NCBI RefSeq assembly: GCF_000174755.1
Contig: NZ_ACLQ01000024.1
Coordinates: 1-64,000, forward strand
DNA: 64,000 nucleotides
Direction: 5' to 3'
Origin: Capnocytophaga gingivalis ATCC 33624
GTDB lineage: Bacteria; Bacteroidota; Bacteroidia; Flavobacteriales; Flavobacteriaceae
Of this stretch, positions 1 to 64,000 are shown piece by piece. Each line of letters starts with the position of its first letter. Positions within the stretch are counted from its first letter, which is position 1. The translations under genes were made by a program, and so were the position numbers. A model generated the notes under the pieces. That model was not told the DNA's origin. It made no database searches and worked only from the letters and a program-made list of their open reading frames with translations.

Positions 1-1
1 T

Positions 2-730
2 ACAATAACTATAGCTCCTAATACTCCTGATGGTACTTATACCTATGAGTATACTATCTGTAGAGTAAGTGCCCCTGGTGATTGTAAGACAGCTAAAGCA
101 ATTATTGAGCTCCATCCAGCACTTGAGGCTAATGATGATGACTACTCAGCACATCCTGTCAATCCAGCACAACAGCCTATAGTAGTGGGCAATGTGTTAG
201 ACAATGATACTCTTGCAGGAGCTAAGATAACCGATCCTACTAAGGTAGCTATTACTTTGGTAGACAATGACGGTCTTAGTGGGGTAAGTTTTGCTCCTAA
301 CGGCGAGATTACAGTACCTCAGGGAGCTAACGAAGGTACCTATAGAGTAAGGTATAACCTATGTATGGCTCAACAGCTATTTGTATGTGATGATGCTGTG
401 GTAACCATAGTAATAACCAAGAACAAACCGCTAACCATATACAATGGAGTTTCTTCCAATAGTGATGGTAAGAATGACGGCTTCACAATAGAAGGTATTG
501 AGGCTTATCCTAAGAATACCTTAAAGATATTCAATCGATGGGGAGTCTTGGTATACCAGAAGGAAGGCTATACCAATTCGGATCCATTCACAGGTTATTC
601 TAACGGACGCTCTACAGTAGAGCAAGGTAAGCGACTCCCACAAGGTACTTACTATTATATCTTAGAGTACCAAGATAGCGTAGGTCAAACTCATAACCAC
701 AATGGCTGGCTATACCTTAAGAAGGAATAA
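2..730 (+). CDS. Giant T9SS type B secreted adhesin-like protein, 3' end only
   Basis: The reading frame is open from base 2 to the stop at 728-730, so this is the C-terminal end of a larger protein that begins outside the window; the GTG at 185 is internal. It shows part of a cadherin-like/tandem-95 repeat (VLDNDTL motif) followed by the gliding-motility-associated C-terminal domain (CHU_C/TIGR04131 type), with the typical IYNGVS..DGKNDGF and FNRWG motifs and the final GWLYLKK. Proteins with this type B domain are carried over the outer membrane by T9SS and kept at or released from the surface. Over the last 181 residues I count about 31 differences from the end of the next gene, so the two are tandem paralogues. 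Domain call is firm; the ligand or role is unknown. Confidence 0.88.
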   Translation, partial: TITIAPNTPDGTYTYEYTICRVSAPGDCKTAKAIIELHPALEANDDDYSAHPVNPAQQPIVVGNVLDNDTLAGAKITDPTKVAITLVDNDGLSGVSFAPNGEITVPQGANEGTYRVRYNLCMAQQLFVCDDAVVTIVITKNKPLTIYNGVSSNSDGKNDGFTIEGIEAYPKNTLKIFNRWGVLVYQKEGYTNSDPFTGYSNGRSTVEQGKRLPQGTYYYILEYQDSVGQTHNHNGWLYLKKE

Positions 731-750
731 TAACATAAAATAATTTAAAA

Positions 751-789
751 AAGAAGAGGTATCCCTCCCGTGGGATACCTCTTCTTTTT
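751..789 (+). terminator. Rho-independent terminator of the partial giant gene
   Basis: A perfect 15-bp stem (751-765 with 772-786) and a 6-nt loop are followed by a T run at 785-789, 20 bases after the stop codon. Confidence 0.9.
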
Positions 790-909
790 GCCTAAAGCAG
801 AGTAATAATCGCTAATATGTCGAAAATCATTAACTTATAGAGCTTGAATTTTTAAGAAAAATACATATTAATAGTGGATAACTTTTTAGAATAAAAAGTT
901 AAAAAACTA

Positions 910-940
910 TTGTATAGGTCAATAAATTATACTACCTTTG
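910..940 (+). promoter_or_regulatory. Bacteroidota-type promoter of the giant adhesin gene
   Basis: TTG at 910-912, a 20-nt spacer and TACCTTTG at 933-940 match the Bacteroidota housekeeping promoter TTG-N19/20-TAnnTTTG. Transcription would start a few bases later and the ATG follows at 954, so the leader is very short. Confidence 0.8.
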
Positions 941-953
941 TCATCTTAAAAAA

Positions 954-3900
954 ATGAAAAAAATCTATAATAAAATGGAAATAAAAAAAGAGATTATTTC
1001 GAGTGTAAAATCCTTATTTACAGTTGCTTTCTTTTTATTTTTTATAGGATCATATGCACAAACGTGTGATGAAAATGTACTAAAAGGGTTGGAAAACACC
1101 CATATTTATTACTATAAAGAGGTAACCAAAGGTAGTAATGCTTCTTTCTTCATTAAAAATCCTCTGAAAGGTACTACCTATTCATTTATAGATAAGGCAA
1201 CAGGTGTGGCTTATAGCAAGCTCTATACAGGAGTGCCTGAGGAACTCACTATCGAAATTCCAGTAGGAAAGGTAGATGAAATCCGTAGATTTTATCTAAA
1301 AGCTGAAAATGGAGCTTGTACATTATCTAAGCCTAATCATTTTAATTTTGAAAAATCTATCCTTCCTGATAAAGGAACTACCCCTAAACTATCTTTCAGT
1401 GTAGAGGAAGAATGGTGTACCAATGCTGGTGCGATACATATTAATATAGTCAATGGTAGTACAAGTGATTATAAGTTTTATGCAAAGAAAGGTAACGGGG
1501 CTTTTGTAGAGTTAAGTCAGCCTGATTATACCAGTCTTTCAGCAGGGAACTATACAATAAAAGCCGTACACAAGACTACTAATAGAGAGCTAACAGCATA
1601 TCCAATTTATCTTAAAAATGAAGTAAAACCTGTAAAGTTTTCTCTTAAAGCTATACCTGATGCTTGTTCAGGTAGGCAGGTTATTTATGTAGATACTACC
1701 AAGGATGAAAATGGGAGAAATGTGACCAATACGGCTCCTTTATTCTTTACTTTGTATGATAAGAATAATGCAATTGTACGTTCTGCACAGCTATCGCCTA
1801 TCTTCAGTAATCTCTCTCCAGATGAGTATAGTGTAAGGGTGAATGACAATTGTGGTACAGGTACAGGGGGGAATGCACTTACTCGTCCGATAAATCTCTC
1901 GGCAACCCTTTCTGCGCTTAATATAGAAAAAATCCTATATTTTACAGCAAAAGCAGGGTGTCCCTATATGAAAGAGATAAATATAGGTTTTGCTGCTAAA
2001 AATATAGAAAATATTATAAAGGCGAATACGCTTACTTATCCTATAGAGTTTGATTTGCAAATAGAATCTCCTACAGGTAGAATATATCCTATTCATATAA
2101 GCGCTAATAACAAAGAAGAGTTTACAGAGTACTTTTGGGGAGACGGAGATCAGTTGAAACTTATCTCACAAAAAGTAATACAGAATAAAATTCCTGCTGA
2201 AGCAGGTAAGTGGAAAGTAAAGGGAACATATACCCTTTGTGGGAGAGTACACAACTTGAATGAAAAAGAGTCGGATACAGTATATTTGCCTCTTGACCAA
2301 GTATATATAATGGATTCTAACCTACCCAATGCCACAGGTTGTAGAACTAAAAGGATGATGCTATCAGCTAATGATCAAGCTCTTCTACGCAATTACTATG
2401 TGATATTGGAGGAAGCTCCTGCAGGGTTTGATTATGAGGCTGCAGGTTTTTATAAGATAAATTCTACTAATCCCCTATTACAAAATAAATGGGTGAAGTT
2501 TTTTCCTGATACAAGTTCACAAACATTGCTTAACCCTGAATTTATTACAGAAGGTTTTACTTATAAGTTTAAGATTGTAGACGAGTGTAGTGGAAAAACC
2601 AGAGAGTTAACGCGTCCTGGATACAAATCAACTGCTAATCTGGAGGTTGATTACAAAGTATATGCTAGTTGTACGGATAATAACGGAAATCCTGATCCTA
2701 CGGCTCTATGGAAGAATGTAATATTCCAAAAAAGAACTTACACAAGCTCTCTTTCTAAGGTAGAGATTCTTTCTTATACAAGGAATAGTGCTTATCCAGA
2801 TTACAAATCCTTGGTGCCTGTAACATTACCTTTTACTCTTACAGATGCTTATAAAACAGGACAAGAGAGATGGGAGATTAAGCTCCCTCCTGGAGATTAT
2901 AAAGTACGCTATACAGATGCTTGTAATCTTACAGAAGAGCAGAAAATAGAAGTCAGAGGTACTGACAATACAGAACTAAAATGGGAAGAACAACAGTGCC
3001 AAACCACAGTTTCTATTATAAGAAATACAGCAGCTTATGCTCCTTCAGGGATTGTATACATCATAGAAATATATAATCCTAAGGAACAGGTATGGGAACC
3101 ACTAAAAACACCAGGGGAAAGTAAGACTGTTCTTACTCTGGACAATTCTAATAACCATAGATTTACTTTCTTTCAGGGGGGTAAACTTAGGGTGATACGT
3201 GCAATCTCTCGTGATGGTGGGGCTACAATTGATTGTCCGAGAGTGGTAGAAGAACGAGAAATAACCAGAGGAGAAATGAGAGTTCCTACCATAACTCGTT
3301 TGGATTGTTCAGCAGTCGGGGGCGCTCAGAAATATCACATTGTCATTACTCCACAAGGGGGTACTCCTCCTTATTCCTACGTTTTGAAATCAAAAGAAGA
3401 GGATCAAATAGTCGGAGGGGTTACCAGCAAAGTAACCACGGTGATTGATAAAGTTAATGGAAATAATAATTTCTTTATCAATATAGATGAGACAAATGCA
3501 TCAGCACGGTACAAATTTATTGTGAAGGATGCTTGTAATGTTGAGAAGAGTATTGATGAGACCCTTTCTAATATTCAGCCTTTTAAGATAGAGAAAAATC
3601 AGCAGTTTTACTGCTTGAATGCTAAGGGGATACTTTCTCTTCCTAAAATAGAAGGGCTTACTTATGCGTGGTATAGAAAGGATAATCCTGCTAATATATT
3701 GAGCACTTCTAACCAGTTGGTGATAGAACATCTTACCCAAGATGATTTAGATAAAGAGTTTGCTGTAAAACTTACTCTTACCAATGTAACAGATCCACTA
3801 GTTAAGAACTGTATAGAGTCCAATCTTAGTGGGATGGATAGTATTCGCTTTAATGCTGTACCTACAATCTCACAAAGCTATCAAGCACCTACTCCTCATG

Positions 3901-6900
3901 ATATGGAGGTTTGTATAGTGCCGAACTCTAATGTAACAGAATATGATGTGAATCAACTATTTAGCAATGTTCCCACTACTCCTCAGACTGGTGTTTATAC
4001 TGAGATAGTGGACAAAGCAGGGTTGATTTCAGTAAGTAAAGAGGGAAAAATAAATCTTGATGCAACTCATATAGGGAAACATACTTTTATTTATAGAATA
4101 AAAACAGACTGTGGTGTACTCAAAGAAGCAGAGGCAACTCTGGATGTCTGTGCCTATTCAACTTTTGGTGATTTCAAGATTGAAGTATGTGCTCCTACCC
4201 TTACTTTTGATGAATTACAGAAGTTAGGCCAAAAGGCATATCCAGATTGGTTTATATTGGCCAAACCTGAGCAATACCTTTTTGAATGGTATGCTACAGA
4301 GAGTGATGCAAGAAATAGAATGAATAAGCTCACAGCAACTTCTGTAACACTTAGCGAAGGAGAAACCAAACAATATTACCTAAGAATAAGAATCAACAAT
4401 GAGAAGAGTTGTTTCACTCCTGTTCCTTCTTCGTATAAGCTAACACGTATAGCAACAGGGGCAAAGCCTAATAAAACTGTTACTTTGTGTAAAGGCGCTA
4501 CTGTAGGAGAACTTAAGCAAAATATTGATAAAAATAATAAGGAAAAAATAGTCATATACAATGGAAGTCAAAAACTTACAGATGACTATGTACTCCAAGT
4601 AGGCACGCCCTATACTTATACTTATTTAGTAGGAACTTGTGAAACTGCCCCTGCTAACATAACACTTACTTTGTCAGAACGTTCAGTTGCTGCTATTGAA
4701 ACTTTTGTGACTTGTGACTATGAGAGGGATTGGAGAGGACTTGGTGTACCTTACAAAAAGGTAGAAGATTATCTCAAAGGAAAGTATGGTGCAACTACAG
4801 TAGTAAAAGTATATAGCGAAGGAATTCAAGGAACTTTGAATGGTAATACTTTAATGTATTTAGGATCTGAGAAATATACGTTTACAGTAGAAGCTATGGG
4901 TAAATGTGTTTCTAATCAATACCCTATAAGAGTATATGCTGATACATCTCTTGCTAATTTTACGGTAGCTCAAAAAACACAGGTTCTATGTTCCGGCACT
5001 AACCAAACCATAGCCTCTTTGCAACCGCAAGGCACTAACATTGTATGGTATGCTACAGCTACCGCTACAACACCTTTGGCAAGCACTACCCCATTAGTAG
5101 CGGGTACCACTTATTATGTAGCGCAGAAAAATGGAACTTGTGAGAGCGATAGAGTAGCCGTGGCAGTAATACAAGGCGCTTCGGGGAATGAAACACTTGT
5201 TTTCTCTACACCTTTCTCTAAAACACTCAAATGTGTGCCATCTGGTCAGTTGCGTTTTCAAGTGCAAAATGCTGTTGCTGGACAAAGCTATGTAGTAGAA
5301 CTTACAGAGGTACCTGCGGGCTATACAGGATCGCGCACCTTTACCATTACCAAAGACAATAAGGAAGGCAATGTTCCTTTTGTATGGCTTACCCAAAATA
5401 ATATACCTAAGGGAACTTATAAAGCAAGACTCATAAAATGTGGTGTCTCACAAGAAATAGAGCAAACAATTACTGAATTAACAAGTAATTTCCCTATACG
5501 CGATAACTTCGATGCAGGACCTTATCTTGATATCAATGATTGTAATTATGCCAATTTGAGAAACTCTCAGGCTCGTGCGGGAGGTATCGACATCAATGCG
5601 TATTTCCAAAACGAAGCGATTGCTAAGCAGTTCTTTGAATATACAGCCGTGTCTCCACAAGATATGACCGACAAAGGCTGGACTAACGCATCTCAAATTC
5701 CTGATAGCTATTGGCGTGAAGTGTATTCATTGCCAGCGGGTATCACCAGCAGTCAGCCTAAAGTGATTTATTACGATTTAGCTGCCTTTGGTAGAAACTA
5801 TGCCGATTTGGCTATTGCTAATAAAAAACCTAAATTCTACTTCCGCATCAAAGGACAACCTTCTTGTGGGGTATCAGCGCCTATCGAATTTGGCGATACG
5901 CGTATGCTTACAATGAAGATGGCTTACGGCGGTAGTTGTACTGCGCCTACGATTAAGATTTCGTTAGACAGAACCGTGATAGTTTGTAAACCTATTACTT
6001 ACCAGGTGAAAAATGAGGCAGGACAAGTGGTAGCTTCAGGTAGTACCAATGTTGCAAATGCTATTATTGATATTACAACGCTCAATGGTAATCCTATCAA
6101 TCCTAATGAGAAATACAGTGTAACGGTGAAAGCTTCAGCCCCCGATACACAATCGGTAACCACAATAGCACGCAGTTTCAATCAGGCGAAAGTTGCCTAT
6201 AGACCCGATGGGCAATATGCAGAGATAAAGAGATGTTTCGGTCACCCCGAAAGAACAGAGATGTATATACAAGGCTTCTTGCGTGATGAAAATGGAGTGT
6301 TGTTGTCGCTCAAAGGCTATAAAGTAACCTTGGAGAGTGCTCCAGCAGGCTATGTCAATGAGCCTAACAAACTGAAAGTGGGCGAAAGCTATACCATCAC
6401 AAGAGATGCGAGCTCCTACAATCTGCTTTCTACTCTTAATGTACAAAATGCGGCGGGCTTCTCGTCTCTCCCTGAGGGCGATTACAAAATCAAGATCGAA
6501 GACCCTTGCGGACAAACATACTATGTAGAAAATGGCAGACGAAAAAAAGCAAATATACTAACAATCGAACACCCTCAGTACAGTGAAAAACCACTTACTC
6601 CTGAAAAAGAAGTTGCTTGTACGGGAGTGAAGGTATATCCTTTCAAAGGGAATACAGCACAAGATTGGTTGAAGAAAAACAACCAAAATCAGAACTTGTA
6701 TGTATGGTTAGTGAAAATACCTACAGGTGTAAATGCTGCCGATATTTCTACTACCCCTCAACAACCAGGTACTTATGCAGGTAATACCTACCAAAGAGCT
6801 ATCTATAGCAGCGATAACGCCGCTACTTTAGACACTTATTTCACTTTGCCTCGCAATGAAAATTCTACAGGGGTGTATACCTTTGCCTACGCCGAAGATG

Positions 6901-9900
6901 AAAGAGAAATCTATAACTATATAGCTAACTCTCCTACGGCTTGTGTACGCACCTTTACAATTAGTGTAGATGACGTATTACTGAATATAGACCGTTCTAC
7001 TTATGTAGGCTACAAATGTGAAGGAAGTACTGGTAAAATAGAAGTGAAAGCAGTGAATGGTATCAACGATACTAATAACTATACTTATGAGCTTTATGCT
7101 ACCAAAACAGGTACGCCTATTGAGACTAAAACCGCTGCTAAAGGAACGACTGTAACCTTTACCAACTTAGGTACTTTCTCAGCTGGACAAAATACACGTT
7201 GGTTAAAACTCACTGACGCTTCTTGTCCTACTCAATCGATGTGGCGTGAATTGCCAATTGATATTTTAGAAAAACCAACAGTGGGCCAAACGTATACTTT
7301 CTGTCAGGGTGCTAAGATCTCAGATCTGAAAACTCAGGTAGATACCAATACCAACCTTGTCAAAGTATATAAGAATAATACATTGGTAACAGATGATAAT
7401 GAGCTACTTACTTCTACAGATACGTATACAGTAAGTCGCTTCAGTACTAGTTGTGAGACAGATAAGGTGGGAGTAACAGTATCGCTTACTCAACTGGCAA
7501 AACCTATAGTGACTACAGAGGCTGCTACTTGTACTGCCCCAAGCAAAGCGAAGATTACCAACTACCAAGCAGGTCTTACCTATTGGGAAGGGGGCACACA
7601 GCTTACGGTAGCTGCCGATGGAGTGATTACCACTCCACTTATAGCAGGAAATCATACAGTTACAGCCAAGAATGCAGCCGGTTGTGCCTCTGTGGCTTCG
7701 GATGCTTTCACTGTTATCGCTCAGCTACCATTGCCTACCGCTTCGGATGTGTTCTCGATAACAGAACAACCTCAGGATGGAGTGACTTGTCAAGGCACAA
7801 ATTATACCCTTACTTCCAAAGTGGAATTGAAGGCGCCTTATACGGGAAATATTACCTATCAATGGGAGTTTTCCACTAATAATGGGGGAAGTTGGTCACT
7901 TCTTGGTGCTCAAGGAACACTTACCAGTGGAGGTACAGCAACAATAGTTCACAGTATATCATCTGGAAATACAAATAAGTATAGGGTAAAATATACTTAC
8001 CAAGTGCCTTCTTGTGGTAATACAGTGAGTGTTTTGTCCGATATAGCGACCTTATCAATCAGAACACTCTGGATTAGTGCACACCCTCAGGCAAGCACTT
8101 CCTATTGTAAAGGGGCAACACCAACGGCTCTTTCTGTAAGTACCAATGGGACAGATACAGGTATTACTTACCAATGGTATAAGAATACTTCTAATAGCCC
8201 TTCAGGAGCAACCCTTATAATAGGGGCTACACAGCAAACTTATACTCCAGCTACCGATACTGTGGGAACTACTTACTATTTCGTAGAGGTAAAAGGACAA
8301 GGCTGTCAACGAGCTGAAAGGAGTGCCCTTGCTCAAGTAAAGGTGATACAAACTCAGGATCCAACAGTCACAGAAAAGTCTGCTGCCAACTGTGCTGCTG
8401 TAAGTGTAGCTCAGGTAAGCAATCATGTTGCTGGAACTGTTTATACCATTACTGACAGCATAGGAACTACTGTACCTGGTGCTTCTGTGGCAGCTGATGG
8501 AACTATCAATGGTCTTACCTCTGCAGGTACCTATAAGATAAAAGCGACTAAGGATGGTTGTTCTTCATCAGAGGTGAGCTTCACCATCACAGCTCAAGTG
8601 GCTACTCCATCGTCTCCTACAGTAACTAATCTTACTGAGTGCCCAACTCTGGCAAGTACTCAGTTTGATATGGCTACTTTGGTAACAGTTTCTGCTGGTC
8701 ATACGCTCAAGTGGTACGATGCTGCCAGTGGAGGAACAGCTTTGGCAGCTTCTCCGAAGGTAGAGCGCCAAGTAACTGTGAAAACAGTTACGACTAAGTA
8801 TGTAAGCCAAGAGAAGGATGGCTGTGAGAGTGCTCGTGTAGCGGTAACCTATACAGTAGATGATATTGTGGATCCATCGCTTACTGCGGATGATATAGTA
8901 CTGGATTGTACAGCGGCCAACTTTGATACTTTGGTAACTACTTGGCTTACAACAACAGCTGCGACAGCTACAGATACATGTACAACCCCAGTGGTAACGA
9001 ACAACTATAGCAAGCCTACAGACTTGTGTGGAGCAGGGGAGATAGAAGTGACCTTTACGGCTAAGGATAGCTTTGGCAATCAAACACAGAAGAAGGCGAA
9101 AATCCGCTTTATCGTCGCCAAGGATGATGACTATACAGCAACTCCAGTGACGCCAAGCGCTACAGAACAAGTAGTGAAAGATGGCAGTGGTACTCCATAC
9201 AATGTATTGAATAATGATAAGCTGTATGGTAATGGAGCTACTACAAGCAATGTAACGATAAGCGAGGTTACGCCTAATGCGAATGTGAAGATAGATACTA
9301 CAACTGGTCAGGTGAAGGTACAATCGAACACTCCAGTGGGTACTTATACAGTAACTTATCGTATTTGTGATAAGAATACTCCAACAGCTTGCTCTAATGT
9401 AGCGACAGTGACGGTGAAGGTCGTACCTGCTACTCCAACCATTGAGGCTAAAGATGATCCAGATACGAATATACCTCGTACAGGAGGAAGTATAGATATC
9501 TTAAGTAATGATAAGCTCAATGGAGGTCCAGTAACCAAGGATAATGTCCATATTACAATTGAAGATAATGGAGGACTTACCACAGTTATGATTGATCCAA
9601 CTACGGGCAAGTTGGTTGTACCGAACAACTCAACACCAGGTACTTATACGGTAACCTATAAGATTTGTGACAAGGCAAATCCAACGGTTTGTGATACCGC
9701 TAAGGTGAAGATTATCATAGCCCCAGGAACAATTCATAATATAGAAGCGGTGGATGATGGAGTATGGGAAGTAGGTACTCAGGGCGAGTTCCTTACCCCA
9801 AGTGTTCTGAACAACGATCGTATAGGTAGCAAAACAGACTTGAATGCTTCAGATGTGCTTATCGAGAGGACACAAGGTCAGCCAGCACCAGATAGCCACT

Positions 9901-10943
9901 TGGTAATGAATGATGATGGTCGTATTACAGTAAAATCAGGAATAGCAATAGGTACTTATATCTATTACTATACGATTATCGACAGGGCAAATAATAACCA
10001 GACTTCGAGTGCGAAAGCGATTATCAAAGTGGTAAGCTTTGTAGCGCAACAGGACGAGTATAGTCTGACCAATACCAAGGATAGGGAGCAGAAGACTCCA
10101 AGTGTGATCACCAATGATGAGATGGATGGTAAGAAGCCACCAGTGATAGGTACGGATGTTACCTTGACTCCAGGGACTCCAAGTCACCCTAACTTGCATA
10201 TGAATCCTGATGGAACGATAACCATTGCGCCTAATACACCGGATGGGGTTTATACTTATGACTATACGATATGTAGGGTAAGCAATCCAACAGATTGTAA
10301 GACAACTCAAGCGATTATCAACCTACATTCTTCATTGGTAGCTAATGATGATGATTATTCAGCACATCCAGTGAATGTAATACATCAGTCAATAGTAGTA
10401 GGTAATGTATTGGATAATGATACTCTTGGAGGAACTCCTATAACGGATCCAACTAAGGTAACTATTACCTTGATAGATAATGATGGTCTTAGTGGTGTAA
10501 GCTTTGCATCTAATGGAGAGATTACTATACCTCAAGGAGCTAATGTGGGCACTTATAGGGTAAGGTATAACCTATGTATGGCACAGCAGCTATCTGTCTG
10601 TGATGATGCAGTGGTAACTATAGTGATAACTAAGGACAAACCTCTAATCATATACAATGGAATTTCTACTAATGAGGATGGTAAGAATGATGGCTTCAGA
10701 ATAGAAGGTATTGAGAATTATCGAAAGAATACCTTGAAGATATTCAACCGATGGGGAGTTTTGGTATACCAGAAGGAAGGCTATACCAATGCAGATCCGT
10801 TCACAGGATATTCTAACGGACGCTCTACGATAGAGAGTGGTAAGAAGCTACCACAAGGTACTTACTACTATATCTTAGAGTACGAAAATAGCAATAACCA
10901 GACTCAGACTAAGAGTGGTTGGTTGTATCTCAAAAGAGACTAA
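954..10943 (+). CDS. Giant T9SS type B cell-surface protein with Ig-like and tandem-95 repeats (3329 aa)
   Basis: This is a very large exported protein. Residues 1-35 form a signal peptide (cleavage after SYA, before QTC); M8 is an alternative start but the promoter fits M1. The first ~1340 residues are Cys-containing beta-rich modules I cannot name. Ig_7-like modules (WYATATATTPL..GTTYYVAQKNGTCES) lie at about 1344-1420 and 2560-2640, a HYR-like module at about 2636-2722, and about five cadherin-like/tandem-95 repeats (VLNND, GTYTVTYRICDK) at about 2723-3230. Residues ~3231-3329 are the gliding-motility C-terminal domain that directs T9SS secretion. Size and architecture resemble SprB-like motility adhesins, but no SprF/PorP-type partner gene follows, so calling it SprB would be a guess. 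Adhesion or gliding function is inferred. Confidence 0.9.
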   Translation: MKKIYNKMEIKKEIISSVKSLFTVAFFLFFIGSYAQTCDENVLKGLENTHIYYYKEVTKGSNASFFIKNPLKGTTYSFIDKATGVAYSKLYTGVPEELTIEIPVGKVDEIRRFYLKAENGACTLSKPNHFNFEKSILPDKGTTPKLSFSVEEEWCTNAGAIHINIVNGSTSDYKFYAKKGNGAFVELSQPDYTSLSAGNYTIKAVHKTTNRELTAYPIYLKNEVKPVKFSLKAIPDACSGRQVIYVDTTKDENGRNVTNTAPLFFTLYDKNNAIVRSAQLSPIFSNLSPDEYSVRVNDNCGTGTGGNALTRPINLSATLSALNIEKILYFTAKAGCPYMKEINIGFAAKNIENIIKANTLTYPIEFDLQIESPTGRIYPIHISANNKEEFTEYFWGDGDQLKLISQKVIQNKIPAEAGKWKVKGTYTLCGRVHNLNEKESDTVYLPLDQVYIMDSNLPNATGCRTKRMMLSANDQALLRNYYVILEEAPAGFDYEAAGFYKINSTNPLLQNKWVKFFPDTSSQTLLNPEFITEGFTYKFKIVDECSGKTRELTRPGYKSTANLEVDYKVYASCTDNNGNPDPTALWKNVIFQKRTYTSSLSKVEILSYTRNSAYPDYKSLVPVTLPFTLTDAYKTGQERWEIKLPPGDYKVRYTDACNLTEEQKIEVRGTDNTELKWEEQQCQTTVSIIRNTAAYAPSGIVYIIEIYNPKEQVWEPLKTPGESKTVLTLDNSNNHRFTFFQGGKLRVIRAISRDGGATIDCPRVVEEREITRGEMRVPTITRLDCSAVGGAQKYHIVITPQGGTPPYSYVLKSKEEDQIVGGVTSKVTTVIDKVNGNNNFFINIDETNASARYKFIVKDACNVEKSIDETLSNIQPFKIEKNQQFYCLNAKGILSLPKIEGLTYAWYRKDNPANILSTSNQLVIEHLTQDDLDKEFAVKLTLTNVTDPLVKNCIESNLSGMDSIRFNAVPTISQSYQAPTPHDMEVCIVPNSNVTEYDVNQLFSNVPTTPQTGVYTEIVDKAGLISVSKEGKINLDATHIGKHTFIYRIKTDCGVLKEAEATLDVCAYSTFGDFKIEVCAPTLTFDELQKLGQKAYPDWFILAKPEQYLFEWYATESDARNRMNKLTATSVTLSEGETKQYYLRIRINNEKSCFTPVPSSYKLTRIATGAKPNKTVTLCKGATVGELKQNIDKNNKEKIVIYNGSQKLTDDYVLQVGTPYTYTYLVGTCETAPANITLTLSERSVAAIETFVTCDYERDWRGLGVPYKKVEDYLKGKYGATTVVKVYSEGIQGTLNGNTLMYLGSEKYTFTVEAMGKCVSNQYPIRVYADTSLANFTVAQKTQVLCSGTNQTIASLQPQGTNIVWYATATATTPLASTTPLVAGTTYYVAQKNGTCESDRVAVAVIQGASGNETLVFSTPFSKTLKCVPSGQLRFQVQNAVAGQSYVVELTEVPAGYTGSRTFTITKDNKEGNVPFVWLTQNNIPKGTYKARLIKCGVSQEIEQTITELTSNFPIRDNFDAGPYLDINDCNYANLRNSQARAGGIDINAYFQNEAIAKQFFEYTAVSPQDMTDKGWTNASQIPDSYWREVYSLPAGITSSQPKVIYYDLAAFGRNYADLAIANKKPKFYFRIKGQPSCGVSAPIEFGDTRMLTMKMAYGGSCTAPTIKISLDRTVIVCKPITYQVKNEAGQVVASGSTNVANAIIDITTLNGNPINPNEKYSVTVKASAPDTQSVTTIARSFNQAKVAYRPDGQYAEIKRCFGHPERTEMYIQGFLRDENGVLLSLKGYKVTLESAPAGYVNEPNKLKVGESYTITRDASSYNLLSTLNVQNAAGFSSLPEGDYKIKIEDPCGQTYYVENGRRKKANILTIEHPQYSEKPLTPEKEVACTGVKVYPFKGNTAQDWLKKNNQNQNLYVWLVKIPTGVNAADISTTPQQPGTYAGNTYQRAIYSSDNAATLDTYFTLPRNENSTGVYTFAYAEDEREIYNYIANSPTACVRTFTISVDDVLLNIDRSTYVGYKCEGSTGKIEVKAVNGINDTNNYTYELYATKTGTPIETKTAAKGTTVTFTNLGTFSAGQNTRWLKLTDASCPTQSMWRELPIDILEKPTVGQTYTFCQGAKISDLKTQVDTNTNLVKVYKNNTLVTDDNELLTSTDTYTVSRFSTSCETDKVGVTVSLTQLAKPIVTTEAATCTAPSKAKITNYQAGLTYWEGGTQLTVAADGVITTPLIAGNHTVTAKNAAGCASVASDAFTVIAQLPLPTASDVFSITEQPQDGVTCQGTNYTLTSKVELKAPYTGNITYQWEFSTNNGGSWSLLGAQGTLTSGGTATIVHSISSGNTNKYRVKYTYQVPSCGNTVSVLSDIATLSIRTLWISAHPQASTSYCKGATPTALSVSTNGTDTGITYQWYKNTSNSPSGATLIIGATQQTYTPATDTVGTTYYFVEVKGQGCQRAERSALAQVKVIQTQDPTVTEKSAANCAAVSVAQVSNHVAGTVYTITDSIGTTVPGASVAADGTINGLTSAGTYKIKATKDGCSSSEVSFTITAQVATPSSPTVTNLTECPTLASTQFDMATLVTVSAGHTLKWYDAASGGTALAASPKVERQVTVKTVTTKYVSQEKDGCESARVAVTYTVDDIVDPSLTADDIVLDCTAANFDTLVTTWLTTTAATATDTCTTPVVTNNYSKPTDLCGAGEIEVTFTAKDSFGNQTQKKAKIRFIVAKDDDYTATPVTPSATEQVVKDGSGTPYNVLNNDKLYGNGATTSNVTISEVTPNANVKIDTTTGQVKVQSNTPVGTYTVTYRICDKNTPTACSNVATVTVKVVPATPTIEAKDDPDTNIPRTGGSIDILSNDKLNGGPVTKDNVHITIEDNGGLTTVMIDPTTGKLVVPNNSTPGTYTVTYKICDKANPTVCDTAKVKIIIAPGTIHNIEAVDDGVWEVGTQGEFLTPSVLNNDRIGSKTDLNASDVLIERTQGQPAPDSHLVMNDDGRITVKSGIAIGTYIYYYTIIDRANNNQTSSAKAIIKVVSFVAQQDEYSLTNTKDREQKTPSVITNDEMDGKKPPVIGTDVTLTPGTPSHPNLHMNPDGTITIAPNTPDGVYTYDYTICRVSNPTDCKTTQAIINLHSSLVANDDDYSAHPVNVIHQSIVVGNVLDNDTLGGTPITDPTKVTITLIDNDGLSGVSFASNGEITIPQGANVGTYRVRYNLCMAQQLSVCDDAVVTIVITKDKPLIIYNGISTNEDGKNDGFRIEGIENYRKNTLKIFNRWGVLVYQKEGYTNADPFTGYSNGRSTIESGKKLPQGTYYYILEYENSNNQTQTKSGWLYLKRD

Positions 10944-10960
10944 AAGTACTAAATAGATCA

Positions 10961-10991
10961 GATGAGGTATCCTACAAAAGGATACCTCATC
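10961..10991 (+). terminator. Terminator after the giant adhesin gene
   Basis: A 12-13 bp perfect stem (10961-10973 with 10979-10991) with a 5-nt loop lies 18 bases after the stop, followed by a moderately T-rich stretch. Its core (GAGGTATCC) is shared with the terminator at 751-789, so the duplication that made the two giant genes included the terminator. Confidence 0.8.
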
Positions 10992-11135
10992 TCATTTCTT
11001 TATAGGGGGTGTTTCTTAATAAAACAAGGAAACTAAGGGTATGATTTTAAAATATTGTCAAATAAACTCGTGTAATTAAACAAATATTAACACTTAATTT
11101 TAACGCAATAAAAGTTATGAACAATTTTCATTTTT

Positions 11136-11168
11136 TTGTGGATAAGTGAGAAAAAAACAATAATTTTG
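11136..11168 (+). promoter_or_regulatory. Probable ftsZ promoter and long leader
   Basis: TAATTTTG at 11161-11168 matches the -7 element; the nearest upstream TTG (11136-11138) is 22 nt away, a little far. The mRNA leader would be about 165 nt. It contains a small inverted repeat (TACACT-C-AGTGTA, 11256-11268) and two loosely similar stretches near 11228 and 11282. The rest of the 10944-11335 gap shows only the terminator above. Confidence 0.55.
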
Positions 11169-11335
11169 CACCGAGTCATTTTGTCAATGAGCAAAAGTAT
11201 ATATACAGAATAATATTTGTTATACTCATTTGCAAATCAGGTATATATAGGTCAGTACACTCAGTGTATGAGCTATAATATACATCACTTTGCAAGGCGG
11301 TATAGGCGCAATTATAAAAAAACAGCAAAAAAATT

Positions 11336-13243
11336 ATGGGGATAGAATTCGATAATCTGACATTTGATCTTCCAAAGAATGCGGAAAACCTAATCAAAGT
11401 AATTGGTGTAGGTGGCGGCGGTGGCAATGCCGTAAACTACATGTATAAGCAAAATATCAAAGGGGTCGACTATATCATATGCAATACGGATCGACAAGCA
11501 CTTGATAAGAGCCCCATAGTGAACAAAATCCACTTAGGGATTGAACTGACTGAGGGACTCGGTGCAGGATCCAATCCTGAAGTAGGAGAACAGTCTGCCA
11601 TGGAAAGTATCGAGGAGATAAAAGCTATGTTGGGTACCAATACCAAAATGGCTTTCATCACTGCAGGTATGGGCGGCGGTACTGGAACAGGAGCAGCGCC
11701 TATTATCGCTAAGATTTGCCGAGATATGGGGATACTCACTGTAGGTATCGTAACCAGTCCTTTTAAGTTCGAAGGGGAAATCCGCTTAGCTCAAGCGCAA
11801 AAAGGAATCGAAAATCTCCGCAAACAGCTGGATTCTCTCATTGTTATTAATAATAACAAACTCAGAGATACTTATGGCAACTTGGGAATAAAGACTGGTT
11901 TTGCTAAGGCCGATGAGGTGCTTACCATTGCAGCCAAAGGAATTGCCGAGGTGATCACCAAGGATTTCGAAGTGAATATTGACCTAAGGGACGCACACAC
12001 AGTGCTCTCCAATAGTGGTACTGCTATCATGGGTACAGGTTACGGAACAGGTGACAATCGTGCTATGGATGCTGTAAAAAGTGCCTTAGAATCTCCTTTG
12101 CTCAATGATAATAGAATCACCGGTGCTAAGAATGTCCTTCTGCTTATCCTCTATGGAAAAGAGGAGATCACCATGGACGAAGTGGCTGAAATCAATGAGT
12201 ATATCCAGAAGGAGGCAGGTAACAGTCAGGAATTGGCTGCCGGTTACAAGACTAATATTATCATGGGTATGGGCGAAGAAGAAGCCCTCGAGGACAAGGT
12301 TATGGTTACAGTCGTAGCCACTGGTTTCTCTACCGAACAACAACATGAGATTATTGATGTAGAACCTAAGAAAATAGTCCATTCCTTGGATGAAAATACA
12401 CCTTTTGTTCAGGAATTGGATACTACTTCTTCTTTTACCGATATTTCTTTTGAAAATTCTCTAAAGAGAAAGCAACAAGATCAGAGTGAAAGTGTGCCTT
12501 CCTTTACTACACCTCAGGCTACAGTCTCTCAGCCTATTAGAAGTGAAGTAGGGATCACTCTCCATGCTCCTGAAAAAAAAACTAATTCTATAACTATTGA
12601 TGACTCTCTATATAGAGTGCCTGTGCAGTATGAGGTAGTAGAGCGCTTTGTTGCAGCTCCTCAGGAAGAGTTTGTAATATATCAAGAAAAAAAAACAACT
12701 CCTAAGCCTCAGCCAGTACAACCTTTGCAGGTAGAAAGAGAGGTAATCGTAATGGAACCTCAACGCCCTCAGGCATCTGTTACAAAACAAAAAGCAGTAA
12801 TGTCAGCTATGGCAGAAGAGGATGCCAAGATAGTACACAATCTCAATGATTATCTGGAGGTGGAAGAAATGCTTATTCACGCTCATTCTCCACAGCCAGA
12901 GGAAAAAATCGATGAGGAGTTCAGAGCCGAAATACGTGTGAAAGAAACTACTTCACCTAAGGAGCAGCCTAAGGAAGAAAACCAAAATGCTTACCTCGCA
13001 GCTCTGAAAGAAAATGCGGCTAACAGAAGAACAACTTTCAAGAATATGAGCCATCAGTTCTCTAATCAGAATAATTACAGATTGGAGGATTTGGAGAATA
13101 CCCCTGCATATATGAGGAAAAATGTTGATATTTCGTCCTCTTCTCAGGCTTCTGCCGTCTCACGTAGTACAATTAGCTTAGACTCTAACAATGTAACTCA
13201 GATTCGTGAGAACAATAGCTTCTTACATGACAATGTAGATTAA
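11336..13243 (+). CDS. ftsZ: Cell division protein FtsZ
   Basis: Tubulin-like GTPase that polymerises into the division ring. The GTP-binding signature GGGTGTG lies at residues 113-119 after the N-terminal GVGGGGGNAV loop, and the T7-loop region (NIDLRDAHTVLSNSGTA) is present. The globular part ends near residue 330; the remaining ~300 residues are Gln/Glu/Pro-rich and look disordered, which makes the protein much longer (635 aa) than the ~380-aa enterobacterial form, as is common in Bacteroidota. A conserved C-terminal-peptide-like motif (LEDLENTPAYMRK) sits about 45 residues before the end rather than at it. The usual neighbour ftsA is not upstream; a giant adhesin gene is there instead. 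Confidence 0.97.
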   Translation: MGIEFDNLTFDLPKNAENLIKVIGVGGGGGNAVNYMYKQNIKGVDYIICNTDRQALDKSPIVNKIHLGIELTEGLGAGSNPEVGEQSAMESIEEIKAMLGTNTKMAFITAGMGGGTGTGAAPIIAKICRDMGILTVGIVTSPFKFEGEIRLAQAQKGIENLRKQLDSLIVINNNKLRDTYGNLGIKTGFAKADEVLTIAAKGIAEVITKDFEVNIDLRDAHTVLSNSGTAIMGTGYGTGDNRAMDAVKSALESPLLNDNRITGAKNVLLLILYGKEEITMDEVAEINEYIQKEAGNSQELAAGYKTNIIMGMGEEEALEDKVMVTVVATGFSTEQQHEIIDVEPKKIVHSLDENTPFVQELDTTSSFTDISFENSLKRKQQDQSESVPSFTTPQATVSQPIRSEVGITLHAPEKKTNSITIDDSLYRVPVQYEVVERFVAAPQEEFVIYQEKKTTPKPQPVQPLQVEREVIVMEPQRPQASVTKQKAVMSAMAEEDAKIVHNLNDYLEVEEMLIHAHSPQPEEKIDEEFRAEIRVKETTSPKEQPKEENQNAYLAALKENAANRRTTFKNMSHQFSNQNNYRLEDLENTPAYMRKNVDISSSSQASAVSRSTISLDSNNVTQIRENNSFLHDNVD

Positions 13244-13273
13244 TGTTATAAAAGTTAAATTTCAGTATCAGAC

Positions 13274-13305
13274 AAAAAACAGTTAATGCAAATTAGCTGT
13301 TTTTT
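13274..13305 (+). terminator. ftsZ terminator
   Basis: A 14-bp stem with one G-U pair (13274-13287 with 13292-13305), a GCAA loop and a terminal T run lie in the short gap before hisS. Confidence 0.85.
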
Positions 13306-13323
13306 GTTACAATAACTATTACA

Positions 13324-14688
13324 ATGCAAAAACCAAGCATACCCAAAGGAACGCGTGACTTCTCTCCTTCGGAGGTGGCCAAGCGCAATTATATTGTACA
13401 AACAATCCGAAAGAATTTCGAACAATTTGGATTCCAACCTATAGAGACTCCTTGTTTTGAAAAAACAGAAACGCTTATGGGCAAATATGGAGAGGAAGGA
13501 GATCGATTGATTTTTAGAATTTTAGATGCAGGAGATTTCCTCTCAGAAGTCCCTGCCGAGGTATATCAGTCAGCCAATAGTGCTAAGCTGGCGCCTTATA
13601 TAAGTGGAAAGGCGCTCCGTTATGATCTTACGGTGCCTTTTGCTCGCTATGTAGTACAGCATCAGAATGAGATAAGTTTCCCTTTCAAGCGTTATCAGAT
13701 TCAGCCCGTATGGCGTGCAGATCGCCCTCAGAAAGGGCGCTATCGTGAGTTCTATCAGTGCGATGCCGATGTGGTAGGCGCAAGGGGGCTTTGGCAGGAA
13801 GTGGAGTTCGTACAGCTCTATGATAGGGTCTTTACCGACCTACAAGTAAAAGGGGTTACTATCAAGATGAACCACCGAAAGATTCTCTCTGGCTTTGCTG
13901 AAATTATTGGGGCTCCAGATAAGTTGATTGACTTTACAGTAGCCTTGGACAAGCTCGATAAGATAGGCAAGGAGAAAGTCGAAGAGGAAATGATCCAAAG
14001 AGGAATTACCCCTGAGGCTATTGCCAAGATACAGCCTGTATTCTCTCTTGAGGGGGATTTCTCTCAGAAAATAGCACAGCTCAAGGACATCCTTTCTACT
14101 TCTCCTACAGGGCTGGAGGGAATTGCTGACTTAGAGTTTATCTATACTCAGACTCAGCTATTGGGTTTACAAACGGCTGCTCTGGAGTTGGAGGTAACAC
14201 TTGCTCGCGGTCTGAACTATTATACTGGGGCTATTTTCGAGGTAGCCGCACCCAAAGAGGTTGCTTTAGGATCTATAGGCGGTGGGGGGCGCTATGACGA
14301 ACTCACTGAGATATTCGGCCTTAAGGGCATGAGTGGGATAGGTATTTCTTTTGGTTTGGATAGGATATACCTTGTCTTAGAACAATTGGATTTGTTCCCC
14401 AAGACTTTGGATAATACGCTCGATGTGCTCTGTATCAACTTTGGAGAAAAAGAGGCGTTGGCGTCTTTCAAGGTAATACAACAATTACGAGCAAAAGGTT
14501 ATAGAGCAGAACTCTATCCGGAATCTACTAAGCTTAAGAAACAATTGTCCTATGCCGATAGTAGGCAAGTAAGGTATGTGATACTTATAGGCGAAGAGGA
14601 ACTAAGCAATGCAACGGCTGTACTGAAGAATATGCTTACAGGCGAACAAAATACCTATCCTTTGCAAGAGATAGTCAATCATATATAA
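13324..14688 (+). CDS. hisS: Histidyl-tRNA synthetase
   Basis: Charges tRNA-His with histidine in the cytosol. Class II motif 2 is visible in FKRYQIQPVWRADRP..GRYREFYQCDADVVG (about residues 120-150), the histidine-specific LARGLNYYTGAIFE follows near residue 295, and motif 3 lies in GGGGRYDEL...GISFGLDRI. The C-terminal ~90 residues are the anticodon-binding domain. At 454 aa it is normal length for Flavobacteriia. It is separated from ftsZ by a terminator, so it is transcribed on its own; it converges on the ferredoxin-NADP reductase gene. Confidence 0.97.
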   Translation: MQKPSIPKGTRDFSPSEVAKRNYIVQTIRKNFEQFGFQPIETPCFEKTETLMGKYGEEGDRLIFRILDAGDFLSEVPAEVYQSANSAKLAPYISGKALRYDLTVPFARYVVQHQNEISFPFKRYQIQPVWRADRPQKGRYREFYQCDADVVGARGLWQEVEFVQLYDRVFTDLQVKGVTIKMNHRKILSGFAEIIGAPDKLIDFTVALDKLDKIGKEKVEEEMIQRGITPEAIAKIQPVFSLEGDFSQKIAQLKDILSTSPTGLEGIADLEFIYTQTQLLGLQTAALELEVTLARGLNYYTGAIFEVAAPKEVALGSIGGGGRYDELTEIFGLKGMSGIGISFGLDRIYLVLEQLDLFPKTLDNTLDVLCINFGEKEALASFKVIQQLRAKGYRAELYPESTKLKKQLSYADSRQVRYVILIGEEELSNATAVLKNMLTGEQNTYPLQEIVNHI

Positions 14689-14708
14689 TATGCCAATATA
14701 AATGTAAA

Positions 14709-14743
14709 AGAGGCTGTCCCTATATGGGATAGCCTCTATTTTT
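14709..14743 (+). terminator. hisS terminator, probably bidirectional
   Basis: A 12-bp stem (14709-14720 with 14726-14737, one G-U pair) and 5-nt loop are followed by a T run at 14739-14743. It lies between the converging hisS and ferredoxin-NADP reductase genes. Confidence 0.85.
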
Positions 14744-14773
14744 ATATTTTGATAAGTATCAAATTTCCATTCT

Positions 14774-15826
14774 TTATTCTATAGATTGAATGACTGCTTT
14801 TTCAGCTTCTTTACGGGAGCCATCAAAGCCATCAACACCTGCTACAGTGGTGTATTTCAGTACATACTTCTTGGTAGGGTAGAGGCGGTTATAGACTCCT
14901 TGGCACATCAGGGTAGCTTCATGGAAGCCACATAGGATTAGCTTGAGCTTTCCTGGGTAGGTATTTACATCGCCTATCGCATAGACCCCTTCTATATTTG
15001 TTTGGTAATCAAGAGCATTATTTACCTTGATGGCATTTCTTTCTATCTCCAATCCCCAATCTGCGATAGGCCCTAACTTAGGAGTAAGTCCAAAGAGGGG
15101 AATAAAGTAGTCGGTAGGGAGTTCCTCTTGCGCACCTTCCTTTTCAAGGACTACCGCTGAGAGTTTTCCCTCTCCCTTTAGGCCTACCACCTCACAAGGG
15201 GTGATAAGGTTGATCTTGCCTGCTGCTTTGAGTTCTTTGACTTTTTCTACCGAATCCAAGGCTGCACGGAACTCATTGCGACGATGTACTAAGGTCACCG
15301 ACTGTGCGATGCTGGATAGGTAGATACTCCAGTCAAGGGCAGAATCTCCTCCTCCGGCAATCACTACTCGCTTGCCCGCAAAGCGTTCAGGGTTCTTTAC
15401 AAAATATTCTACTCCCTTATCCTCATAATCAGCCAGATTGCTGATCTCGGGCTTGCGTGGTTCGAAGGTTCCTAAGCCTCCTGCGATAGCCACCGCTTTA
15501 CCTTTCACTTGGGTACCCTTGTCGGTGGTGACGATAAAGGTATCATCGGCTTGTTTTTCCAAGGTTACAGCTGTCTCCGATAGGGTAAATTCAGGTTGGA
15601 ACTGTTTGATCTGCTCCATGAGGTTGTCTATCAGTTCTCCAGCTCCTACACTGGGGTATCCTGGAATATCAAAGATAGGTTTTTTGGGATAAAGCTCTGT
15701 AAGCTGACCCCCTGGCTGTGGTAGGGTGTCTATTAGGTGGCACTTAAGGCGCAAAAGACCTGCTTCAAATACGGCAAAGAGTCCTGTAGGTCCCGCCCCT
15801 ATGATGATAATATCTGTTTCTTTCAT
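14774..15826 (-). CDS. Ferredoxin/flavodoxin-NADP reductase, type 2 (thioredoxin-reductase-like)
   Basis: FAD flavoprotein that moves electrons between NADPH and ferredoxin or flavodoxin. The FAD-binding IIIIGAGPTG is at the N-terminus, the PGGQLTELYP segment is typical of the YumC-like FNR2 family, and the NADPH-binding VIAGGGDSALDW lies mid-protein. The CxxC of true thioredoxin reductases is missing. The frame opens earlier, at 15856, but the -7 box TATTTTTG (complement of 15846-15853) lies inside that extension, so the ATG at 15826 (MKETDIII) is the likely start, giving 350 aa. It converges on hisS. Confidence 0.93.
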   Translation of the reverse strand: MKETDIIIIGAGPTGLFAVFEAGLLRLKCHLIDTLPQPGGQLTELYPKKPIFDIPGYPSVGAGELIDNLMEQIKQFQPEFTLSETAVTLEKQADDTFIVTTDKGTQVKGKAVAIAGGLGTFEPRKPEISNLADYEDKGVEYFVKNPERFAGKRVVIAGGGDSALDWSIYLSSIAQSVTLVHRRNEFRAALDSVEKVKELKAAGKINLITPCEVVGLKGEGKLSAVVLEKEGAQEELPTDYFIPLFGLTPKLGPIADWGLEIERNAIKVNNALDYQTNIEGVYAIGDVNTYPGKLKLILCGFHEATLMCQGVYNRLYPTKKYVLKYTTVAGVDGFDGSRKEAEKAVIQSIE

Positions 15827-15845
15827 GAAAGTTGATTTGATGGTG

Positions 15846-15853
15846 CAAAAATA
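15846..15853 (-). promoter_or_regulatory. -7 promoter element that fixes the ferredoxin-NADP reductase start
   Basis: Read on the minus strand this is TATTTTTG, matching TAnnTTTG. Transcription would begin near 15840, downstream of the longest possible start codon. No good -33 TTG was found at the expected spacing. Confidence 0.55.
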
Positions 15854-15922
15854 CAAATTTTAATTGTTAATGGTTAATGGCCTTTTGTTAATTTCTAACC
15901 ACGCTTCATTTTTTTTCACTCT

Positions 15923-15988
15923 TTACTTGAGCTGGTAACCACTGAGGGTAACAAAGACAATCATTACTATACAGAAGATCCATTTCAT
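15923..15988 (-). CDS. Possible 21-residue membrane peptide after birA
   Basis: ATG at 15988, 11 nt after the birA stop, opens a 21-codon frame ending at TAA (15923-15925). The peptide MKWIFCIVMIVFVTLSGYQL + K is almost wholly a single hydrophobic span. It lies in birA's direction and would be made from the birA transcript. It is too short to be certain; no ribosome-binding site is seen, but those are weak throughout Bacteroidota. Function unknown. Confidence 0.35.
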   Translation of the reverse strand: MKWIFCIVMIVFVTLSGYQLK

Positions 15989-15999
15989 AAGATAAGAGG

Positions 16000-16731
16000 T
16001 TAGTAGAGTAATTTGATTTCTTTAAGGGAGAAGGAGCTCATTAGGGCATCTTCCTGTTCTACTTGGAGTTGCCCATTATGACTTACGCCCCTGATGTAGC
16101 CCATAAAGCGTTCTCCATTGGGATATTCGAAGGTGGAGGGCTTGTCCTTGCGGAACAGGTGGGTGTGGTATTCGTCCAACATGGTCTCAAAGCGAGTAGG
16201 GGAGAGGCTCTTGAGTGATACCTCCAACTCTTGGCATATAAGAAGTAATACTTCTTCTAAGTCAAAAGGGTGTCCCATGATTTTTTGTAAAGAGGATACA
16301 TTGGGTAAATCGTTAAAAAATACTTGGTTTACATTCAGTCCTATGCCTATAATAGAGGAGCTAATTTGCTCTTTGTGTAGGGTATTTTCTATAAGGATTC
16401 CACAGATTTTCTTCTTTGATGACAAAATGTCATTTGCCCACTTGACAGCCAAGTCTGGAATATATAGTTTTTTTAAGGCACGAAAAATAGCTAAAGATAC
16501 TTCCATATTCAGTAGGAAATGGTATTCGGAAGAGAGGTTCTCAAACTTTTTCAAAACACTGAATGTTAGGTTCTTACCTGGCTCAGAAATCCATTTAGCT
16601 CCTTGTTGTCCTCTCCCTTGTGTCTGTGAGAGAGCCCATATACAGCTCAGGTCTTTTACTTGTTTTTCTTTTAAGAGATTTTTTAGATATGTATTGGTAG
16701 AATTTGTGGCATTAAGTTTGATAATTTCCAT
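16000..16731 (-). CDS. birA: Biotin-[acetyl-CoA-carboxylase] ligase
   Basis: Joins biotin via biotinyl-AMP to the biotin carboxyl carrier of acetyl-CoA carboxylase and similar enzymes. The biotin/ATP-binding GRGQQGAKW near residue 40, the KWANDI motif (KWPND in most relatives) and KICGILIEN are all visible. At 243 aa there is no N-terminal helix-turn-helix, so this is the catalytic-only group I form, not a repressor. Its start lies only 47 nt from that of rsfS and the two promoters overlap head to head. Confidence 0.95.
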   Translation of the reverse strand: MEIIKLNATNSTNTYLKNLLKEKQVKDLSCIWALSQTQGRGQQGAKWISEPGKNLTFSVLKKFENLSSEYHFLLNMEVSLAIFRALKKLYIPDLAVKWANDILSSKKKICGILIENTLHKEQISSSIIGIGLNVNQVFFNDLPNVSSLQKIMGHPFDLEEVLLLICQELEVSLKSLSPTRFETMLDEYHTHLFRKDKPSTFEYPNGERFMGYIRGVSHNGQLQVEQEDALMSSFSLKEIKLLY

Positions 16732-16748
16732 AAAATGTTATACCTTTG
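16718..16748 (+). promoter_or_regulatory. rsfS-ftsH promoter
   Basis: TTG at 16718-16720, a 20-nt spacer and TACCTTTG at 16741-16748. The -33 part lies inside the 5' end of birA. Confidence 0.8.
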
Positions 16749-16756
16749 TCGCTTTG

Positions 16757-16764
16757 CAAAAGTA
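16757..16764 (-). promoter_or_regulatory. Probable birA -7 element
   Basis: The minus strand reads TACTTTTG (TAnnTTTG). It lies 9 nt from the plus-strand -7 box of rsfS, so both polymerases would occupy the same DNA. No clear -33 element was found for this side. Confidence 0.5.
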
Positions 16765-16778
16765 ATTAAAAAAATTGA

Positions 16779-17135
16779 ATGTCAGAAAAAAATAACACAG
16801 AACAAATGTTGTCTTCCATACTGGAAGGAATACTAAAAGTAAAGGGTCAGGATATCACTATTTTAGATCTTAGATCTATTGAGAATGCAGTATGTAGCTA
16901 CTTTGTCATCTGCACAGGGGGCTCCAATACCCAAGTGTCGGCTATCTCTGGAGCAGTACAGAGACAGACTCCTCAGAAACCATGGCATGTAGAAGGCGAG
17001 CAGAATGCTGAGTGGATTCTCCTGGACTATGTGGATATAGTGGTGCATGTCTTCCAAAAACCTATACGCGAATACTATGATATAGAAGGCCTATGGGGTG
17101 ATGCTAAAATTACTCATATAAAAACGAATGAATAG
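16779..17135 (+). CDS. rsfS: Ribosomal silencing factor RsfS
   Basis: Small Iojap/YbeB-family protein that binds ribosomal protein L14 and blocks joining of the 30S and 50S subunits when nutrients are scarce. The conserved core SYFVICTGGSNTQVSAI and the later W..DYVDIVVHVF..REYYDIEGLW are present. At 118 aa it has the usual length. Its stop is 2 nt before the ftsH ATG, so the two genes are cotranscribed, an arrangement common in Bacteroidota. Confidence 0.95.
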   Translation: MSEKNNTEQMLSSILEGILKVKGQDITILDLRSIENAVCSYFVICTGGSNTQVSAISGAVQRQTPQKPWHVEGEQNAEWILLDYVDIVVHVFQKPIREYYDIEGLWGDAKITHIKTNE

Positions 17136-17137
17136 TT

Positions 17138-19057
17138 ATGAACGAAAACAAACCCTCTCGCTTTTCGGCCTTTTGGTTCTATGCGGGACTTGCTATTATT
17201 TTATTCTTTATCCTTAACCCACTCTCTTCTTCTGGGTTATGGAAACAACCAGAGGAAATCCCTCAGACAGAATTCGAAAAATTCTTACAGGATGGAGATA
17301 TCTCCAAAGTGGTGGTGGTCAATAAGCACCAAGCTCGTATCTACCTATTCCCTGAAGCATTAGAAAAGCCGGATCATAAGTCGGTACGCCCCGAGAGTTC
17401 TCTCTTCAAGGGGGGAGCAGAGTCCGAGGTGCCTCAGTACAAAATGGAAGTAGGGGTATTGGAGAATTTTGAAAATAGGTTCAATAAGATTGTTGCTGAG
17501 AACAACCTCTCCAATACACAGCTTATCTATAAGACAGAACAGAATTTCTTAGGGGATATTCTTATCACAGTAGTATTGCCTTTGGTGCTCTTTGTCGGAT
17601 TGTGGATTTTCCTCATGCGTCGCGCAGGTGGCGGTATGGGGGGCGGTCAGTTTTTCAATATAGGACGCTCTCGTGCTCGCCTCTTTGATGGAGAAAAGGA
17701 TAAGAAGATTACTTTCCAGGATGTAGCTGGTTTAGAAGGTGCTAAAGAGGAAGTACAAGAGATCGTGGATTTCTTGAAAAATCCAGAAAAATATACCTCC
17801 TTAGGAGGAAAAATCCCTAAAGGGGCTCTCTTGGTAGGTCCTCCAGGAACAGGGAAAACACTTCTTGCCAAGGCGGTAGCAGGTGAGGCTAAGGTGCCTT
17901 TCTTCTCGCTCTCTGGATCTGACTTTGTCGAAATGTTCGTCGGAGTAGGGGCTTCTCGTGTGAGGGATCTTTTCCGCCAGGCTAAGGAAAAATCGCCTTC
18001 TATCATTTTTATTGATGAGATTGATGCCATAGGTAGAGCTCGTGGGAAAAACAATCTTACCAACGCTAATGATGAAAGAGAAAATACACTCAATCAGCTA
18101 CTTACCGAAATGGATGGCTTTGGGACTACAACCAATGTGATTGTTCTTGCCGCTACCAACCGTGCAGATATCTTGGATAAGGCACTGCTCAGAGCTGGGC
18201 GTTTCGACCGACAGATATATGTGGACTTGCCTGACCTGAACGAGCGTAAGGAGATTTTCAAGGTGCACTTACGCCCAATCAAGATTACCGAGAACTTGGA
18301 TTTGGACTTCTTAGCCCGACAGACTCCTGGCTTCTCTGGGGCAGATATCGCCAATGTATGTAATGAGGCGGCACTGATCGCTGCTCGCCGTGGCAAGACC
18401 TCGGTGGACAAACAGGATTTCTTGGATGCTGTCGATAGAATCATTGGAGGTTTGGAGAAGAAGAATAAGATTATTACTCCAGAGGAGAAGAAGGCAATCG
18501 CTTATCACGAAGCAGGTCATGCGACAGTAAGCTGGCTTTTGGAGCACGCAGCACCTTTGGTTAAGGTAACTATTGTCCCTCGTGGTCGCTCCTTAGGAGC
18601 CGCTTGGTACTTACCTGAAGAGCGACAGATCGTCCGTACAGATCAGATTCAGGATGAGATGTGTGCTGCCTTGGGCGGACGCGCGGCCGAGCAGATTATC
18701 TTCGGGAAAATATCCACTGGCGCTCTCAGTGACTTAGAGAAGGTGACTAAGCAGGCTCGCGCTATGGTTACAGTATATGGCCTTAATGAAAAGATTGGTA
18801 ACTTGACTTATTATGACCCTACAGGCGAAGAATATGGATTTACCAAGCCTTATAGTGAGAAAACAGCTCAGGTAATTGATGAGGAAATAAACCGTATCAT
18901 AGAAGAACAATACCAGCGTGCTATCTCTATCCTACAGGAAAATAGGGAGAAACTTACTATTTTGGCTGAATTGCTCTTGGAAAGGGAAGTTATCTTTAAG
19001 GAGGACTTGGAAAATATCTTCGGAAAGCGTCCTCATGAAGAAAAAGAAACTTATTAA
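17138..19057 (+). CDS. ftsH: ATP-dependent zinc metalloprotease FtsH
   Basis: Membrane-bound AAA+ protease that degrades short-lived and misfolded membrane proteins. A first membrane helix lies at about residues 11-29, a periplasmic part follows, and a second helix lies near 143-162. Walker A GPPGTGKT is at about 233-240, Walker [10 protein letters not shown] near 288, and the zinc-binding HEAGH near 457. At 639 aa it is full length. It shares the rsfS promoter. A hairpin terminator follows about 90 nt after the stop. Confidence 0.97.
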
Positions 19058-19147
19058 TATAGGTCACTACTCAAAACGAGTAATTACACGAATTAGAGTT
19101 TTACTTGCTTAGTGTTGCGTAAGGACTCTATTTGTGATGTCTTAGTG

Positions 19148-19183
19148 AATATGGCTGTCTATTTTAGGATAGATAGCCATATT
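19148..19183 (+). terminator. Terminator after ftsH
   Basis: A 15-bp stem with one G-U pair (19148-19162 with 19169-19183) and a 6-nt loop, followed by a T-rich stretch. The rest of the 19058-19296 gap holds only the next gene's promoter. Confidence 0.8.
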
Positions 19184-19264
19184 TCTTTATAGAAATTATT
19201 TCTTAATAATAGTTGTATTCTTGTTAATTATCGAAGATAAGGACGGTAATATAAAAAAATATGC

Positions 19265-19272
19265 TACCTTTG
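19265..19272 (+). promoter_or_regulatory. -7 element before the outer-membrane protein gene
   Basis: TACCTTTG lies 24 nt before the ATG at 19297. A matching -33 TTG is not seen. Confidence 0.55.
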
Positions 19273-19296
19273 CCCGACGCTTAAAAAAGAAAAGAA

Positions 19297-19821
19297 ATGA
19301 GAAAATTATTAATCTTGGCTAGTCTTATACTAGCTATTGGTAGTGCATCTGCACAACAAGCTTCCTTGGACAGAGGAGGTGTACAACTCAATGGTGGTTT
19401 CGGTTTCACAGGATGGGGTATCCCTGTCTACTTAGGGTTGGATTTTGGGGTAGCTCCTCAGATAACCGTAGGGGGAGAACTCTTCTACCGTACCGACAAA
19501 ATAGCGGGTGTACGCTATAACAACTTTGGGGTACTTGCCAACGGAAATTATCACTTCGATAAGTTATTCCGCTTACCTTCTCAGGTAGATGTGTATGCTG
19601 GGGTGAGCCTTGGTTTTTATTCTTGGAATAATGATTATAGTGGATACAATCGTTACTGGGTATCTGACTACGATTCAGGCTTAGGCTTACGTGTACAGAC
19701 AGGAGGACGTTATTTCTTTACAGATAACTTCGGAGTGAATGCCGAACTCTTCGTAGAGAATAATGCCGGTAATTCTATTACTTCTGGAGGTTTCAAAGCA
19801 GGAGTTACTTATCAGTTTTAA
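19297..19821 (+). CDS. Small outer-membrane beta-barrel protein
   Basis: A clear signal peptide (MRKLLILASLILAIGSASAQ, cut before or after the Q) is followed by about 155 residues of alternating, aromatic-rich beta strands (GGVQLNGGFGFTGWG, VDVYAGVSLGFYSWN, GLGLRVQTGGRYFF) ending in Phe, as outer-membrane barrels do. The size fits an eight-stranded OmpX/OmpW-like barrel. The specific family is not recognised and no transport role can be given. It is monocistronic, with its own promoter and a strong terminator. Confidence 0.75.
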   Translation: MRKLLILASLILAIGSASAQQASLDRGGVQLNGGFGFTGWGIPVYLGLDFGVAPQITVGGELFYRTDKIAGVRYNNFGVLANGNYHFDKLFRLPSQVDVYAGVSLGFYSWNNDYSGYNRYWVSDYDSGLGLRVQTGGRYFFTDNFGVNAELFVENNAGNSITSGGFKAGVTYQF

Positions 19822-19840
19822 AGAACTTTTTTCATTGTAT

Positions 19841-19877
19841 AAAAAATCCTTCCTTGCCGAGCAAGGAAGGATTTTTT
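19841..19877 (+). terminator. Strong bidirectional terminator
   Basis: A perfect 17-bp stem (19841-19857 with 19861-19877) with A and T tracts on the two sides lies between two converging genes and can serve both. Confidence 0.9.
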
Positions 19878-19898
19878 TATTTATATAGGATGCTTCTC

Positions 19899-20810
19899 TT
19901 AGAACTTGTAAGTAAGTCCAGCTCCGAAGGCTTCTCTGATCTGGAAAGCTTTCACGGCATCATCGTCATAGATAGCTTGGAATACTAAGCTGGCAGAGAT
20001 GTAGTCGTTTACTTTCATCATTAGGTTGAAAGTGTAATCTATATCCACATTTCCTGGTTTGTCAAGGTAGTTGCTGTATAGGTTAAGTGTGTTCTCAAGG
20101 GTCATATTATCCATGAGGTCGAACTTAGCATAAGCATTGACAGCTGCACCAAATTCATAACGCAAGGTCTTTCCTTTTTCTACCCCAAAGTGGTCTGCTG
20201 TTTCAGTAAACTTCTTAGCAGTGAAGATAAGGCGAGAAGTAGCAGGGGCAATGTTCACTTTTAGGTTGTCGCTCTTTTTCCACAACATACCAGGACCGAA
20301 AGAGAAGTACCCTGGTGCCATAAAGCGGGTGTACTCTGTACGGGTTTGGTTTCCTTGGGCATCTGTACCATATTTGTACCCTTTGTCCAATTGTGTTTGG
20401 AAGTTAGCGAAGAAAGAGTAGTACCATTGTGAATCTTCTTTGGTCTGTGCTCCTAATAGGGAGGTGATGGCAAAGCGGTCATTCGTTTTCTTAGAGAAAG
20501 CATCACCATCTACACGGGTAAGACCATAGTCAATAAGGAGCTTGTTATCCCATGTCCAAAGACCTTTTTTGTAGTTGGCATCATAGGAGAGGTTTAGGTT
20601 TCCTCCATAGTTATTGGTTCCTCCTCCTGTCCAATCATGGTTGAAAGCTGCTTGGTTGAACAATAGGGAGATAATACCTGCACGTGTCCATGTTTTTTCT
20701 GCAGGGGTGTCAGTCGAGGTAGAAACAGGAGCTTCTGTGCTGGTTGTTTCTTCCTGTGCATAAGTGGCAAGGCTCAAGAGGGCTATTGCCGAAAACATAA
20801 TTTTCTTCAT
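19899..20810 (-). CDS. DUF3078 domain outer-membrane protein
   Basis: Signal peptide MKKIMFSAIALLSLATYAQ, then a Thr/Ser/Pro/Glu-rich linker to about residue 38, then the DUF3078 pattern (WTRAGIISLLFNQAAFNHDWTGGG, SYDANYKKGLWTWDNKL, DYGLTR) common in Flavobacteriia and thought to be an outer-membrane barrel. The last residues (GAGLTYKF) give the aromatic end expected of a barrel. Function unknown. The gene has a full promoter of its own (20861-20890). Confidence 0.85.
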   Translation of the reverse strand: MKKIMFSAIALLSLATYAQEETTSTEAPVSTSTDTPAEKTWTRAGIISLLFNQAAFNHDWTGGGTNNYGGNLNLSYDANYKKGLWTWDNKLLIDYGLTRVDGDAFSKKTNDRFAITSLLGAQTKEDSQWYYSFFANFQTQLDKGYKYGTDAQGNQTRTEYTRFMAPGYFSFGPGMLWKKSDNLKVNIAPATSRLIFTAKKFTETADHFGVEKGKTLRYEFGAAVNAYAKFDLMDNMTLENTLNLYSNYLDKPGNVDIDYTFNLMMKVNDYISASLVFQAIYDDDAVKAFQIREAFGAGLTYKF

Positions 20811-20860
20811 CGTTTGATAATTTAGATAATTTTAATGATATTATGTACTAAATACGGGCG

Positions 20861-20890
20861 CAAAGGTACTTATATTTTTTGAATATGCAA
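20861..20890 (-). promoter_or_regulatory. Promoter of the DUF3078 gene
   Basis: On the minus strand TTG (complement of 20888-20890), a 19-nt spacer and TACCTTTG (complement of 20861-20868). Confidence 0.8.
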
Positions 20891-20922
20891 GAACTATCCT
20901 CTAATTTTTACTCAAAATAAAG

Positions 20923-20949
20923 AGAGACTTTCCTTTTTGGAAAGCCTCT
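20923..20949 (-). terminator. Terminator after the NDH-2 gene
   Basis: On the minus strand an 11-bp stem with one G-U pair and a 5-nt loop lies just after the stop at 20959. The mismatch appears only on the plus strand, so it serves the minus-strand gene. Confidence 0.7.
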
Positions 20950-20958
20950 TTCTTAGGA

Positions 20959-22281
20959 TTATGGGTTGGGTTGTGATTTCTTTTCTTGCTCTTTTTCGTA
21001 GGCGGACTTATAGGGGCGGATAATCAGGCGCACCCCTTTGTTGTACTGGAAGTATTGCACAATCCAGTTGGCCAAGGCAACCATCTTGTTGCGGAACCCT
21101 ACCAAGAAGGCCAGGTGCACTACCATCCACAGGATCCAGGCAAACCAGCCTGAGAAGCGCATACCGGCGACTTCTACCACGGCCTTATTGCGCCCTACAG
21201 TAGCCATAGAGCCTTTGTCAAAATAGCTAAAAGGAGTCATGGATTTGTTGTTGATCTTTCGCTTGAGGTTCTTTCCTAAGAGTTTTCCTTGCTGGATCGC
21301 TGGTTGTGCGACCATGGGGTGCCCCTTAGGGTATTTGTCGCTGATCATACAAGCTATATCGCCTATGGCAAAGATGTTCTCACAGCCTTTTACTTCATTG
21401 AATTCATTGACTATATAGCGACCGAACTGGATACTCTCCTGGGGGAGTCCCTCTATGGTACTTCCTTTTACCCCCGCTGTCCAGATAAGGGTACGGGTCT
21501 CGAAATGGTGGGTGTTGGTCACTACATTGGAGCCATCATAGTCTTTTACAAAGGTGTTGAACCAGATAGTAACTCCCATTTTCTCTAAGTATTCTTTGGC
21601 TTTTTGGCTGGATTTTTCTCCCATTCCTACCAACAAACGAGGATCCGCCTGAATCAGGTGTACATTCATTTTGCGAATGTCCAAATCAGGATAGTCCGTC
21701 GGGAGGATATGGCTCTTGAGTTCAGCAAAGGCCCCAGCAAGTTCTACTCCAGTAGGACCTCCCCCTACGATGACAAAATTCATCAGACTATTGCGCTCTT
21801 CTAAGTCATTGGTTAGAATAGCAGCTTCCAAGTTCTGAATGATAAGGCTACGCATATCAATTGCTTCAGGAACGGTCTTCATGGGCATAGCATATTTCTC
21901 AATATTGGCATTTCCATAGAAGTTGGTCTGAGAACCAGTAGCAATCACCAAATAATCATAGGAGAGCTCACCTAAGTCGGTTTCTATATTTTTCTTATCA
22001 GGGTTGATTTTCTTTACCTCTGCTATGCGAAAATGGAATTGATTCTCTTTCTTGAAGATAGAGCGTACAGAATGCGCTATAGAATCGGGTTCCAAACCTG
22101 CAGTAGCTACTTGGTAGAGTAGTGGTTGGAAGGTATGGTAATTGGTTTTATTGATCAGTACCACCTGCATTTGGGAGAAGTTCAATTGTTTTACTATATT
22201 GATACCTCCAAATCCTGCCCCAATGACAACAATACGGGGTAGGTTTACAGTGGGAATATTTAACTGTGAGACAGTATTCAT
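20959..22281 (-). CDS. ndh: Type II NADH dehydrogenase (NDH-2)
   Basis: Single-subunit FAD enzyme that oxidises NADH and reduces quinone at the inner membrane without pumping protons. The FAD-binding VIGAGFGGINI lies near residue 18, the family motif NYHTFQPLLYQVATAGLEP near 47, the NADH-binding VIVGGGPTGVELAGAFAEL mid-protein, and IFAIGDIA later. A hydrophobic stretch (WFAWILWMVVHLAFLVG) near residue 390 would hold it on the membrane. At 440 aa it is full length. Electron transfer to menaquinone is assumed from the phylum. Confidence 0.94.
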   Translation of the reverse strand: MNTVSQLNIPTVNLPRIVVIGAGFGGINIVKQLNFSQMQVVLINKTNYHTFQPLLYQVATAGLEPDSIAHSVRSIFKKENQFHFRIAEVKKINPDKKNIETDLGELSYDYLVIATGSQTNFYGNANIEKYAMPMKTVPEAIDMRSLIIQNLEAAILTNDLEERNSLMNFVIVGGGPTGVELAGAFAELKSHILPTDYPDLDIRKMNVHLIQADPRLLVGMGEKSSQKAKEYLEKMGVTIWFNTFVKDYDGSNVVTNTHHFETRTLIWTAGVKGSTIEGLPQESIQFGRYIVNEFNEVKGCENIFAIGDIACMISDKYPKGHPMVAQPAIQQGKLLGKNLKRKINNKSMTPFSYFDKGSMATVGRNKAVVEVAGMRFSGWFAWILWMVVHLAFLVGFRNKMVALANWIVQYFQYNKGVRLIIRPYKSAYEKEQEKKSQPNP

Positions 22282-22324
22282 AATTTTTCTAAGGGATTAA
22301 TTTATTAGGTATACAAACGAACAT

Positions 22325-22346
22325 CAAGGAACCCTTGAGTTCCTTG
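22325..22346 (-). terminator. Hairpin after the ArsC-like gene
   Basis: A perfect 8-bp stem (22325-22332 with 22339-22346) with a 6-nt loop lies about 30 nt beyond the stop at 22378. It lacks a T run, so it may slow or process rather than stop transcription. Confidence 0.35.
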
Positions 22347-22377
22347 TCTATAAAGTTCGGTAAAGAGATGGAAAAAA

Positions 22378-22734
22378 TTATAAATGTTTGCGTGTTTCCT
22401 TTATAATTTTGGTAGCATTGCCCAAGACAATATGATCGTCAATAACCACGATAGGTCGTTTTAAAAAAGTATAGTGCTCTAAGATAAGGTCTTTGTAATC
22501 CTTTTCAGTGAGTTCTTTTTGGTTTAGGTTCCTTTCTTTGTAGAGTTTGGCTCTTTTGTTGAAGAGGAGCTCGTACTTACCTGTAAAGTTTTTTAGAAAG
22601 TCTAAATCATTTTCACAGATAGGTTCTTCTTTTACATCTTGGAAGATAAAGTCTTCTAAGGTACGCAATTCATGAAGAATGCGTTGGCAGGTATCACAGG
22701 AGCTTAAGTAATATATTTTCTTGCTAGGTGTCAT
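22378..22734 (-). CDS. ArsC/Spx-family thioredoxin-fold protein
   Basis: At 118 aa, with the N-terminal SSCDTCQRILHEL (Cys13 and Cys16), this matches the arsenate reductase ArsC/Spx/YffB fold. The C-terminal part (LKRPIVVIDDHIVLGNATK) carries the family's RP motif. Whether it reduces arsenate or acts as a general redox protein cannot be told; no ars genes are nearby. It follows the DUF3298 gene with a 1-nt stop/start overlap (22734), so the two are translated from one message. Confidence 0.82.
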   Translation of the reverse strand: MTPSKKIYYLSSCDTCQRILHELRTLEDFIFQDVKEEPICENDLDFLKNFTGKYELLFNKRAKLYKERNLNQKELTEKDYKDLILEHYTFLKRPIVVIDDHIVLGNATKIIKETRKHL

Positions 22735-23501
22735 TATTTCTTGTCGTCTTTTAGGTTAAAAGATAGCCAAGGAATCACTTCATTCAGAGGTATTTTCACT
22801 TCCATAATCCCTGTACTATAGGGGGCTATCTCGTACGGATTGTATAGTAGGATAAGGTTATCCTTGTCAAATCCAATATTCTTGGGGAGGGCGAAGATAT
22901 CGTTTTGGAATACGAACCCTCCATCTTTCAATTCTTGGTTTTCTGAAAGATTGAATGTTTCTCTAAAATATTTTTCGGCCAGATCTAATATTTTCCTTTT
23001 GTCTGTGAAGAGGTCTTCTTGGGTATATACTTCTCCCGTAGGTTTGAAGTTCCAGTAAGTAATCCAATCAATAGGGTGAGCACCTCCTAAGTATTCTGAA
23101 CCAGAGCGCTGAAGCGATACCAAGGAGTGGTTCTGGAAAGTAATGGTATCTACGATCTGGATCTGATAGGGGGTGATTCCTTCAAACTGTTGCTTATCGG
23201 ACTTGTATTGGGAGAGGAAGAGGTTTCCTGCTTCTTCTACATCCATTAGGGTGTCCTTAGCTATAAGCTTTCTGATGAGTTGTCGCTGTAGGGAGTCATT
23301 GAATATCTTGGCAAAGTCTCTGGGGCTTTTGCATAGCAGGTAGTTGATGGAGACTTCAGCACAATCCTCTCCATCGCAATCATTGAGTATAATCTCTTGA
23401 TTGACAAATCGGTACTTTCCTGATGGGAAACACAAGAAGTAAACTCCAACGGCAATAGCAGCCACTAAAAGGAGGATCAGATATAATTTTTTTCGTAACA
23501 T
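22734..23501 (-). CDS. DUF3298/RsiV-like membrane-anchored protein
   Basis: The ATG at 23501 gives MLRKKLYLILLLVAAIAVGVYFLC, a membrane anchor or uncleaved signal, followed by an extracytoplasmic domain with the DUF4163/DUF3298 pattern (YLGGAHPIDWITYWNFKPTGEVYTQEDLF, later NPYEIAPYSTGIMEVKIPL). Related domains occur in anti-sigma factor RsiV and in many lipoproteins of unknown function. The frame extends upstream to 23582, but a TACTTTTG box (complement of 23521-23528) and overlap with the preceding gene favour the shorter 255-aa form. Confidence 0.82.
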   Translation of the reverse strand: MLRKKLYLILLLVAAIAVGVYFLCFPSGKYRFVNQEIILNDCDGEDCAEVSINYLLCKSPRDFAKIFNDSLQRQLIRKLIAKDTLMDVEEAGNLFLSQYKSDKQQFEGITPYQIQIVDTITFQNHSLVSLQRSGSEYLGGAHPIDWITYWNFKPTGEVYTQEDLFTDKRKILDLAEKYFRETFNLSENQELKDGGFVFQNDIFALPKNIGFDKDNLILLYNPYEIAPYSTGIMEVKIPLNEVIPWLSFNLKDDKK

Positions 23502-23520
23502 TTTATCTTGAATAGGACGG

Positions 23521-23528
23521 CAAAAGTA
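23521..23528 (-). promoter_or_regulatory. -7 element setting the DUF3298 start
   Basis: The minus strand reads TACTTTTG 20 nt before the ATG at 23501. No clear -33 TTG is seen. It would make DUF3298-ArsC a separate unit from the regulator upstream. Confidence 0.5.
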
Positions 23529-23562
23529 GTTTTTTTTGGGAAATAAAAAAGAAAAATAGGAC

Positions 23563-24218
23563 TTATTTGTTTTTTTTAACATAGATATTCTCTGCTACCA
23601 TAGCCGAAATGTTAATTGTTTTGTTATCTAACTGAATTTCAATGGAATTATCGAAAGGGTGTATCTCTGTTACTTGTATGTTTTTCCCGATAGAAATCTC
23701 CATTTTGTTCAGGTATTGTAGGAATTCCTTGGAGGTATTCTTCACACCAATACATTGCCCCGATTCTCCTTTCTTCAGTAGGCTGAGAAGTTCACTTTTG
23801 AATATGGGCATATTGCCTCTTTTATCAGGAATAGGATCTCCATGCGGATCTTTCTCAGGGTAGAGCAGGAGCTTGTCCAACTCTTCTATGAGCTTATCCG
23901 ACTGTATATGTTCTAATTGTTCGGCAACCTCATGTACTTCATCCCAGGAAAAATGGAGCTTTTCTACCAAAAACACTTCCCAAAGGCGATGCTTGCGAAT
24001 GATAAAAAGAGCGTTTTTTCTCCTTCTTCGGTTAGGGAAACTCCTTGGTATTTCTTGTGATCCACCCAGCCTTTCTCATGTAGCTTCTTGAGCATATCCG
24101 TCACCGAGGAGGCTTTGGTCTGCATAGCTTCGGCTATGGCATTGGTGGTTACTTCCTCTTGGAGCTCTTGGCTGAGGTGATAGATGATTTTTAGATAATT
24201 TTCTTCAGAAAAAGTCAT
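23563..24218 (-). pseudogene. DtxR/MntR-family metal-dependent repressor, interrupted by a -1 frameshift
   Basis: Two abutting frames make one protein. The first (24218 down to about 23964) gives the winged-helix DNA-binding domain ([43 protein letters not shown]) and then turns to junk. The second (from 23976, an internal GTG) continues with FLVEKLHFSWDEVHEVAEQLEH, the metal-binding/dimerisation domain, DPHGDPIPD and a C-terminal FeoA/SH3-like part. Restoring one A in the A6 run at 24014-24019 joins them as ...GEKNALFIIRKHRLWEVFLVEKL..., 218 aa, the normal family length. The protein would repress iron or manganese uptake genes. Mutation, sequencing error or slippage on the A run are all possible. 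Confidence 0.8.
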
Positions 24219-25054
24219 AGATTTGGATATTTTTGTTGTAGGATAGTGGCCATTTCCTCCTGTAGGTTATGGGCTGCCTCAGCTGCCTTCTGGCCAAAAT
24301 CTTCTCCTTGTGAGGCATAGATTACTGCACGAGAAGCATTAATAATCAACCCTACCTCATCATTGAGCCCATACTTACATACCTCTTGTAGGTTGCCTCC
24401 TTGGGTACCTACTCCAGGGACAAGTAGGAAGGCTCGAGGAACGATGTGGCGAATGTCGGCTAAGTACTCTGCCTTGGTAGCTCCCACCACATACATGAGG
24501 TTCTGGGCATTATGCCACTGTTGCGAACGGGTGAGTACCTGCTGGTATAGTGGAGTACCTTCGGTAGTAAGTGTTTGGAAATCAAAAGCTCCCTTATTGG
24601 AGGTCAAAGCCAAAAGGATAGTTGCTTTGTCCTCGAAAGCAAGAAAAGGCTCTACAGAGTCCTGCCCCATATAGGGGGCTACCGTCACACTATCGAACTG
24701 TAAGTCTTCGAAAAAGGCCTTGGCATACATCGTAGCGGTATTGCCTATATCACCTCGCTTGGCATCAGCAATGGTAAAGAGCTTAGGGTGTTGTTCGTTG
24801 AGGTACTCAATGGTTTTTCTCAGCGACTGCCAGCCCTTTTCCCCATAGGCTTCATAGAAGGCTATATTGGGCTTGTAGGCTATGGTATAGGGGTGGGTAG
24901 CGTCAATAATCGCTTTGTTGAAGGCGAAAATAGGGTCTTCTTCCTTGAGGAGAAAAGGAGGAATTTTATTCAAATCCACATCCAATCCTACACAGAGAAA
25001 GGATTTTTTGCTGAATATTTCTTGCTTGAGTGTGTCTAAAGAGAATTTTTTCAT
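24215..25054 (-). CDS. pyrF: Orotidine 5'-phosphate decarboxylase
   Basis: Last step of UMP synthesis: OMP to UMP plus CO2. The active-site motif [12 protein letters not shown], the N-terminal [14 protein letters not shown] and the C-terminal [11 protein letters not shown] are visible. The 279-aa length and sequence are of the longer subfamily 2 type found in Bacteroidota. Its stop overlaps the start of the DtxR-type gene by 4 nt (24215-24218), so that regulator is translationally coupled to it. Upstream is the GDYXXLXY gene, 18 nt away. Confidence 0.95.
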
Positions 25055-25072
25055 AGAAAGATAGGTGTTTTC

Positions 25073-25642
25073 TTAATGGGATTTATCTTTTCCTAATGTG
25101 TTAATATATTTTTCTATAGGCATTCCCTTCACTTGTATTCCTTTGAGAATGGCCTGTCCTTGGTAGATTACTACCTCAGCATAGGCTTCGCTCATGAGTC
25201 TCTCTGCGAGAGGGGCTTTGTTCTCATTCATATAGTAGCGATTGGGAAGGTCTATCCATAGGTTGCGTGGCATATTTGTATAGCTATATTCGTAGAAAAG
25301 GTTTGCCTTTTGAGAAAGATAACTATTGGTGCTTGTAGGTTTTTCCTTGGTTATCTTTCCATAAAAAGCCATACCAGAACTGTCTTTTTCTACAGTGACG
25401 TAAAGTTCTTTTATGTCTTTGAGATTTTGCAATTCTATAGGCAGATCTACTTTGTTATTGTGATATCTGATATTTACATACCGACCACGAAAAGCATCAT
25501 AAGGGTCAAGGGGCTCAATCTGGAAGAGGAAGGTCTCTCCCTTGAGAAGGATAAATTCTCTCTCTAAAATCATTTTCAGAGGAAAAGCCAACTGTGCTAA
25601 TACCATGAAGGCAAAGGCTATGATAAGGTGTTTCTTACGCAT
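25073..25642 (-). CDS. GDYXXLXY-domain protein
   Basis: A membrane anchor or signal peptide (LIIAFAFMVLAQLAFPLKMI) is followed by a 160-aa extracytoplasmic domain with the family motif in the form FRGRYVNIRY (GDYXXLXY in most members). Such proteins are nearly always encoded beside DUF2157 or DUF4401 membrane proteins, as here: its start overlaps the end of the DUF2157 gene by 8 nt. The biochemical role is unknown; the two probably form one membrane unit. Confidence 0.85.
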   Translation of the reverse strand: MRKKHLIIAFAFMVLAQLAFPLKMILEREFILLKGETFLFQIEPLDPYDAFRGRYVNIRYHNNKVDLPIELQNLKDIKELYVTVEKDSSGMAFYGKITKEKPTSTNSYLSQKANLFYEYSYTNMPRNLWIDLPNRYYMNENKAPLAERLMSEAYAEVVIYQGQAILKGIQVKGMPIEKYINTLGKDKSH

Positions 25643-26864
25643 TTTTCTTTTGTTTTAGGATGAGATAATTAACCACAAAAAAGCTAATCCCTAAGAGGAT
25701 AAAGACAATTCCTTTGAGTACAAAGGATAGGGAAGAGTCGAAAAAGCGGTAGACTACTTGGGCGGAAATCACTACAAGTCCGAAATTGACCAGTAGGGTA
25801 CGCTCGCTCTTGAAGCCTTTCCACAGATAGTAGCTCCCAAGGGCAAGAATAGCTAAGTCGTATAAGTAAGCTATTTGTGTGAAAGCAAGCAATATATATA
25901 GGATAGGGTAGAATAGGATAAGATCAAAGGTTTGCTCTTTTTTATCTAACGAATAGTACTTGATAAGTAATGGTAAATACACAAAGGCAAACAAAAGTAT
26001 AGTGGAGACTATTGTCTTAGGAGGGTGGTTTACATAGAATATTTCCTTGACAAAGAAACAAATAGCCAACCCACAAATGGCTGATACCTTGTAGGCATTG
26101 TAATAAATATAGGATTGTAGGTATTTTCCTATGATAAGATAGGCACCAGCGAGCATGACCAAACAGAAAGCATAGTCGTTATTGAAGTCAATGTTGTCCA
26201 AGAAAGAACAAACAATACATGCTACAAAGGCCGCTCCTGCCCAGTGGAAGATTCCTGTAATGTAGCTGGAGGCTTTCTCTCTTATATGCCAGAGGTAAAA
26301 GGGAAGTGCTAAGGCAAAGGCTAAGAGGGCGATAAAGAAGGTAGTCCACTCTTTGTCAGAGCCTAATGTAGCCAGTACACAACAGCCAATGAAATAGAGA
26401 ACGGCGGTAGCCCGCGAACGCATCAGGTAGAGGGTCGGAAGGGCTAAGAGTAGCCATAGGGATAGAAAGTTGGCAAAGGAACTCTCCGGCAGGTTGTATA
26501 CCTGATGTATCATGGCAATAGCGGCTCCTACAGAGAGACTGGTAAAGATAGCTACAGCTTCGGCATGCCACAAGTGGATACCTTTCTTAAAGAGGAGGTA
26601 GCCACATGCTGCCTGTCCTGCCAGTAAGGGAAGGAAGGAAATGAAAGTTTTTGTCCAGCGTGGGAGTTCGTCCCAGTTATGAGCTAAAAGGACAATCACT
26701 CCCAACCCTATCAGTAAGGCGCCTAAGGAGCCAAAGATAAGCAATAGTCTATGTGAGGACGAACTCCTTGCTCGCTCCTGAGCATAGTTGCGAATACGCT
26801 CAGCGACTTCAGCGGAGATGACCTCGGCGGAGACTAATTCGTCTAATTCATTTAGGATTTTCAT
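25635..26864 (-). CDS. DUF2157 polytopic membrane protein
   Basis: A short cytoplasmic N-terminus (about 35 residues, containing LVSAEVISAEVAERI) leads to about 11-12 membrane helices. The first two are LLLIFGSLGALLIGLGVIVLLAHNW, typical of DUF2157, with the conserved HNW at the membrane edge. Function unknown. It lies 4 nt after the SMUG2-like gene and overlaps the GDYXXLXY gene, in a run from bioA to the dtxR-like gene with no clear break. Confidence 0.85.
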   Translation of the reverse strand: MKILNELDELVSAEVISAEVAERIRNYAQERARSSSSHRLLLIFGSLGALLIGLGVIVLLAHNWDELPRWTKTFISFLPLLAGQAACGYLLFKKGIHLWHAEAVAIFTSLSVGAAIAMIHQVYNLPESSFANFLSLWLLLALPTLYLMRSRATAVLYFIGCCVLATLGSDKEWTTFFIALLAFALALPFYLWHIREKASSYITGIFHWAGAAFVACIVCSFLDNIDFNNDYAFCLVMLAGAYLIIGKYLQSYIYYNAYKVSAICGLAICFFVKEIFYVNHPPKTIVSTILLFAFVYLPLLIKYYSLDKKEQTFDLILFYPILYILLAFTQIAYLYDLAILALGSYYLWKGFKSERTLLVNFGLVVISAQVVYRFFDSSLSFVLKGIVFILLGISFFVVNYLILKQKKNA

Positions 26865-26868
26865 ATAA

Positions 26869-27585
26869 TCAGGTTTTTAATAAGGTGATAAACTTGTCTA
26901 TATAGAGTTGTTTTTCCTTGGATTTATATTGTTCTATATAGCGAGGGTGTTCCAAAACTACCATTTTCTCGAACAAAGAGGCTTCTTTGTTGAGTTTTTC
27001 TAAGAAAGTAGCATTTTTCTTGCCTAAGACATATACTTTTTGGGTATCAAGCCCCAAGGCTATATGTTTCTTGAGGGTCTCTATCATATACTCTCGTGTG
27101 AGGGTAAAGAGCTCAGAGTCATCGTAATAGTTGGCATTGAGCCAATTCCCTTGTGCATTTCGGCGAACAATGGCCAACGGAAAGGGAGAGTTGATGTAAT
27201 AATCTTTGTAAAAAGCCTCCACTCCACCATATTGTGCTATCATATCATAGACGAATACTGAGGAGACCTCGTGAGTACGTGCCGACTGCATGCGAATGCC
27301 ACAATCACTCTCCAAGTGCTTGGTGTCAGTGAAGGGTACCCCTGTAACCCCCGCCCCGTGCCGGCTGGGATTGATTCCAATGATAAACTTGCGCGGTGCC
27401 TCATCATGATAGAACCTATTGTAAAAAGCAGTCATCACCTCTAGGGTTTCTGGATTGTCTAAATAGGGATTCAGCACTGCAAAACCCTCAGGGAGGCTGC
27501 CTGTGTACTGTAAGCCTTTGTTGAAAGCGATGATACGTTGTCCTATGCTAAGGGGTGGGGATATTTTAGTAGGTACTTGCTTCAT
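26869..27585 (-). CDS. SMUG2-type uracil-DNA glycosylase family protein
   Basis: The protein has the SMUG2/DUF4918 pattern: FIIGINPSRHGAGVTGVPFTD (glycosylase motif I region), IRMQSARTHEVSSVFVYDMI, and the C-terminal LEHPRYIEQYKSKEK, where the HPR matches motif II of uracil-DNA glycosylases. It would remove damaged or deaminated bases in base-excision repair; the exact substrate is not known from the sequence. It lies 6 nt after bioA, so it is probably cotranscribed with it. Confidence 0.85.
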   Translation of the reverse strand: MKQVPTKISPPLSIGQRIIAFNKGLQYTGSLPEGFAVLNPYLDNPETLEVMTAFYNRFYHDEAPRKFIIGINPSRHGAGVTGVPFTDTKHLESDCGIRMQSARTHEVSSVFVYDMIAQYGGVEAFYKDYYINSPFPLAIVRRNAQGNWLNANYYDDSELFTLTREYMIETLKKHIALGLDTQKVYVLGKKNATFLEKLNKEASLFEKMVVLEHPRYIEQYKSKEKQLYIDKFITLLKT

Positions 27586-27591
27586 AGGCTG

Positions 27592-28881
27592 TTATAACAA
27601 TCCTTTTTTACTAAGATGGGTGATACTTTCTTCTACTACTTCATACACTCTATCGAGCTGTTTGTCAGTCATGATGTAAGGGGGTAATATATAAATGGTA
27701 TGGTATACAGGGCGTAGGATTACACCATGGTCGATGTAAAACCGATAGAGTTCGTTACGAATAGTTCCATAATACTCTCCTGTATCGGGTACTTTCAGAT
27801 CCATAGCAAAGATAACCCCCAGCGTGCGAGTACGTGCTACCTTAGGATGTTTGTCCATTTTGGCAGCAAAGGCTACATGCTTGGCATGGATACGCTTGAG
27901 GTTGTCCTGCATTTCTTCTTCTGCAAGAATCTTAAGGCTCTCCAAGGCTATCGCACAGCCCGTAGGATTGGCCATAAAGGTATGTCCGTGGAAGAGCGCT
28001 TTGCTGATATCATCGCTATAGAAAGCCTCATAAATAGCCTCAGTGGTGGTGGTTACTGAAAGCGGAATGGTCCCCCCTGTGAGTGCTTTTGAGAGACAAA
28101 TCATATCGGGCATTTCCTTCAGGTAATCACAAGCAAAGTTTTTCCCTGTTTTCCCAAAGCCTGTCATCACTTCATCGGCTATGGTCAGTACCTGATGCTC
28201 ACGACAGATTTGGATAAGCTCATCCAAGACCTCTGGGGCATACATACGCATACCTGCGGCTCCCATCACTAAGGGTTCAAAGATAAAACCTGCACACTTC
28301 TCCTGAGAGAGTACTTCCAAGAGGCGCTTCTTGCAAGCCTCTTCTTTGCCTTTCTCAGGGATAGGGATACGCACTACGTCCAAGAGCTGCCCCTGAAAAG
28401 CGGTGGTATACAGGGAAATACCCGATACAGCCATCGCTGCAAAAGTATCCCCATGGAAAGCTTCTTCAAAGGCGATAAAGGTGGTACGTTTCTCTCCTTG
28501 GTTATAGTAATACTGTAGGGCAATCTTTACAGCTACTTCTACAGCGGTAGAACCATTGTCGGAGAAGAAGACCTTGCTCTGGTTCTTAGGTAAGATCTTC
28601 AAAAGAGCCTCTGCCAAGTCGCAAGCAGGCTGATGGGTGAAGCCGCCAAAGAGTACATGTTCTAAGGAGGTGAGCTGCTCATAGGCCTTCTTGGCCAAGC
28701 GTTCGTTGCTATGCCCGTAGGGGTTGACCCACCATGAGGCGATAGCATCTATATAAGTATTGCCATTCTCATCCCACAGTAGGGCATCTTTTCCCTTGGT
28801 AATGGCAATAGGGGTGTCGCTGGTTTTGTGTTGGGTATAGGCGTGCCAAAGATATTGTTGGTCTTTTTCAGTAAGTGTCAT
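27592..28881 (-). CDS. bioA: Adenosylmethionine-8-amino-7-oxononanoate aminotransferase
   Basis: PLP enzyme of biotin synthesis: transfers the amino group of S-adenosylmethionine to KAPA to give DAPA. The N-terminal LWHAYTQHKT, ASWWVNPYGHSN, GDTFAAMAVSG and the lysine motif LSKALTGGTIPLS are all present; 429 aa is normal. No other bio genes lie here, although biotin is used by the birA product about 11 kb away. The gene heads a probable operon with the SMUG2-like gene. Confidence 0.95.
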   Translation of the reverse strand: MTLTEKDQQYLWHAYTQHKTSDTPIAITKGKDALLWDENGNTYIDAIASWWVNPYGHSNERLAKKAYEQLTSLEHVLFGGFTHQPACDLAEALLKILPKNQSKVFFSDNGSTAVEVAVKIALQYYYNQGEKRTTFIAFEEAFHGDTFAAMAVSGISLYTTAFQGQLLDVVRIPIPEKGKEEACKKRLLEVLSQEKCAGFIFEPLVMGAAGMRMYAPEVLDELIQICREHQVLTIADEVMTGFGKTGKNFACDYLKEMPDMICLSKALTGGTIPLSVTTTTEAIYEAFYSDDISKALFHGHTFMANPTGCAIALESLKILAEEEMQDNLKRIHAKHVAFAAKMDKHPKVARTRTLGVIFAMDLKVPDTGEYYGTIRNELYRFYIDHGVILRPVYHTIYILPPYIMTDKQLDRVYEVVEESITHLSKKGLL

Positions 28882-28891
28882 CTTTTTTAGG

Positions 28892-28899
28892 CAAAGGTA
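28892..28899 (-). promoter_or_regulatory. bioA -7 element
   Basis: The minus strand reads TACCTTTG 10 nt before the ATG. No -33 TTG at the expected distance. Confidence 0.6.
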
Positions 28900-29062
28900 A
28901 GAATTTATTGGAACATGGAAGTGTTTTTTGTGATTTATTTTTTTGAACTCTCTAATGTATTTTTCTTCTTCAAAAAATCAAGGTACTCAGTACCACCCAA
29001 GGCGATGCTACTTTCTTCCATAGTTTCTAATGATTTTTAGTTGATAAGTCAATGGGCTGATT

Positions 29063-29090
29063 AGCCAATTAACACATTTGTCAATTGGCT
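29063..29090. repeat. Inverted repeat between bioA and pyrH
   Basis: AGCCAATT at 29063-29070 and AATTGGCT at 29083-29090 form a stem with a 12-nt loop; a third similar stretch (AATTAGCAAATTGGCT) follows directly. Variants of the same letters recur at about 47010 and 61208. The rest of the 28882-29227 gap holds only the two divergent promoters. Confidence 0.5.
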
Positions 29091-29115
29091 AATTAGCAAA
29101 TTGGCTTATATTTTT

Positions 29116-29146
29116 TTGGTTATCTTACAAAGATGTTGTACCTTTG
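29116..29146 (+). promoter_or_regulatory. pyrH promoter
   Basis: TTG at 29116-29118, a 20-nt spacer and TACCTTTG at 29139-29146. The leader to the ATG at 29228 is about 75 nt. Confidence 0.8.
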
Positions 29147-29227
29147 TCCAATCAAATTCAAGGAATGAAGAAGGGTAGTTAGCGATAACCCTATAGTTCT
29201 ATAACCCTTAATGAAAAAAGTAACCAA

Positions 29228-29932
29228 ATGAAATATAAAAGAATTCTTCTCAAGTTAAGTGGGGAAGCCCTTATGGGCAGCCGTCAGCATGGGATAGATC
29301 CTGCACGATTGAAGGAATATGCCATAGAAATCAAACAAGTGGTAGCACAAGGAGCTGAAATAGCAGTGGTCATAGGTGGAGGGAATATCTTCCGAGGAGT
29401 AGCCGGTGCTAGTAATGGTATGGATAGAGTACAAGGCGACTATATGGGGATGCTCGCAACGGTGATTAACTCCTTAGCGCTACAAAGTGCCTTGGAGGAC
29501 GAGGGGGTGCTTACTCGCTTACAGACAGCCATTACCATGGAGGCTATCGCTGAGCCATTTATCCGCCGTAGAGCGGTACGCCACTTGGAAAAAGGGCGCG
29601 TGGTCATCTTTGGGGCTGGTACAGGGAACCCATACTTTACCACCGATTCAGCTGCGGTACTCCGTGCCATAGAAATCAATGCCGATGTGATTCTCAAGGG
29701 TACCCGTGTGGATGGTATCTATACGGCTGACCCAGAGAAAGATCCAGACGCTACTAAGTATGATCATATTACTTTCACAGAAGCTATAGACAAGAATCTT
29801 AAGGTAATGGATATGACTGCCTTTACACTTAGTCAAGAAAACCACTTACCTATCATCGTTTTTGATATGAACAAAAAAGGCAATTTAGCAAAAGTAGTGG
29901 CAGGAGAAGCCGTCGGAACCATCGTTAATTAA
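29228..29932 (+). CDS. pyrH: UMP kinase
   Basis: Phosphorylates UMP to UDP with ATP. The amino-acid-kinase fold motifs are present: [12 protein letters not shown] at the N-terminus, [12 protein letters not shown] near residue 50, and [18 protein letters not shown] near residue 123. At 234 aa it is full length. In many Bacteroidota pyrH is followed by frr, but here the CDF exporter gene follows after about 110 nt. Confidence 0.97.
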
Positions 29933-29997
29933 TGAAGAATCAAGAGTGAAAAGCGAAGAATGTAGCCAAGCAAATGAACTCGAATAGCTACTGACCT

Positions 29998-30034
29998 CTG
30001 CTCACTGATTACTGTTCACTGCTCACTGATTACT
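29998..30034. repeat. Two direct repeats with 21-nt period before the CDF gene
   Basis: The 16-mer CTGCTCACTGATTACT occurs at 29998-30013 and again at 30019-30034, ending 6 nt before the ATG at 30041. No promoter element is recognised in the pyrH-CDF gap, which may mean cotranscription. Confidence 0.6.
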
Positions 30035-30040
30035 ATACAT

Positions 30041-30985
30041 ATGGAACATCATGAACATGACCATCATGGTCACCACCATCATCATGTACCTGATCTGAAA
30101 CGTATCAATCAGGCCTTTTATGTAGGTATAGGAGCCAATGCCCTCTATACCCTGATAGAGTTTGTCATAGGAATTAGAATCAACTCCTTAGCCTTACTCT
30201 CCGATGCCAGCCATAACCTGAGTGATGTGGCAACTCTTATCATTTCTCTATTGGGAATGAAGTTAGCTCAGAGTGGTGCTACCAAGCTCTATACCTATGG
30301 ATATAAGAAGGCATCTATCTTGGCTTCGTTTGTCAATGCAGTGATTCTCTGCTTGATAGTTATCAAAATAGGGGTGGAGAGTATTGAGCGTTTTTCTCAT
30401 CCTCCTCAGATGCAGGGCGTTATGATTATTATCACTGCTCTGATAGGGATTCTGATCAATGGGCTTTCTGCTTTCCTCTTTTATAAAGGACAGAAGGACG
30501 ATATTAATATTAAGGGGGCTTTCTTACATTTATTGGTAGATGCTTTAGTTTCCTTTGGAGTTATTGTCTCTGGAGCTATAATCTCATTTACAGGCTGGAA
30601 TATAATAGACCCTATCATTAGTTTTGTTATTGCTTTTGTGATTCTTTTCTCTACATGGTCTCTTCTGAAGGAAAGTATCAAGCTGATTTTGGATGGAGTT
30701 CCTCACCAGCTTTCCAATGAGCATATACAGGAGGTGCTGCTCAAGCACCCTAAGATATCCTCCGTACATCATGTACATATATGGGCACTTAGTAGCTCTG
30801 AGAATGCCCTAACAGCTCACTTGGTGGTAGAAGAGGGGGTATCCTTGGAGGATTTTATGGAGATAAAGAAACAGCTCAAGCATACCCTTTTTCATGAAGG
30901 AATACAGCATACTACCCTAGAGATAGATGCCAGCACTTTCTGCTGTGGAGATACTACCTGTAGTTGCTACCAACATAAAGATTAA
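30041..30985 (+). CDS. Cation diffusion facilitator (zinc-type) exporter
   Basis: Inner-membrane divalent-cation/proton antiporter. The His-rich N-terminus (MEHHEHDHHGHHHHH) is a likely zinc-binding tail. Six helices follow, with the transport-site residues in SDASHNLSDV (helix 2) and HLLVDAL (helix 5), the pattern of ZitB/CzcD-like zinc exporters. The C-terminal cytoplasmic domain has VHHVHIWALS, and the end CCGDTTCSCYQH is Cys-rich. At 314 aa it is complete. Zinc as main substrate is inferred from the family; no metal-responsive regulator lies beside it. Confidence 0.93.
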   Translation: MEHHEHDHHGHHHHHVPDLKRINQAFYVGIGANALYTLIEFVIGIRINSLALLSDASHNLSDVATLIISLLGMKLAQSGATKLYTYGYKKASILASFVNAVILCLIVIKIGVESIERFSHPPQMQGVMIIITALIGILINGLSAFLFYKGQKDDINIKGAFLHLLVDALVSFGVIVSGAIISFTGWNIIDPIISFVIAFVILFSTWSLLKESIKLILDGVPHQLSNEHIQEVLLKHPKISSVHHVHIWALSSSENALTAHLVVEEGVSLEDFMEIKKQLKHTLFHEGIQHTTLEIDASTFCCGDTTCSCYQHKD

Positions 30986-31020
30986 AATAGAGGGAGCTTA
31001 ATGAGCTCCCTCTATTTTTA
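30985..31020 (+). terminator. Terminator after the CDF gene
   Basis: A perfect 14-bp stem (30985-30998 with 31004-31017), 5-nt loop and T run; it begins at the last base of the stop codon. Confidence 0.88.
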
Positions 31021-31052
31021 ATTATAGTCAAACAGAAATGGTTTGCGAAAAA

Positions 31053-31093
31053 TTAGCGTGAGCAGGTGTAGGGGCGAATGGCAATTCGCCTTT
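31053..31093. repeat. Single copy of the interspersed palindromic repeat
   Basis: The stretch TTAGCG...TGTAGGGGCGAATGGC, with the near-palindrome at 31073-31090 (GGCGAATGGCAATTCGCC), matches the ends of the 91-bp repeats at 63438-63801 with the middle missing. It lies between the converging CDF and tpx genes and looks like a REP-type dispersed element. Confidence 0.65.
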
Positions 31094-31160
31094 GAAAAAG
31101 AGCAAATAAAGAATTAATCTCTTGTTCTATTTATTCGCAACCTAAATATGATTGACTATA

Positions 31161-31658
31161 TTATTTCAAGGCTTCCAAAGCAGCTTTGTAATCAGGTTCG
31201 TCGGTGATTTCCTCTACCTGTTCGGTATAGATAACCCTATACTCTTCATCCAATACAATGACAGCACGAGAGAGTAAACCCTTTAGTGGAGTATCCAAAA
31301 GTTCTACAGGATATTTTTTAGAAAAATCCCCACGGAAATCAGAAAGTACTTCTACATTGGTAAGCCCTTCTGCACCACAGAAGCGAGCCATAGCAAAAGG
31401 TAGGTCTTTGGAGATGCAAAGCACTTTTGTGTTGCTAAGCTTGCCTGCTTCCTCATTGAAACGTCTTACAGAAGCAGCACATACTCCAGTGTCTACACTG
31501 GGGAATATATTAAGCACTATACGTTGTCCTTGGTAATCGGAAAGAGATTTTTCTTTTAGATCTTTCCCTACAGCAACAAAATTGGCTGCTATACTGCCTA
31601 CTTTAGGCAGTTCTCCTGCAGTAGTAGCAGGTTCGTTATGAAATGTTATTTTTGCCAT
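31161..31658 (-). CDS. tpx: Thiol peroxidase
   Basis: Atypical two-Cys peroxiredoxin that reduces hydrogen and organic peroxides using thioredoxin. Peroxidatic Cys60 is in FPSVDTGVCAAS and resolving Cys94 in MARFCGAEG, the spacing of Tpx. At 165 aa it is normal length. The minus strand has a TACCTTTG box (complement of 31682-31689) 23 nt before the start, so it has its own promoter. Confidence 0.95.
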   Translation of the reverse strand: MAKITFHNEPATTAGELPKVGSIAANFVAVGKDLKEKSLSDYQGQRIVLNIFPSVDTGVCAASVRRFNEEAGKLSNTKVLCISKDLPFAMARFCGAEGLTNVEVLSDFRGDFSKKYPVELLDTPLKGLLSRAVIVLDEEYRVIYTEQVEEITDEPDYKAALEALK

Positions 31659-31681
31659 AAAAATAATTTTTTATTAAGGTA

Positions 31682-31689
31682 CAAAGGTA
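31682..31689 (-). promoter_or_regulatory. tpx -7 element
   Basis: The minus strand reads TACCTTTG; no clear -33 TTG. Confidence 0.55.
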
Positions 31690-31750
31690 CATATTTATTG
31701 TAAAATAAAATACTTTTTTATCTTAAAATAAACGTTAAAAATCAGAGTGA

Positions 31751-32245
31751 TTAGTTGAGGCGTCCTTGTAAGAATTTTTTTACCTTGATACGGTCATAGC
31801 CTTTACTTTCTTCCATGTCTTCTGTCTTTCGGGTAGCAAGAAGATTTCCATGTTTGTCAAGAATTAAAAAAGCAGGATATCCGTATTTTTCTCCGGGGTT
31901 TCCATACTTGGCAAAGGCTTTTTCATTCTTATTTTCAGGAGAATAATTCAGATGATAGTAGATGTATTTCTTATCTAAAATCTTCTTCAATTCTTTGTCA
32001 GTGGTAACCAAATGATTGAAGCGTAAGCACCATACACACCAATTACCCCCAATCTGGATTAGGAGTTTTTTGTTTTGTTTCTGACACTCTACAAGCAGTT
32101 CTTCTATTTTGGCAAGCCCATCTTCCTCTGTATTATAGGGTTTGGGCAGCGCTGCCTTTTCTTTGGTTACTTCTTCTGCTTGGGTCTGTCCCCAGATAAA
32201 GGGTTGCCCTATACACAAAAGGGCTATAAGAAATAATTGTTTCAT
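31751..32245 (-). CDS. Exported thioredoxin-like protein
   Basis: Signal peptide MKQLFLIALLCIGQPFIWG is followed by a thioredoxin_7-like fold with the active site NWCVWC (Cys70, Cys73) and the cis-proline segment YGYPAFLILDKHGN. It probably works as a thiol-disulfide enzyme in the periplasm. The ATG at 32245 is preferred over a TTG at 32248. It begins 4 nt after the queA stop and is probably cotranscribed with queA. The partner is unknown. Confidence 0.85.
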   Translation of the reverse strand: MKQLFLIALLCIGQPFIWGQTQAEEVTKEKAALPKPYNTEEDGLAKIEELLVECQKQNKKLLIQIGGNWCVWCLRFNHLVTTDKELKKILDKKYIYYHLNYSPENKNEKAFAKYGNPGEKYGYPAFLILDKHGNLLATRKTEDMEESKGYDRIKVKKFLQGRLN

Positions 32246-32248
32246 CAA

Positions 32249-33298
32249 TTATATAATAAGCATTGCATCTCCGTAGGAGAAGAATTTGTATTTTTCTTTG
32301 ACAGCTTCCTCGTATGCATCCATGATGAGTTCGTGTCCAGCAAAGGCGGAAACCATCATTAGTAGGGTGGATTTAGGAGTGTGGAAGTTGGTAATCATTG
32401 CATTGGCAACACCAAAATCATAAGGAGGGAAGATGAACTTATTCGTCCACCCAATGAAAGGATTCAGAGTATTGTGTGAGGATACAGAACTCTCCATGGC
32501 ACGCATCACTGTTGTTCCTACAGCACATACACGCTTGCCCGCTTCCTTAGCTTTGTTCACTACCTGGCAAGCCTCCTGAGGGATAATAATCTCCTCGCTG
32601 TCCATCTTGTGCTTGGAGAGGTCTTCTACCTCTACAGGGTTGAAGGTGCCCAGACCTATATGTAAGGTAAGTTCAGCAAAGTTGATTCCCTTGATCTCAA
32701 GACGCTTCATCAGCTGTTTGGAGAAGTGTAGTCCAGCAGTAGGTGCTGCTACAGCTCCTTCGTATTTGGCATAGATAGTCTGGTAGCGCTCCTCATCTTC
32801 GGGCTCTACAGGGCGAGAGATATACTTAGGGAGTGGAGTATGTCCCAGTTCTAAGAGTTTGTTGCGAAAACCCTCGTAGGATCCATCAAAAAGAAAACGT
32901 AGGGTGCGCCCACGAGAAGTAGTATTGTCAATCACCTCAGCTACCAATTCTTCCTCAGGATCGAAGAATAATTTGTTCCCAATACGTATTTTTCGCGCAG
33001 GGTCTACTAAGACATCCCATAAGCGTTGTTCTTTGTTAAGTTCGCGAAGGAGGAAAACCTCAATCTTAGCATTGGTTTTTTCCTTATGTCCGTATAGGCG
33101 GGCAGGGAATACTTTGGTATTGTTCAGTACAAATACATCTCCATCATCGAAATATTCGATTACGTCCTTGAACAGACGGTGTTCTATTTCTCCTGTTTTA
33201 CGGTGAACGACCATAAGGCGTGCTTCATCACGATTCTCACTGGGGTATTCGGCAAGGAGTTCCTTAGGTAGGTTGAAGTTAAAGCTAGATAATTTCAT
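32249..33298 (-). CDS. queA: S-adenosylmethionine:tRNA ribosyltransferase-isomerase
   Basis: Moves the ribosyl part of S-adenosylmethionine onto preQ1 in tRNA to give epoxyqueuosine, the penultimate step of queuosine formation. Family features include [38 protein letters not shown] and [20 protein letters not shown]. At 349 aa it is full length. It has a complete promoter (33326-33356) and leads a two-gene unit with the thioredoxin-like protein. Confidence 0.96.
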
Positions 33299-33325
33299 CG
33301 TTATAGGTCAATAACATTAAGCCTG

Positions 33326-33356
33326 CAAAGGTACGATATTTAACAGAGGTTGTCAA
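33326..33356 (-). promoter_or_regulatory. queA promoter
   Basis: On the minus strand TTG (complement of 33354-33356), a 20-nt spacer and TACCTTTG (complement of 33326-33333). Confidence 0.8.
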
Positions 33357-33368
33357 GTGTTTTGTGAA

Positions 33369-33890
33369 TTATTTTATTTTTTGACGGATTTTCTCCCCAA
33401 TCTCTTCTACAGAAAGTCCTAGGCAGGGTATCACAAAGGCTGCTTGTGTGTAGAAAGCTGCCCGTTCGAAGAGGTGAATATTGACAAATTCTTCCAAATT
33501 TTCCTTGGCAATTCCTCTGATAAGCGGGCGCTGTTCTTGTTGCAGGGACAGTCGTGCCACGAGCTCCTTGGCTGGCAGTTGTAGGTAGAAGCTATAGGGA
33601 GTCGCCTCTCGGACCAGCTCCATCGCCTTGCCATAGCAGGGAGTGCCTCCGCCTAAGGCGACCACCATAGGGTAGGGGAGGGCGAGTAGTCTCTTGAGGT
33701 GTTCTTGCTCTTGTCGCCTGAAGTAGATTTCTCCTTTCTCTTGGAAGATTTCTGGGATACTTTTTCCCTCTTGCTCGGCTATAAAAACATCCAAATCCTG
33801 AAAAGGAAGCGAAAGAGAGGTCGCTATATGGGCTCCTATGGTCGATTTTCCACAACCCATGTATCCTAAAAGAATAATTTTTTTACTCAT
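33369..33890 (-). CDS. aroK: Shikimate kinase
   Basis: Phosphorylates shikimate in the route to chorismate. The P-loop GYMGCGKSTIG lies near residue 8, the shikimate-binding DLDVFIAEQEGKSIPEIF next, FRRQE and the ALGGGTPCYG motif after it, and the lid RPLI later. The ATG at 33890 (MSKKIILLG) gives 173 aa, the usual length; the open frame runs on to 33926, but two TATTTTTG boxes (complement of 33924-33931 and 33937-33944) make the shorter form likelier. Confidence 0.94.
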   Translation of the reverse strand: MSKKIILLGYMGCGKSTIGAHIATSLSLPFQDLDVFIAEQEGKSIPEIFQEKGEIYFRRQEQEHLKRLLALPYPMVVALGGGTPCYGKAMELVREATPYSFYLQLPAKELVARLSLQQEQRPLIRGIAKENLEEFVNIHLFERAAFYTQAAFVIPCLGLSVEEIGEKIRQKIK

Positions 33891-33957
33891 AAATATCAGT
33901 GTAATAGCGTGTTGCGATATGTGCAAAAATAAAATGCAAAAATAATCATTTTTTTGC

Positions 33958-33987
33958 TTGTTTATATCGAAAAAATCCGTAATTTTG
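33958..33987 (+). promoter_or_regulatory. Promoter of the tRNA cluster
   Basis: TTG at 33958-33960, a 19-nt spacer and TAATTTTG at 33980-33987, 37 nt before the first tRNA-Lys. It is divergent from aroK. Confidence 0.8.
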
Positions 33988-34024
33988 CACCCGCATTAAA
34001 ATCCTTATTTAGGAGATAGTTTAG

Positions 34025-34097
34025 GACTTGGTAGCTCAGTTGGTAGAGCACAACACTTTTAATGTTGGGGTCCTGGGTTCGAGCCCCAGCCAGGTCA
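34025..34097 (+). tRNA. tRNA-Lys(UUU), first copy
   Basis: A full cloverleaf can be drawn: acceptor GACTTGG/CCAGGTC (one G-U), D arm AGCTCAGTTGGTAGAGC, anticodon loop CTTTTAA with TTT, and T arm GGGTTCGAGCCCC. Discriminator A; CCA is not encoded. Confidence 0.97.
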
Positions 34098-34135
34098 CAT
34101 TTTTTCATTTTGAGAGATTTTAAATTTTACGCGGC

Positions 34136-34208
34136 GACTTGGTAGCTCAGTTGGTAGAGCACAACACTTTTAATGTTGGGGTCCTGGGTTCGAGCCCCAG
34201 CCAGGTCA
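34136..34208 (+). tRNA. tRNA-Lys(UUU), second identical copy
   Basis: The 73 bases are identical to the copy at 34025-34097, 38 nt upstream. Confidence 0.97.
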
Positions 34209-34223
34209 CACAGAAGATTTTAT

Positions 34224-34296
34224 GACTCGGTAGCTCAGTTGGCAGAGCACGACACTCTTAATGTTGGGGTCGTGGGTTCGAGGCCCACCCGGGTCA
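34224..34296 (+). tRNA. tRNA-Lys(CUU)
   Basis: Acceptor GACTCGG/CCGGGTC, anticodon loop CTCTTAA with CTT, T arm GGGTTCGAGGCCC. It resembles the UUU copies and probably arose from one. It reads AAG codons. Confidence 0.95.
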
Positions 34297-34342
34297 CTAT
34301 ATTTTAGTTGTTGTAGCTAAAAGTAATATTGGGTTTTATTTT

Positions 34343-34426
34343 GCCTACGTGGAGAAATTGGTAGACTCGCCATCTTGAGGGGGTGGTGCTCGTTAGGGCG
34401 TGCTGGTTCGAATCCAGTCGTAGGCA
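34343..34426 (+). tRNA. tRNA-Leu(GAG)
   Basis: 84 nt with a long variable arm (class II). Acceptor GCCTACG/CGTAGGC, anticodon stem CCATC/GGTGG, loop TTGAGGG with GAG; T arm GGTTCGAATCC. Discriminator A; CCA not encoded. Confidence 0.95.
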
Positions 34427-34432
34427 CAGAAG

Positions 34433-34461
34433 TCCTTGAGCCTTAGCTCAGGGATTTTTTT
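34433..34461 (+). terminator. Terminator of the tRNA cluster
   Basis: A 9-bp stem with one G-U pair (34433-34441 with 34446-34454), CTTA loop and seven T. Confidence 0.8.
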
Positions 34462-34490
34462 GTTATACTCACCTTATAATTCTCTTGCCC

Positions 34491-35087
34491 TTGAAGGATC
34501 TCTTACAACAGGATTATCAACTACTGGTAGCCATTAATCAGACAGGGTCTATCACTTGGGATGCTTTCTGGTTAGCTATTACTAATGCTTGGCATTGGGT
34601 GCCTTTCTTTGCACTTATCCTATGGGCTAATTTCTATTTCTTTGAGAAAAGAAAAGCATGGCGTATCTTTGGTTATGCTATAGGAACTCTTCTCTTTACA
34701 GTACTCATTACCAATACTACTAAGGAACTGGTAGCTCGCTTGCGCCCACTACATACCCCAGAGTTGATCCCTCAGCTTCGTATCCTCCTGACTGAAAGGG
34801 GGTATAGCTTCTTTTCAGGACATACTAGCAATAGTTTTGCCTTGACCACTTTTTTGTATCTTGTCTTTAGAAAACGTATGAAAGTGGCTTTTTGGCTCTT
34901 CCTATGGCCTATTCCCTATGCTTATAGCCGATTGTACTTAGGGGTACATTTCCCTACAGATATATTAGTGGGACTTTTGGTGGGAATCACCACCGCTCAT
35001 ATAGGCTACTGGCTCTATAGGAAAAACGAGCAAAGACTTATCTCCAAAGATTCTCCACAGTATACCCCTCAACCTCTCCAAAAATAA
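34491..35087 (+). CDS. PAP2-family phosphatase
   Basis: Membrane lipid-phosphate phosphatase family (acid phosphatase type 2). All three catalytic motifs are present: KELVARLRP (K-x6-RP), FFSGHTSN (SGH) and SRLYLGVHFPTD (SR-x5-H-x3-D), spread over about six helices. It would act at the outer face of the inner membrane, perhaps on undecaprenyl pyrophosphate or phosphatidylglycerophosphate. There is no ATG: TTG at 34491 (MKDLLQQDYQLL) fits related proteins, and TTG at 34485 is the alternative. Its 3' end overlaps the converging endonuclease gene by 50 nt. Confidence 0.88.
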   Translation: MKDLLQQDYQLLVAINQTGSITWDAFWLAITNAWHWVPFFALILWANFYFFEKRKAWRIFGYAIGTLLFTVLITNTTKELVARLRPLHTPELIPQLRILLTERGYSFFSGHTSNSFALTTFLYLVFRKRMKVAFWLFLWPIPYAYSRLYLGVHFPTDILVGLLVGITTAHIGYWLYRKNEQRLISKDSPQYTPQPLQK

Positions 35088-35826
35088 GAGTGGCTAAGTA
35101 GGGATTGTCGATAAAAGGATTCCGATTGCCCTGCGCTGCTTCTATCTCATTGTTGCGCTGTATTTCTAAAACTGATATAGGATCTTCAGCATTCCACTTG
35201 AGTAAGAGAGAAATCCCTCCCACACTTACTTGCTCACAAGGTAGATTATATCTCAGATTCATGTATAGCACCATACGTGCCACATCACCACGATAGTCAT
35301 CGGACGGATACCATGCTTTTCTTTGAAAAACCCTGCCTGCTTGTCCTTTTCCTGTACCAAAAGGTAGGTTCCCTCGCGAGGAATTTTTGCTCCTATCGGC
35401 ATATTGTAGGTGGTGTAAGTCTCCCAAGGGTTCTTCTGTACTATGACTAAGTCTCTTGATGTAGCTCTGCGGGTAGATGTGTTCGGTATTGATAGTGCCT
35501 TCGGGATTTCCTCTTTTCTGAACAAATTCCTTTGAGCGACTCTCTCCTGTATACATAAGCAAAAGGTTGCCTGTTTTCTTTGGGTCTGCATTAGCTTTCT
35601 CCAGAAAGGGATGTCGCTTGCTATAGGGAAGAATGCGGGTGTGTTTTACAATAGTAAGCACTGCCAATTCTTCCTTGAGGGCTTCTCCTCTTTTAGAAAA
35701 ATCGACATTTTGGTAGTAATATTTGAGCTTTTTGGGGACTATAATAGGCTCATAGGAGGAAAGGGTGTGCTGCCCATAGGAGAGCACATTTAGGAAGGTA
35801 AGTAGAATCAGTGGTATTAGTCTCAT
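35038..35826 (-). CDS. Secreted endonuclease I-family nuclease, paralogue 1
   Basis: Signal peptide MRLIPLILLTFLNVLSYGQ then an EndA/endonuclease I domain of the His-Me finger fold. Visible motifs are the NTEHIYPQS with the catalytic His, GDLHHLQYAD, the Asn-bearing SRGNLPFG, AWYPSDDYRGDVARM and the family hallmark QGNRNPFIDNP near the C-terminus. It would cut DNA (possibly RNA) without sequence preference outside the cytoplasm. First of three tandem paralogues; it lacks the lipobox of the other two, so it is probably periplasmic or secreted. Confidence 0.92.
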   Translation of the reverse strand: MRLIPLILLTFLNVLSYGQHTLSSYEPIIVPKKLKYYYQNVDFSKRGEALKEELAVLTIVKHTRILPYSKRHPFLEKANADPKKTGNLLLMYTGESRSKEFVQKRGNPEGTINTEHIYPQSYIKRLSHSTEEPLGDLHHLQYADRSKNSSRGNLPFGTGKGQAGRVFQRKAWYPSDDYRGDVARMVLYMNLRYNLPCEQVSVGGISLLLKWNAEDPISVLEIQRNNEIEAAQGNRNPFIDNPYLATLIFGEVEGYTVENLWR

Positions 35827-35832
35827 AAGAAA

Positions 35833-35856
35833 AAGGGAGCTATAAAAAGCCCCCTT
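35833..35856 (-). terminator. Terminator between endonuclease paralogues 2 and 1
   Basis: On the minus strand a 9-bp stem with a G-U pair, a 6-nt loop and a T run follow the stop at 35863. It ends only 6 nt before the start of paralogue 1, which then has no obvious promoter of its own. Confidence 0.65.
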
Positions 35857-35862
35857 ATTAAG

Positions 35863-36765
35863 TTATTTCCAAGTGTTTTCAGCAGGATTGCCACCCCATA
35901 TTTTGGTAGCCAAATAAGGATTGTCTATAAAAGGATTGCGGTTGCCCTGAGCTTCTTCTATGACATTGTTGCGCTGTTGCTCCAGGGCGGATACAGGATC
36001 TTCGGCATTCCATCGGAGCATTAGCTCTACTCCAGCGGTGCTTATCTTATCCCAAGGTAAGTTGTAGTGTAGATTCATATACATTACCATACGGGCTACA
36101 TCTCCTTTGAACTCATCCGAAGGATACCAGCCACCTCCTACCTTGCGAGCACGCCCACTTCCTTGGGTAAAAGGAAGGTTTCCACGAGTGCTGTTGACAT
36201 TTTTGTCACAAGCACGTAAGTGATGTAGATCTCCTTTTTGTTGTCCTGCATTGGAGAGTTTACTTTGAGGAAAGACATGCTCTGTATTTACAGTGCTAGC
36301 ATAATAGTTACGACTCTCTCCTGTGTATAGGAGGATTGCATTTCCTCTATGAGCGGGATCGGCATCTGCTTTAGAGAGGTACTGATTACGCTGACCATAC
36401 CCTAAGAAAGTATGGTGTTTCTTTATGGTATGAGCGGCCAATTCATCTCTAAAGGCATTCCCTGTTTTAGTGAAATCCACCCCCAGATAGTAGGCTTTTA
36501 GCTTCAGAGGTACCTTGATTTCTCCTGTCTCCTTTGAAGGGTTGTCAGGCTGCTTAGGGGTTTCTGGGGTTTCAGGTTGCTTAGGAGTCTCTGGAGTTTC
36601 AGGTTGCTTAGGCGTTTCCGGTGTTTCAGGTTTCTTAGGTGTTTCGGGCGTTTTAGGTGTCTCCTGAGGTGTTTGAGGTTTTTCTATGAGCCTATCCTCA
36701 ATACTCTCACCACTACAAGCTATAAGAGCTAAGGCCAAAGAAAGTTGGATAAATACTTTTTTCAT
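35863..36765 (-). CDS. Endonuclease I-family lipoprotein with TPE/KQP repeat linker, paralogue 2
   Basis: Lipoprotein signal MKKVFIQLSLALALIAC (Cys17), then a linker at about residues 28-80 built from nine-residue Thr-Pro-Glu/Lys-Gln-Pro repeats, then an endonuclease I domain with NTEHVFPQS, GDLHHLRACD, STRGNLPF, WYPSDEFKGDVARM and QGNRNPFIDNP. The linker would hold the nuclease away from the membrane. The gene has its own full promoter (36799-36829) and terminator. Surface exposure is possible but not shown. Confidence 0.92.
   Translation of the reverse strand: MKKVFIQLSLALALIACSGESIEDRLIEKPQTPQETPKTPETPKKPETPETPKQPETPETPKQPETPETPKQPDNPSKETGEIKVPLKLKAYYLGVDFTKTGNAFRDELAAHTIKKHHTFLGYGQRNQYLSKADADPAHRGNAILLYTGESRNYYASTVNTEHVFPQSKLSNAGQQKGDLHHLRACDKNVNSTRGNLPFTQGSGRARKVGGGWYPSDEFKGDVARMVMYMNLHYNLPWDKISTAGVELMLRWNAEDPVSALEQQRNNVIEEAQGNRNPFIDNPYLATKIWGGNPAENTWK
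36541..36685 (-). repeat. In-frame minisatellite coding for the Pro/Thr/Glu linker
   Basis: About four to five imperfect 27-bp units inside the nuclease gene, each coding for nine residues such as ETPETPKQP. Unit number could vary without shifting the frame. Confidence 0.75.
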
Positions 36766-36798
36766 AAGTTACTTTTTTAGATTATCTTTTCAGTAGGA

Positions 36799-36829
36799 CA
36801 AAGATACAATTTTTTATCCATTTAGGCAA
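36799..36829 (-). promoter_or_regulatory. Promoter of endonuclease paralogue 2
   Basis: On the minus strand TTG (complement of 36827-36829), a 20-nt spacer and TATCTTTG (complement of 36799-36806). Confidence 0.75.
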
Positions 36830-36842
36830 GGAAAAAGAGTTT

Positions 36843-37688
36843 TTATTTCCAAGTATTTTCAGGAGTATACCCCGTCACTTCTCCAAAAATAAGAGTGGCT
36901 AAGTAGGGATTGTCTATAAAAGGGTTGCGATTGCCCTGTGCTGTTTCTATCTCATTGTTGCGCTGAAGTTCTAAGGGGGATACTGGATCTTGTGCATTCC
37001 ACATAAGGAAGAGACTTACTCCCTGATTGCTTACATGATTCCAAGGAAGGTTATACCTTAGGTACATATACATAATCATACGGGCTACATCTCCTCGGTA
37101 CGCGTCGGAAGGGTACCAAGCCTTACCGTTGCTCACTATTTTGGCTTCTTTCTCTCCTTTGCCAAAGGGGAGGTTACTCCTTTGGCTATTTATATTACCA
37201 TCACAGTAGCGCAGGTGGTGTAGGTCTCCTATAGGGCGCTCAGGGTTACTGTATTTTTTTAGGTAACTCTGTGGGTATATATGCTCAGTATTCACCGAAC
37301 GGTTGATATGGCCTTTCTCTCGGGATTCACCTGTATATACGACAATTACATTTTCAGGATTGTTCAGGTCAGCATCGGCTTTCTTCAGATAAGGATGGCG
37401 CTGTAGGTAGTCTAAAATACGGGTATGTTTGCTTATGGTAAGGATAGCTAAATCCTCTTTGAGGGCTTCACCTCTTTGGGAAAAATTAATGCTTTGGTAA
37501 TAGTATTTGAGCTTATTGGGTACTCTGATCTCCTGATAGGTTTGGGGCACATGTGGGCGCTCTTTCTCTTTTTCTCGCTCAAGAGTCTCTATCTCCTTGT
37601 AGGGATCGTTAGGGTTTTGGCTTAGGTCTTCCCCCTTACAAGAGAGAAGTAAGGACGCAAAGGATAGGATAAGGAGTATCTTCTTCAT
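36843..37688 (-). CDS. Endonuclease I-family lipoprotein, paralogue 3
   Basis: Lipoprotein signal MKKILLILSFASLLLSC (Cys17) then a short charged linker (EIETLEREKEKERPHVPQ) and the nuclease domain with NTEHIYPQS, GDLHHLRYCD, NSQRSNLPFG, AWYPSDAYRGDVARM and QGNRNPFIDNP. It is closer to paralogue 1 than to paralogue 2 in the catalytic part (for example the shared ATLIFGEV.GYT ending). It follows tilS by 12 nt and may share its message. Confidence 0.92.
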   Translation of the reverse strand: MKKILLILSFASLLLSCKGEDLSQNPNDPYKEIETLEREKEKERPHVPQTYQEIRVPNKLKYYYQSINFSQRGEALKEDLAILTISKHTRILDYLQRHPYLKKADADLNNPENVIVVYTGESREKGHINRSVNTEHIYPQSYLKKYSNPERPIGDLHHLRYCDGNINSQRSNLPFGKGEKEAKIVSNGKAWYPSDAYRGDVARMIMYMYLRYNLPWNHVSNQGVSLFLMWNAQDPVSPLELQRNNEIETAQGNRNPFIDNPYLATLIFGEVTGYTPENTWK

Positions 37689-37700
37689 AAATAGTTTTTT

Positions 37701-39011
37701 TTAAAGAGTGATGGATATTTGTAGGATATTTTTTGTTTCTTCTATTGCTAAGAATCGTTCGTCGGCACGCTTGCCTATGACCCAAAGGATTTGATCGGTA
37801 GCATCGGTAAGCAGCCACTGGTTTTCCTTGTCATAAAGGGAGTACTTCTCATCTTTGAAATACTTGCGCAGGGTCTTTCGCTTTCCACCCATTCCTTGCG
37901 GATAGAATAAGTCCCCTTCTTTTCGCTTGCGTAAGTGCAGGGGAAACTGTATCTTGTCTCTGTCCAAGAATAGGGTACCAGCAAGACCTCTCTCTATGGC
38001 TTTGGTAGAGCGGATTCTTAGGGCTATGGGGTAGCTAAGTTCTTCCATATCCTCTGCAATAGAATAGCTTCTTTCTGTATCTATTTCTTTAGGACTTATC
38101 AACCATTGCCCTCTGTTGGAGAGTAGGCGATGGGTGTCTGAGCTTAGTTGCCGCCCTGTAGAGGCTCGCAAAAATCGTTCCAAAATCTCGGTATCTCCAA
38201 ATCCGTAAGGGGAGAGGAGTTCATATAGTAGAAAACGTCTGTGAGGGTGATCTCTGAGTTTTTCTACTTCAAAGACAATAGGTTGTCCCATTATGAACCA
38301 TTCCTTTCGGTATTGTGCTACACTCTCTTGAAGGAAGTCATAGGAAAGTTGTAGGAGGTTTTGTGTTTTTTCGAAATTCTTAAAGAAATTAGGGTGTATT
38401 TCCTTGAGAATAGGGGAGAGGTGATGCCGTATCTTGTTGCGAGTATAGGCGTCAGAGCCATTAGAGCTATCTTCTCTCCAGCAAATACCTCTCTCTTGAG
38501 CAAAGGCAAGAATTTCTTCTCTGGAGAAGGGGAGCAAAGGGCGAAGCACATGAGCGTTCTCAGCGGGAATGCCCAAAAGTCCTTTTAGTCCGCTGCCACG
38601 GGAGGTATTGATAAGGAAGGTTTCCCAGGAATCATTCGCCTGATGTGCAGTAAGAATATAGTCATATCCTTGTTCCTGACGTAGGGCTTCGAACCACTCA
38701 TAGCGTAGTACCCGTGCGGCCAGCTGAGTATTTAGGCCATGTGCCTTGCCATAGGTCTTGGTCTCAAAGCGCTTGATGGCAATAGGTACTGAGAGTTCCT
38801 TGGCAAGGGTCTCTACAAAGTGTTGGTCACCTTCACTCTCTTCTCCCCGAAGTTGGAAGTTACAATGTGCCATAAGGAAGGATATTCCCAGCTCATGTAG
38901 GAGGTGTGCCAATACAACACTATCTACCCCTCCACTGATAGCCAAGATGATTCTTTTTTGCCATAGCAGGGGGAAGTGTTGCTGAAGATGTGTTTCAAAA
39001 GCGTTTATCAT
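37701..39011 (-). CDS. tilS: tRNA(Ile)-lysidine synthase
   Basis: Converts the CAU anticodon wobble C of a minor tRNA-Ile to lysidine so that it reads AUA. The PP-loop SGGVDS is at residues 26-31, with LMAHCNFQLRGEESEGD next and LTAHQANDSWETFLINTSRGSGLKGL after it; the C-terminal tRNA-binding domains follow. At 436 aa it is full length. An essential gene; it lies downstream of tRNA-Leu and its terminator. Confidence 0.95.
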   Translation of the reverse strand: MINAFETHLQQHFPLLWQKRIILAISGGVDSVVLAHLLHELGISFLMAHCNFQLRGEESEGDQHFVETLAKELSVPIAIKRFETKTYGKAHGLNTQLAARVLRYEWFEALRQEQGYDYILTAHQANDSWETFLINTSRGSGLKGLLGIPAENAHVLRPLLPFSREEILAFAQERGICWREDSSNGSDAYTRNKIRHHLSPILKEIHPNFFKNFEKTQNLLQLSYDFLQESVAQYRKEWFIMGQPIVFEVEKLRDHPHRRFLLYELLSPYGFGDTEILERFLRASTGRQLSSDTHRLLSNRGQWLISPKEIDTERSYSIAEDMEELSYPIALRIRSTKAIERGLAGTLFLDRDKIQFPLHLRKRKEGDLFYPQGMGGKRKTLRKYFKDEKYSLYDKENQWLLTDATDQILWVIGKRADERFLAIEETKNILQISITL

Positions 39012-39030
39012 GCTCGAAGAGGACTATAAT

Positions 39031-39061
39031 AAAAAAGCTCTCAGAGAAGTTCTGAGAGCTT
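39031..39061 (-). terminator. Terminator of tRNA-Leu(UAG)
   Basis: On the minus strand an 11-bp perfect stem (39035-39045 with 39051-39061), 5-nt loop and a run of T lie between the tRNA and tilS. Confidence 0.85.
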
Positions 39062-39063
39062 AG

Positions 39064-39145
39064 TGCGGGTGATAGGACTCGAACCTACACACCTCACGGC
39101 ACCAGATCCTAAGTCTGGCGTGTCTACCAATTTCACCACACCCGC
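39064..39145 (-). tRNA. tRNA-Leu(UAG)
   Basis: 82 nt, class II with a long variable arm. Acceptor GCGGGTG/CACCCGC, anticodon stem CCAGA/TCTGG with loop CTTAGGA (TAG), T arm AGGTTCGAGTCCT. Discriminator A; CCA not encoded. Confidence 0.96.
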
Positions 39146-39165
39146 GTGCGATTTTTAAGACAGGG

Positions 39166-39195
39166 CAAAGGTACAACTATTTTTTGAATTGGCAA
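39166..39195 (-). promoter_or_regulatory. tRNA-Leu(UAG) promoter
   Basis: On the minus strand TTG (complement of 39193-39195), a 19-nt spacer and TACCTTTG (complement of 39166-39173). Confidence 0.8.
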
Positions 39196-39257
39196 GCAAA
39201 AATCAATTATTTTTTAAAAAATTTCAAAAGTTGTTTATTACTAAGTAGTTAGGAGTA

Positions 39258-40478
39258 TTATAAAAGCATTTTCATAGCTTTCTGAAGACCTGTAACTAAG
39301 CGGTCAACTTCTTCAAGGGTATTATAAACAGCGAAGCTGGCGCGTATAGTCCCTGGAATGTGATAAAAATCCATCACAGGTTGGGCGCAGTGATGACCTG
39401 TACGTACGGCTATGCCCATCTGGTCAAGGAGTGTTCCTACATCGTAAGGGTGGGCACCCTCTACATTGAAGGAGATGACACCAGCTTTGCGATCCAGATC
39501 ATGGGTGCCATAGATGGTGATGCCCCCCAAGCCTTGGATTTGCTCATGGGCATACTTCAGCAGGTTGTGCTCATGAGCCGCAATATCGGCCATACCTAAG
39601 GAATGCATATAGTCTATGGCAACTCCATAGGCGATTCCTCCACATATATTCGGGGTTCCTGCCTCTAACTTATAGGGGAGGTCGGCGTAGGTTGTCTCTT
39701 CAAAGCAGACGGTCTTGATCATATCTCCTCCGCCTTTGTAGGGAGGGAGCTTCTCAAGCCAGGTTTCCTTTCCATAGAGAAAACCAATGCCTGTAGGAGC
39801 ATACATTTTGTGTCCAGAGGCGGCGTAGAAGTCTGCATCTAAGTCTTGTACATCTATGGAAAAGTGTGGACAGCTCTGGGCGCCATCGATAAGGACAATA
39901 GCTCCCACGCTGTGGGCTAAGTGGATGATTTCTTTGACAGGGTGTACATTGCCCAAGGCATTGGATACATGCTGACAGCTCACTACCTTGGTGCGTTCTG
40001 AGAGCATCGCTTTGAAATCCTCCATCACGATCATACCCTCCTTGTCCACAGGGATGGGGCGTACCACAGCTCCTGTACGCTGAGCAAGTAGCTGCCAAGG
40101 GACAATGTTGCTATGGTGCTCAGTGGTCAGTACCAAGATCTCTTCTCCTGCCTTTACAAAAGGGGTCAGGCAGGTAGCTACCAAGTTGATTCCCTCGGTG
40201 GTGCCACTGGTGAAAAGTACCTCATAGGGTTTGGCGGCATTGATATGCTTTTGGAGCTTCTTGCGGGCTGTCTCATAAGCTTCTGTAGCCTCTTGGCTGA
40301 GGGTATGCACCCCTCGGTGGATATTGGCATTGTAGGTGGTATAGTACTGTACTATACTATCGATTACCTGTTGGGGCTTTTGACAGGTCGCTCCATTGTC
40401 AAAATATACTAAGGGATTCCCTCCTATCTTTCTCTCTAAGATAGGGAAATCACGGCGAATTTCTGCGATAGATTTCAT
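39258..40478 (-). CDS. sufS: SufS-type cysteine desulfurase
   Basis: PLP enzyme that takes sulfur from cysteine for Fe-S cluster assembly. The group II (SufS) features are visible: YFDNGATCQKPQQV and HRGVHTLSQEA at the N-terminus, the PLP lysine in AASGHKMYAPTGIGFLYG, and the active-site Cys in RTGHHCAQPVMDFY. At 406 aa it is full length. The partner genes sufBCD and sufE are not beside it in this window, unlike the common suf operon. Confidence 0.94.
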   Translation of the reverse strand: MKSIAEIRRDFPILERKIGGNPLVYFDNGATCQKPQQVIDSIVQYYTTYNANIHRGVHTLSQEATEAYETARKKLQKHINAAKPYEVLFTSGTTEGINLVATCLTPFVKAGEEILVLTTEHHSNIVPWQLLAQRTGAVVRPIPVDKEGMIVMEDFKAMLSERTKVVSCQHVSNALGNVHPVKEIIHLAHSVGAIVLIDGAQSCPHFSIDVQDLDADFYAASGHKMYAPTGIGFLYGKETWLEKLPPYKGGGDMIKTVCFEETTYADLPYKLEAGTPNICGGIAYGVAIDYMHSLGMADIAAHEHNLLKYAHEQIQGLGGITIYGTHDLDRKAGVISFNVEGAHPYDVGTLLDQMGIAVRTGHHCAQPVMDFYHIPGTIRASFAVYNTLEEVDRLVTGLQKAMKMLL

Positions 40479-40504
40479 AAAATAAATAATAAGAAAAAAG
40501 TAAA

Positions 40505-40534
40505 AAGGTGCTATCTATAGTCAGATGGCACCTT
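40505..40534 (-). terminator. rpmH terminator
   Basis: On the minus strand a 12-bp stem with one G-U pair (40523-40534 with 40505-40516), 6-nt loop and T run follow the rpmH stop. Confidence 0.82.
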
Positions 40535-40558
40535 ACTTGTTACAGAAAGTTATAAACA

Positions 40559-40717
40559 TTATTTCTTATGTCTTGGTTCAGAGGAAACAGTAAGTTTTTT
40601 TCTTCCTTTAGCTCTACGACGTGCCAATACTTTACGTCCGTTCGCCGTAGCCATACGTTCTCTGAAGCCGTGTTTATTTCTTCTTTTTCTCTTGGAAGGT
40701 TGAAATGTTCTTTTCAT
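40559..40717 (-). CDS. rpmH: Ribosomal protein L34
   Basis: A 52-residue, Arg/Lys-rich protein of the large ribosomal subunit. It starts [19 protein letters not shown], the universal L34 signature, continues with [20 protein letters not shown] and ends in a short tail SSEPRHKK. Monocistronic with a full promoter (40783-40813) and a terminator. It lies between sufS and the divergent rsmG. Confidence 0.96.
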
Positions 40718-40782
40718 CGGATTGAATATTAATATCTTAAATTAAACGTTTACTAAAAAAGCTCCCATAAAAGAAAGCGGGG

Positions 40783-40813
40783 CAAAGGTACTATTATTTT
40801 TTGGAATGTACAA
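40783..40813 (-). promoter_or_regulatory. rpmH promoter
   Basis: On the minus strand TTG (complement of 40811-40813), a 20-nt spacer and TACCTTTG (complement of 40783-40790). Confidence 0.8.
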
Positions 40814-40839
40814 ATATTTTTAAAATCTTTCTTGAAAAT

Positions 40840-40870
40840 TTGTAGGATTGGAAATATTATGCTACTTTTG
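40840..40870 (+). promoter_or_regulatory. rsmG promoter
   Basis: TTG at 40840-40842, a 20-nt spacer and TACTTTTG at 40863-40870, 22 nt before the ATG. Confidence 0.78.
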
Positions 40871-40892
40871 GCACTCTTAATACTTTGTCTTT

Positions 40893-41504
40893 ATGGAGTT
40901 GTTACTCAAGTATTTTCCTGAACTTACCCCTACACAAGTGGCTCAATATACTCAGGCTGTAAGCCTGTATAAGGAGTGGAACGCCCGTATCAATGTGATT
41001 TCTCGTAAGGATATGGAACACTTTGTTATTCATCACCTACTTCATTCCTTAGGGATTGCCAAGATTCACCCTCTTTCGGCAGGGCAAAAGGTCTTGGACG
41101 TAGGTACAGGGGGAGGTTTCCCAGGGATTCCTTTGGCAATTCTCTATCCAGAGGTGTCTTTCCACTTGGTGGATTCCATAGGTAAGAAGATCAAGGTGGT
41201 AGAGGAGGTCGCCTCTGCTTTGTCTCTTTCCAATGTCACCTACCAGCAGGCACGTGTAGAGACTCTTGCAGGACAATATGACTATATTGTAAGCCGTGCT
41301 GTGACCCAAATGGCTGACTTTTACAAGCTCACCAAGCATCTGCTCAAGCCTGTAACCCATAAGGGCGATAAGCGAGGGATTCTCTACCTAAAAGGGGGCG
41401 ATCTTACTGAAGAACTAGCAGCTTTTCCTTCAGCTACCGTCTATAACCTTTCTGAGGTCTTTGAGGAGGATTTTTTTGAGACAAAAAAAGTGGTATATCT
41501 ATAG
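40893..41504 (+). CDS. rsmG: 16S rRNA (guanine-N7) methyltransferase
   Basis: Methylates N7 of G527 in 16S rRNA. The S-adenosylmethionine-binding VLDVGTGGGFPGIPLAILYP and the following HLVDSIGKKIKVVEEVA are diagnostic of RsmG/GidB. The N-terminal INVISRKDMEHFVIHHLLHSL is also typical. At 203 aa it is normal. Its stop overlaps the converging frameshifted gene by 6 nt. Confidence 0.96.
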   Translation: MELLLKYFPELTPTQVAQYTQAVSLYKEWNARINVISRKDMEHFVIHHLLHSLGIAKIHPLSAGQKVLDVGTGGGFPGIPLAILYPEVSFHLVDSIGKKIKVVEEVASALSLSNVTYQQARVETLAGQYDYIVSRAVTQMADFYKLTKHLLKPVTHKGDKRGILYLKGGDLTEELAAFPSATVYNLSEVFEEDFFETKKVVYL

Positions 41505-41851
41505 TAATACCCATTGACCCTCTGTGATATAGTACTCCATCCAGTATTGGTTTTCTTTGCTGATTCCTTTTAGAATCAATGTATTGTCTAAAAAAGTGAT
41601 TTCTTGTATAAGGTCGAAAACTTCTCGTTGCGCTCCTTCACAAATCACTTCAGTAGGTTTGATATAAGGAGCAGGAGAAAGGAATATTTTTACCAAGAGC
41701 TCCCACCAATTTGTAATAGTTATTTGGATATTCTTGATATAATTTTGGATGGGATATGGTATACCTCGTCATAGAGAATAGTTATCTGACTGTCAGTTAT
41801 GGTCATTTCTCTTACCGGAAGGTCAGCGGTCTCTATTTCAGATAGTTTCAT
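41499..41851 (-). pseudogene. Small immunity-like hypothetical gene interrupted by a 1-base deletion
   Basis: ATG at 41851 opens MKLSEIETADLPVREMTITDSQITILYDEVYHI... which stops after ISRISK near 41723. The next frame carries on without a gap as ITITNWWELLVKIFLSPAP...EGAQREVFDLIQEITFLDNTLILKGIS...EYYITEG. Adding one A at the CCAAATAAC site (about 41730-41735) gives a single 117-residue protein. The beta-rich, Trp-containing sequence resembles small immunity-type or scaffold proteins of Flavobacteriia, but I cannot name a family. The frameshift join is inferred; the 65-residue 3' frame alone could only start at a TTG. Confidence 0.55.
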
Positions 41852-41895
41852 AGGCTGATGTGTTTACCAAATGCTTCTTTTGTAAGGGGCATATT

Positions 41896-42360
41896 TTATA
41901 GTCTTTCATAATATTCGAAAACAAAATACTCTTCATCAGAGAAATAATGTAGTATTTGCTGTGATAGGTTGATATATCCAATATCCAAACCTATATGTTG
42001 GGATATCTTTTCATCCAATTCTGCCTCAAAAAAAGCCTCTACTCTAATGAGTTCTACGCAGATACCAAAGTCTAAAAAAGGCAATATAATAATGTCAGAA
42101 GGCTTTGTTTGCTTTGTTATCTTCTCAATGATCCAGTTTCTGATACTATACTTGTCATATTTTTCTCCTATACAATATCTATCATTGTATCTTTGGTAAT
42201 CTTCTTCCGTATAGCGTATATGTTTTGAGATAAAATCATAGAACTCTTGTAGCTTATCCGCAGTAACAACCTCTATGAAGGTGCAATCTTTGTGAGATTT
42301 GTATTTGGTTTTTATCCTTTCTTTAGCTAATGCTTCTCTCTTGGCTTCTAAAGTATTCAT
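41896..42360 (-). CDS. Hypothetical cytoplasmic protein
   Basis: 154 aa, no signal peptide or membrane helix, rich in charged and aromatic residues (LQEFYDFISKHIRYTEEDYQRYNDRYC, YFSDEEYFVFEYYERL). I do not recognise the family. The acidic, Tyr-rich character and its place next to another small cytoplasmic gene would suit an immunity protein, but no toxin gene is visible. It starts 8 nt after the VOC gene and is likely cotranscribed with it. Confidence 0.75.
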   Translation of the reverse strand: MNTLEAKREALAKERIKTKYKSHKDCTFIEVVTADKLQEFYDFISKHIRYTEEDYQRYNDRYCIGEKYDKYSIRNWIIEKITKQTKPSDIIILPFLDFGICVELIRVEAFFEAELDEKISQHIGLDIGYINLSQQILHYFSDEEYFVFEYYERL

Positions 42361-42368
42361 CTTACTTA

Positions 42369-42716
42369 TTAGGGGACAAATAGTTCATAGAGACATATTC
42401 TATACCCATTAGGATCTCTTATATACAGATATTCTCCCACAGGGATATCATAGTCATTTTCTATAGGAATATTATTGGTCTGAAGTTGTTGCTTTATAGG
42501 AGCAATCTCTTCTACTTGTATAGAAAACAGCAAGTCTAATGCATCGCCTTCTTTTCTATGAGCAACACTTTCGAGAGTACCCTCATAGAGTTGTAGGTAG
42601 ATAAGAGGCTCTCTAAGCAACAAATCTTTGGAAACAACCACAAAGCCCAATTTATTATAAAAATCAATCGTTTGCTCTTTGTCAAAAGTAAGTATAGGGA
42701 CTACAAATTTTATCAT
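42369..42716 (-). CDS. VOC-superfamily (glyoxalase/bleomycin-resistance-like) protein
   Basis: 115 aa with the beta-alpha-beta-beta-beta pattern of the vicinal-oxygen-chelate fold: FVVPILTFDKEQTIDFYNKLGFVVV at the start and VGEYLYIRDPNGYRICLYEL at the end, where the final Glu is the usual metal ligand. Such proteins bind drugs or catalyse metal-dependent reactions; the ligand cannot be told. Its ATG overlaps the stop of a tiny upstream ORF (ATGA). Confidence 0.85.
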   Translation of the reverse strand: MIKFVVPILTFDKEQTIDFYNKLGFVVVSKDLLLREPLIYLQLYEGTLESVAHRKEGDALDLLFSIQVEEIAPIKQQLQTNNIPIENDYDIPVGEYLYIRDPNGYRICLYELFVP

Positions 42717-42811
42717 TTTAAGTATCTTTGCCTAAGTTCTTCAATAGTTACTTTTCTTCCTTTCTGTTGTATAGCCTCATCTATTATCGCAAAATAAGTT
42801 TTCTTACTCAT
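42713..42811 (-). CDS. Small 32-residue ORF coupled to the VOC gene, start altered by a MITE
   Basis: ATG at 42811 gives MSKKTYFAIIDEAIQQKGRK then VTIEELRQRYLK and a TGA that overlaps the VOC start codon by ATGA, which suggests translational coupling. The start codon lies in the target duplication of the MITE-like element at 42811-43065. The matching copy beyond the element (43066-43073) is followed on the minus-strand upstream side by ATGAAAAATAAA in frame, so before insertion the protein may have begun MKNKMSKK. Function unknown. Confidence 0.45.
   Translation of the reverse strand: MSKKTYFAIIDEAIQQKGRKVTIEELRQRYLK
42804..42810. repeat. Target-site duplication, left copy
   Basis: TTACTCA here is repeated at 43066-43072, flanking the element directly. 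Confidence 0.75.
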
Positions 42812-43065
42812 TTAAGTTTCGCAAGTTCTGTAACTTATTGATATTCAAAACCTACCCTCCCCCTCCAAAGGGGGAATGAGATAGTTCATGATTCTCAAGG
42901 AGTTATAGAAAGGGCATTTTCCAAATTTATAGACAATTTTTATCTTTTTCAACGAATTTATTCCCCCTCTCGGAGGGGGTAAGGGGGAGGTTCTCTTTAC
43001 AATATATTGATTATTAACCAATTATAAACCTAATTATAATCTAAAAATGACTTACGAAACTTAAA
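42811..43065. mobile_element. MITE-like non-autonomous element with terminal and internal inverted repeats
   Basis: A 255-bp stretch with no gene. The ends TTTAAGTTTCGCAAGT (42811-42826) and ACTTACGAAACTTAAA (43050-43065) are inverted repeats, 15 of 16 matching. The element is flanked by a 7-bp (or 8-bp, counting the shared T) direct repeat TTACTCA. Inside is a second inverted repeat with C/G-rich arms, 42849-42877 and 42960-42992 (the latter beginning ATTCCCCCTCTCGGAGGGGG). This is the structure of a miniature inverted-repeat transposable element moved by a transposase encoded elsewhere. Confidence 0.75.
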
Positions 43066-43072
43066 TTACTCA
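43066..43072. repeat. Target-site duplication, right copy
   Basis: TTACTCA, identical to 42804-42810. Confidence 0.75.
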
Positions 43073-43100
43073 TTTTATTTTTCATGTTCACTTTTTTCAT

Positions 43101-43126
43101 AAACTCAAAATTCAAAACTCAAAACT
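43101..43126. repeat. Heptanucleotide repeat (CAAAACT)n next to der
   Basis: About three and a half units of CAAAACT (one is CAAAATT) end 3 nt from the der stop codon. The same unit separates the DKNYY genes at 53.8-60.3 kb. Confidence 0.75.
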
Positions 43127-43128
43127 CT

Positions 43129-44433
43129 CTACTTTTCTCTAAAGAAAATATCCAAAGGTACCCCTTCGAAGTTAAACTTCTCTCTGAGCTTGTTCTCCAC
43201 AAAGCGGCGGTAAGGATCCTTGATATATTGGGGAAGGTTCGCAAAAAAGACAAACTGAGGCAGGTCAGTAGGCAATTGCATACAATACTTGATCTTGATA
43301 TACTTTCCTTTGGTAGCCGGTGGAGGAGTAGCCTCGATGATAGGGAGCATATACTCATTCAGTACCGAGGTTTTGATACGCTGGCTACGATTGTTATACA
43401 CCTCTACTGCTTTTTCTATCGCTTTGTAGATACGTTGCTTGGTTAGGGCAGAGATAAAGATGATAGGCACATCGGTGAAGGGGGCGATGATCTTGCGAAT
43501 CCCTTCCTCAAAATGCTTGGTGGTATGGGTATCTTTCTCTACCAAGTCCCATTTATTGACCAGGATAACCACTCCTTTTTTGTTGCGCTGTGCCAGCCAA
43601 AAGATATTGGCATCTTGTCCCTCGAAGCCACGAGTAGCATCCACCAAGAGTAGGCATACATCGGAGTGTTCTATGGCGCGTACTGAGCGCATCACCGAGT
43701 AGAACTCCAAGTCTTCTTTGACTTTTGCTTTGCGGCGTATCCCTGCGGTATCCACCAGGTTGAACTCAAAGCCAAAGCGATTGTAGCGCGTATCAATAGC
43801 ATCGCGGGTGGTGCCAGCTATATCAGTAACGATATAGCGATCTTCTCCAATAAGAGCATTGATAAAGGACGATTTTCCCGCATTGGGGCGTCCCACTACA
43901 GCAAAGCGGGGTAGGGGCTCTTCCTCCACTTTTTCCTCCTCAGGGAGTACTTTGACTACGGCATCCAAGAGCTCGCCTGTACCACTACCATTGACACTGG
44001 AGATAGGGAAGATCTCCTCAAATCCTAAGGCATAGAACTCATTGGCATCAATAGCGCGCTTGGTATTATCAACCTTGTTCACTGCCAGGAAAGTAGGTTT
44101 TTTGCTACGGCGTAGCAGCTGGGCAATCTCCTCATCGATACCCATGATACCACTCTCCACATCTGTTAGGAAGATAATGGCATCGGCTTCTTCTATGGCG
44201 AGGTTTACCTGCTTATCTATTTCTTTTTGGAATATATCATCACCTCCTGCTACATATCCTCCGGTATCTATCACGGAGAAATCGCGTCCGTTCCAGTCGG
44301 TTTTCCCATAATGGCGGTCGCGAGTAACCCCACTGATGCTATCTACGATAGCCTCGCGGCGCTGTACAAGACGGTTAAAAAAAGTGGATTTGCCTACATT
44401 GGGGCGTCCTACAATAGCTACAATAGCACTCAT
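43129..44433 (-). CDS. der: Ribosome-biogenesis GTPase Der (EngA)
   Basis: Double GTPase needed for 50S subunit assembly. The first G domain has [18 protein letters not shown] and NKVD; the second has [18 protein letters not shown] and NKWD; a C-terminal KH-like domain ([23 protein letters not shown]) follows. At 434 aa it is normal length. It has a complete promoter (44449-44478). Confidence 0.97.
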
Positions 44434-44448
44434 TAGTTATATTTTTTG

Positions 44449-44478
44449 CAAAGGTAGTCAAAAAAATAAATATAGCAA
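44449..44478 (-). promoter_or_regulatory. der promoter
   Basis: On the minus strand TTG (complement of 44476-44478), a 19-nt spacer and TACCTTTG (complement of 44449-44456). Confidence 0.8.
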
Positions 44479-44519
44479 TAAAGTCATGAAAAATTCTCTT
44501 CTTTTTCAGGATTTTTTCA

Positions 44520-44527
44520 TATATTTG
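44520..44527 (+). promoter_or_regulatory. -7 element for the 44.6-48.9 kb gene run
   Basis: TATATTTG lies 37 nt before the first start codon. No -33 TTG at the expected distance. Confidence 0.5.
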
Positions 44528-44564
44528 TCGCACTATAGCACAGTGTTTTTTAAGGCTTATTATT

Positions 44565-45053
44565 ATGAGAAATTTGTTTGTCCTTTTCTTTACTCTTTGC
44601 TCTTATGTGGGGTTTGCTCAGAGTGATAGCCTTGCTATTACTCCGCCAAGGAGGTATCCGCCTTCGTGTGATTGTTTTGAGGGAATGATTGACCTTACCC
44701 CGAGGCTGGCTTATACCTATGCCGATGCTAAGAGTTCACACTTTGCGGGGCTGATGCTTCACAATGATTGTATCGCTTGCGGCGGGGGCTTCTATGCAGG
44801 AGTTCATTTTGCGAGCAGAGATTCTCATAGAGTAGTCCCTGAGGTGGGGGCTGAGTTCTATCACCTATTGCTGGGCTATGGGGTCTCTCTTTCCACTGAG
44901 GCGATTACTCCACGTGTAGGACTGTCTCTCTTTAATTTGTTGCGGGCAGATGTTGGCTATGCCATCCCTTGGGCGAAAGCTCCTCTTTTTAAGGGATTTA
45001 TCTTTTCTATAATTACCGATATTCGATTGCTTAGTTATCCATTACCTTTATGA
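44565..45053 (+). CDS. Exported hypothetical protein, probably outer-membrane
   Basis: Signal peptide MRNLFVLFFTLCSYVGFAQ, then a Cys-containing segment (PPSCDCFEGM; CIACGGG) and alternating beta-strand-like stretches (LTPRLAYTYADAK, GGGFYAGVHFA, EVGAEFYHLLLGYGVSL) that suggest a small barrel. Not recognised. Its stop codon overlaps the start of the next gene (ATGA at 45050-45053), so the run is translated from one message. Confidence 0.72.
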   Translation: MRNLFVLFFTLCSYVGFAQSDSLAITPPRRYPPSCDCFEGMIDLTPRLAYTYADAKSSHFAGLMLHNDCIACGGGFYAGVHFASRDSHRVVPEVGAEFYHLLLGYGVSLSTEAITPRVGLSLFNLLRADVGYAIPWAKAPLFKGFIFSIITDIRLLSYPLPL

Positions 45054-46021
45054 AAACAAAAATACTATTATTACTGGCTTTCTTTTCTTTAGGAGGCTTT
45101 ATTATACAGGCTCAAAATAACCAGCTTGAAGGTTTCTACCAAGGGCGTAAGTGGGGGCTTTTCTTGCTCTCTGATAAGAAGTTCTTACTATGGAATCCCT
45201 TAGCTGGGGTAAAGGGAGACTACCAAGTACAAAAAGATGGGATGATATGGTTGCAACCTCAGAAGGAACCGCTTTTTCTGGTCTATGCGCGCAATGATAA
45301 GGACTTATCCAAGGATAAAATACGGGTGGAGCTGGTAAATTTTCAGCTGGGAAAGAACTATATTCACTTGGAGAGGGGTCGGTATTACTCTGTTTTCAAC
45401 GAAGATAATGATTTGGTACATACTTTTGATAGAAAAGAGGTAGGGAAATCTATTACTTTTATAGGGGAAAGCCTCTTTGAAGAGTACAATAAGAAGTTTG
45501 TAGGTATAAAAAATGCTTACGAAGTAGGTATGAATCCAGCTTATAATGATTATATCGTTTTCTGTCATAGTTATTCTCTATATCAAGGGGAAAGTATAGC
45601 TGCTTTTACCAATAAAGATGGAATGGAGATACTTCTTTTAATGAACGAAGAAGAAACCTTAGAAAAGAATAAAGAAGCACTTGCAAAAATACGCTCTAAT
45701 ATAGAAAAAACACCATTAAAAGAAATAAAAAACTATATTTATATCAGAAAAAAAGATGAAAATGAAAAAGAAATGTTGAAGACGGTACAATCTCAATTAG
45801 GGATAGAGGATTCCAATACTATATTTAGAGAAAAATATGAAAGAGAGGGTACCTCTCCCTATGAATATATGGGGGAAATTACTTATGATAAGGAAAAAAA
45901 TATATATAAAGAGGCGGAACGAGATCGGACATATCACAAATATGATCTTATAGATACAAAAAAATCAGAAATAGATATGAAAAAACTAAAAATAAAAATC
46001 TCACCATTGTTTCCTGAATAA
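45050..46021 (+). CDS. Exported protein of an unrecognised tandem family, copy 1
   Basis: Signal peptide MKTKILLLLAFFSLGGFIIQAQ, shared nearly word for word with the next two genes. The conserved part (about residues 25-150) has KEPLFLVYARND, DKIRVELVNFQLGKNYI, RYYSVFNED and HTFDRKEVG. The 3' half is much richer in A (Lys/Glu/Asn) and has lost the family's C-terminal KTIFVSECE motif, ending in KISPLFPE. No known domain is recognised. It is the most diverged of the three. Confidence 0.8.
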   Translation: MKTKILLLLAFFSLGGFIIQAQNNQLEGFYQGRKWGLFLLSDKKFLLWNPLAGVKGDYQVQKDGMIWLQPQKEPLFLVYARNDKDLSKDKIRVELVNFQLGKNYIHLERGRYYSVFNEDNDLVHTFDRKEVGKSITFIGESLFEEYNKKFVGIKNAYEVGMNPAYNDYIVFCHSYSLYQGESIAAFTNKDGMEILLLMNEEETLEKNKEALAKIRSNIEKTPLKEIKNYIYIRKKDENEKEMLKTVQSQLGIEDSNTIFREKYEREGTSPYEYMGEITYDKEKNIYKEAERDRTYHKYDLIDTKKSEIDMKKLKIKISPLFPE

Positions 46022-46035
46022 TAACTAAAATGCTT

Positions 46036-47019
46036 ATGAAAACAAAAATACTTTTATTACTGGCTTTCTTTTTCGTAGCGAATAGCTCTTCAGCTCAGGA
46101 CAGAAAGCTAATAGAGAGCTATAAGCAACCCGAATCGGGCATTATGCTTTTTCCGAATAAGACTTTTGCCGCTTGGACTTATATGACGGTTATTCGTGGC
46201 TATTACCAAAAGAGACCCGATGGGGTCTACTTATTAAAGCCTCAGAGAGAACCCTTGTTCTTGGTATATGGGTATCATAATGATTCCATTGGGAAAGATA
46301 AGGTGCGTATCCGTTTTGCCAATTTTGAAGAGGGGAAGAACTATATTCAGTATGAGAATGGAAAGACCTATAGTGTATTCAATGATAACCCTAACTGTTT
46401 TTCTTACAAATATATACATACCTTTGACAGAAAGGAAGTAGGTAGTACGCTTACCCTTATACATCATATGGGATACTATGATGAAGACGTGTCATATTTA
46501 TTTGAGGGAGAGGGGATTAAGAACACATTGCAATTTGACTTGGGAGCGTATAATGATTTCTTGATTTCTTATGAGGAACTTAACCATCTGAAAGCAGATA
46601 TGGTGCTTGTACCTATGGAGTTAGAAGGGGAAAAGGGGGCTTTTTTTCATAGAGGGAAATGGCCAGAGGAGGAACTAAAAATGGTTAAGGAGAGATTGAA
46701 GGAAGTACCTAAAGAGGATCTCAAAAGGTTTTTTACTCCTAAGGAAGAGCCTGAGAAAATTAATGAAGAGTCTATCTCTTTCCTTTATGCAGATAACATA
46801 GAGCCTCCTACCACACTGATTGTCTCAAAGAAAGAAAATAGAGTAGTGGGGGGTAGCTACACTTCAAAGCCTATCAAAAATAAAAAATATCGATCATACT
46901 TGCAGGTCAAGACACAGGGAAGTATCACAGACCCTAAGCAGCTTAAGGTGGAGCCTAAAACCATCTTTGTCTCCGAGTGTGAAAGACCTTCCCAAAGAAG
47001 AGAAATAATGGCTAATTAG
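46036..47019 (+). CDS. Exported protein of an unrecognised tandem family, copy 2
   Basis: The ATG at 46036 (MKTKILLLLAFFFVANSSSAQ) is preferred to the upstream ATG at 46030 by comparison with its paralogues. Shared motifs are REPLFLVYGYHNDSIGKDKV, RIRFANFEEGKNYI, ENGKTYSVFNDNPN, HTFDRKEVG, a central Glu-rich segment and the C-terminal KQLKVEPKTIFVSECERPSQ. Probably periplasmic or surface located; function unknown. Confidence 0.8.
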   Translation: MKTKILLLLAFFFVANSSSAQDRKLIESYKQPESGIMLFPNKTFAAWTYMTVIRGYYQKRPDGVYLLKPQREPLFLVYGYHNDSIGKDKVRIRFANFEEGKNYIQYENGKTYSVFNDNPNCFSYKYIHTFDRKEVGSTLTLIHHMGYYDEDVSYLFEGEGIKNTLQFDLGAYNDFLISYEELNHLKADMVLVPMELEGEKGAFFHRGKWPEEELKMVKERLKEVPKEDLKRFFTPKEEPEKINEESISFLYADNIEPPTTLIVSKKENRVVGGSYTSKPIKNKKYRSYLQVKTQGSITDPKQLKVEPKTIFVSECERPSQRREIMAN

Positions 47020-47079
47020 CCAATCTTCAGGGGAATTGCAATTAAAGCAGTTAAAAGATAAAATTTTAAAACTAATATC

Positions 47080-48087
47080 ATGAAAACAAAAATACTTTTA
47101 TTACTGGTTTTCTTTTCTTTAGGAAGCCTTGTATATGCCCAAGAAAAAGATATTTCAGGCAATTACAGAGGGCGTGGAGGAGGTATTATGCTCTTGCCTA
47201 ACAGATTATTTGTCCTTTGGGGCTATATGACAGCTGTACCAGGGAGTTATGAGGTTCAGAAGGACGGTATCATCCGCTTCAAGCCAAAGAAGGAACCGCT
47301 ATTTGTCGTGTATGGGCAGCGAAATGACTCTATTGGGAAAGATAAAGTCCGTATTCGCTTTGCCAATTTTGAAGATGGGGAGAATTTTATCCGCTTTGAG
47401 AATGGAAAAACCTATTCAGTTTTCAATGACAACCCCAATTGCCTTTCTTCTCGCTATATACATACCTTTTCAAGAAAAGAGATGGGTAATTCCTTTTCTT
47501 TGATTACGGATATACAAGACTTTAGTTTTGCTCCCTTTTTGGGAGAGCTGAAAAATACTTATCAAATTGATCTACAGAATAATAATGACTTTCTTATCTC
47601 TTATCAGAAACCTTCAGTATATCAGATAGATGGAGTAGGTGCCTTGGTAACCAAGGAAGGACATGAGTGTTTGCTTTTCCTAAATTGGGGAGATGTGGAG
47701 GGAAGTACACAGTATATACGAGAACTCAAAGAAAAGATTGATAAAATCCCTATAGAGGATCTCAAAAAAATTATATTTGCTAAGGAGAAGACGGAGGATA
47801 AGGAGCTTAACGACTTTCTCAGTATCTCCAATTTGGAAGAACCTAAGGCGTTTTTTATGAATATAAAAGAGGGTACTGTAGATCCTGAGCCTGTTAATTG
47901 GGAGTTCTTAGTGTATGATAAGGATAAAAATATCTACAAGGATACCCTGAATGATATTGGGTATTATAGGTTTGACTTTGTACAACCCAAATGTTATCAG
48001 ACAGACCTTAAAAAGCTCAAGGTAGAGCCTAAAACCATTTTTGTATCTGAATGTGAAAAACCTTCTAAAAGAAGGATATATCAATAA
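47080..48087 (+). CDS. Exported protein of an unrecognised tandem family, copy 3
   Basis: Signal peptide MKTKILLLLVFFSLGSLVYAQ, then the same blocks as copy 2 (KEPLFVVYGQRNDSIGKDKV, RIRFANFEDGENFI, FENGKTYSVFNDNPN) and the ending KKLKVEPKTIFVSECEKPSK. Closest to copy 2 at both protein and DNA level, so that pair is the younger duplication. 9 nt separate it from the DUF3592-like gene, with which it is probably cotranscribed. Function unknown. Confidence 0.8.
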   Translation: MKTKILLLLVFFSLGSLVYAQEKDISGNYRGRGGGIMLLPNRLFVLWGYMTAVPGSYEVQKDGIIRFKPKKEPLFVVYGQRNDSIGKDKVRIRFANFEDGENFIRFENGKTYSVFNDNPNCLSSRYIHTFSRKEMGNSFSLITDIQDFSFAPFLGELKNTYQIDLQNNNDFLISYQKPSVYQIDGVGALVTKEGHECLLFLNWGDVEGSTQYIRELKEKIDKIPIEDLKKIIFAKEKTEDKELNDFLSISNLEEPKAFFMNIKEGTVDPEPVNWEFLVYDKDKNIYKDTLNDIGYYRFDFVQPKCYQTDLKKLKVEPKTIFVSECEKPSKRRIYQ

Positions 48088-48096
48088 TTATCACTT

Positions 48097-48924
48097 ATGG
48101 ATGAAATAGTTTTCAATAGAATCATTGTCTTACTGTTTTTGGCGGTTTCAGTAGGAATTACTTATCTGATTATTAGAAAAAGCAACCGTAAGGCTCAGGA
48201 TAAAAATAAAGCAAAAGCGGGTTGTTTTACCGCCTTCTTTATCTGGGTGCCTATCTCCCTATTGGTGGGGCTTACCCCGTTTATACTGCTTTTAGGGGCA
48301 GGCACTGTGAAGGAACTCTATCAGCTGGCTTCCGATAGTGACTTTAAGCCCTATACCGCTCAGGTGGTAAGGTATGAGAACACCTATATGAGCGAGACAA
48401 AAGATTCAAATAAACGCACAAGATATGTAGAAATGGGTACCCCCGTGGTTACTTTTACCATAGAATCAGGGCGGGAATTAGAACGAGCATTGCCTTTTGC
48501 TGCTGAGGTAAATGGAGAATCCTCTTATAACATTCGCTATAAGGCTTCCACAGATGAGATCATCGTAACAGATGTCTTTATTGTTGTGAAAACCATTGGG
48601 GTGATTATATTTCTCGTCATTGCAGTTTTCGCTTATTGGGGAATTTACGGCTATCTTACGGACAAGCCTATGAAGAATTATGGTAATTATTTGGCCAAAG
48701 GGTTGCTCTATGGGGTGTTTCTCACTATGACTATGGGGCTATGTGCGGGACTTATCTATGGGGCACTTACCAAGGATCTGCCCCTATGGATACAAGCGAT
48801 TTGTATATTTTTTGCTTTATCACTCGTGATTGTGATTGTTAGAATTTTCCTCACTATGTTCCGCTCCAAAGTCAGAGATCCGCTCAAGCAAAGGCGTAAG
48901 ACTACCTATCGCAAAGGGTATTAA
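48097..48924 (+). CDS. DUF3592-like membrane protein
   Basis: Helices at about residues 8-26 and 45-70, a soluble loop (FKPYTAQVVRYENTYMSETKD, MGTPVVTFTIESGRELERAL) resembling the DUF3592 domain, and further helices at about 160-180, 200-220 and 225-250, then a basic tail (KQRRKTTYRKGY). The loop between helices 2 and 3 is expected outside the cytoplasm. Function unknown; position suggests a link with the three exported paralogues before it. Confidence 0.75.
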   Translation: MDEIVFNRIIVLLFLAVSVGITYLIIRKSNRKAQDKNKAKAGCFTAFFIWVPISLLVGLTPFILLLGAGTVKELYQLASDSDFKPYTAQVVRYENTYMSETKDSNKRTRYVEMGTPVVTFTIESGRELERALPFAAEVNGESSYNIRYKASTDEIIVTDVFIVVKTIGVIIFLVIAVFAYWGIYGYLTDKPMKNYGNYLAKGLLYGVFLTMTMGLCAGLIYGALTKDLPLWIQAICIFFALSLVIVIVRIFLTMFRSKVRDPLKQRRKTTYRKGY

Positions 48925-49054
48925 CAAAGGGAATCATCCTACAACAAACTGAAAATCGAACATTAAAGCCTCGTCAATCTTAAGAAACTTAGTTTTTATA
49001 ACTCATTGAGAATTTATGACTTACTTTCACATACCCAGCTGTAGGTATTCGCTG

Positions 49055-49125
49055 GCTATCCCCTCATCGAGGGGGGTAGGGTTAGGTTTTGGAAATTAGT
49101 AGGGGTTAGATTTTGAAAATCAGTA
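49055..49125. repeat. Degraded relative of the MITE-like element
   Basis: A C/G-rich hairpin (CCCCTCATCGAGGGG, about 49060-49074) leads into two direct repeats with 24-nt period (49079-49101, 49103-49125; GGGTTAGATTTTGAAAATCA and a variant). The stretch is similar to the reverse complement of the left half of the element at 42811-43065 (AGGTTTTGAATATCAATAAG there). The rest of the 48925-49282 gap holds only a promoter box. Confidence 0.45.
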
Positions 49126-49193
49126 ACTTATATAAATTTCAAAACTTGAGTTAAAAACTTGAAATAAATATGACATAAACCAAAATAATTTCT

Positions 49194-49201
49194 TACATTT
49201 G
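49194..49201 (+). promoter_or_regulatory. -7 element of the hydroxy-acid oxidase gene
   Basis: TACATTTG matches TAnnTTTG; the leader to the ATG at 49283 is about 75 nt. -33 not clear. Confidence 0.5.
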
Positions 49202-49282
49202 CAGCGAGAAACAGAGGGGGTGGTTTCCTTTGGTGAAATTTTTCCTCTTGATATAGAAGCAATTGTATAAAAAAATTATAGA

Positions 49283-50458
49283 ATGAGAGATTTAACAAAA
49301 ATGACTAACATTGAGGACTTACGCGTGGTGTGTAAGCGCAATGTACCTAAAATGTTTTATGAGTATGTGGATACAGGGTCTTGGACACAATCCACCTACC
49401 GTGAGAATGTATCAGACTTCAATCCTATCAAGTTCAAACAGAGGATTTTGGTAGATATGGACAACCGTACCCTTGAGACTACACTCTTAGGACAAAAGGT
49501 GAAGTTCCCTGCTATGACCGCTCCTGTGGGCTTTATGGGAATGATGTGGGCTGATGGGGAAATCCATATGGCCAAAGCGGCTCAGAAGTTTGGGATTCCT
49601 TTCACCCTTTCTACTATGTCCATCTGTTCTATTGAGGACTTGGTAGAGGCTGGTGTGGAACCTTTCTGGTTTCAGCTCTATGTGATGCGTGACCGTGAGT
49701 TCATGAAGGATCTCATCCGTCGTGCCAAAGAAGCTAAGTGTTCTGCCCTTATGGTTACAGTGGATTTGCAAGTACTTGGAAACCGTCACCGTGATATCAA
49801 GAATGGTCTTTCTACCCCTCCGAAATTTACCATTCCTAATATACTCAATCTTTCTACTAAAATTCCTTGGGGATTGCGCTATGTATTTGGTAACCGTCGC
49901 TGGACATTCCGCAACATCGCCGGCCATGCCAAGAATGTATCCGACCTTTCTTCTCTCTCTTCTTGGACTAAAGAACAGTTTGACCCAAGCCTTAGCTGGA
50001 AGGATATAGCTGAGATTAAGGAACTCTGGGGAGGGCCTATTATCCTCAAGGGGATTATGACCCCAGAAGATGCACAAGAAGCTGTCAAATACGGTGCCGA
50101 TGCTATCATCGTTTCTAACCATGGTGGCCGTCAGATGGACGATACTATTTCTTCTATCAAAGCCTTACCAGATATTGTAAGCGCTGTAGGTAGCCAGACA
50201 GAGGTATGGATAGACTCTGGTTTCTATACAGGACAGAATATGCTTAAGGCATGGGCTTTGGGTGCTAAAGGAATCATGCTCGGCCGTGCTCCAGTATACG
50301 GATTGGGTGCTTATGGAGAAGAGGGGGTAACTCGTGCCCTACAAATCCTCTATGATGAAATGGATACCACTATGGCTTTCTCTGGTCATCGCAATATCCA
50401 AGATGTAGATAAGAGCATCCTTGTAGAAGGTACCTACCCACTACCTACCAGAAAATAA
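49283..50458 (+). CDS. lldD: FMN-dependent alpha-hydroxy-acid dehydrogenase (L-lactate dehydrogenase-like)
   Basis: Oxidises L-lactate or a related 2-hydroxy acid to the keto acid, passing electrons to the quinone pool or oxygen. TIM-barrel motifs: PKMFYEYVDTGSWT at the N-terminus, PVGFMGMMWADGE, FQLYVMRDREF, ILKGIMTPEDA, and the active site IIVSNHGGRQMDD (catalytic His and Arg), followed by AWALGAKGIMLGRAPVYG. At 391 aa it is complete. The substrate is inferred from the family. Monocistronic with a strong terminator. Confidence 0.9.
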   Translation: MRDLTKMTNIEDLRVVCKRNVPKMFYEYVDTGSWTQSTYRENVSDFNPIKFKQRILVDMDNRTLETTLLGQKVKFPAMTAPVGFMGMMWADGEIHMAKAAQKFGIPFTLSTMSICSIEDLVEAGVEPFWFQLYVMRDREFMKDLIRRAKEAKCSALMVTVDLQVLGNRHRDIKNGLSTPPKFTIPNILNLSTKIPWGLRYVFGNRRWTFRNIAGHAKNVSDLSSLSSWTKEQFDPSLSWKDIAEIKELWGGPIILKGIMTPEDAQEAVKYGADAIIVSNHGGRQMDDTISSIKALPDIVSAVGSQTEVWIDSGFYTGQNMLKAWALGAKGIMLGRAPVYGLGAYGEEGVTRALQILYDEMDTTMAFSGHRNIQDVDKSILVEGTYPLPTRK

Positions 50459-50478
50459 TTATCATAATGTATAAAAGG

Positions 50479-50512
50479 ATAGCCCCAAACCGAGCGGTTT
50501 GGGGCTATTTAT
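50479..50512 (+). terminator. Terminator after the hydroxy-acid oxidase gene
   Basis: A 13-bp perfect stem (50479-50491 with 50496-50508), GAGC loop and T-rich tail. Confidence 0.88.
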
Positions 50513-50526
50513 TTCTTAATGGTTTT

Positions 50527-51159
50527 TTATTTGCTCTTTCCCAAGAGGCGTCTTGCTGCGTCAGAAGCAGCAATAAGTCCACCGGCCGACATGATAATGT
50601 CTTTCAGTACCAAGCGTCCTGCTCCTGATAGGTAAGGGAAGCCATGGTTAGGGGTAGGCATATCACCACCTAAGTTAGGTACATATACCTCTGGGGTTGT
50701 GATAAGGAAGGAAAGGGTAACGATGGACATACCAAAAGTAAGCAATCCGCCGATAAGCCCGATTTTAGGTGACCATATACCTAAAAGAGTAAGCAAACCA
50801 ATTAGGCAAATTACGGTACCTAAGCCATAGGAGAAGATATAGGTGTTGTTCTGCTTGTGCCATTCTATATTGGCAGCCACCATTTTCCCCTCTGGGTTCT
50901 TGTGCAATTTGTATTCTGCTACTTCTTTGCCTTTGTTAGCCTCTCCTGTAACACCGTTCTCATCGATAGCGGTTTTACCTGAGTTAGCATAGAAGAAGCT
51001 CATAAAAGGGCTATTGGTAACAAAGGGAACAATCCCGTCGGCTTCGTACTGACATACTTTTAAGCCTCCAATCCACGCCATTACGATAAAGATCGCAATG
51101 CGAATAAAGTTGATAAACTGTGACTGTAATCCAGCCAATTTTTCTAATAATGTTTGCAT
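50527..51159 (-). CDS. YkgB/RclC-like (DUF417) inner-membrane protein
   Basis: Four helices with the DUF417 pattern: FIRIAIFIVMAWIGGLKVCQYEADGIVPFVTNSPFMSF at the N-terminus and GLLTFGMSIVTLSFLITTPEVYVPNLGGDMPTPNHGFPYLSGAGRLVLKD later. In E. coli the relative RclC belongs to a reactive-chlorine resistance locus controlled by an AraC-type regulator; an AraC gene lies just upstream here as well. The ATG at 51159 is chosen because a TATTTTTG box (complement of 51181-51188) overlaps the longer frame's start at 51183. 210 aa. Role in oxidant defence is an analogy. Confidence 0.83.
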   Translation of the reverse strand: MQTLLEKLAGLQSQFINFIRIAIFIVMAWIGGLKVCQYEADGIVPFVTNSPFMSFFYANSGKTAIDENGVTGEANKGKEVAEYKLHKNPEGKMVAANIEWHKQNNTYIFSYGLGTVICLIGLLTLLGIWSPKIGLIGGLLTFGMSIVTLSFLITTPEVYVPNLGGDMPTPNHGFPYLSGAGRLVLKDIIMSAGGLIAASDAARRLLGKSK

Positions 51160-51180
51160 GACTATATTATTTTCAGGGTG

Positions 51181-51188
51181 CAAAAATA
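51181..51188 (-). promoter_or_regulatory. -7 element of the RclC-like gene
   Basis: The minus strand reads TATTTTTG 21 nt before the ATG at 51159. Confidence 0.5.
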
Positions 51189-51235
51189 CAATGTATTTTC
51201 CATATAAGAATGGACTTTTTTACCACAAGCATAGA

Positions 51236-52060
51236 TTATTTTGCCACGATCGAAATTCCTACATTTTCTCGAAATTGCTTAGGGGAAACCCCGACCTCCT
51301 TCTTGAAGTAGCGGCTGAAGTAGAAAGCATCCTCAAAGCAGAGTTCAAAGGCGATTTCCTTGACCGACTTATGGGTGAGGTGTAGCAGTTTTTTGGCCTC
51401 CAGAACCAAGCGCTCCCTTAGCAGTGCCGATGGGGTCTTCCCATAATACTGCTTGATACGCTTGGAGAAAGCACTCACCGAAAGGTGATACACCGCTGCA
51501 TAGAAGCTGATATCCTTTTCCTTGAGGAAATTGGCTTCCAGAAGCTCTTGGAAATTGGCCACGGGGTTTTGCAGTGGGTTCTCTTCTTTTAAGTGGCTCA
51601 AAAAATGCTGTTTCTCTCGGCTTCCAATGGCCAAGATTAGTTGCAAATAGCTCTTAAGTACTGCAATTTGGTAAGGATTGGAGTCTGAAGCAATGGCTTG
51701 CATCTTTTTCAAGAGACTCTCCAATTCTCCAAAAACCGCCTGAGAGACCTCAAAGTGGGGTTGTTGGTATATGTTGTTGAATAATAAACCGTTACAAGCC
51801 ACCTCTTTTTTGTGGTACTCTATACAATAGAAATCTCCATGGAAGGCAATAAAGTCCATTTTTGCTGCCCTCTCCTTCCATTGGAAATACTGGTAAGGGG
51901 AGAGAAACAGTAGGGAATAGCCTTGGGAATGGTATTCGTTGAAGTCGACACTAAAGTGGCTATCTCCCTGTAAGAGAAAGATATAGTATAGGGTAGTATG
52001 TTCTCCTTGAGCAAAATCCCCAGGGGCAGCACTGTTGATATGAATATTCTGGTAAGTCAT
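51236..52060 (-). CDS. AraC-family transcriptional regulator
   Basis: A ~170-residue N-terminal cupin-like sensing domain (HTTLYYIFLLQGDSHFSVDFNEY, YSLLFLSPYQYFQW) is followed by two helix-turn-helix units of the AraC/XylS type, the second with KSVKEIAFELCFEDAFYFSRYFKKEVGVSPKQFR. At 274 aa it is full length. It lies upstream of and in line with the RclC-like gene, a likely target. A TAATTTTG box (complement of 52083-52090) gives its own promoter, nearly back to back with that of the first DKNYY gene. Confidence 0.92.
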   Translation of the reverse strand: MTYQNIHINSAAPGDFAQGEHTTLYYIFLLQGDSHFSVDFNEYHSQGYSLLFLSPYQYFQWKERAAKMDFIAFHGDFYCIEYHKKEVACNGLLFNNIYQQPHFEVSQAVFGELESLLKKMQAIASDSNPYQIAVLKSYLQLILAIGSREKQHFLSHLKEENPLQNPVANFQELLEANFLKEKDISFYAAVYHLSVSAFSKRIKQYYGKTPSALLRERLVLEAKKLLHLTHKSVKEIAFELCFEDAFYFSRYFKKEVGVSPKQFRENVGISIVAK

Positions 52061-52082
52061 AAAATAATCGGCTATCAGGGTA

Positions 52083-52110
52083 CAAAATTAAGAAAAAATG
52101 AGTATATTTG
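52083..52110. promoter_or_regulatory. Divergent -7 elements between AraC and DKNYY genes
   Basis: TAATTTTG on the minus strand (52083-52090) and TATATTTG on the plus strand (52103-52110) lie 12 nt apart. -33 elements are not clear for either. Confidence 0.5.
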
Positions 52111-52132
52111 TCGCAAAGTAGAAGATGTTTTT

Positions 52133-53827
52133 ATGAAATATGTTTTATATGGGATATTAGTACTGACTATAATGCAGCATAGTACGGCACAATATCGTAA
52201 GATACAGCTTACAGATGCCAAGCGGGTGGAACACCTCAAGTTAGAAAGTCGATCGGCACGTTGTAAATATAACGAAGGGTTTATCTATAACAAGGATTAT
52301 ATGATTTACCAGGCTTGCGATGCAGCAGTTACTTTCCGTCCCGATAGGGAGACCTTCCAAATAAAATATAGGGGTTATGGTTTCGCAGTGGATAAAAAAG
52401 GGGTCTATTATCAGGGGCAATTCGTAAAAGTAGATACCACAGGACTTAGGGTATTGGCAAGTCGAGAGGTTAAGGAGATAAAGGGGTATGTAAATGGTAT
52501 TGCTGCCTATTATTGGCGTACCAATGGGGGCGTATTCTTTGGAACAAAACGGCTTTCTGTTCCTGATCCTCAGACCTTTGAAGCGCTTACGTATTGTTAT
52601 TTTAGGGACAAGAATCACGTATATTATTATGATCAAATCATAAAAGGAGTAGACCCTAATCTCGTCAATGAAAAACTCAGTAGAGACGAACTCCTCAATG
52701 AGGGTAAAAATGTCTATTATAAGGGAAAACGCCTCTATTATAAGGGAGAGGTGGTAGAGCAAATGACCTCTAAGATCTTCAAAACTTCTAAATATGTATT
52801 GGGTTATGATGGTAAGGAAGATAAGCAAACCCATTCCATATTGGTAGAATTGCATTCGGAACCGTTCGATATCCCAACCCTTAGAACACTCTCAGACTCT
52901 TATCTGATAGACAAGAATCATCTGTATTATATTCCTTCTTTTTATTCTGTACCAGATAGAGGATTCAGAATGCCTGTTTCCAAGGAAGAGTTCTCCTCAA
53001 TAAGAGCGTTTACCGAATTTGTTGTGGTGGGTTCTACCGTTTATCATGAGAGAGAGCCTAAAGAAAGATATGATGCAGCTACTTTTAGGGTCATTCCAGG
53101 GCATTATTACTATCAGTATGATAAGAATGGAATCTATAATTGGCGTAAAAAACTACCTTTTCGCTATACAAAGCGTCCTGAGTATGGGAAAAATCTTTTC
53201 TATATAGATGAAAAAAATCTCTTTATTTATGAAGATCAGGCTTACTATCGTGACAGTGGTGATAGTATATACATAAAGGATCTCTCCTCCCAACAGATAG
53301 AAATACTCAAACAAGGAAAGACCTCGCTTAAGGATTTGTTACCTCCTCATAAGGAACCTCCTCAAAAAAAGGAAAAGTATGACTATAATCTTTATAAAGT
53401 GGACGGGCATATTTATATAGGAGAGGAGCTACAAAAAGACATAGATGCAGCTACCTTTCAGTACATAACGGGTTATTTCTATAAGGATAAAAATCACGTA
53501 TATTACTATGACAGATGGAGAGGGAAAGAAGCACATTTCTTGATTGTAGAGGGGTATGATATAGCCACCCTCAGGGGAGATCCTAATGGGTTTATGATGG
53601 ATAAGGATTATTACTATTATGGCACTACAAGGCTTTTTAAAAATAAAAATGTAGAGCTTTTGGCGGTCTATACAGGCTACCGTCAATGGTGCAGTCGTGA
53701 TAATACCCCCACTACAGACTATTGTCTCTTTAAGAATGCTGAGGGATATTGGCTTTTCGAGTTCGGTAACGAAAATATAATTTGCTTCTTGGGTAAAAAA
53801 CTAAAAATGAGAAAATTGGTAAATTAA
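52133..53827 (+). CDS. DKNYY-repeat exported protein 1
   Basis: The ATG at 52133, just after a TATATTTG box, gives signal peptide MKYVLYGILVLTIMQHSTAQ and a 564-aa protein; the longer open frame from 51998 would start inside the AraC gene. The body repeats short units around DKNHVYYYD, DKKGVYYQG, DKNGIYNWR and DKDYYYYGTTRL, the DKNYY domain pattern (Pfam PF13644), roughly every 40-60 residues. Such repeats probably build an elongated beta-structured exported protein; the function is unknown. First of five tandem paralogues, no lipobox. Confidence 0.85.
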   Translation: MKYVLYGILVLTIMQHSTAQYRKIQLTDAKRVEHLKLESRSARCKYNEGFIYNKDYMIYQACDAAVTFRPDRETFQIKYRGYGFAVDKKGVYYQGQFVKVDTTGLRVLASREVKEIKGYVNGIAAYYWRTNGGVFFGTKRLSVPDPQTFEALTYCYFRDKNHVYYYDQIIKGVDPNLVNEKLSRDELLNEGKNVYYKGKRLYYKGEVVEQMTSKIFKTSKYVLGYDGKEDKQTHSILVELHSEPFDIPTLRTLSDSYLIDKNHLYYIPSFYSVPDRGFRMPVSKEEFSSIRAFTEFVVVGSTVYHEREPKERYDAATFRVIPGHYYYQYDKNGIYNWRKKLPFRYTKRPEYGKNLFYIDEKNLFIYEDQAYYRDSGDSIYIKDLSSQQIEILKQGKTSLKDLLPPHKEPPQKKEKYDYNLYKVDGHIYIGEELQKDIDAATFQYITGYFYKDKNHVYYYDRWRGKEAHFLIVEGYDIATLRGDPNGFMMDKDYYYYGTTRLFKNKNVELLAVYTGYRQWCSRDNTPTTDYCLFKNAEGYWLFEFGNENIICFLGKKLKMRKLVN

Positions 53828-53835
53828 CAAATGAT

Positions 53836-53876
53836 CAACTCAAAACTCAAAACTCAAAACTTAAAACTCAAAACTA
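53836..53876. repeat. (CAAAACT)n heptanucleotide repeat before DKNYY gene 2
   Basis: About five and a half units, one with TAAAACT. The array ends 2 nt before the ATG at 53879. Confidence 0.85.
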
Positions 53877-53878
53877 TC

Positions 53879-55051
53879 ATGAACCGTCTTTTACTTTGTA
53901 CTTTGTTAGTGGTCGCTTGCAAGCAAAAACCTGCGGAACAAAAAGATTCCTCAGAGGGTTTGACAACTCATATAGTGTCCATAACTGACCCGGATGATTA
54001 TCAGGTCTATTTCTCTGACCAATATGGTAATAGCTATAGTGAAAAATATATAGTTTATGAAGATTATGTACTCTATCAGGGGAAGAAAGCTACCCTGCGC
54101 CTTAGCCCTGATATGGCTACTTTCAAGGGGAAAGGAGACGGGTTTGCTATGGACAAAAATGGCATCTATTACCGTGGCTATTTCTTCCCAATGGATACCA
54201 CAGGCTTTAAAATAGTTGGGGTAAAGGATATTCCTCTAAGTGAGGAAAATACTCCTATTTGGAAAACCAATAAGAAAGTATTCTTTGGCACGCAACCTAT
54301 GGAGGTAGCCCATCCCAAATCCTTTGAAATGGCGTATGATTATTATACTCCATGCTATTATTTCAAGGACAAGGAGTTTCTGTATTTCTGTGAGAAAAAG
54401 ATAGAAGGTTCTGATAGCCAATATATAAGATTATCTGGTATTACCTATGCAGTAGCAGATAAAAACCATACTTATTATAAGGATAAAATTCTCACTTATA
54501 AGGGAGAGCCTGTAGAACTCTTGACAGAGGATTTTTTCAAAACCTCTCGGCATGTACTTGCTTTAATATTGGACGTTGGGGGAGATGATGCTCCTTATTG
54601 GAAGGAAGTATCCTATATGGATGTTGCCACCCTTAAGGGACTTTCTATTGATAGCCTTTCAGGCGCTTCTTCAGGTTATCTTATGGATAAAAACCATGTG
54701 TTCTTTAGGGAAAAAGTACTCCCTATCAAAAAAAGAGATTTTGACAAGATTCAAACTTTTGGAGCCTATTCTTATATCTCCGATGGTAAGACTATTTATC
54801 ACAGGAGTGACCCTACGCCCTACGATGCTCATACTTTTGGGATAGTGCCAGAGTACGCTGGAGACCTTGTTTATGACAAAAATGGTATTTACAAAAATGG
54901 AGAAAAACTCCCTTTCAAATATACCACTCCGCCTGTATGGGGCAAAAATGCTTTCTTAGAAGGCGAGAAGGTTATCTACCAGCAACAAATCTATGATATC
55001 AGTGACCAATGGCAATTGATGACCGATGAACCAACAACTAACGACAAGTGA
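53879..55051 (+). CDS. DKNYY-repeat lipoprotein 2
   Basis: The ATG at 53879 gives lipoprotein signal MNRLLLCTLLVVAC with the +1 Cys followed by KQKPAEQKDSSEG. The open frame runs back to an ATG at 53831, but that part would translate the repeat array and spoil the signal peptide. DKNYY units include DKNGIYYRGYF, DKEFLYFCE, DKNHTYYKDKI and DKNHVFFREKV. At 390 aa it is shorter than its neighbours. Basic/acidic residues after the Cys recall the surface-export signal of Capnocytophaga lipoproteins, so surface display is possible. Confidence 0.83.
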   Translation: MNRLLLCTLLVVACKQKPAEQKDSSEGLTTHIVSITDPDDYQVYFSDQYGNSYSEKYIVYEDYVLYQGKKATLRLSPDMATFKGKGDGFAMDKNGIYYRGYFFPMDTTGFKIVGVKDIPLSEENTPIWKTNKKVFFGTQPMEVAHPKSFEMAYDYYTPCYYFKDKEFLYFCEKKIEGSDSQYIRLSGITYAVADKNHTYYKDKILTYKGEPVELLTEDFFKTSRHVLALILDVGGDDAPYWKEVSYMDVATLKGLSIDSLSGASSGYLMDKNHVFFREKVLPIKKRDFDKIQTFGAYSYISDGKTIYHRSDPTPYDAHTFGIVPEYAGDLVYDKNGIYKNGEKLPFKYTTPPVWGKNAFLEGEKVIYQQQIYDISDQWQLMTDEPTTNDK

Positions 55052-55085
55052 CTAATGACTACTTACTTGTCATTATCTAAAACCC

Positions 55086-55134
55086 TATAACTCAAAACTC
55101 AAAATTCAAAACTCAAAACTCAAAACTCAAAACT
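55086..55134. repeat. (CAAAACT)n heptanucleotide repeat before DKNYY gene 3
   Basis: About seven units (one CAAAATT), ending 3 nt before the ATG at 55138; the longest array of the set. Confidence 0.87.
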
Positions 55135-55137
55135 CTT

Positions 55138-56856
55138 ATGAATCGTCTCTTACTTTGTACTTTGTTACTCGTTGCTTGCAAGCAAAAACCTGTAGAGCAA
55201 CTCCCTACTACTACCAATGAGAAGGCAGTGGTACAAGATACTATAGCTGTATCTGATATTCATCGCACGGATTCCCTATGGCATTCCTTTTGGGAATACA
55301 AGCGTCCCTATGTGGAGGGCTATATCATCAATAGGGATTATGTCATCTACCAAGAAAAAAATACCCGCAAGATCATAAAACCTGATATGGCGAGCTTTGC
55401 AATCCTCAATGTATCGGGATCGGCAGCTGACATAATCCTGATTTTTGCCAAAGACAAAAATGGGATCTATTACCAAGGGGATTTTATAAAGATAGATACC
55501 ACAGGCTTTAGAGTAGTGGGCGTTATAAGCCATCATGACAAGCCGTCTGACTATTGGGAAGAACCTATTTGGCGAACTTATAAGCAGGCTTTTAGGGGAA
55601 CAAAACCGATTGCTATCTCCGATCCTGCGACCTTTGAGTCGGTTTCCACTTGTTATTTCAAGGACAAAAACTATCTATACTATTATGACCGAAAGGTGGA
55701 GGGAGCTGATGTGGCTACCCTTCAGAAGGAACGGGCAGATGAGGAATTTGTCTCCGACAAGGACAATACCTATTACCGAGGGAAGCCCTTTATCTACAAA
55801 GGAGAGCGGGTACAGCAGGTATCGAATAATATATACAAAACCACTACCCATGTATTGCGCTATAATGGAGGAGATGATGATAAGGAAAAGGAGAAGGCGA
55901 AGGATTATTTTGTGGAACTCCCTGATTATTTTGATATTCCTACCTTACGAAGGCTGAATGATTACTATTTGATAGATAAAAACCACCTCTATTATGATGA
56001 AAATAGCTATCCATTAGAAAATAAAGATCTTAGAGTGCCCATACCCAAGGAGAATTTGAGTAAAATAAAGTTGTTTGAGGTTTTGGTCACCGATGGAAAC
56101 AAGCTTTACAATAGAAAAGAGCCACTCTCTGACTATGATGCGGCTACTTTTGGGGTTGTTCCAGGGCATTATTACTATCAGTATGACAAGAATGGGATAT
56201 ATAATTGGCGTGAAAAGCTGCCTTTCCACTATACAAACCGCCCTGAGTATGGGAAAAACTTTTTCTATATGGATAATCAGAGCCTATTTGTCTATGAGGA
56301 TCAGGCTTATTATAAAACTTACAACGATAGCCTCTATGTACCTCACCTCACCCCTCGGCAGTTGGCGTTGCTCAAAGAAGGAAACACACCCCTAAGGGAA
56401 TTATTCCCTTCTCAAGACGATAAGCAAAAGAATAAAGAAATAGACACCACAGGCTTTGAGGAGCTTTCCTATTTCTTTTGGAGGCATAACGGACAGATTT
56501 ATCATTTGATTTATAAGGAGTGGTATGATAGTGACCAACATGATTGGAAGAGCGAACGTAGATATGTAGTAGTAAAGGGTTATGACAATGCTTCTCTAAG
56601 GGTAGTACCCAATGGTTTCTTAGCCGATAAAGATTATTGGTATGATGGTACTACAAGGCTGTTCCCAAGCAAGGACGTGGAGCTTTTGGCTATCTATGAG
56701 GGCTATGAGAAAGGCTGGGGTATGGATCCCGCCCCTAGTCCTAATTTCTATCTCTTTAAGAATGCCCAGGGGTATTGGTTGGCCGAATTAAGCGGAGAGG
56801 GGGCAATGTGTCCATTGACCAATGAGCAAGCCAATAAATTATTAAACCAACAATAG
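55138..56856 (+). CDS. DKNYY-repeat lipoprotein 3
   Basis: Lipoprotein signal MNRLLLCTLLLVAC, then KQKPVEQLPTTTNEK and a 572-residue body with DKNGIYYQGDF, DKNYLYYYDRKV, DKDNTYYRGKP, DKNHLYYDENS, DKNGIYNWREK and DKDYWYDGTTRLF. Very close to the next gene along its whole length, including DNA, so the pair is a recent duplication. The protein should be anchored in the outer membrane by its lipid. Function unknown. Confidence 0.86.
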   Translation: MNRLLLCTLLLVACKQKPVEQLPTTTNEKAVVQDTIAVSDIHRTDSLWHSFWEYKRPYVEGYIINRDYVIYQEKNTRKIIKPDMASFAILNVSGSAADIILIFAKDKNGIYYQGDFIKIDTTGFRVVGVISHHDKPSDYWEEPIWRTYKQAFRGTKPIAISDPATFESVSTCYFKDKNYLYYYDRKVEGADVATLQKERADEEFVSDKDNTYYRGKPFIYKGERVQQVSNNIYKTTTHVLRYNGGDDDKEKEKAKDYFVELPDYFDIPTLRRLNDYYLIDKNHLYYDENSYPLENKDLRVPIPKENLSKIKLFEVLVTDGNKLYNRKEPLSDYDAATFGVVPGHYYYQYDKNGIYNWREKLPFHYTNRPEYGKNFFYMDNQSLFVYEDQAYYKTYNDSLYVPHLTPRQLALLKEGNTPLRELFPSQDDKQKNKEIDTTGFEELSYFFWRHNGQIYHLIYKEWYDSDQHDWKSERRYVVVKGYDNASLRVVPNGFLADKDYWYDGTTRLFPSKDVELLAIYEGYEKGWGMDPAPSPNFYLFKNAQGYWLAELSGEGAMCPLTNEQANKLLNQQ

Positions 56857-56857
56857 C

Positions 56858-56903
56858 AACTCAAAATTCAAAATTCAAAACTCAAAACTCAAAACTCAAA
56901 ACT
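56858..56903. repeat. (CAAAACT)n heptanucleotide repeat before DKNYY gene 4
   Basis: About six and a half units (two are CAAAATT), starting within 2 nt of the previous stop and ending 3 nt before the ATG at 56907. Confidence 0.87.
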
Positions 56904-56906
56904 ATC

Positions 56907-58610
56907 ATGAACCGTCTCTTACTTCTTACGTTATTACTCGTTGCTTGCAAGCAAAAACCTGTAGAGCAACTCCCTACTACTACTACTACCAATGAGAAGG
57001 CTGTGGAACAAGATACCATACTTGTATCCGATATCCATCGTACAGATTCCCATTCCCTATGGATTTGGGAATATAAGCACCCCTATGTGGAGGGCTATAT
57101 CATCAATCAGGATTATGTCATCTACCAAGAAGAAAATACCCGCAAGATCATAAAACCTGATATGGCGAGCTTTGCAATCCTTGGATCGGGATTAGCCAAA
57201 GACAAAAATGGGATCTATTACCAAGGGGATTTTATAAAGATTGATACCACAGGCTTTAGAGTAGTGGACGTTATAAGGGATAAGCAGTCTGACTATAGGG
57301 AAGAACTCATTTGGCGAACTTATAAGCAGGCTTTTAGGGGAACAAAACCGATCAATATCTCCGATCCTGCGACCTTTGAGTCGGTTTCCACTTGTTATTT
57401 CAAGGACAAAAACTACCTATACTATTATGACCGAAAGGTAGAGGGGGCTGATGTGGCTACTCTTCAGAAGGATTTGGCAAATGGGGAATTTGTCTCCGAC
57501 AAGAACAACACCTATTACCAAGGAAAACCCTTTATCTACAAAGGGGAGCGGGTACAGCAGGTATCGAATCTTATATACAAAACCACTACCCATGTATTGC
57601 GTTACAATGGAGGATATGATGATGAGGAAAAGGCGGAGGATTATTTTGTAGAACTCCCTGATTATTTTGATATTCCTACCTTACGAAGGCTGAATGATCG
57701 CTATTTGATAGATAAAAACCACCTCTATTATGATGAAAGTAGCTATCCGTTAGAGGACAAAGACCTTAGAGTGCCTATTCCCAAGGAGAATTTGAGTAAA
57801 ATAAAGTTGTTTAAAGTTTTTGTAACTGATAGGGACAAGCTCTACAGAGGGAAAGAGCCACTCTCTGGCTATGATGCGGCTACTTTTGGGGTTGTTCCAG
57901 GGCATTATTACTATCAGTATGACAAGAATGGGGTGTATAATTGGGACTATAAACTACCTTTTCGCTATACAAACCGCCCTGAGTATGGGAAAAACTTTTT
58001 CTATATGGGTAATCAGAGCTTATTTATCTATGAGGATCAGGCTTATTATAAGACTTTTTACGATAGCCTCTATGTACCTCACCTCACCCCTCGGCAGTTG
58101 GCGTTGCTCAAAGAAGGAAACACACGCCTAAGAGAATTATTCCCTTCCCAAGACGATAAGCAAAAGAATAAAGAAATAGATACCACTGGTTTTGAGCAGC
58201 TTTCCTATTCTTCTTCGAGGCATAATCCTTTTTGGAGGCATAACGGACAGATTTATCATTTGATCGAGGGGTGGTATGATAATGACCAACATAAATGGAG
58301 GAGGAGCGAACGCCGATATGTAGTAGTAAAAGGCTATGACAATGCCTCGCTAAAAGCAGTTCCCGAAGGTTTCTTAGCCGATAAAAATTATTGGTATGAT
58401 GGCACTACAAGGCTGTTCCAAAACAAGGACGTAGAACTTCTGGCTATCATTGTGGGCCGTCGAGGAGGTTGTCGTGTGGATTCCGCTCCAGGTACTAATC
58501 TCTATCTCTTTAAGAATGCTGAGGGCTATTGGCTGGCCGAATTAGGTCGCGAAGGGGTAATGAGTCCATTAACCAATGAGCAAGTCAGTAAATTATTAAA
58601 CCGACAATAG
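56907..58610 (+). CDS. DKNYY-repeat lipoprotein 4
   Basis: Lipoprotein signal MNRLLLLTLLLVAC, then KQKPVEQLPTTTTTNEK; 567 aa. Near-copy of gene 3: it has two more ACT codons in the Thr run, lacks a 9-residue piece (about VSGSAADII) near residue 95, and carries an extra SSRHNPF near residue 440. DKNYY units as in gene 3. These in-frame size changes show recent divergence by small repeats and indels. Function unknown. Confidence 0.86.
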   Translation: MNRLLLLTLLLVACKQKPVEQLPTTTTTNEKAVEQDTILVSDIHRTDSHSLWIWEYKHPYVEGYIINQDYVIYQEENTRKIIKPDMASFAILGSGLAKDKNGIYYQGDFIKIDTTGFRVVDVIRDKQSDYREELIWRTYKQAFRGTKPINISDPATFESVSTCYFKDKNYLYYYDRKVEGADVATLQKDLANGEFVSDKNNTYYQGKPFIYKGERVQQVSNLIYKTTTHVLRYNGGYDDEEKAEDYFVELPDYFDIPTLRRLNDRYLIDKNHLYYDESSYPLEDKDLRVPIPKENLSKIKLFKVFVTDRDKLYRGKEPLSGYDAATFGVVPGHYYYQYDKNGVYNWDYKLPFRYTNRPEYGKNFFYMGNQSLFIYEDQAYYKTFYDSLYVPHLTPRQLALLKEGNTRLRELFPSQDDKQKNKEIDTTGFEQLSYSSSRHNPFWRHNGQIYHLIEGWYDNDQHKWRRSERRYVVVKGYDNASLKAVPEGFLADKNYWYDGTTRLFQNKDVELLAIIVGRRGGCRVDSAPGTNLYLFKNAEGYWLAELGREGVMSPLTNEQVSKLLNRQ

Positions 58611-58643
58611 CAACTCAAAACTCAAAACTCAAAACTCAAAACT
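58611..58643. repeat. (CAAAACT)n heptanucleotide repeat before DKNYY gene 5
   Basis: About four and a half perfect units running straight from the previous stop codon to the base before the ATG at 58644. Confidence 0.87.
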
Positions 58644-60260
58644 ATGATAAAGGTAGTCTATATTATCCTCTTTTGTATAGGGATATATCCAACAGTGGCT
58701 CAAGAGGATACGGATACAGCTTATATAAAACCTGCTCAGATACAAGAAGGGCTCAAAGCAGAGGTACAGCTTATCTATAACCAAAGGTATCTTATCAATG
58801 ATAATTATGTAATCTATCAAGAAGGAAAGTCAAGAGAAATAATCCATCCAGATATGAAGACTTTTCAATTAGATGATTGGAACAATTTTATGAGGGATAA
58901 AAATATTATTGCCAAGGACAAAAATGGTGTCTATTTTGAAGGAAAGTTTTTTCCCTCTGATTCTGGGTGTCATTTGATTGCCATTATGGATAAGCCTATT
59001 GCTCAGGGGGAGTACTTCCCCTCAGGCAAAGATTGTATTTGGAGAACCCATCATAAAGTATATTTCAATGCAGAAGAAATCCCAGAGGCAGACCCTCATA
59101 CTTTCAAAAGTATGAAATATTTTAATGATTTGTATCATAAGGATAAGAATTATCTATACTATCGTGGCAAAAGACTAGAAGGAGCCGATGTTCAGAGTAT
59201 TCGTCCCTCATATTCTCTTTCAGAGGTTGTCGCTGATAAGAATAATACTTATTACAAGGGGAAAGTCTTCACCTACAAAGGGGAGAGCCTAACACAGCTC
59301 ACAAGTAATATCTTTAAAACACCTCACTATGCGCTTATATTCAAAAATAATAGGGATACTCATAAGGATGAATTTGTAGAGCTTCCTGCCTATGTGGATG
59401 TACATTCTCTTAAGGGATTATCCGAAACTTATGCGATGGATAAGAAAAATGTCTATTATGCTCAAACTTATAAGGCAGATACCTTACTTGTTCCTATCAA
59501 AAACAAAAGGAAGATACGGGTTTTTAATAAATATATCACTGATGGAGTGGATATTTTCAGAGGGCGAAATCAAAAAATAAATCTTGATGCCAAGACATTT
59601 GGAATATTAGGTGACGATTATCTATATGATAAAAAAGGGGTCTACAAAAGTCATGATGTGTCAGAGAAAATTCCTTTTGATTATAAAGCGCCTGTTAGGT
59701 TAGGAAAGAATCTATCTTATCTCAATGGAAATATTTTTTATAATAATCAAGTGTATGATAATTGGGAGGACAAAGTGTATACCCTCACTCAAGAGCAGAT
59801 AGAAGAAGTCAAAAGAAGAAATATTTATCCACATCAGTTATGGGAGAAAACCTCAAAAAAATCCTATCCCCAGAGTGCAGACGAAGCTACTTTCAAATAT
59901 CTATATACAGGACAATATAATTCATTAGGAACAGATAAAAATAGAGTGTATTTTTCTGCCCAACAAAAAATAACTTTTATAGAGGGATATGATATAGCTT
60001 CTTTGAAGGCTGCTTTTGATAGATTCTTCCTAAAGGATAAGGATTATGTATATTATCTTTCTATACGGCTTATAAAGAGTGACAAAGCAGAACTTTTAGC
60101 TTCTTACCAAGGGCATCGTCATTATTGTAGTCATCCTTCTATGCCTGCCTCTGATTTCTATCTCTTCAAAAACGCTGAAGGTTATTGGTTGGTCAAGATA
60201 GGAGGCGGGGTCTTTGTTGAGTTCTTAGGAACTGAATATAACTTGCCAATAATTAATTAA
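58644..60260 (+). CDS. DKNYY-repeat exported protein 5
   Basis: Signal peptide MIKVVYIILFCIGIYPTVAQ (no lipobox), then a 538-aa protein with DKNGVYFEGKF, DKNYLYYRGKR, DKNNTYYKGKV, DKKNVYYAQTY and DKDYVYYLSIRL. Like gene 1 it is of the soluble or surface-released kind rather than a lipoprotein, so the five-gene run has the order signal peptide - lipoprotein x3 - signal peptide. It ends in the same YLFKNAEGYWLVKIGG motif as the others. Function unknown. Confidence 0.85.
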   Translation: MIKVVYIILFCIGIYPTVAQEDTDTAYIKPAQIQEGLKAEVQLIYNQRYLINDNYVIYQEGKSREIIHPDMKTFQLDDWNNFMRDKNIIAKDKNGVYFEGKFFPSDSGCHLIAIMDKPIAQGEYFPSGKDCIWRTHHKVYFNAEEIPEADPHTFKSMKYFNDLYHKDKNYLYYRGKRLEGADVQSIRPSYSLSEVVADKNNTYYKGKVFTYKGESLTQLTSNIFKTPHYALIFKNNRDTHKDEFVELPAYVDVHSLKGLSETYAMDKKNVYYAQTYKADTLLVPIKNKRKIRVFNKYITDGVDIFRGRNQKINLDAKTFGILGDDYLYDKKGVYKSHDVSEKIPFDYKAPVRLGKNLSYLNGNIFYNNQVYDNWEDKVYTLTQEQIEEVKRRNIYPHQLWEKTSKKSYPQSADEATFKYLYTGQYNSLGTDKNRVYFSAQQKITFIEGYDIASLKAAFDRFFLKDKDYVYYLSIRLIKSDKAELLASYQGHRHYCSHPSMPASDFYLFKNAEGYWLVKIGGGVFVEFLGTEYNLPIIN

Positions 60261-60306
60261 AACTCAAAACTCAAAACTCAAAACTCAAAATTCAAAACTC
60301 AAAACT
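60261..60306. repeat. (CAAAACT)n heptanucleotide repeat before the start-less gene
   Basis: About six and a half units (one CAAAATT). Unlike the other arrays it is not followed by an ATG but by TTTATTAAG. Confidence 0.85.
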
Positions 60307-60336
60307 TTTATTAAGATAGTATCAATAATCTCTCTA

Positions 60337-61200
60337 TTGCTTTGTTTCTCCCTGCAAGCACAGCAGAAGCGCTGGCAATTGGATAGTATTCAGCAAATCC
60401 AGTTCTATTCTGACAAAAAAGAATATGTATATAAGACCTTTCATCAGTCCTATGATCCCAAGACAAGAACGGTTACTATGATAGACGAGACAAAAGGAGA
60501 ATGGGGGGATAGGACTAAATATATCTGTGAGTATAGCCCACTGGATAGCCTGCTAAGTCAGACGGTTTATACGTACGACGAAGACATTAAGAAATGGGAG
60601 AAGCAGGAAATGATTCATTATGTATATAGAGGAGCAGAAATCCAAGAGAAAATGTATCATAAAAATGAAATAGGAGACTGGAAAATCCTTAGAACTTCTT
60701 ATATTGAGAATATAGATGGGAAGCTATATCTCAAAAAGGAAGAGAATGGAGAGAAAACGCAAAAAGGTTGGGAAGTTATTACCTATGACCCTCCTAAACT
60801 GTGGCATTATTTCTCTATGCAGGAGCTAAATCCCAAGAAAAAGGTAGCTCCTCAAGAGAAGTATAATAAGAAAGGTGAAGTCATAGAAAAGCTGTATATA
60901 GAAATGGATAACTACAAAGATAAGCAAAAATTTTCTTATGATAACTCAGGGAATATCAGTGAAATAGAACTGTATGAGCTAAGGGATCCCAAAGTAGGAT
61001 TTACAAAGGAAGAAAAAAGAGTGTATACCTATGCCCCCGATATTCTCTATGAGGAAGTTTTAGACAAATGGAAGCAAAACTATGAAAACCGGAAGCCTAA
61101 GAAAGCCATTCTCTCTGAAAAAGTGTACCGAACCCAAAATTCTGGAGACTACAAATTTATCTACGAACATCGTTATTTCTACTCACCCATTAAGCAATGA
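60337..61200 (+). CDS. Exported hypothetical protein whose normal start codon is missing
   Basis: The only canonical start in frame is TTG at 60337, which gives a cut-down signal peptide (LCFSLQAQQ). The frame is open upstream to 60253, and from 60310 it reads IKIVSIISLLLCFSLQAQ, a complete signal peptide that would follow an ATG; the preceding gene has ATG-ATA-AAG at the same place after the repeat, here it is TTT-ATT-AAG. The body (LDSIQQIQFYSDKKEYVYKTF, EKMYHKNEIGDW, KFSYDNSGNISEIELYE) is Tyr/Lys-rich and has repeats like those of YD/RHS-type or MORN-like proteins, but no family is certain. It may be silent, or start at ATT. Confidence 0.65.
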   Translation: MLCFSLQAQQKRWQLDSIQQIQFYSDKKEYVYKTFHQSYDPKTRTVTMIDETKGEWGDRTKYICEYSPLDSLLSQTVYTYDEDIKKWEKQEMIHYVYRGAEIQEKMYHKNEIGDWKILRTSYIENIDGKLYLKKEENGEKTQKGWEVITYDPPKLWHYFSMQELNPKKKVAPQEKYNKKGEVIEKLYIEMDNYKDKQKFSYDNSGNISEIELYELRDPKVGFTKEEKRVYTYAPDILYEEVLDKWKQNYENRKPKKAILSEKVYRTQNSGDYKFIYEHRYFYSPIKQ

Positions 61201-61255
61201 GACAATGAGCTAATTGGTAAATTAAATTTATTTATTTTATTTCTAAATAATTTTA

Positions 61256-61263
61256 TATATTTG
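61256..61263 (+). promoter_or_regulatory. -7 element of the TonB-dependent receptor gene
   Basis: TATATTTG, 24 nt before the ATG at 61288, in an AT-rich gap. No clear -33 or metal-regulator operator is seen. Confidence 0.5.
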
Positions 61264-61287
61264 CACCCAAATATATAAATTGTTTTT

Positions 61288-63423
61288 ATGAAGAAAATAG
61301 CGATTTTTGCCATGTCTTTTTCTGCAATTAGTTATGCGCAACAACCCAAAACGCATGGTATAGAAAAAGATACCTTAGGCTTAGAGGAAGTCGTAATCAC
61401 TGCCAATCGTATAGAGGAAAAGAAAACCGATGCGGTGGCCAATGTGACGATTATTGACCAAAAGAAACTCCAACAGTTTATTAAGATTGCGCCCGATATG
61501 TCGCACCTTATTGGAATGATTGAGCCAGCTATGGCGCTCTCTACCAATACAACCAACAATCGCTATCAGAACTTACGCGGGCGTGCACTCTTAGTGCTTA
61601 TCGATGGGATTCCTCAATCTACGCCCTTACGCTCCACCGACCGTGATATACGCTCTATAGATCCTGCAGCAGTAGAGCGTATTGAGATTGTGAAAGGTTC
61701 TACGGCTATTTATGGGAATGGTGCTATCGGGGGGATTATGAATATCGTAACCAAGAAAGCACCTAAAGGGGTAGCTTTCAGCGGGCAAACTTCTTTAGGG
61801 GCTTCGGGCAGAGATTCTTTCATGGAAAACAGAGGCTTTGGTTACCGCTTCAATCAGCAGTTCTCGGGTAACTATAAGGGCTTTTCTTACCTACTTGACG
61901 GTGCTCTTACACAAACGGGTTCAGCTGTGGATGGGGCTGGGGAGTACATCTCTCCTCGCTATGGCTTGGGCGATGTACGTACCTATAATGGTTTGGTAAA
62001 GCTTGGCTACCAGTTCGATGAGGATAACACAGTAGAGGTCATGTATAACTTTTACCAGAGCCTGCAGCATACCCCTTTGGTCGCCTCTGGAGGAAAGTAT
62101 TTGCAGAGCCCTCGTATTGGAGTCTATGGTAGCAAGGATCCAGCTGCTCAGGATGAGGGGATGCGCTACAATCACAATGCTTATGTGAAGTTCAATTCCA
62201 ATAATATCTTCGCCCATACCGACTTGGAACTCTCTGCCTTTACCCAACATCAGTACGCAATCTTCGACTATCGCAAGCATAATGCCAAGAGTCCACGTTG
62301 GGAAAGTTCCAGCGGACAAGCAACTGTAAAAGGGGAGAAATACGGAATCCGTACCCAGCTTACCACCAAATTACTCCTTGGGGAGAACATCTTTACCCAA
62401 CTCCTCTATGGAATAGATGCCTTGATTGATAAGACCAGTCAGCCCCTTGTAGATGGGCGTTACTGGATGCCTGAACTGACTTCCTACAACTCAGCTCCTT
62501 TCTTGCAAACCAAAACCACTTTCTTCAACCACTATGTACTCAAGGCAGGACTACGCTATGATTATATAGACGTGGCTGTGCCAGACTATCAGGTGCTTAG
62601 GCTCAAAAATACCGATCCGCGTGTCTATGTAAAAGGTGGGGAACTCTCCTATAACAACCTCTCTCCCAATGTAGGGATTGCTTACAACCAGATCAAGTAC
62701 TTCCAGCCTTTTGCTTCTTATTCACAAGGATTTTCTATCTTTGACTTAGGCCGTACCCTTCGTGCTGCGAAGGCCGATGTACTCTCTAAGATCAACACAG
62801 AACCTGTCAAAACGGATAATCATGAGATAGGGGCTTATTCCGAAATAGGTAAATATGTGCACCTGAGCGGCTCTTACTTCTATACCTATTCTAAGCTCGG
62901 TAGCGACCTCAAGTCAGTAAGTGGTTTCTGGGTAGTGGATAGAAGCCCTCAGAAGGTATATGGCTTTGAGGTGAATGCAGATTTCTTCCCTACCGATTGG
63001 CTTACCCTTGGCGGTAGTTTTATCTCTTTCGAAGGGGAAAAGAAATCCACCGAGGATGGCCCTTGGGACGGTTATATGAGTGGTACTTCTATTCCTGCGC
63101 CTAAGGCAAGTGCTTATGTAAGAGTTACCCCAACTGCTAAGAGCTACCTTCAGGTCAATTATCTACACACAGGCAGCCGTGACCGCTTTACACCCAACAA
63201 TCGTGGTATCTACGAAGAAGGCGAAGGGGTAGTCTTTCCTATAGACCTCTTCTCCCTCAGTGCAGGTTATACCTTCAATAAGAATCTATCTATAGGCTTA
63301 GGAGTGGAGAACCTCGCCGATAAGGTGTATTATACCCCTGCCTCTATGCTTGTTGCCCGTGATGCCGAATATGCTCATGGCAATGGCCGCTACTTCAACC
63401 TAAATCTTACTTACAAGTATTAG
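61288..63423 (+). CDS. TonB-dependent outer-membrane receptor, siderophore type
   Basis: Signal peptide MKKIAIFAMSFSAISYAQ, a TonB-box-like stretch (LGLEEVVITANR) near residue 30, the plug domain (NRYQNLRGRALLVLIDGIPQ, SIDPAAVERIEIVKGSTAIYGNGAIGGIMNIVTKK) to about residue 160, then a 22-strand barrel (NLSPNVGIAYNQIKYFQPFASYSQGFS) ending in the terminal aromatic NLTYKY. At 711 aa it has the length of FhuA-like siderophore receptors and no N-terminal carboxypeptidase-like extension, so it is not a SusC type. It takes up an iron complex or similar with TonB energy; the ligand is unknown. Confidence 0.92.
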   Translation: MKKIAIFAMSFSAISYAQQPKTHGIEKDTLGLEEVVITANRIEEKKTDAVANVTIIDQKKLQQFIKIAPDMSHLIGMIEPAMALSTNTTNNRYQNLRGRALLVLIDGIPQSTPLRSTDRDIRSIDPAAVERIEIVKGSTAIYGNGAIGGIMNIVTKKAPKGVAFSGQTSLGASGRDSFMENRGFGYRFNQQFSGNYKGFSYLLDGALTQTGSAVDGAGEYISPRYGLGDVRTYNGLVKLGYQFDEDNTVEVMYNFYQSLQHTPLVASGGKYLQSPRIGVYGSKDPAAQDEGMRYNHNAYVKFNSNNIFAHTDLELSAFTQHQYAIFDYRKHNAKSPRWESSSGQATVKGEKYGIRTQLTTKLLLGENIFTQLLYGIDALIDKTSQPLVDGRYWMPELTSYNSAPFLQTKTTFFNHYVLKAGLRYDYIDVAVPDYQVLRLKNTDPRVYVKGGELSYNNLSPNVGIAYNQIKYFQPFASYSQGFSIFDLGRTLRAAKADVLSKINTEPVKTDNHEIGAYSEIGKYVHLSGSYFYTYSKLGSDLKSVSGFWVVDRSPQKVYGFEVNADFFPTDWLTLGGSFISFEGEKKSTEDGPWDGYMSGTSIPAPKASAYVRVTPTAKSYLQVNYLHTGSRDRFTPNNRGIYEEGEGVVFPIDLFSLSAGYTFNKNLSIGLGVENLADKVYYTPASMLVARDAEYAHGNGRYFNLNLTYKY

Positions 63424-63437
63424 GGAATAAACCTTAA

Positions 63438-63801
63438 CAGGTAATAGGTAAAGTTAGCGAGTGTTCGTGCTGGGTATATGATAAAGTCGCACACTGTAGG
63501 GGCGAATTGCAATTCGCCCTTATATTAGCAGGTAATAGGTAAAGTTAGCGAGTGCTCACGCCGAGTATATGATAAAGTCGCACACTGTAGGGGCGAATTG
63601 CAATTCGCCTTTATATTAGCAAGTAATAGGTAAAGTTAGCGAGTGTTCGTGCTGGGTATATGATAAAGTCGCACACTGTAGGGGCGAATTGCAATTCGCC
63701 CTTATATTAACAGGTAATAGGTAAAGTCAGTGAGTGCTCACGCCGAGTATATGATAAAGTTGCACACTGTAGGGGCGAATTGCAATTCGCCCTTATATTG
63801 T
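63438..63801. repeat. Four 91-bp tandem repeats with an 18-bp palindrome
   Basis: Units start at 63438, 63529, 63620 and 63711, each exactly 91 bp. Each contains the perfect palindrome GGCGAATTGCAATTCGCC preceded by CACACTGTAGG. Units 1 and 3 share GTGTTCGTGCTGGG, units 2 and 4 share GTGCTCACGCCGAG, so the array is really two 182-bp A-B dimers. No open frame runs through it. A single shortened copy is at 31053-31093. Looks like REP/BIME-type intergenic DNA. Confidence 0.88.
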
Positions 63802-63926
63802 CGAAATTTTTCCTTATATTATTGCAATTCGTATTTGAATTGGGTTAATTCTACATATTTGCTATAATTCGCCCTTTCATTGATATAATTCATCCTTATA
63901 TTGTCACAATTCGCTCTCATACTGGT
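63782..63926. repeat. Degenerate 21-bp tandem repeat
   Basis: Beginning in the last palindrome, seven imperfect units of about 21 bp follow (starts 63782, 63803, 63824, 63845, 63864, 63885, 63906; the fourth is 19 bp). Each carries a variant of AATTCGCCCTTATATTG. They look like worn copies of the palindrome's right half plus flank. Nothing else is seen from 63927 to the window end. Confidence 0.65.
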
Positions 63927-64000
63927 GAGAGTGTATCATAGGGAAGCCTTTAGCCTTATCTATAATAGGTGCTTACTACAAGAAACGTATCAGCGTAAAG

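Follow-up and report, generated by a model that had tools for sequence, protein, structure and literature searches.

Tandem CAAAACT repeats in a run of DKNYY genes of Capnocytophaga gingivalis belong to a genome-wide set of heptamer arrays with a strand rule before start codons

Five genes of the DKNYY family (PF13644) stand in one row at 52133-60260 in Capnocytophaga gingivalis ATCC 33624, a sixth gene with no Pfam match follows, and tandem copies of the heptamer CAAAACT lie at the junctions. Are these arrays a device of the gene family, acting on its translation or its gene number, or are they part of something wider? We analyzed the window, that is, the whole stretch of 64,000 nucleotides at positions 1 to 64,000 of contig NZ_ACLQ01000024.1 (assembly GCF_000174755.1), from a genome (G000) of 2.66 Mb in 37 contigs. 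Comparisons were made with one genome per species; three proteins compared across 20 genus members place Capnocytophaga sp. oral taxon 338 (G004) and oral taxon 863 (G001) nearest. The window was searched for tandem repeats with TRF, and all arrays listed here were found both by TRF and by pattern search. The features concerned are as follows.

43101-43127, + strand: sixth array, near der, 1 nt past the der stop codon and antisense to der
52103-52110, + strand: putative promoter element TATATTTG, upstream of DKNYY gene 1 and kept in taxa 863 and 338
52133-53827, + strand: DKNYY gene 1 (PF13644, reading frame searched from 51998), with no array before its ATG; missing from the run of taxon 338
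53837-53875, + strand: heptamer array J1, 39 nt, ending 3 nt short of the gene 2 ATG
53879-55051, + strand: DKNYY gene 2 (PF13644, reading frame searched from 53831), with a lipoprotein-like start, the signal type judged by eye
55089-55135, + strand: heptamer array J2, 47 nt, ending 2 nt short of the gene 3 ATG
55138-56856, + strand: DKNYY gene 3 (PF13644)
56858-56903, + strand: heptamer array J3, 46 nt, ending 3 nt short of the gene 4 ATG
56907-58610, + strand: DKNYY gene 4 (PF13644), 82% identical to gene 3
58612-58643, + strand: heptamer array J4, 32 nt, abutting the gene 5 ATG (0 nt)
58644-60260, + strand: DKNYY gene 5 (PF13644)
about 60258-60306, + strand: heptamer array J5, 49 nt, overlapping the gene 5 stop codon
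60310-61200, + strand: gene 6, no Pfam match (searched from 60337), with an in-frame ATT where taxa 338 and 863 have ATG

All six arrays have a period of 7 and the unit CAAAACT. The initial annotation had located five of them at the DKNYY junctions and a sixth beside der, and each is present within a few bases, the sixth lying past the der stop codon and antisense, not upstream of a start; it is longer in taxon 863. The further claim that every array fills the gap from one stop codon to 0-3 nt before the next start is accurate for the distance to the start at J1 to J4 only. J2 is separated by 37 nt from the upstream stop at 55051, J1 begins 9 nt past the stop at 53827, and J5 is followed by TTT-ATT, not by the ATG with which gene 6 begins in taxa 338 and 863. 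Nor does an array precede every gene of the family, as the first has none. With up to two mismatches, the pattern CAAAACTCAAAACT has 27 matches in the window, 26 of which fall within the six arrays, while 0.95 are expected from 100 shuffles of the window, the largest count being 4. Rfam, at gathering scores, recovers only tRNAs from the window.

In all three species a lone TATATTTG, which we take to be a promoter element of the Bacteroidota -7 type (consensus TAnnTTTG), precedes the first gene of the run, and no forward promoter element was noticed by eye in the gaps. Since such an element was noticed only upstream of the first gene, the run is likely a single operon. Most of its DKNYY paralogs share 31-45% of residues; the exception is the pair formed by genes 3 and 4, and gene 4 is, judging by sequence, a recent duplicate of gene 3. 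As the paralogs are mostly this divergent and the arrays nearly perfect, the arrays appear younger than most of the duplications, and it is unlikely that all junction arrays were passively inherited from one ancestral duplication. Between genes 3 and 4, the array may have been passively inherited with the duplication.

A census of the genome, complete for CAAAACT at up to two mismatches over 21 bases, yields 31 array sites, 6 in the window and 25 outside it. The DKNYY run is the densest place, with 5 of the 31 sites within 6.5 kb, but the arrays are not a property of the run: outside the window some precede unrelated genes, which by their protein sequences are presumably gmk, a gene resembling polysulfide reductase (the polysulfide-reductase-like gene), and one resembling ppiD (the PpiD-like gene). 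Exact 14-mer matches occur in 4 of 20 genus genomes, with 34 in C. gingivalis, 28 in taxon 863, 9 in taxon 338, and 1 in G007. Confinement to the DKNYY run is thus rejected for C. gingivalis and taxon 863 and is true of taxon 338 at the exact 14-mer level, as all nine of its matches fall in the run. Allowing one mismatch over 21 bases, matches are found in 3 of 20 genus members, C. gingivalis counted, and in 3 of 20 other relatives; three exact units are found in 13 of 395 genomes of the phylum, C. gingivalis included. A reversed-pattern control is uninformative for CAAAACT, as the reversal is a rotation of the same unit; a control pattern, ACAACAT twice, is found in 0 of 20 genomes.

CAAAACT is itself one of many heptamers. 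We sampled 400 kb of the genome as 20 stretches of 20 kb, drawn by script from 14 of the 37 contigs with array loci avoided, and find 16 intergenic perfect lag-7 runs of at least 12 matches and none in coding sequence. Lags of 4-6 and 8-13 give no intergenic runs; lag 14 gives 12 runs, a harmonic of 7, and lag 12 gives 7 runs within genes. For period 7, 48 two-unit perfect tandems are seen, where a third-order Markov model gives 10.2. Smaller excesses over the model are seen for periods 6 (51 versus 36.8), 8 (8 versus 3.2), and 9 (6 versus 1.0), those at 8 and 9 resting on small numbers. By the shuffles, the lag-7 runs, and the Markov comparison, a chance origin of the arrays is rejected, and as tandem 7-nt units in excess of chance they resemble the heptanucleotide class of long simple sequence repeats (LSSR). 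The units are diverse and include ATGATTA, GTGAAGA, CTCACTG, and TTGAACA (19 copies at one place), among others. Of 20 genus members, 9 have ATGATTA arrays, compared to 0 of 20 other genomes.

Across the genus, the period-7 habit is patchy. At one threshold, C. gingivalis has 26 period-7 segments in 400 kb, and G003 and G016 have none in 140 and 120 kb, respectively. G017 has 9 in 140 kb, but lag 11 gives 12 there, so that 7 does not stand alone; the 18 segments of taxon 338 in 160 kb all come from one 20-kb stretch, and one of them is a run of N and is to be discounted.

To describe how arrays are oriented, a start was taken as an ATG opening at least 60 codons, with frames and starts called by script. 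The strand census is complete for CAAAACT (up to two mismatches), near complete for ATGATTA (one mismatch), and limited to fetched stretches for five other families. Among the 31 CAAAACT arrays of C. gingivalis, an ATG lies within 40 nt on the sense side in 20 cases and on the antisense side in 1; this lone antisense case is a 69-codon frame, and the same array also has a sense start. Within 25 nt, and with slightly different array ends, the counts are 19 and 1. When the DKNYY genes are set aside, 15 arrays end no more than 16 nt upstream of a sense start and none does so in antisense. Taxon 863 has 10 sense and 1 antisense among 20 arrays, one array being counted both ways, and taxon 338 has 2 and 0 among 2; many of the taxon 863 sites are orthologous to those of C. 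gingivalis, so the counts are not independent. Two taxon 863 arrays scored as startless do have a start, one in a frame interrupted by N (C90) and the other with an ATG that overlaps the array (C92). In distant Bacteroidota, 13 arrays at nine loci give 4 sense and 0 antisense starts within 40 nt, which are few cases. In C. gingivalis, most CAAAACT arrays lie near starts in one orientation, as do start-proximal forward heptamer repeats.

The same holds for other units once orientation is expressed as base content. Within 25 nt of an ATG, ATGATTA shows 1 sense and 12 antisense cases (n = 34), CAATTAA 4 and 0 (n = 11), and TTAGTTG 0 and 4 (n = 4); GTGAAGA, with 1 and 1 (n = 10), departs from the rule. 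In two further families both strands contain G, and 0 of their 10 arrays are start-proximal. Over seven families and 100 arrays, four DKNYY arrays included, the coding strand before the start is free of G in 40 cases, versus 3 others. A counter-case is found in G013, where a weak heptamer array upstream of a start has G on the coding strand. Part of the orientation bias could reflect birth in leaders that were already A-rich rather than selection. A role as leader also fits only part of the arrays, as 11 of the 31 CAAAACT arrays of C. gingivalis lack a sense-side ATG within 40 nt and several are paired in inverted orientation (for example, L037 at 9020/9107 and L051 at 9304/9346) or sited past stop codons.

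What would make one strand acceptable before a start? Bacteroidota initiate translation without Shine-Dalgarno pairing. In Flavobacterium johnsoniae, adenines at positions -3, -6, -12, and -13 and low structure favor initiation, and the same paper devotes a section to under-representation of AUG (PMC6847099). From -20 to -1, the leaders of 19 array genes have 51% A and 3% G, compared to 45% and 9% in 156 reference starts. Adenine is more frequent than in the reference at -6 (0.68 versus 0.48) and slightly so at -3 (0.53 versus 0.48), about equal to it at -12 and -13, and below it at -5, -2, and -1. For 15 arrays outside the run, the predicted folding energy from -45 to +25 is -2.9 kcal/mol, compared to -5.6 kcal/mol for the reference (p = 0.002), and reversing the arrays in silico at 19 starts shifts the mean predicted energy from -2.4 to -8.4. 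The array leaders are thus A-rich and, as modeled, open, suited to initiation without Shine-Dalgarno pairing; given the uneven enrichment of adenine by position, they are good leaders in composition and predicted openness and not perfect Kozak-like sequences.

The arrays are not constant between sister species. At the orthologous junctions of C. gingivalis and taxon 338, J1 is 39 and 18 nt, J2 is 47 and 19 nt, and J3 is 46 and 60 nt, differences of 21, 28, and 14 nt, respectively, which bears out the expectation that unit number changes. Such whole-unit differences between relatives are a feature of the heptanucleotide LSSR class. J4 measures 32 nt in C. gingivalis, its counterpart in taxon 338 is about 18 nt long and has two units altered, and a J3-like array of 25 nt in taxon 863 adjoins an assembly gap. 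The polysulfide-reductase-like leader has equal unit numbers in C. gingivalis and taxon 863.

The unit changes as well. The polysulfide-reductase-like leader has CAAAACT in C. gingivalis and taxon 863 and an ATTAATA-type heptamer in taxon 338; the PpiD-like leader has CAAAACT in C. gingivalis, AACTATT in taxon 338, and CTAAAAA-type units in taxon 863; and the gmk leader has CAAAACT in C. gingivalis and taxon 863 and no array in taxon 338. At two further junctions, CAAAACT hairpins in taxon 863 stand against ATGATTA-type arrays in C. gingivalis, and one leader has an array in taxon 863 and none in C. gingivalis. As different units occupy the same leaders in sister species, turnover is faster for the unit than for the site. 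When the leaders of the three genes were scanned in 20 species (60 leaders, starts chosen by script, one threshold), period 7 was found in 9, eight belonging to C. gingivalis, taxon 338, and taxon 863 and the ninth, a weak case, to G013. The gmk leader of G014 looks heptamer-like by eye and falls below the threshold.

How do these results bear on function? The initial annotation proposed that a slipping 7-bp unit changes spacing and frame and could thereby tune DKNYY translation or switch it, as in a contingency locus. The arrays do sit where translation initiates, and species differ in them by whole units; the predicted energies of J1 (0 versus -3.4) and J4 (-2.3 versus -9.4) differ between C. 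gingivalis and taxon 338, so that short or altered arrays may have some effect; and a 7-bp array in hmw1A of Haemophilus influenzae is a precedent in which expression is set at the promoter level (PMC8262952). A frame-shift switch is nevertheless rejected: the arrays precede conserved start codons and lie outside conserved reading frames, so that slippage shifts no frame. The only start that would put J1 in frame is an extra ATG at 53831, upstream of J1 and in frame with gene 2, which is not conserved, the taxon 338 junction having no in-frame equivalent. Tuning fares little better, as the bases nearest the ATG are nearly constant at J1 to J3 over array lengths of 18-60 nt (J4 is the exception), the predicted energy at J2 and J3 is 0 in all three species, and CAAAACT arrays also precede gmk and further unrelated genes. 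We regard control of DKNYY translation by unit number as unlikely.

The second proposal, that DKNYY genes are added, removed, or swapped by recombination with shared arrays as the homology, has one fitting case. The run of taxon 338, which lacks gene 1, contains an additional DKNYY gene (gX), flanked by two arrays at a place occupied in C. gingivalis by a single array. In taxon 863, moreover, the gene that follows array 1 shares no more than 41% identity with any of the other DKNYY proteins compared. Identity to taxon 338 is 89-91% in aligned pieces between 43130 and 60285, compared to 70-84% in others, and this block, with one end at J5 and the other near der, suggests by its identity level that it may have been exchanged between species. 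However, breaks in gene order are found at 3 of 13 CAAAACT junctions versus 9 of 52 junctions elsewhere (p = 0.69, low power), which does not support the arrays as general sites of such breaks; two of the three lie in the DKNYY run, one of them beside an assembly gap. Genes 3 and 4 and gX also have similar ends, which could serve equally as homology, and the arrays are short (18-60 nt). A recombinational role in gene gain and loss is accordingly judged improbable, even with gX in its favor.

A third possibility is that a dedicated protein binds CAAAACT, as RNA or DNA, and would control a regulon. One unit recurs at dozens of sites, in sense before starts, and such a role has been proposed for TAACTGA in the Beggiatoaceae (PMC4679880). 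Yet sister species have different units at one leader with the 7-nt period kept, taxon 338 has no exact two-unit match beyond the DKNYY run, and other units in C. gingivalis obey the same G-free rule. By analogy with TAACTGA a binding site may be imagined, and we consider it very improbable.

We favor, at a probability of roughly 0.68, the reading that these are heptamer slippage arrays tolerated before starts where they make G-free, A-rich, open leaders suited to ribosomes that dispense with Shine-Dalgarno pairing. It takes in the observed period-7 bias, the orientation rule, the length changes in multiples of 7, the low predicted structure, and the change of unit at a kept site. Intergenic heptanucleotide repeats, as a genome-wide set, would grow and shrink in 7-nt steps by slippage, a process we infer. 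Slippage by itself does not account for the recurrence of a single unit, CAAAACT, at dozens of unrelated places in the genomes of two species. Directly before starts, only the orientation with a G-free coding strand would survive, with translation as the putative filter, and the surviving arrays would supply a leader rich in A, unstructured, and free of stray start codons. In the DKNYY run, they would act as ribosome landing leaders for consecutive genes of a probable operon. Because the sequence adjoining the ATG is mostly unchanged, unit number is probably of little effect. The genome-wide search that the initial annotation had called for thus bears out a special tie to the DKNYY genes only in part, and the arrays at this gene family should not be read as a dedicated switch. 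A bolder and rather doubtful extension is that continuing, largely sequence-indifferent copying of 7-nt steps could be a source of new leaders in this clade, with site, period, and G-free strand persisting while the unit is exchanged between sister species, so that repeat growth, in place of point mutations in a ribosome binding site, would drive leader evolution.

The features of a good Bacteroidota leader are still under study, and natural 7-nt arrays, nearly all under one strand rule, amount to a natural experiment on which leaders are tolerated; the sister species provide alleles with different units and unit numbers for the same gene. In the literature searched, judged by titles and abstract openings, no report deals with CAAAACT arrays or heptamer repeats in Capnocytophaga. 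Among the closest known systems is the TAACTGA heptamer, described as direct repeats in Beggiatoaceae, Cyanobacteria, and five Bacteroidetes (MacGregor 2015, PMC4679880). As described there, it too has a 7-nt unit, with sets of 2-6 copies in the main genome, is mostly intergenic, lies in forward orientation ending a few nucleotides from a start, differs mostly by 7-nt indels between two related strains, and has other heptamers nearby. Only the architecture is common, as the unit here is CAAAACT. Capnocytophaga also differs in having several unit families under one G-free rule, replacement of the unit at a kept site, and a high density of CAAAACT in a tandem gene family. The heptanucleotide class of LSSR (Mrazek et al. 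2007, as cited in PMC4679880) is the more general category, and the start-proximal strand rule and the turnover of units between sister species are Capnocytophaga features not noticed in its description in that article.

Two further heptamers share less. GGGNATC of Xanthomonas and Nostoc is likewise found between aligned genes, no more than 50 bp from a start or stop and with a strand bias, but it is G-rich, forms quadruplexes, and occupies the antisense strand near starts (PMC4692102). CAAAACT has no G, and its complement has two per unit that do not form a tract, so that neither strand has the G tract of a G-quadruplex sequence. The (ATCTTTC)n array of hmw1A also lies upstream of its gene and varies in unit number; it is, however, placed between two promoters, with 14-24 copies in the tested strains and less transcript with more units (PMC8262952), in contrast to CAAAACT arrays, whose 2-9 units sit beside the start codon in gaps where no promoter was noticed. 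CAAAACT arrays are therefore a new unit and a new host for a known element, heptamer repeats before starts, to which the strand rule and the turnover of units are additions relative to the heptamer descriptions compared here.

Between positions 43130 and 60285, the window aligns with the genome of Capnocytophaga sp. oral taxon 338 in pieces of 89-91% nucleotide identity, against a background of 70-84%, and this block has probably been exchanged between species. Gene 6 (60310-61200), which lacks a Pfam match and follows the fifth CAAAACT array, carries an in-frame ATT at its start. As ATT replaces the ATG found at that place in both oral taxon 338 and oral taxon 863, the start in this C. gingivalis genome may be weakened or moved.

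Three similar secreted-protein-like genes, judged by eye, lie in tandem at 45050-48087, and their junctions lack the CAAAACT array. Four tRNA genes cluster at 34025-34426, two of them within an 88-bp tandem duplication. A 91-bp tandem repeat of four copies (63434-63799; TRF) lies behind a gene that by eye resembles a TonB receptor.

Other period-7 arrays were also seen. The longest noticed in the C. gingivalis genome, ~19 copies of TTGAACA, lies between two genes of the stretch L071 (19617-19751; G000:C15:39389-39523). Among eight spaced stretches scanned in oral taxon 338, all period-7 segments fall within L130 (G004:C1:600001-620000), where TGAAAAA and CACTGTT types predominate.
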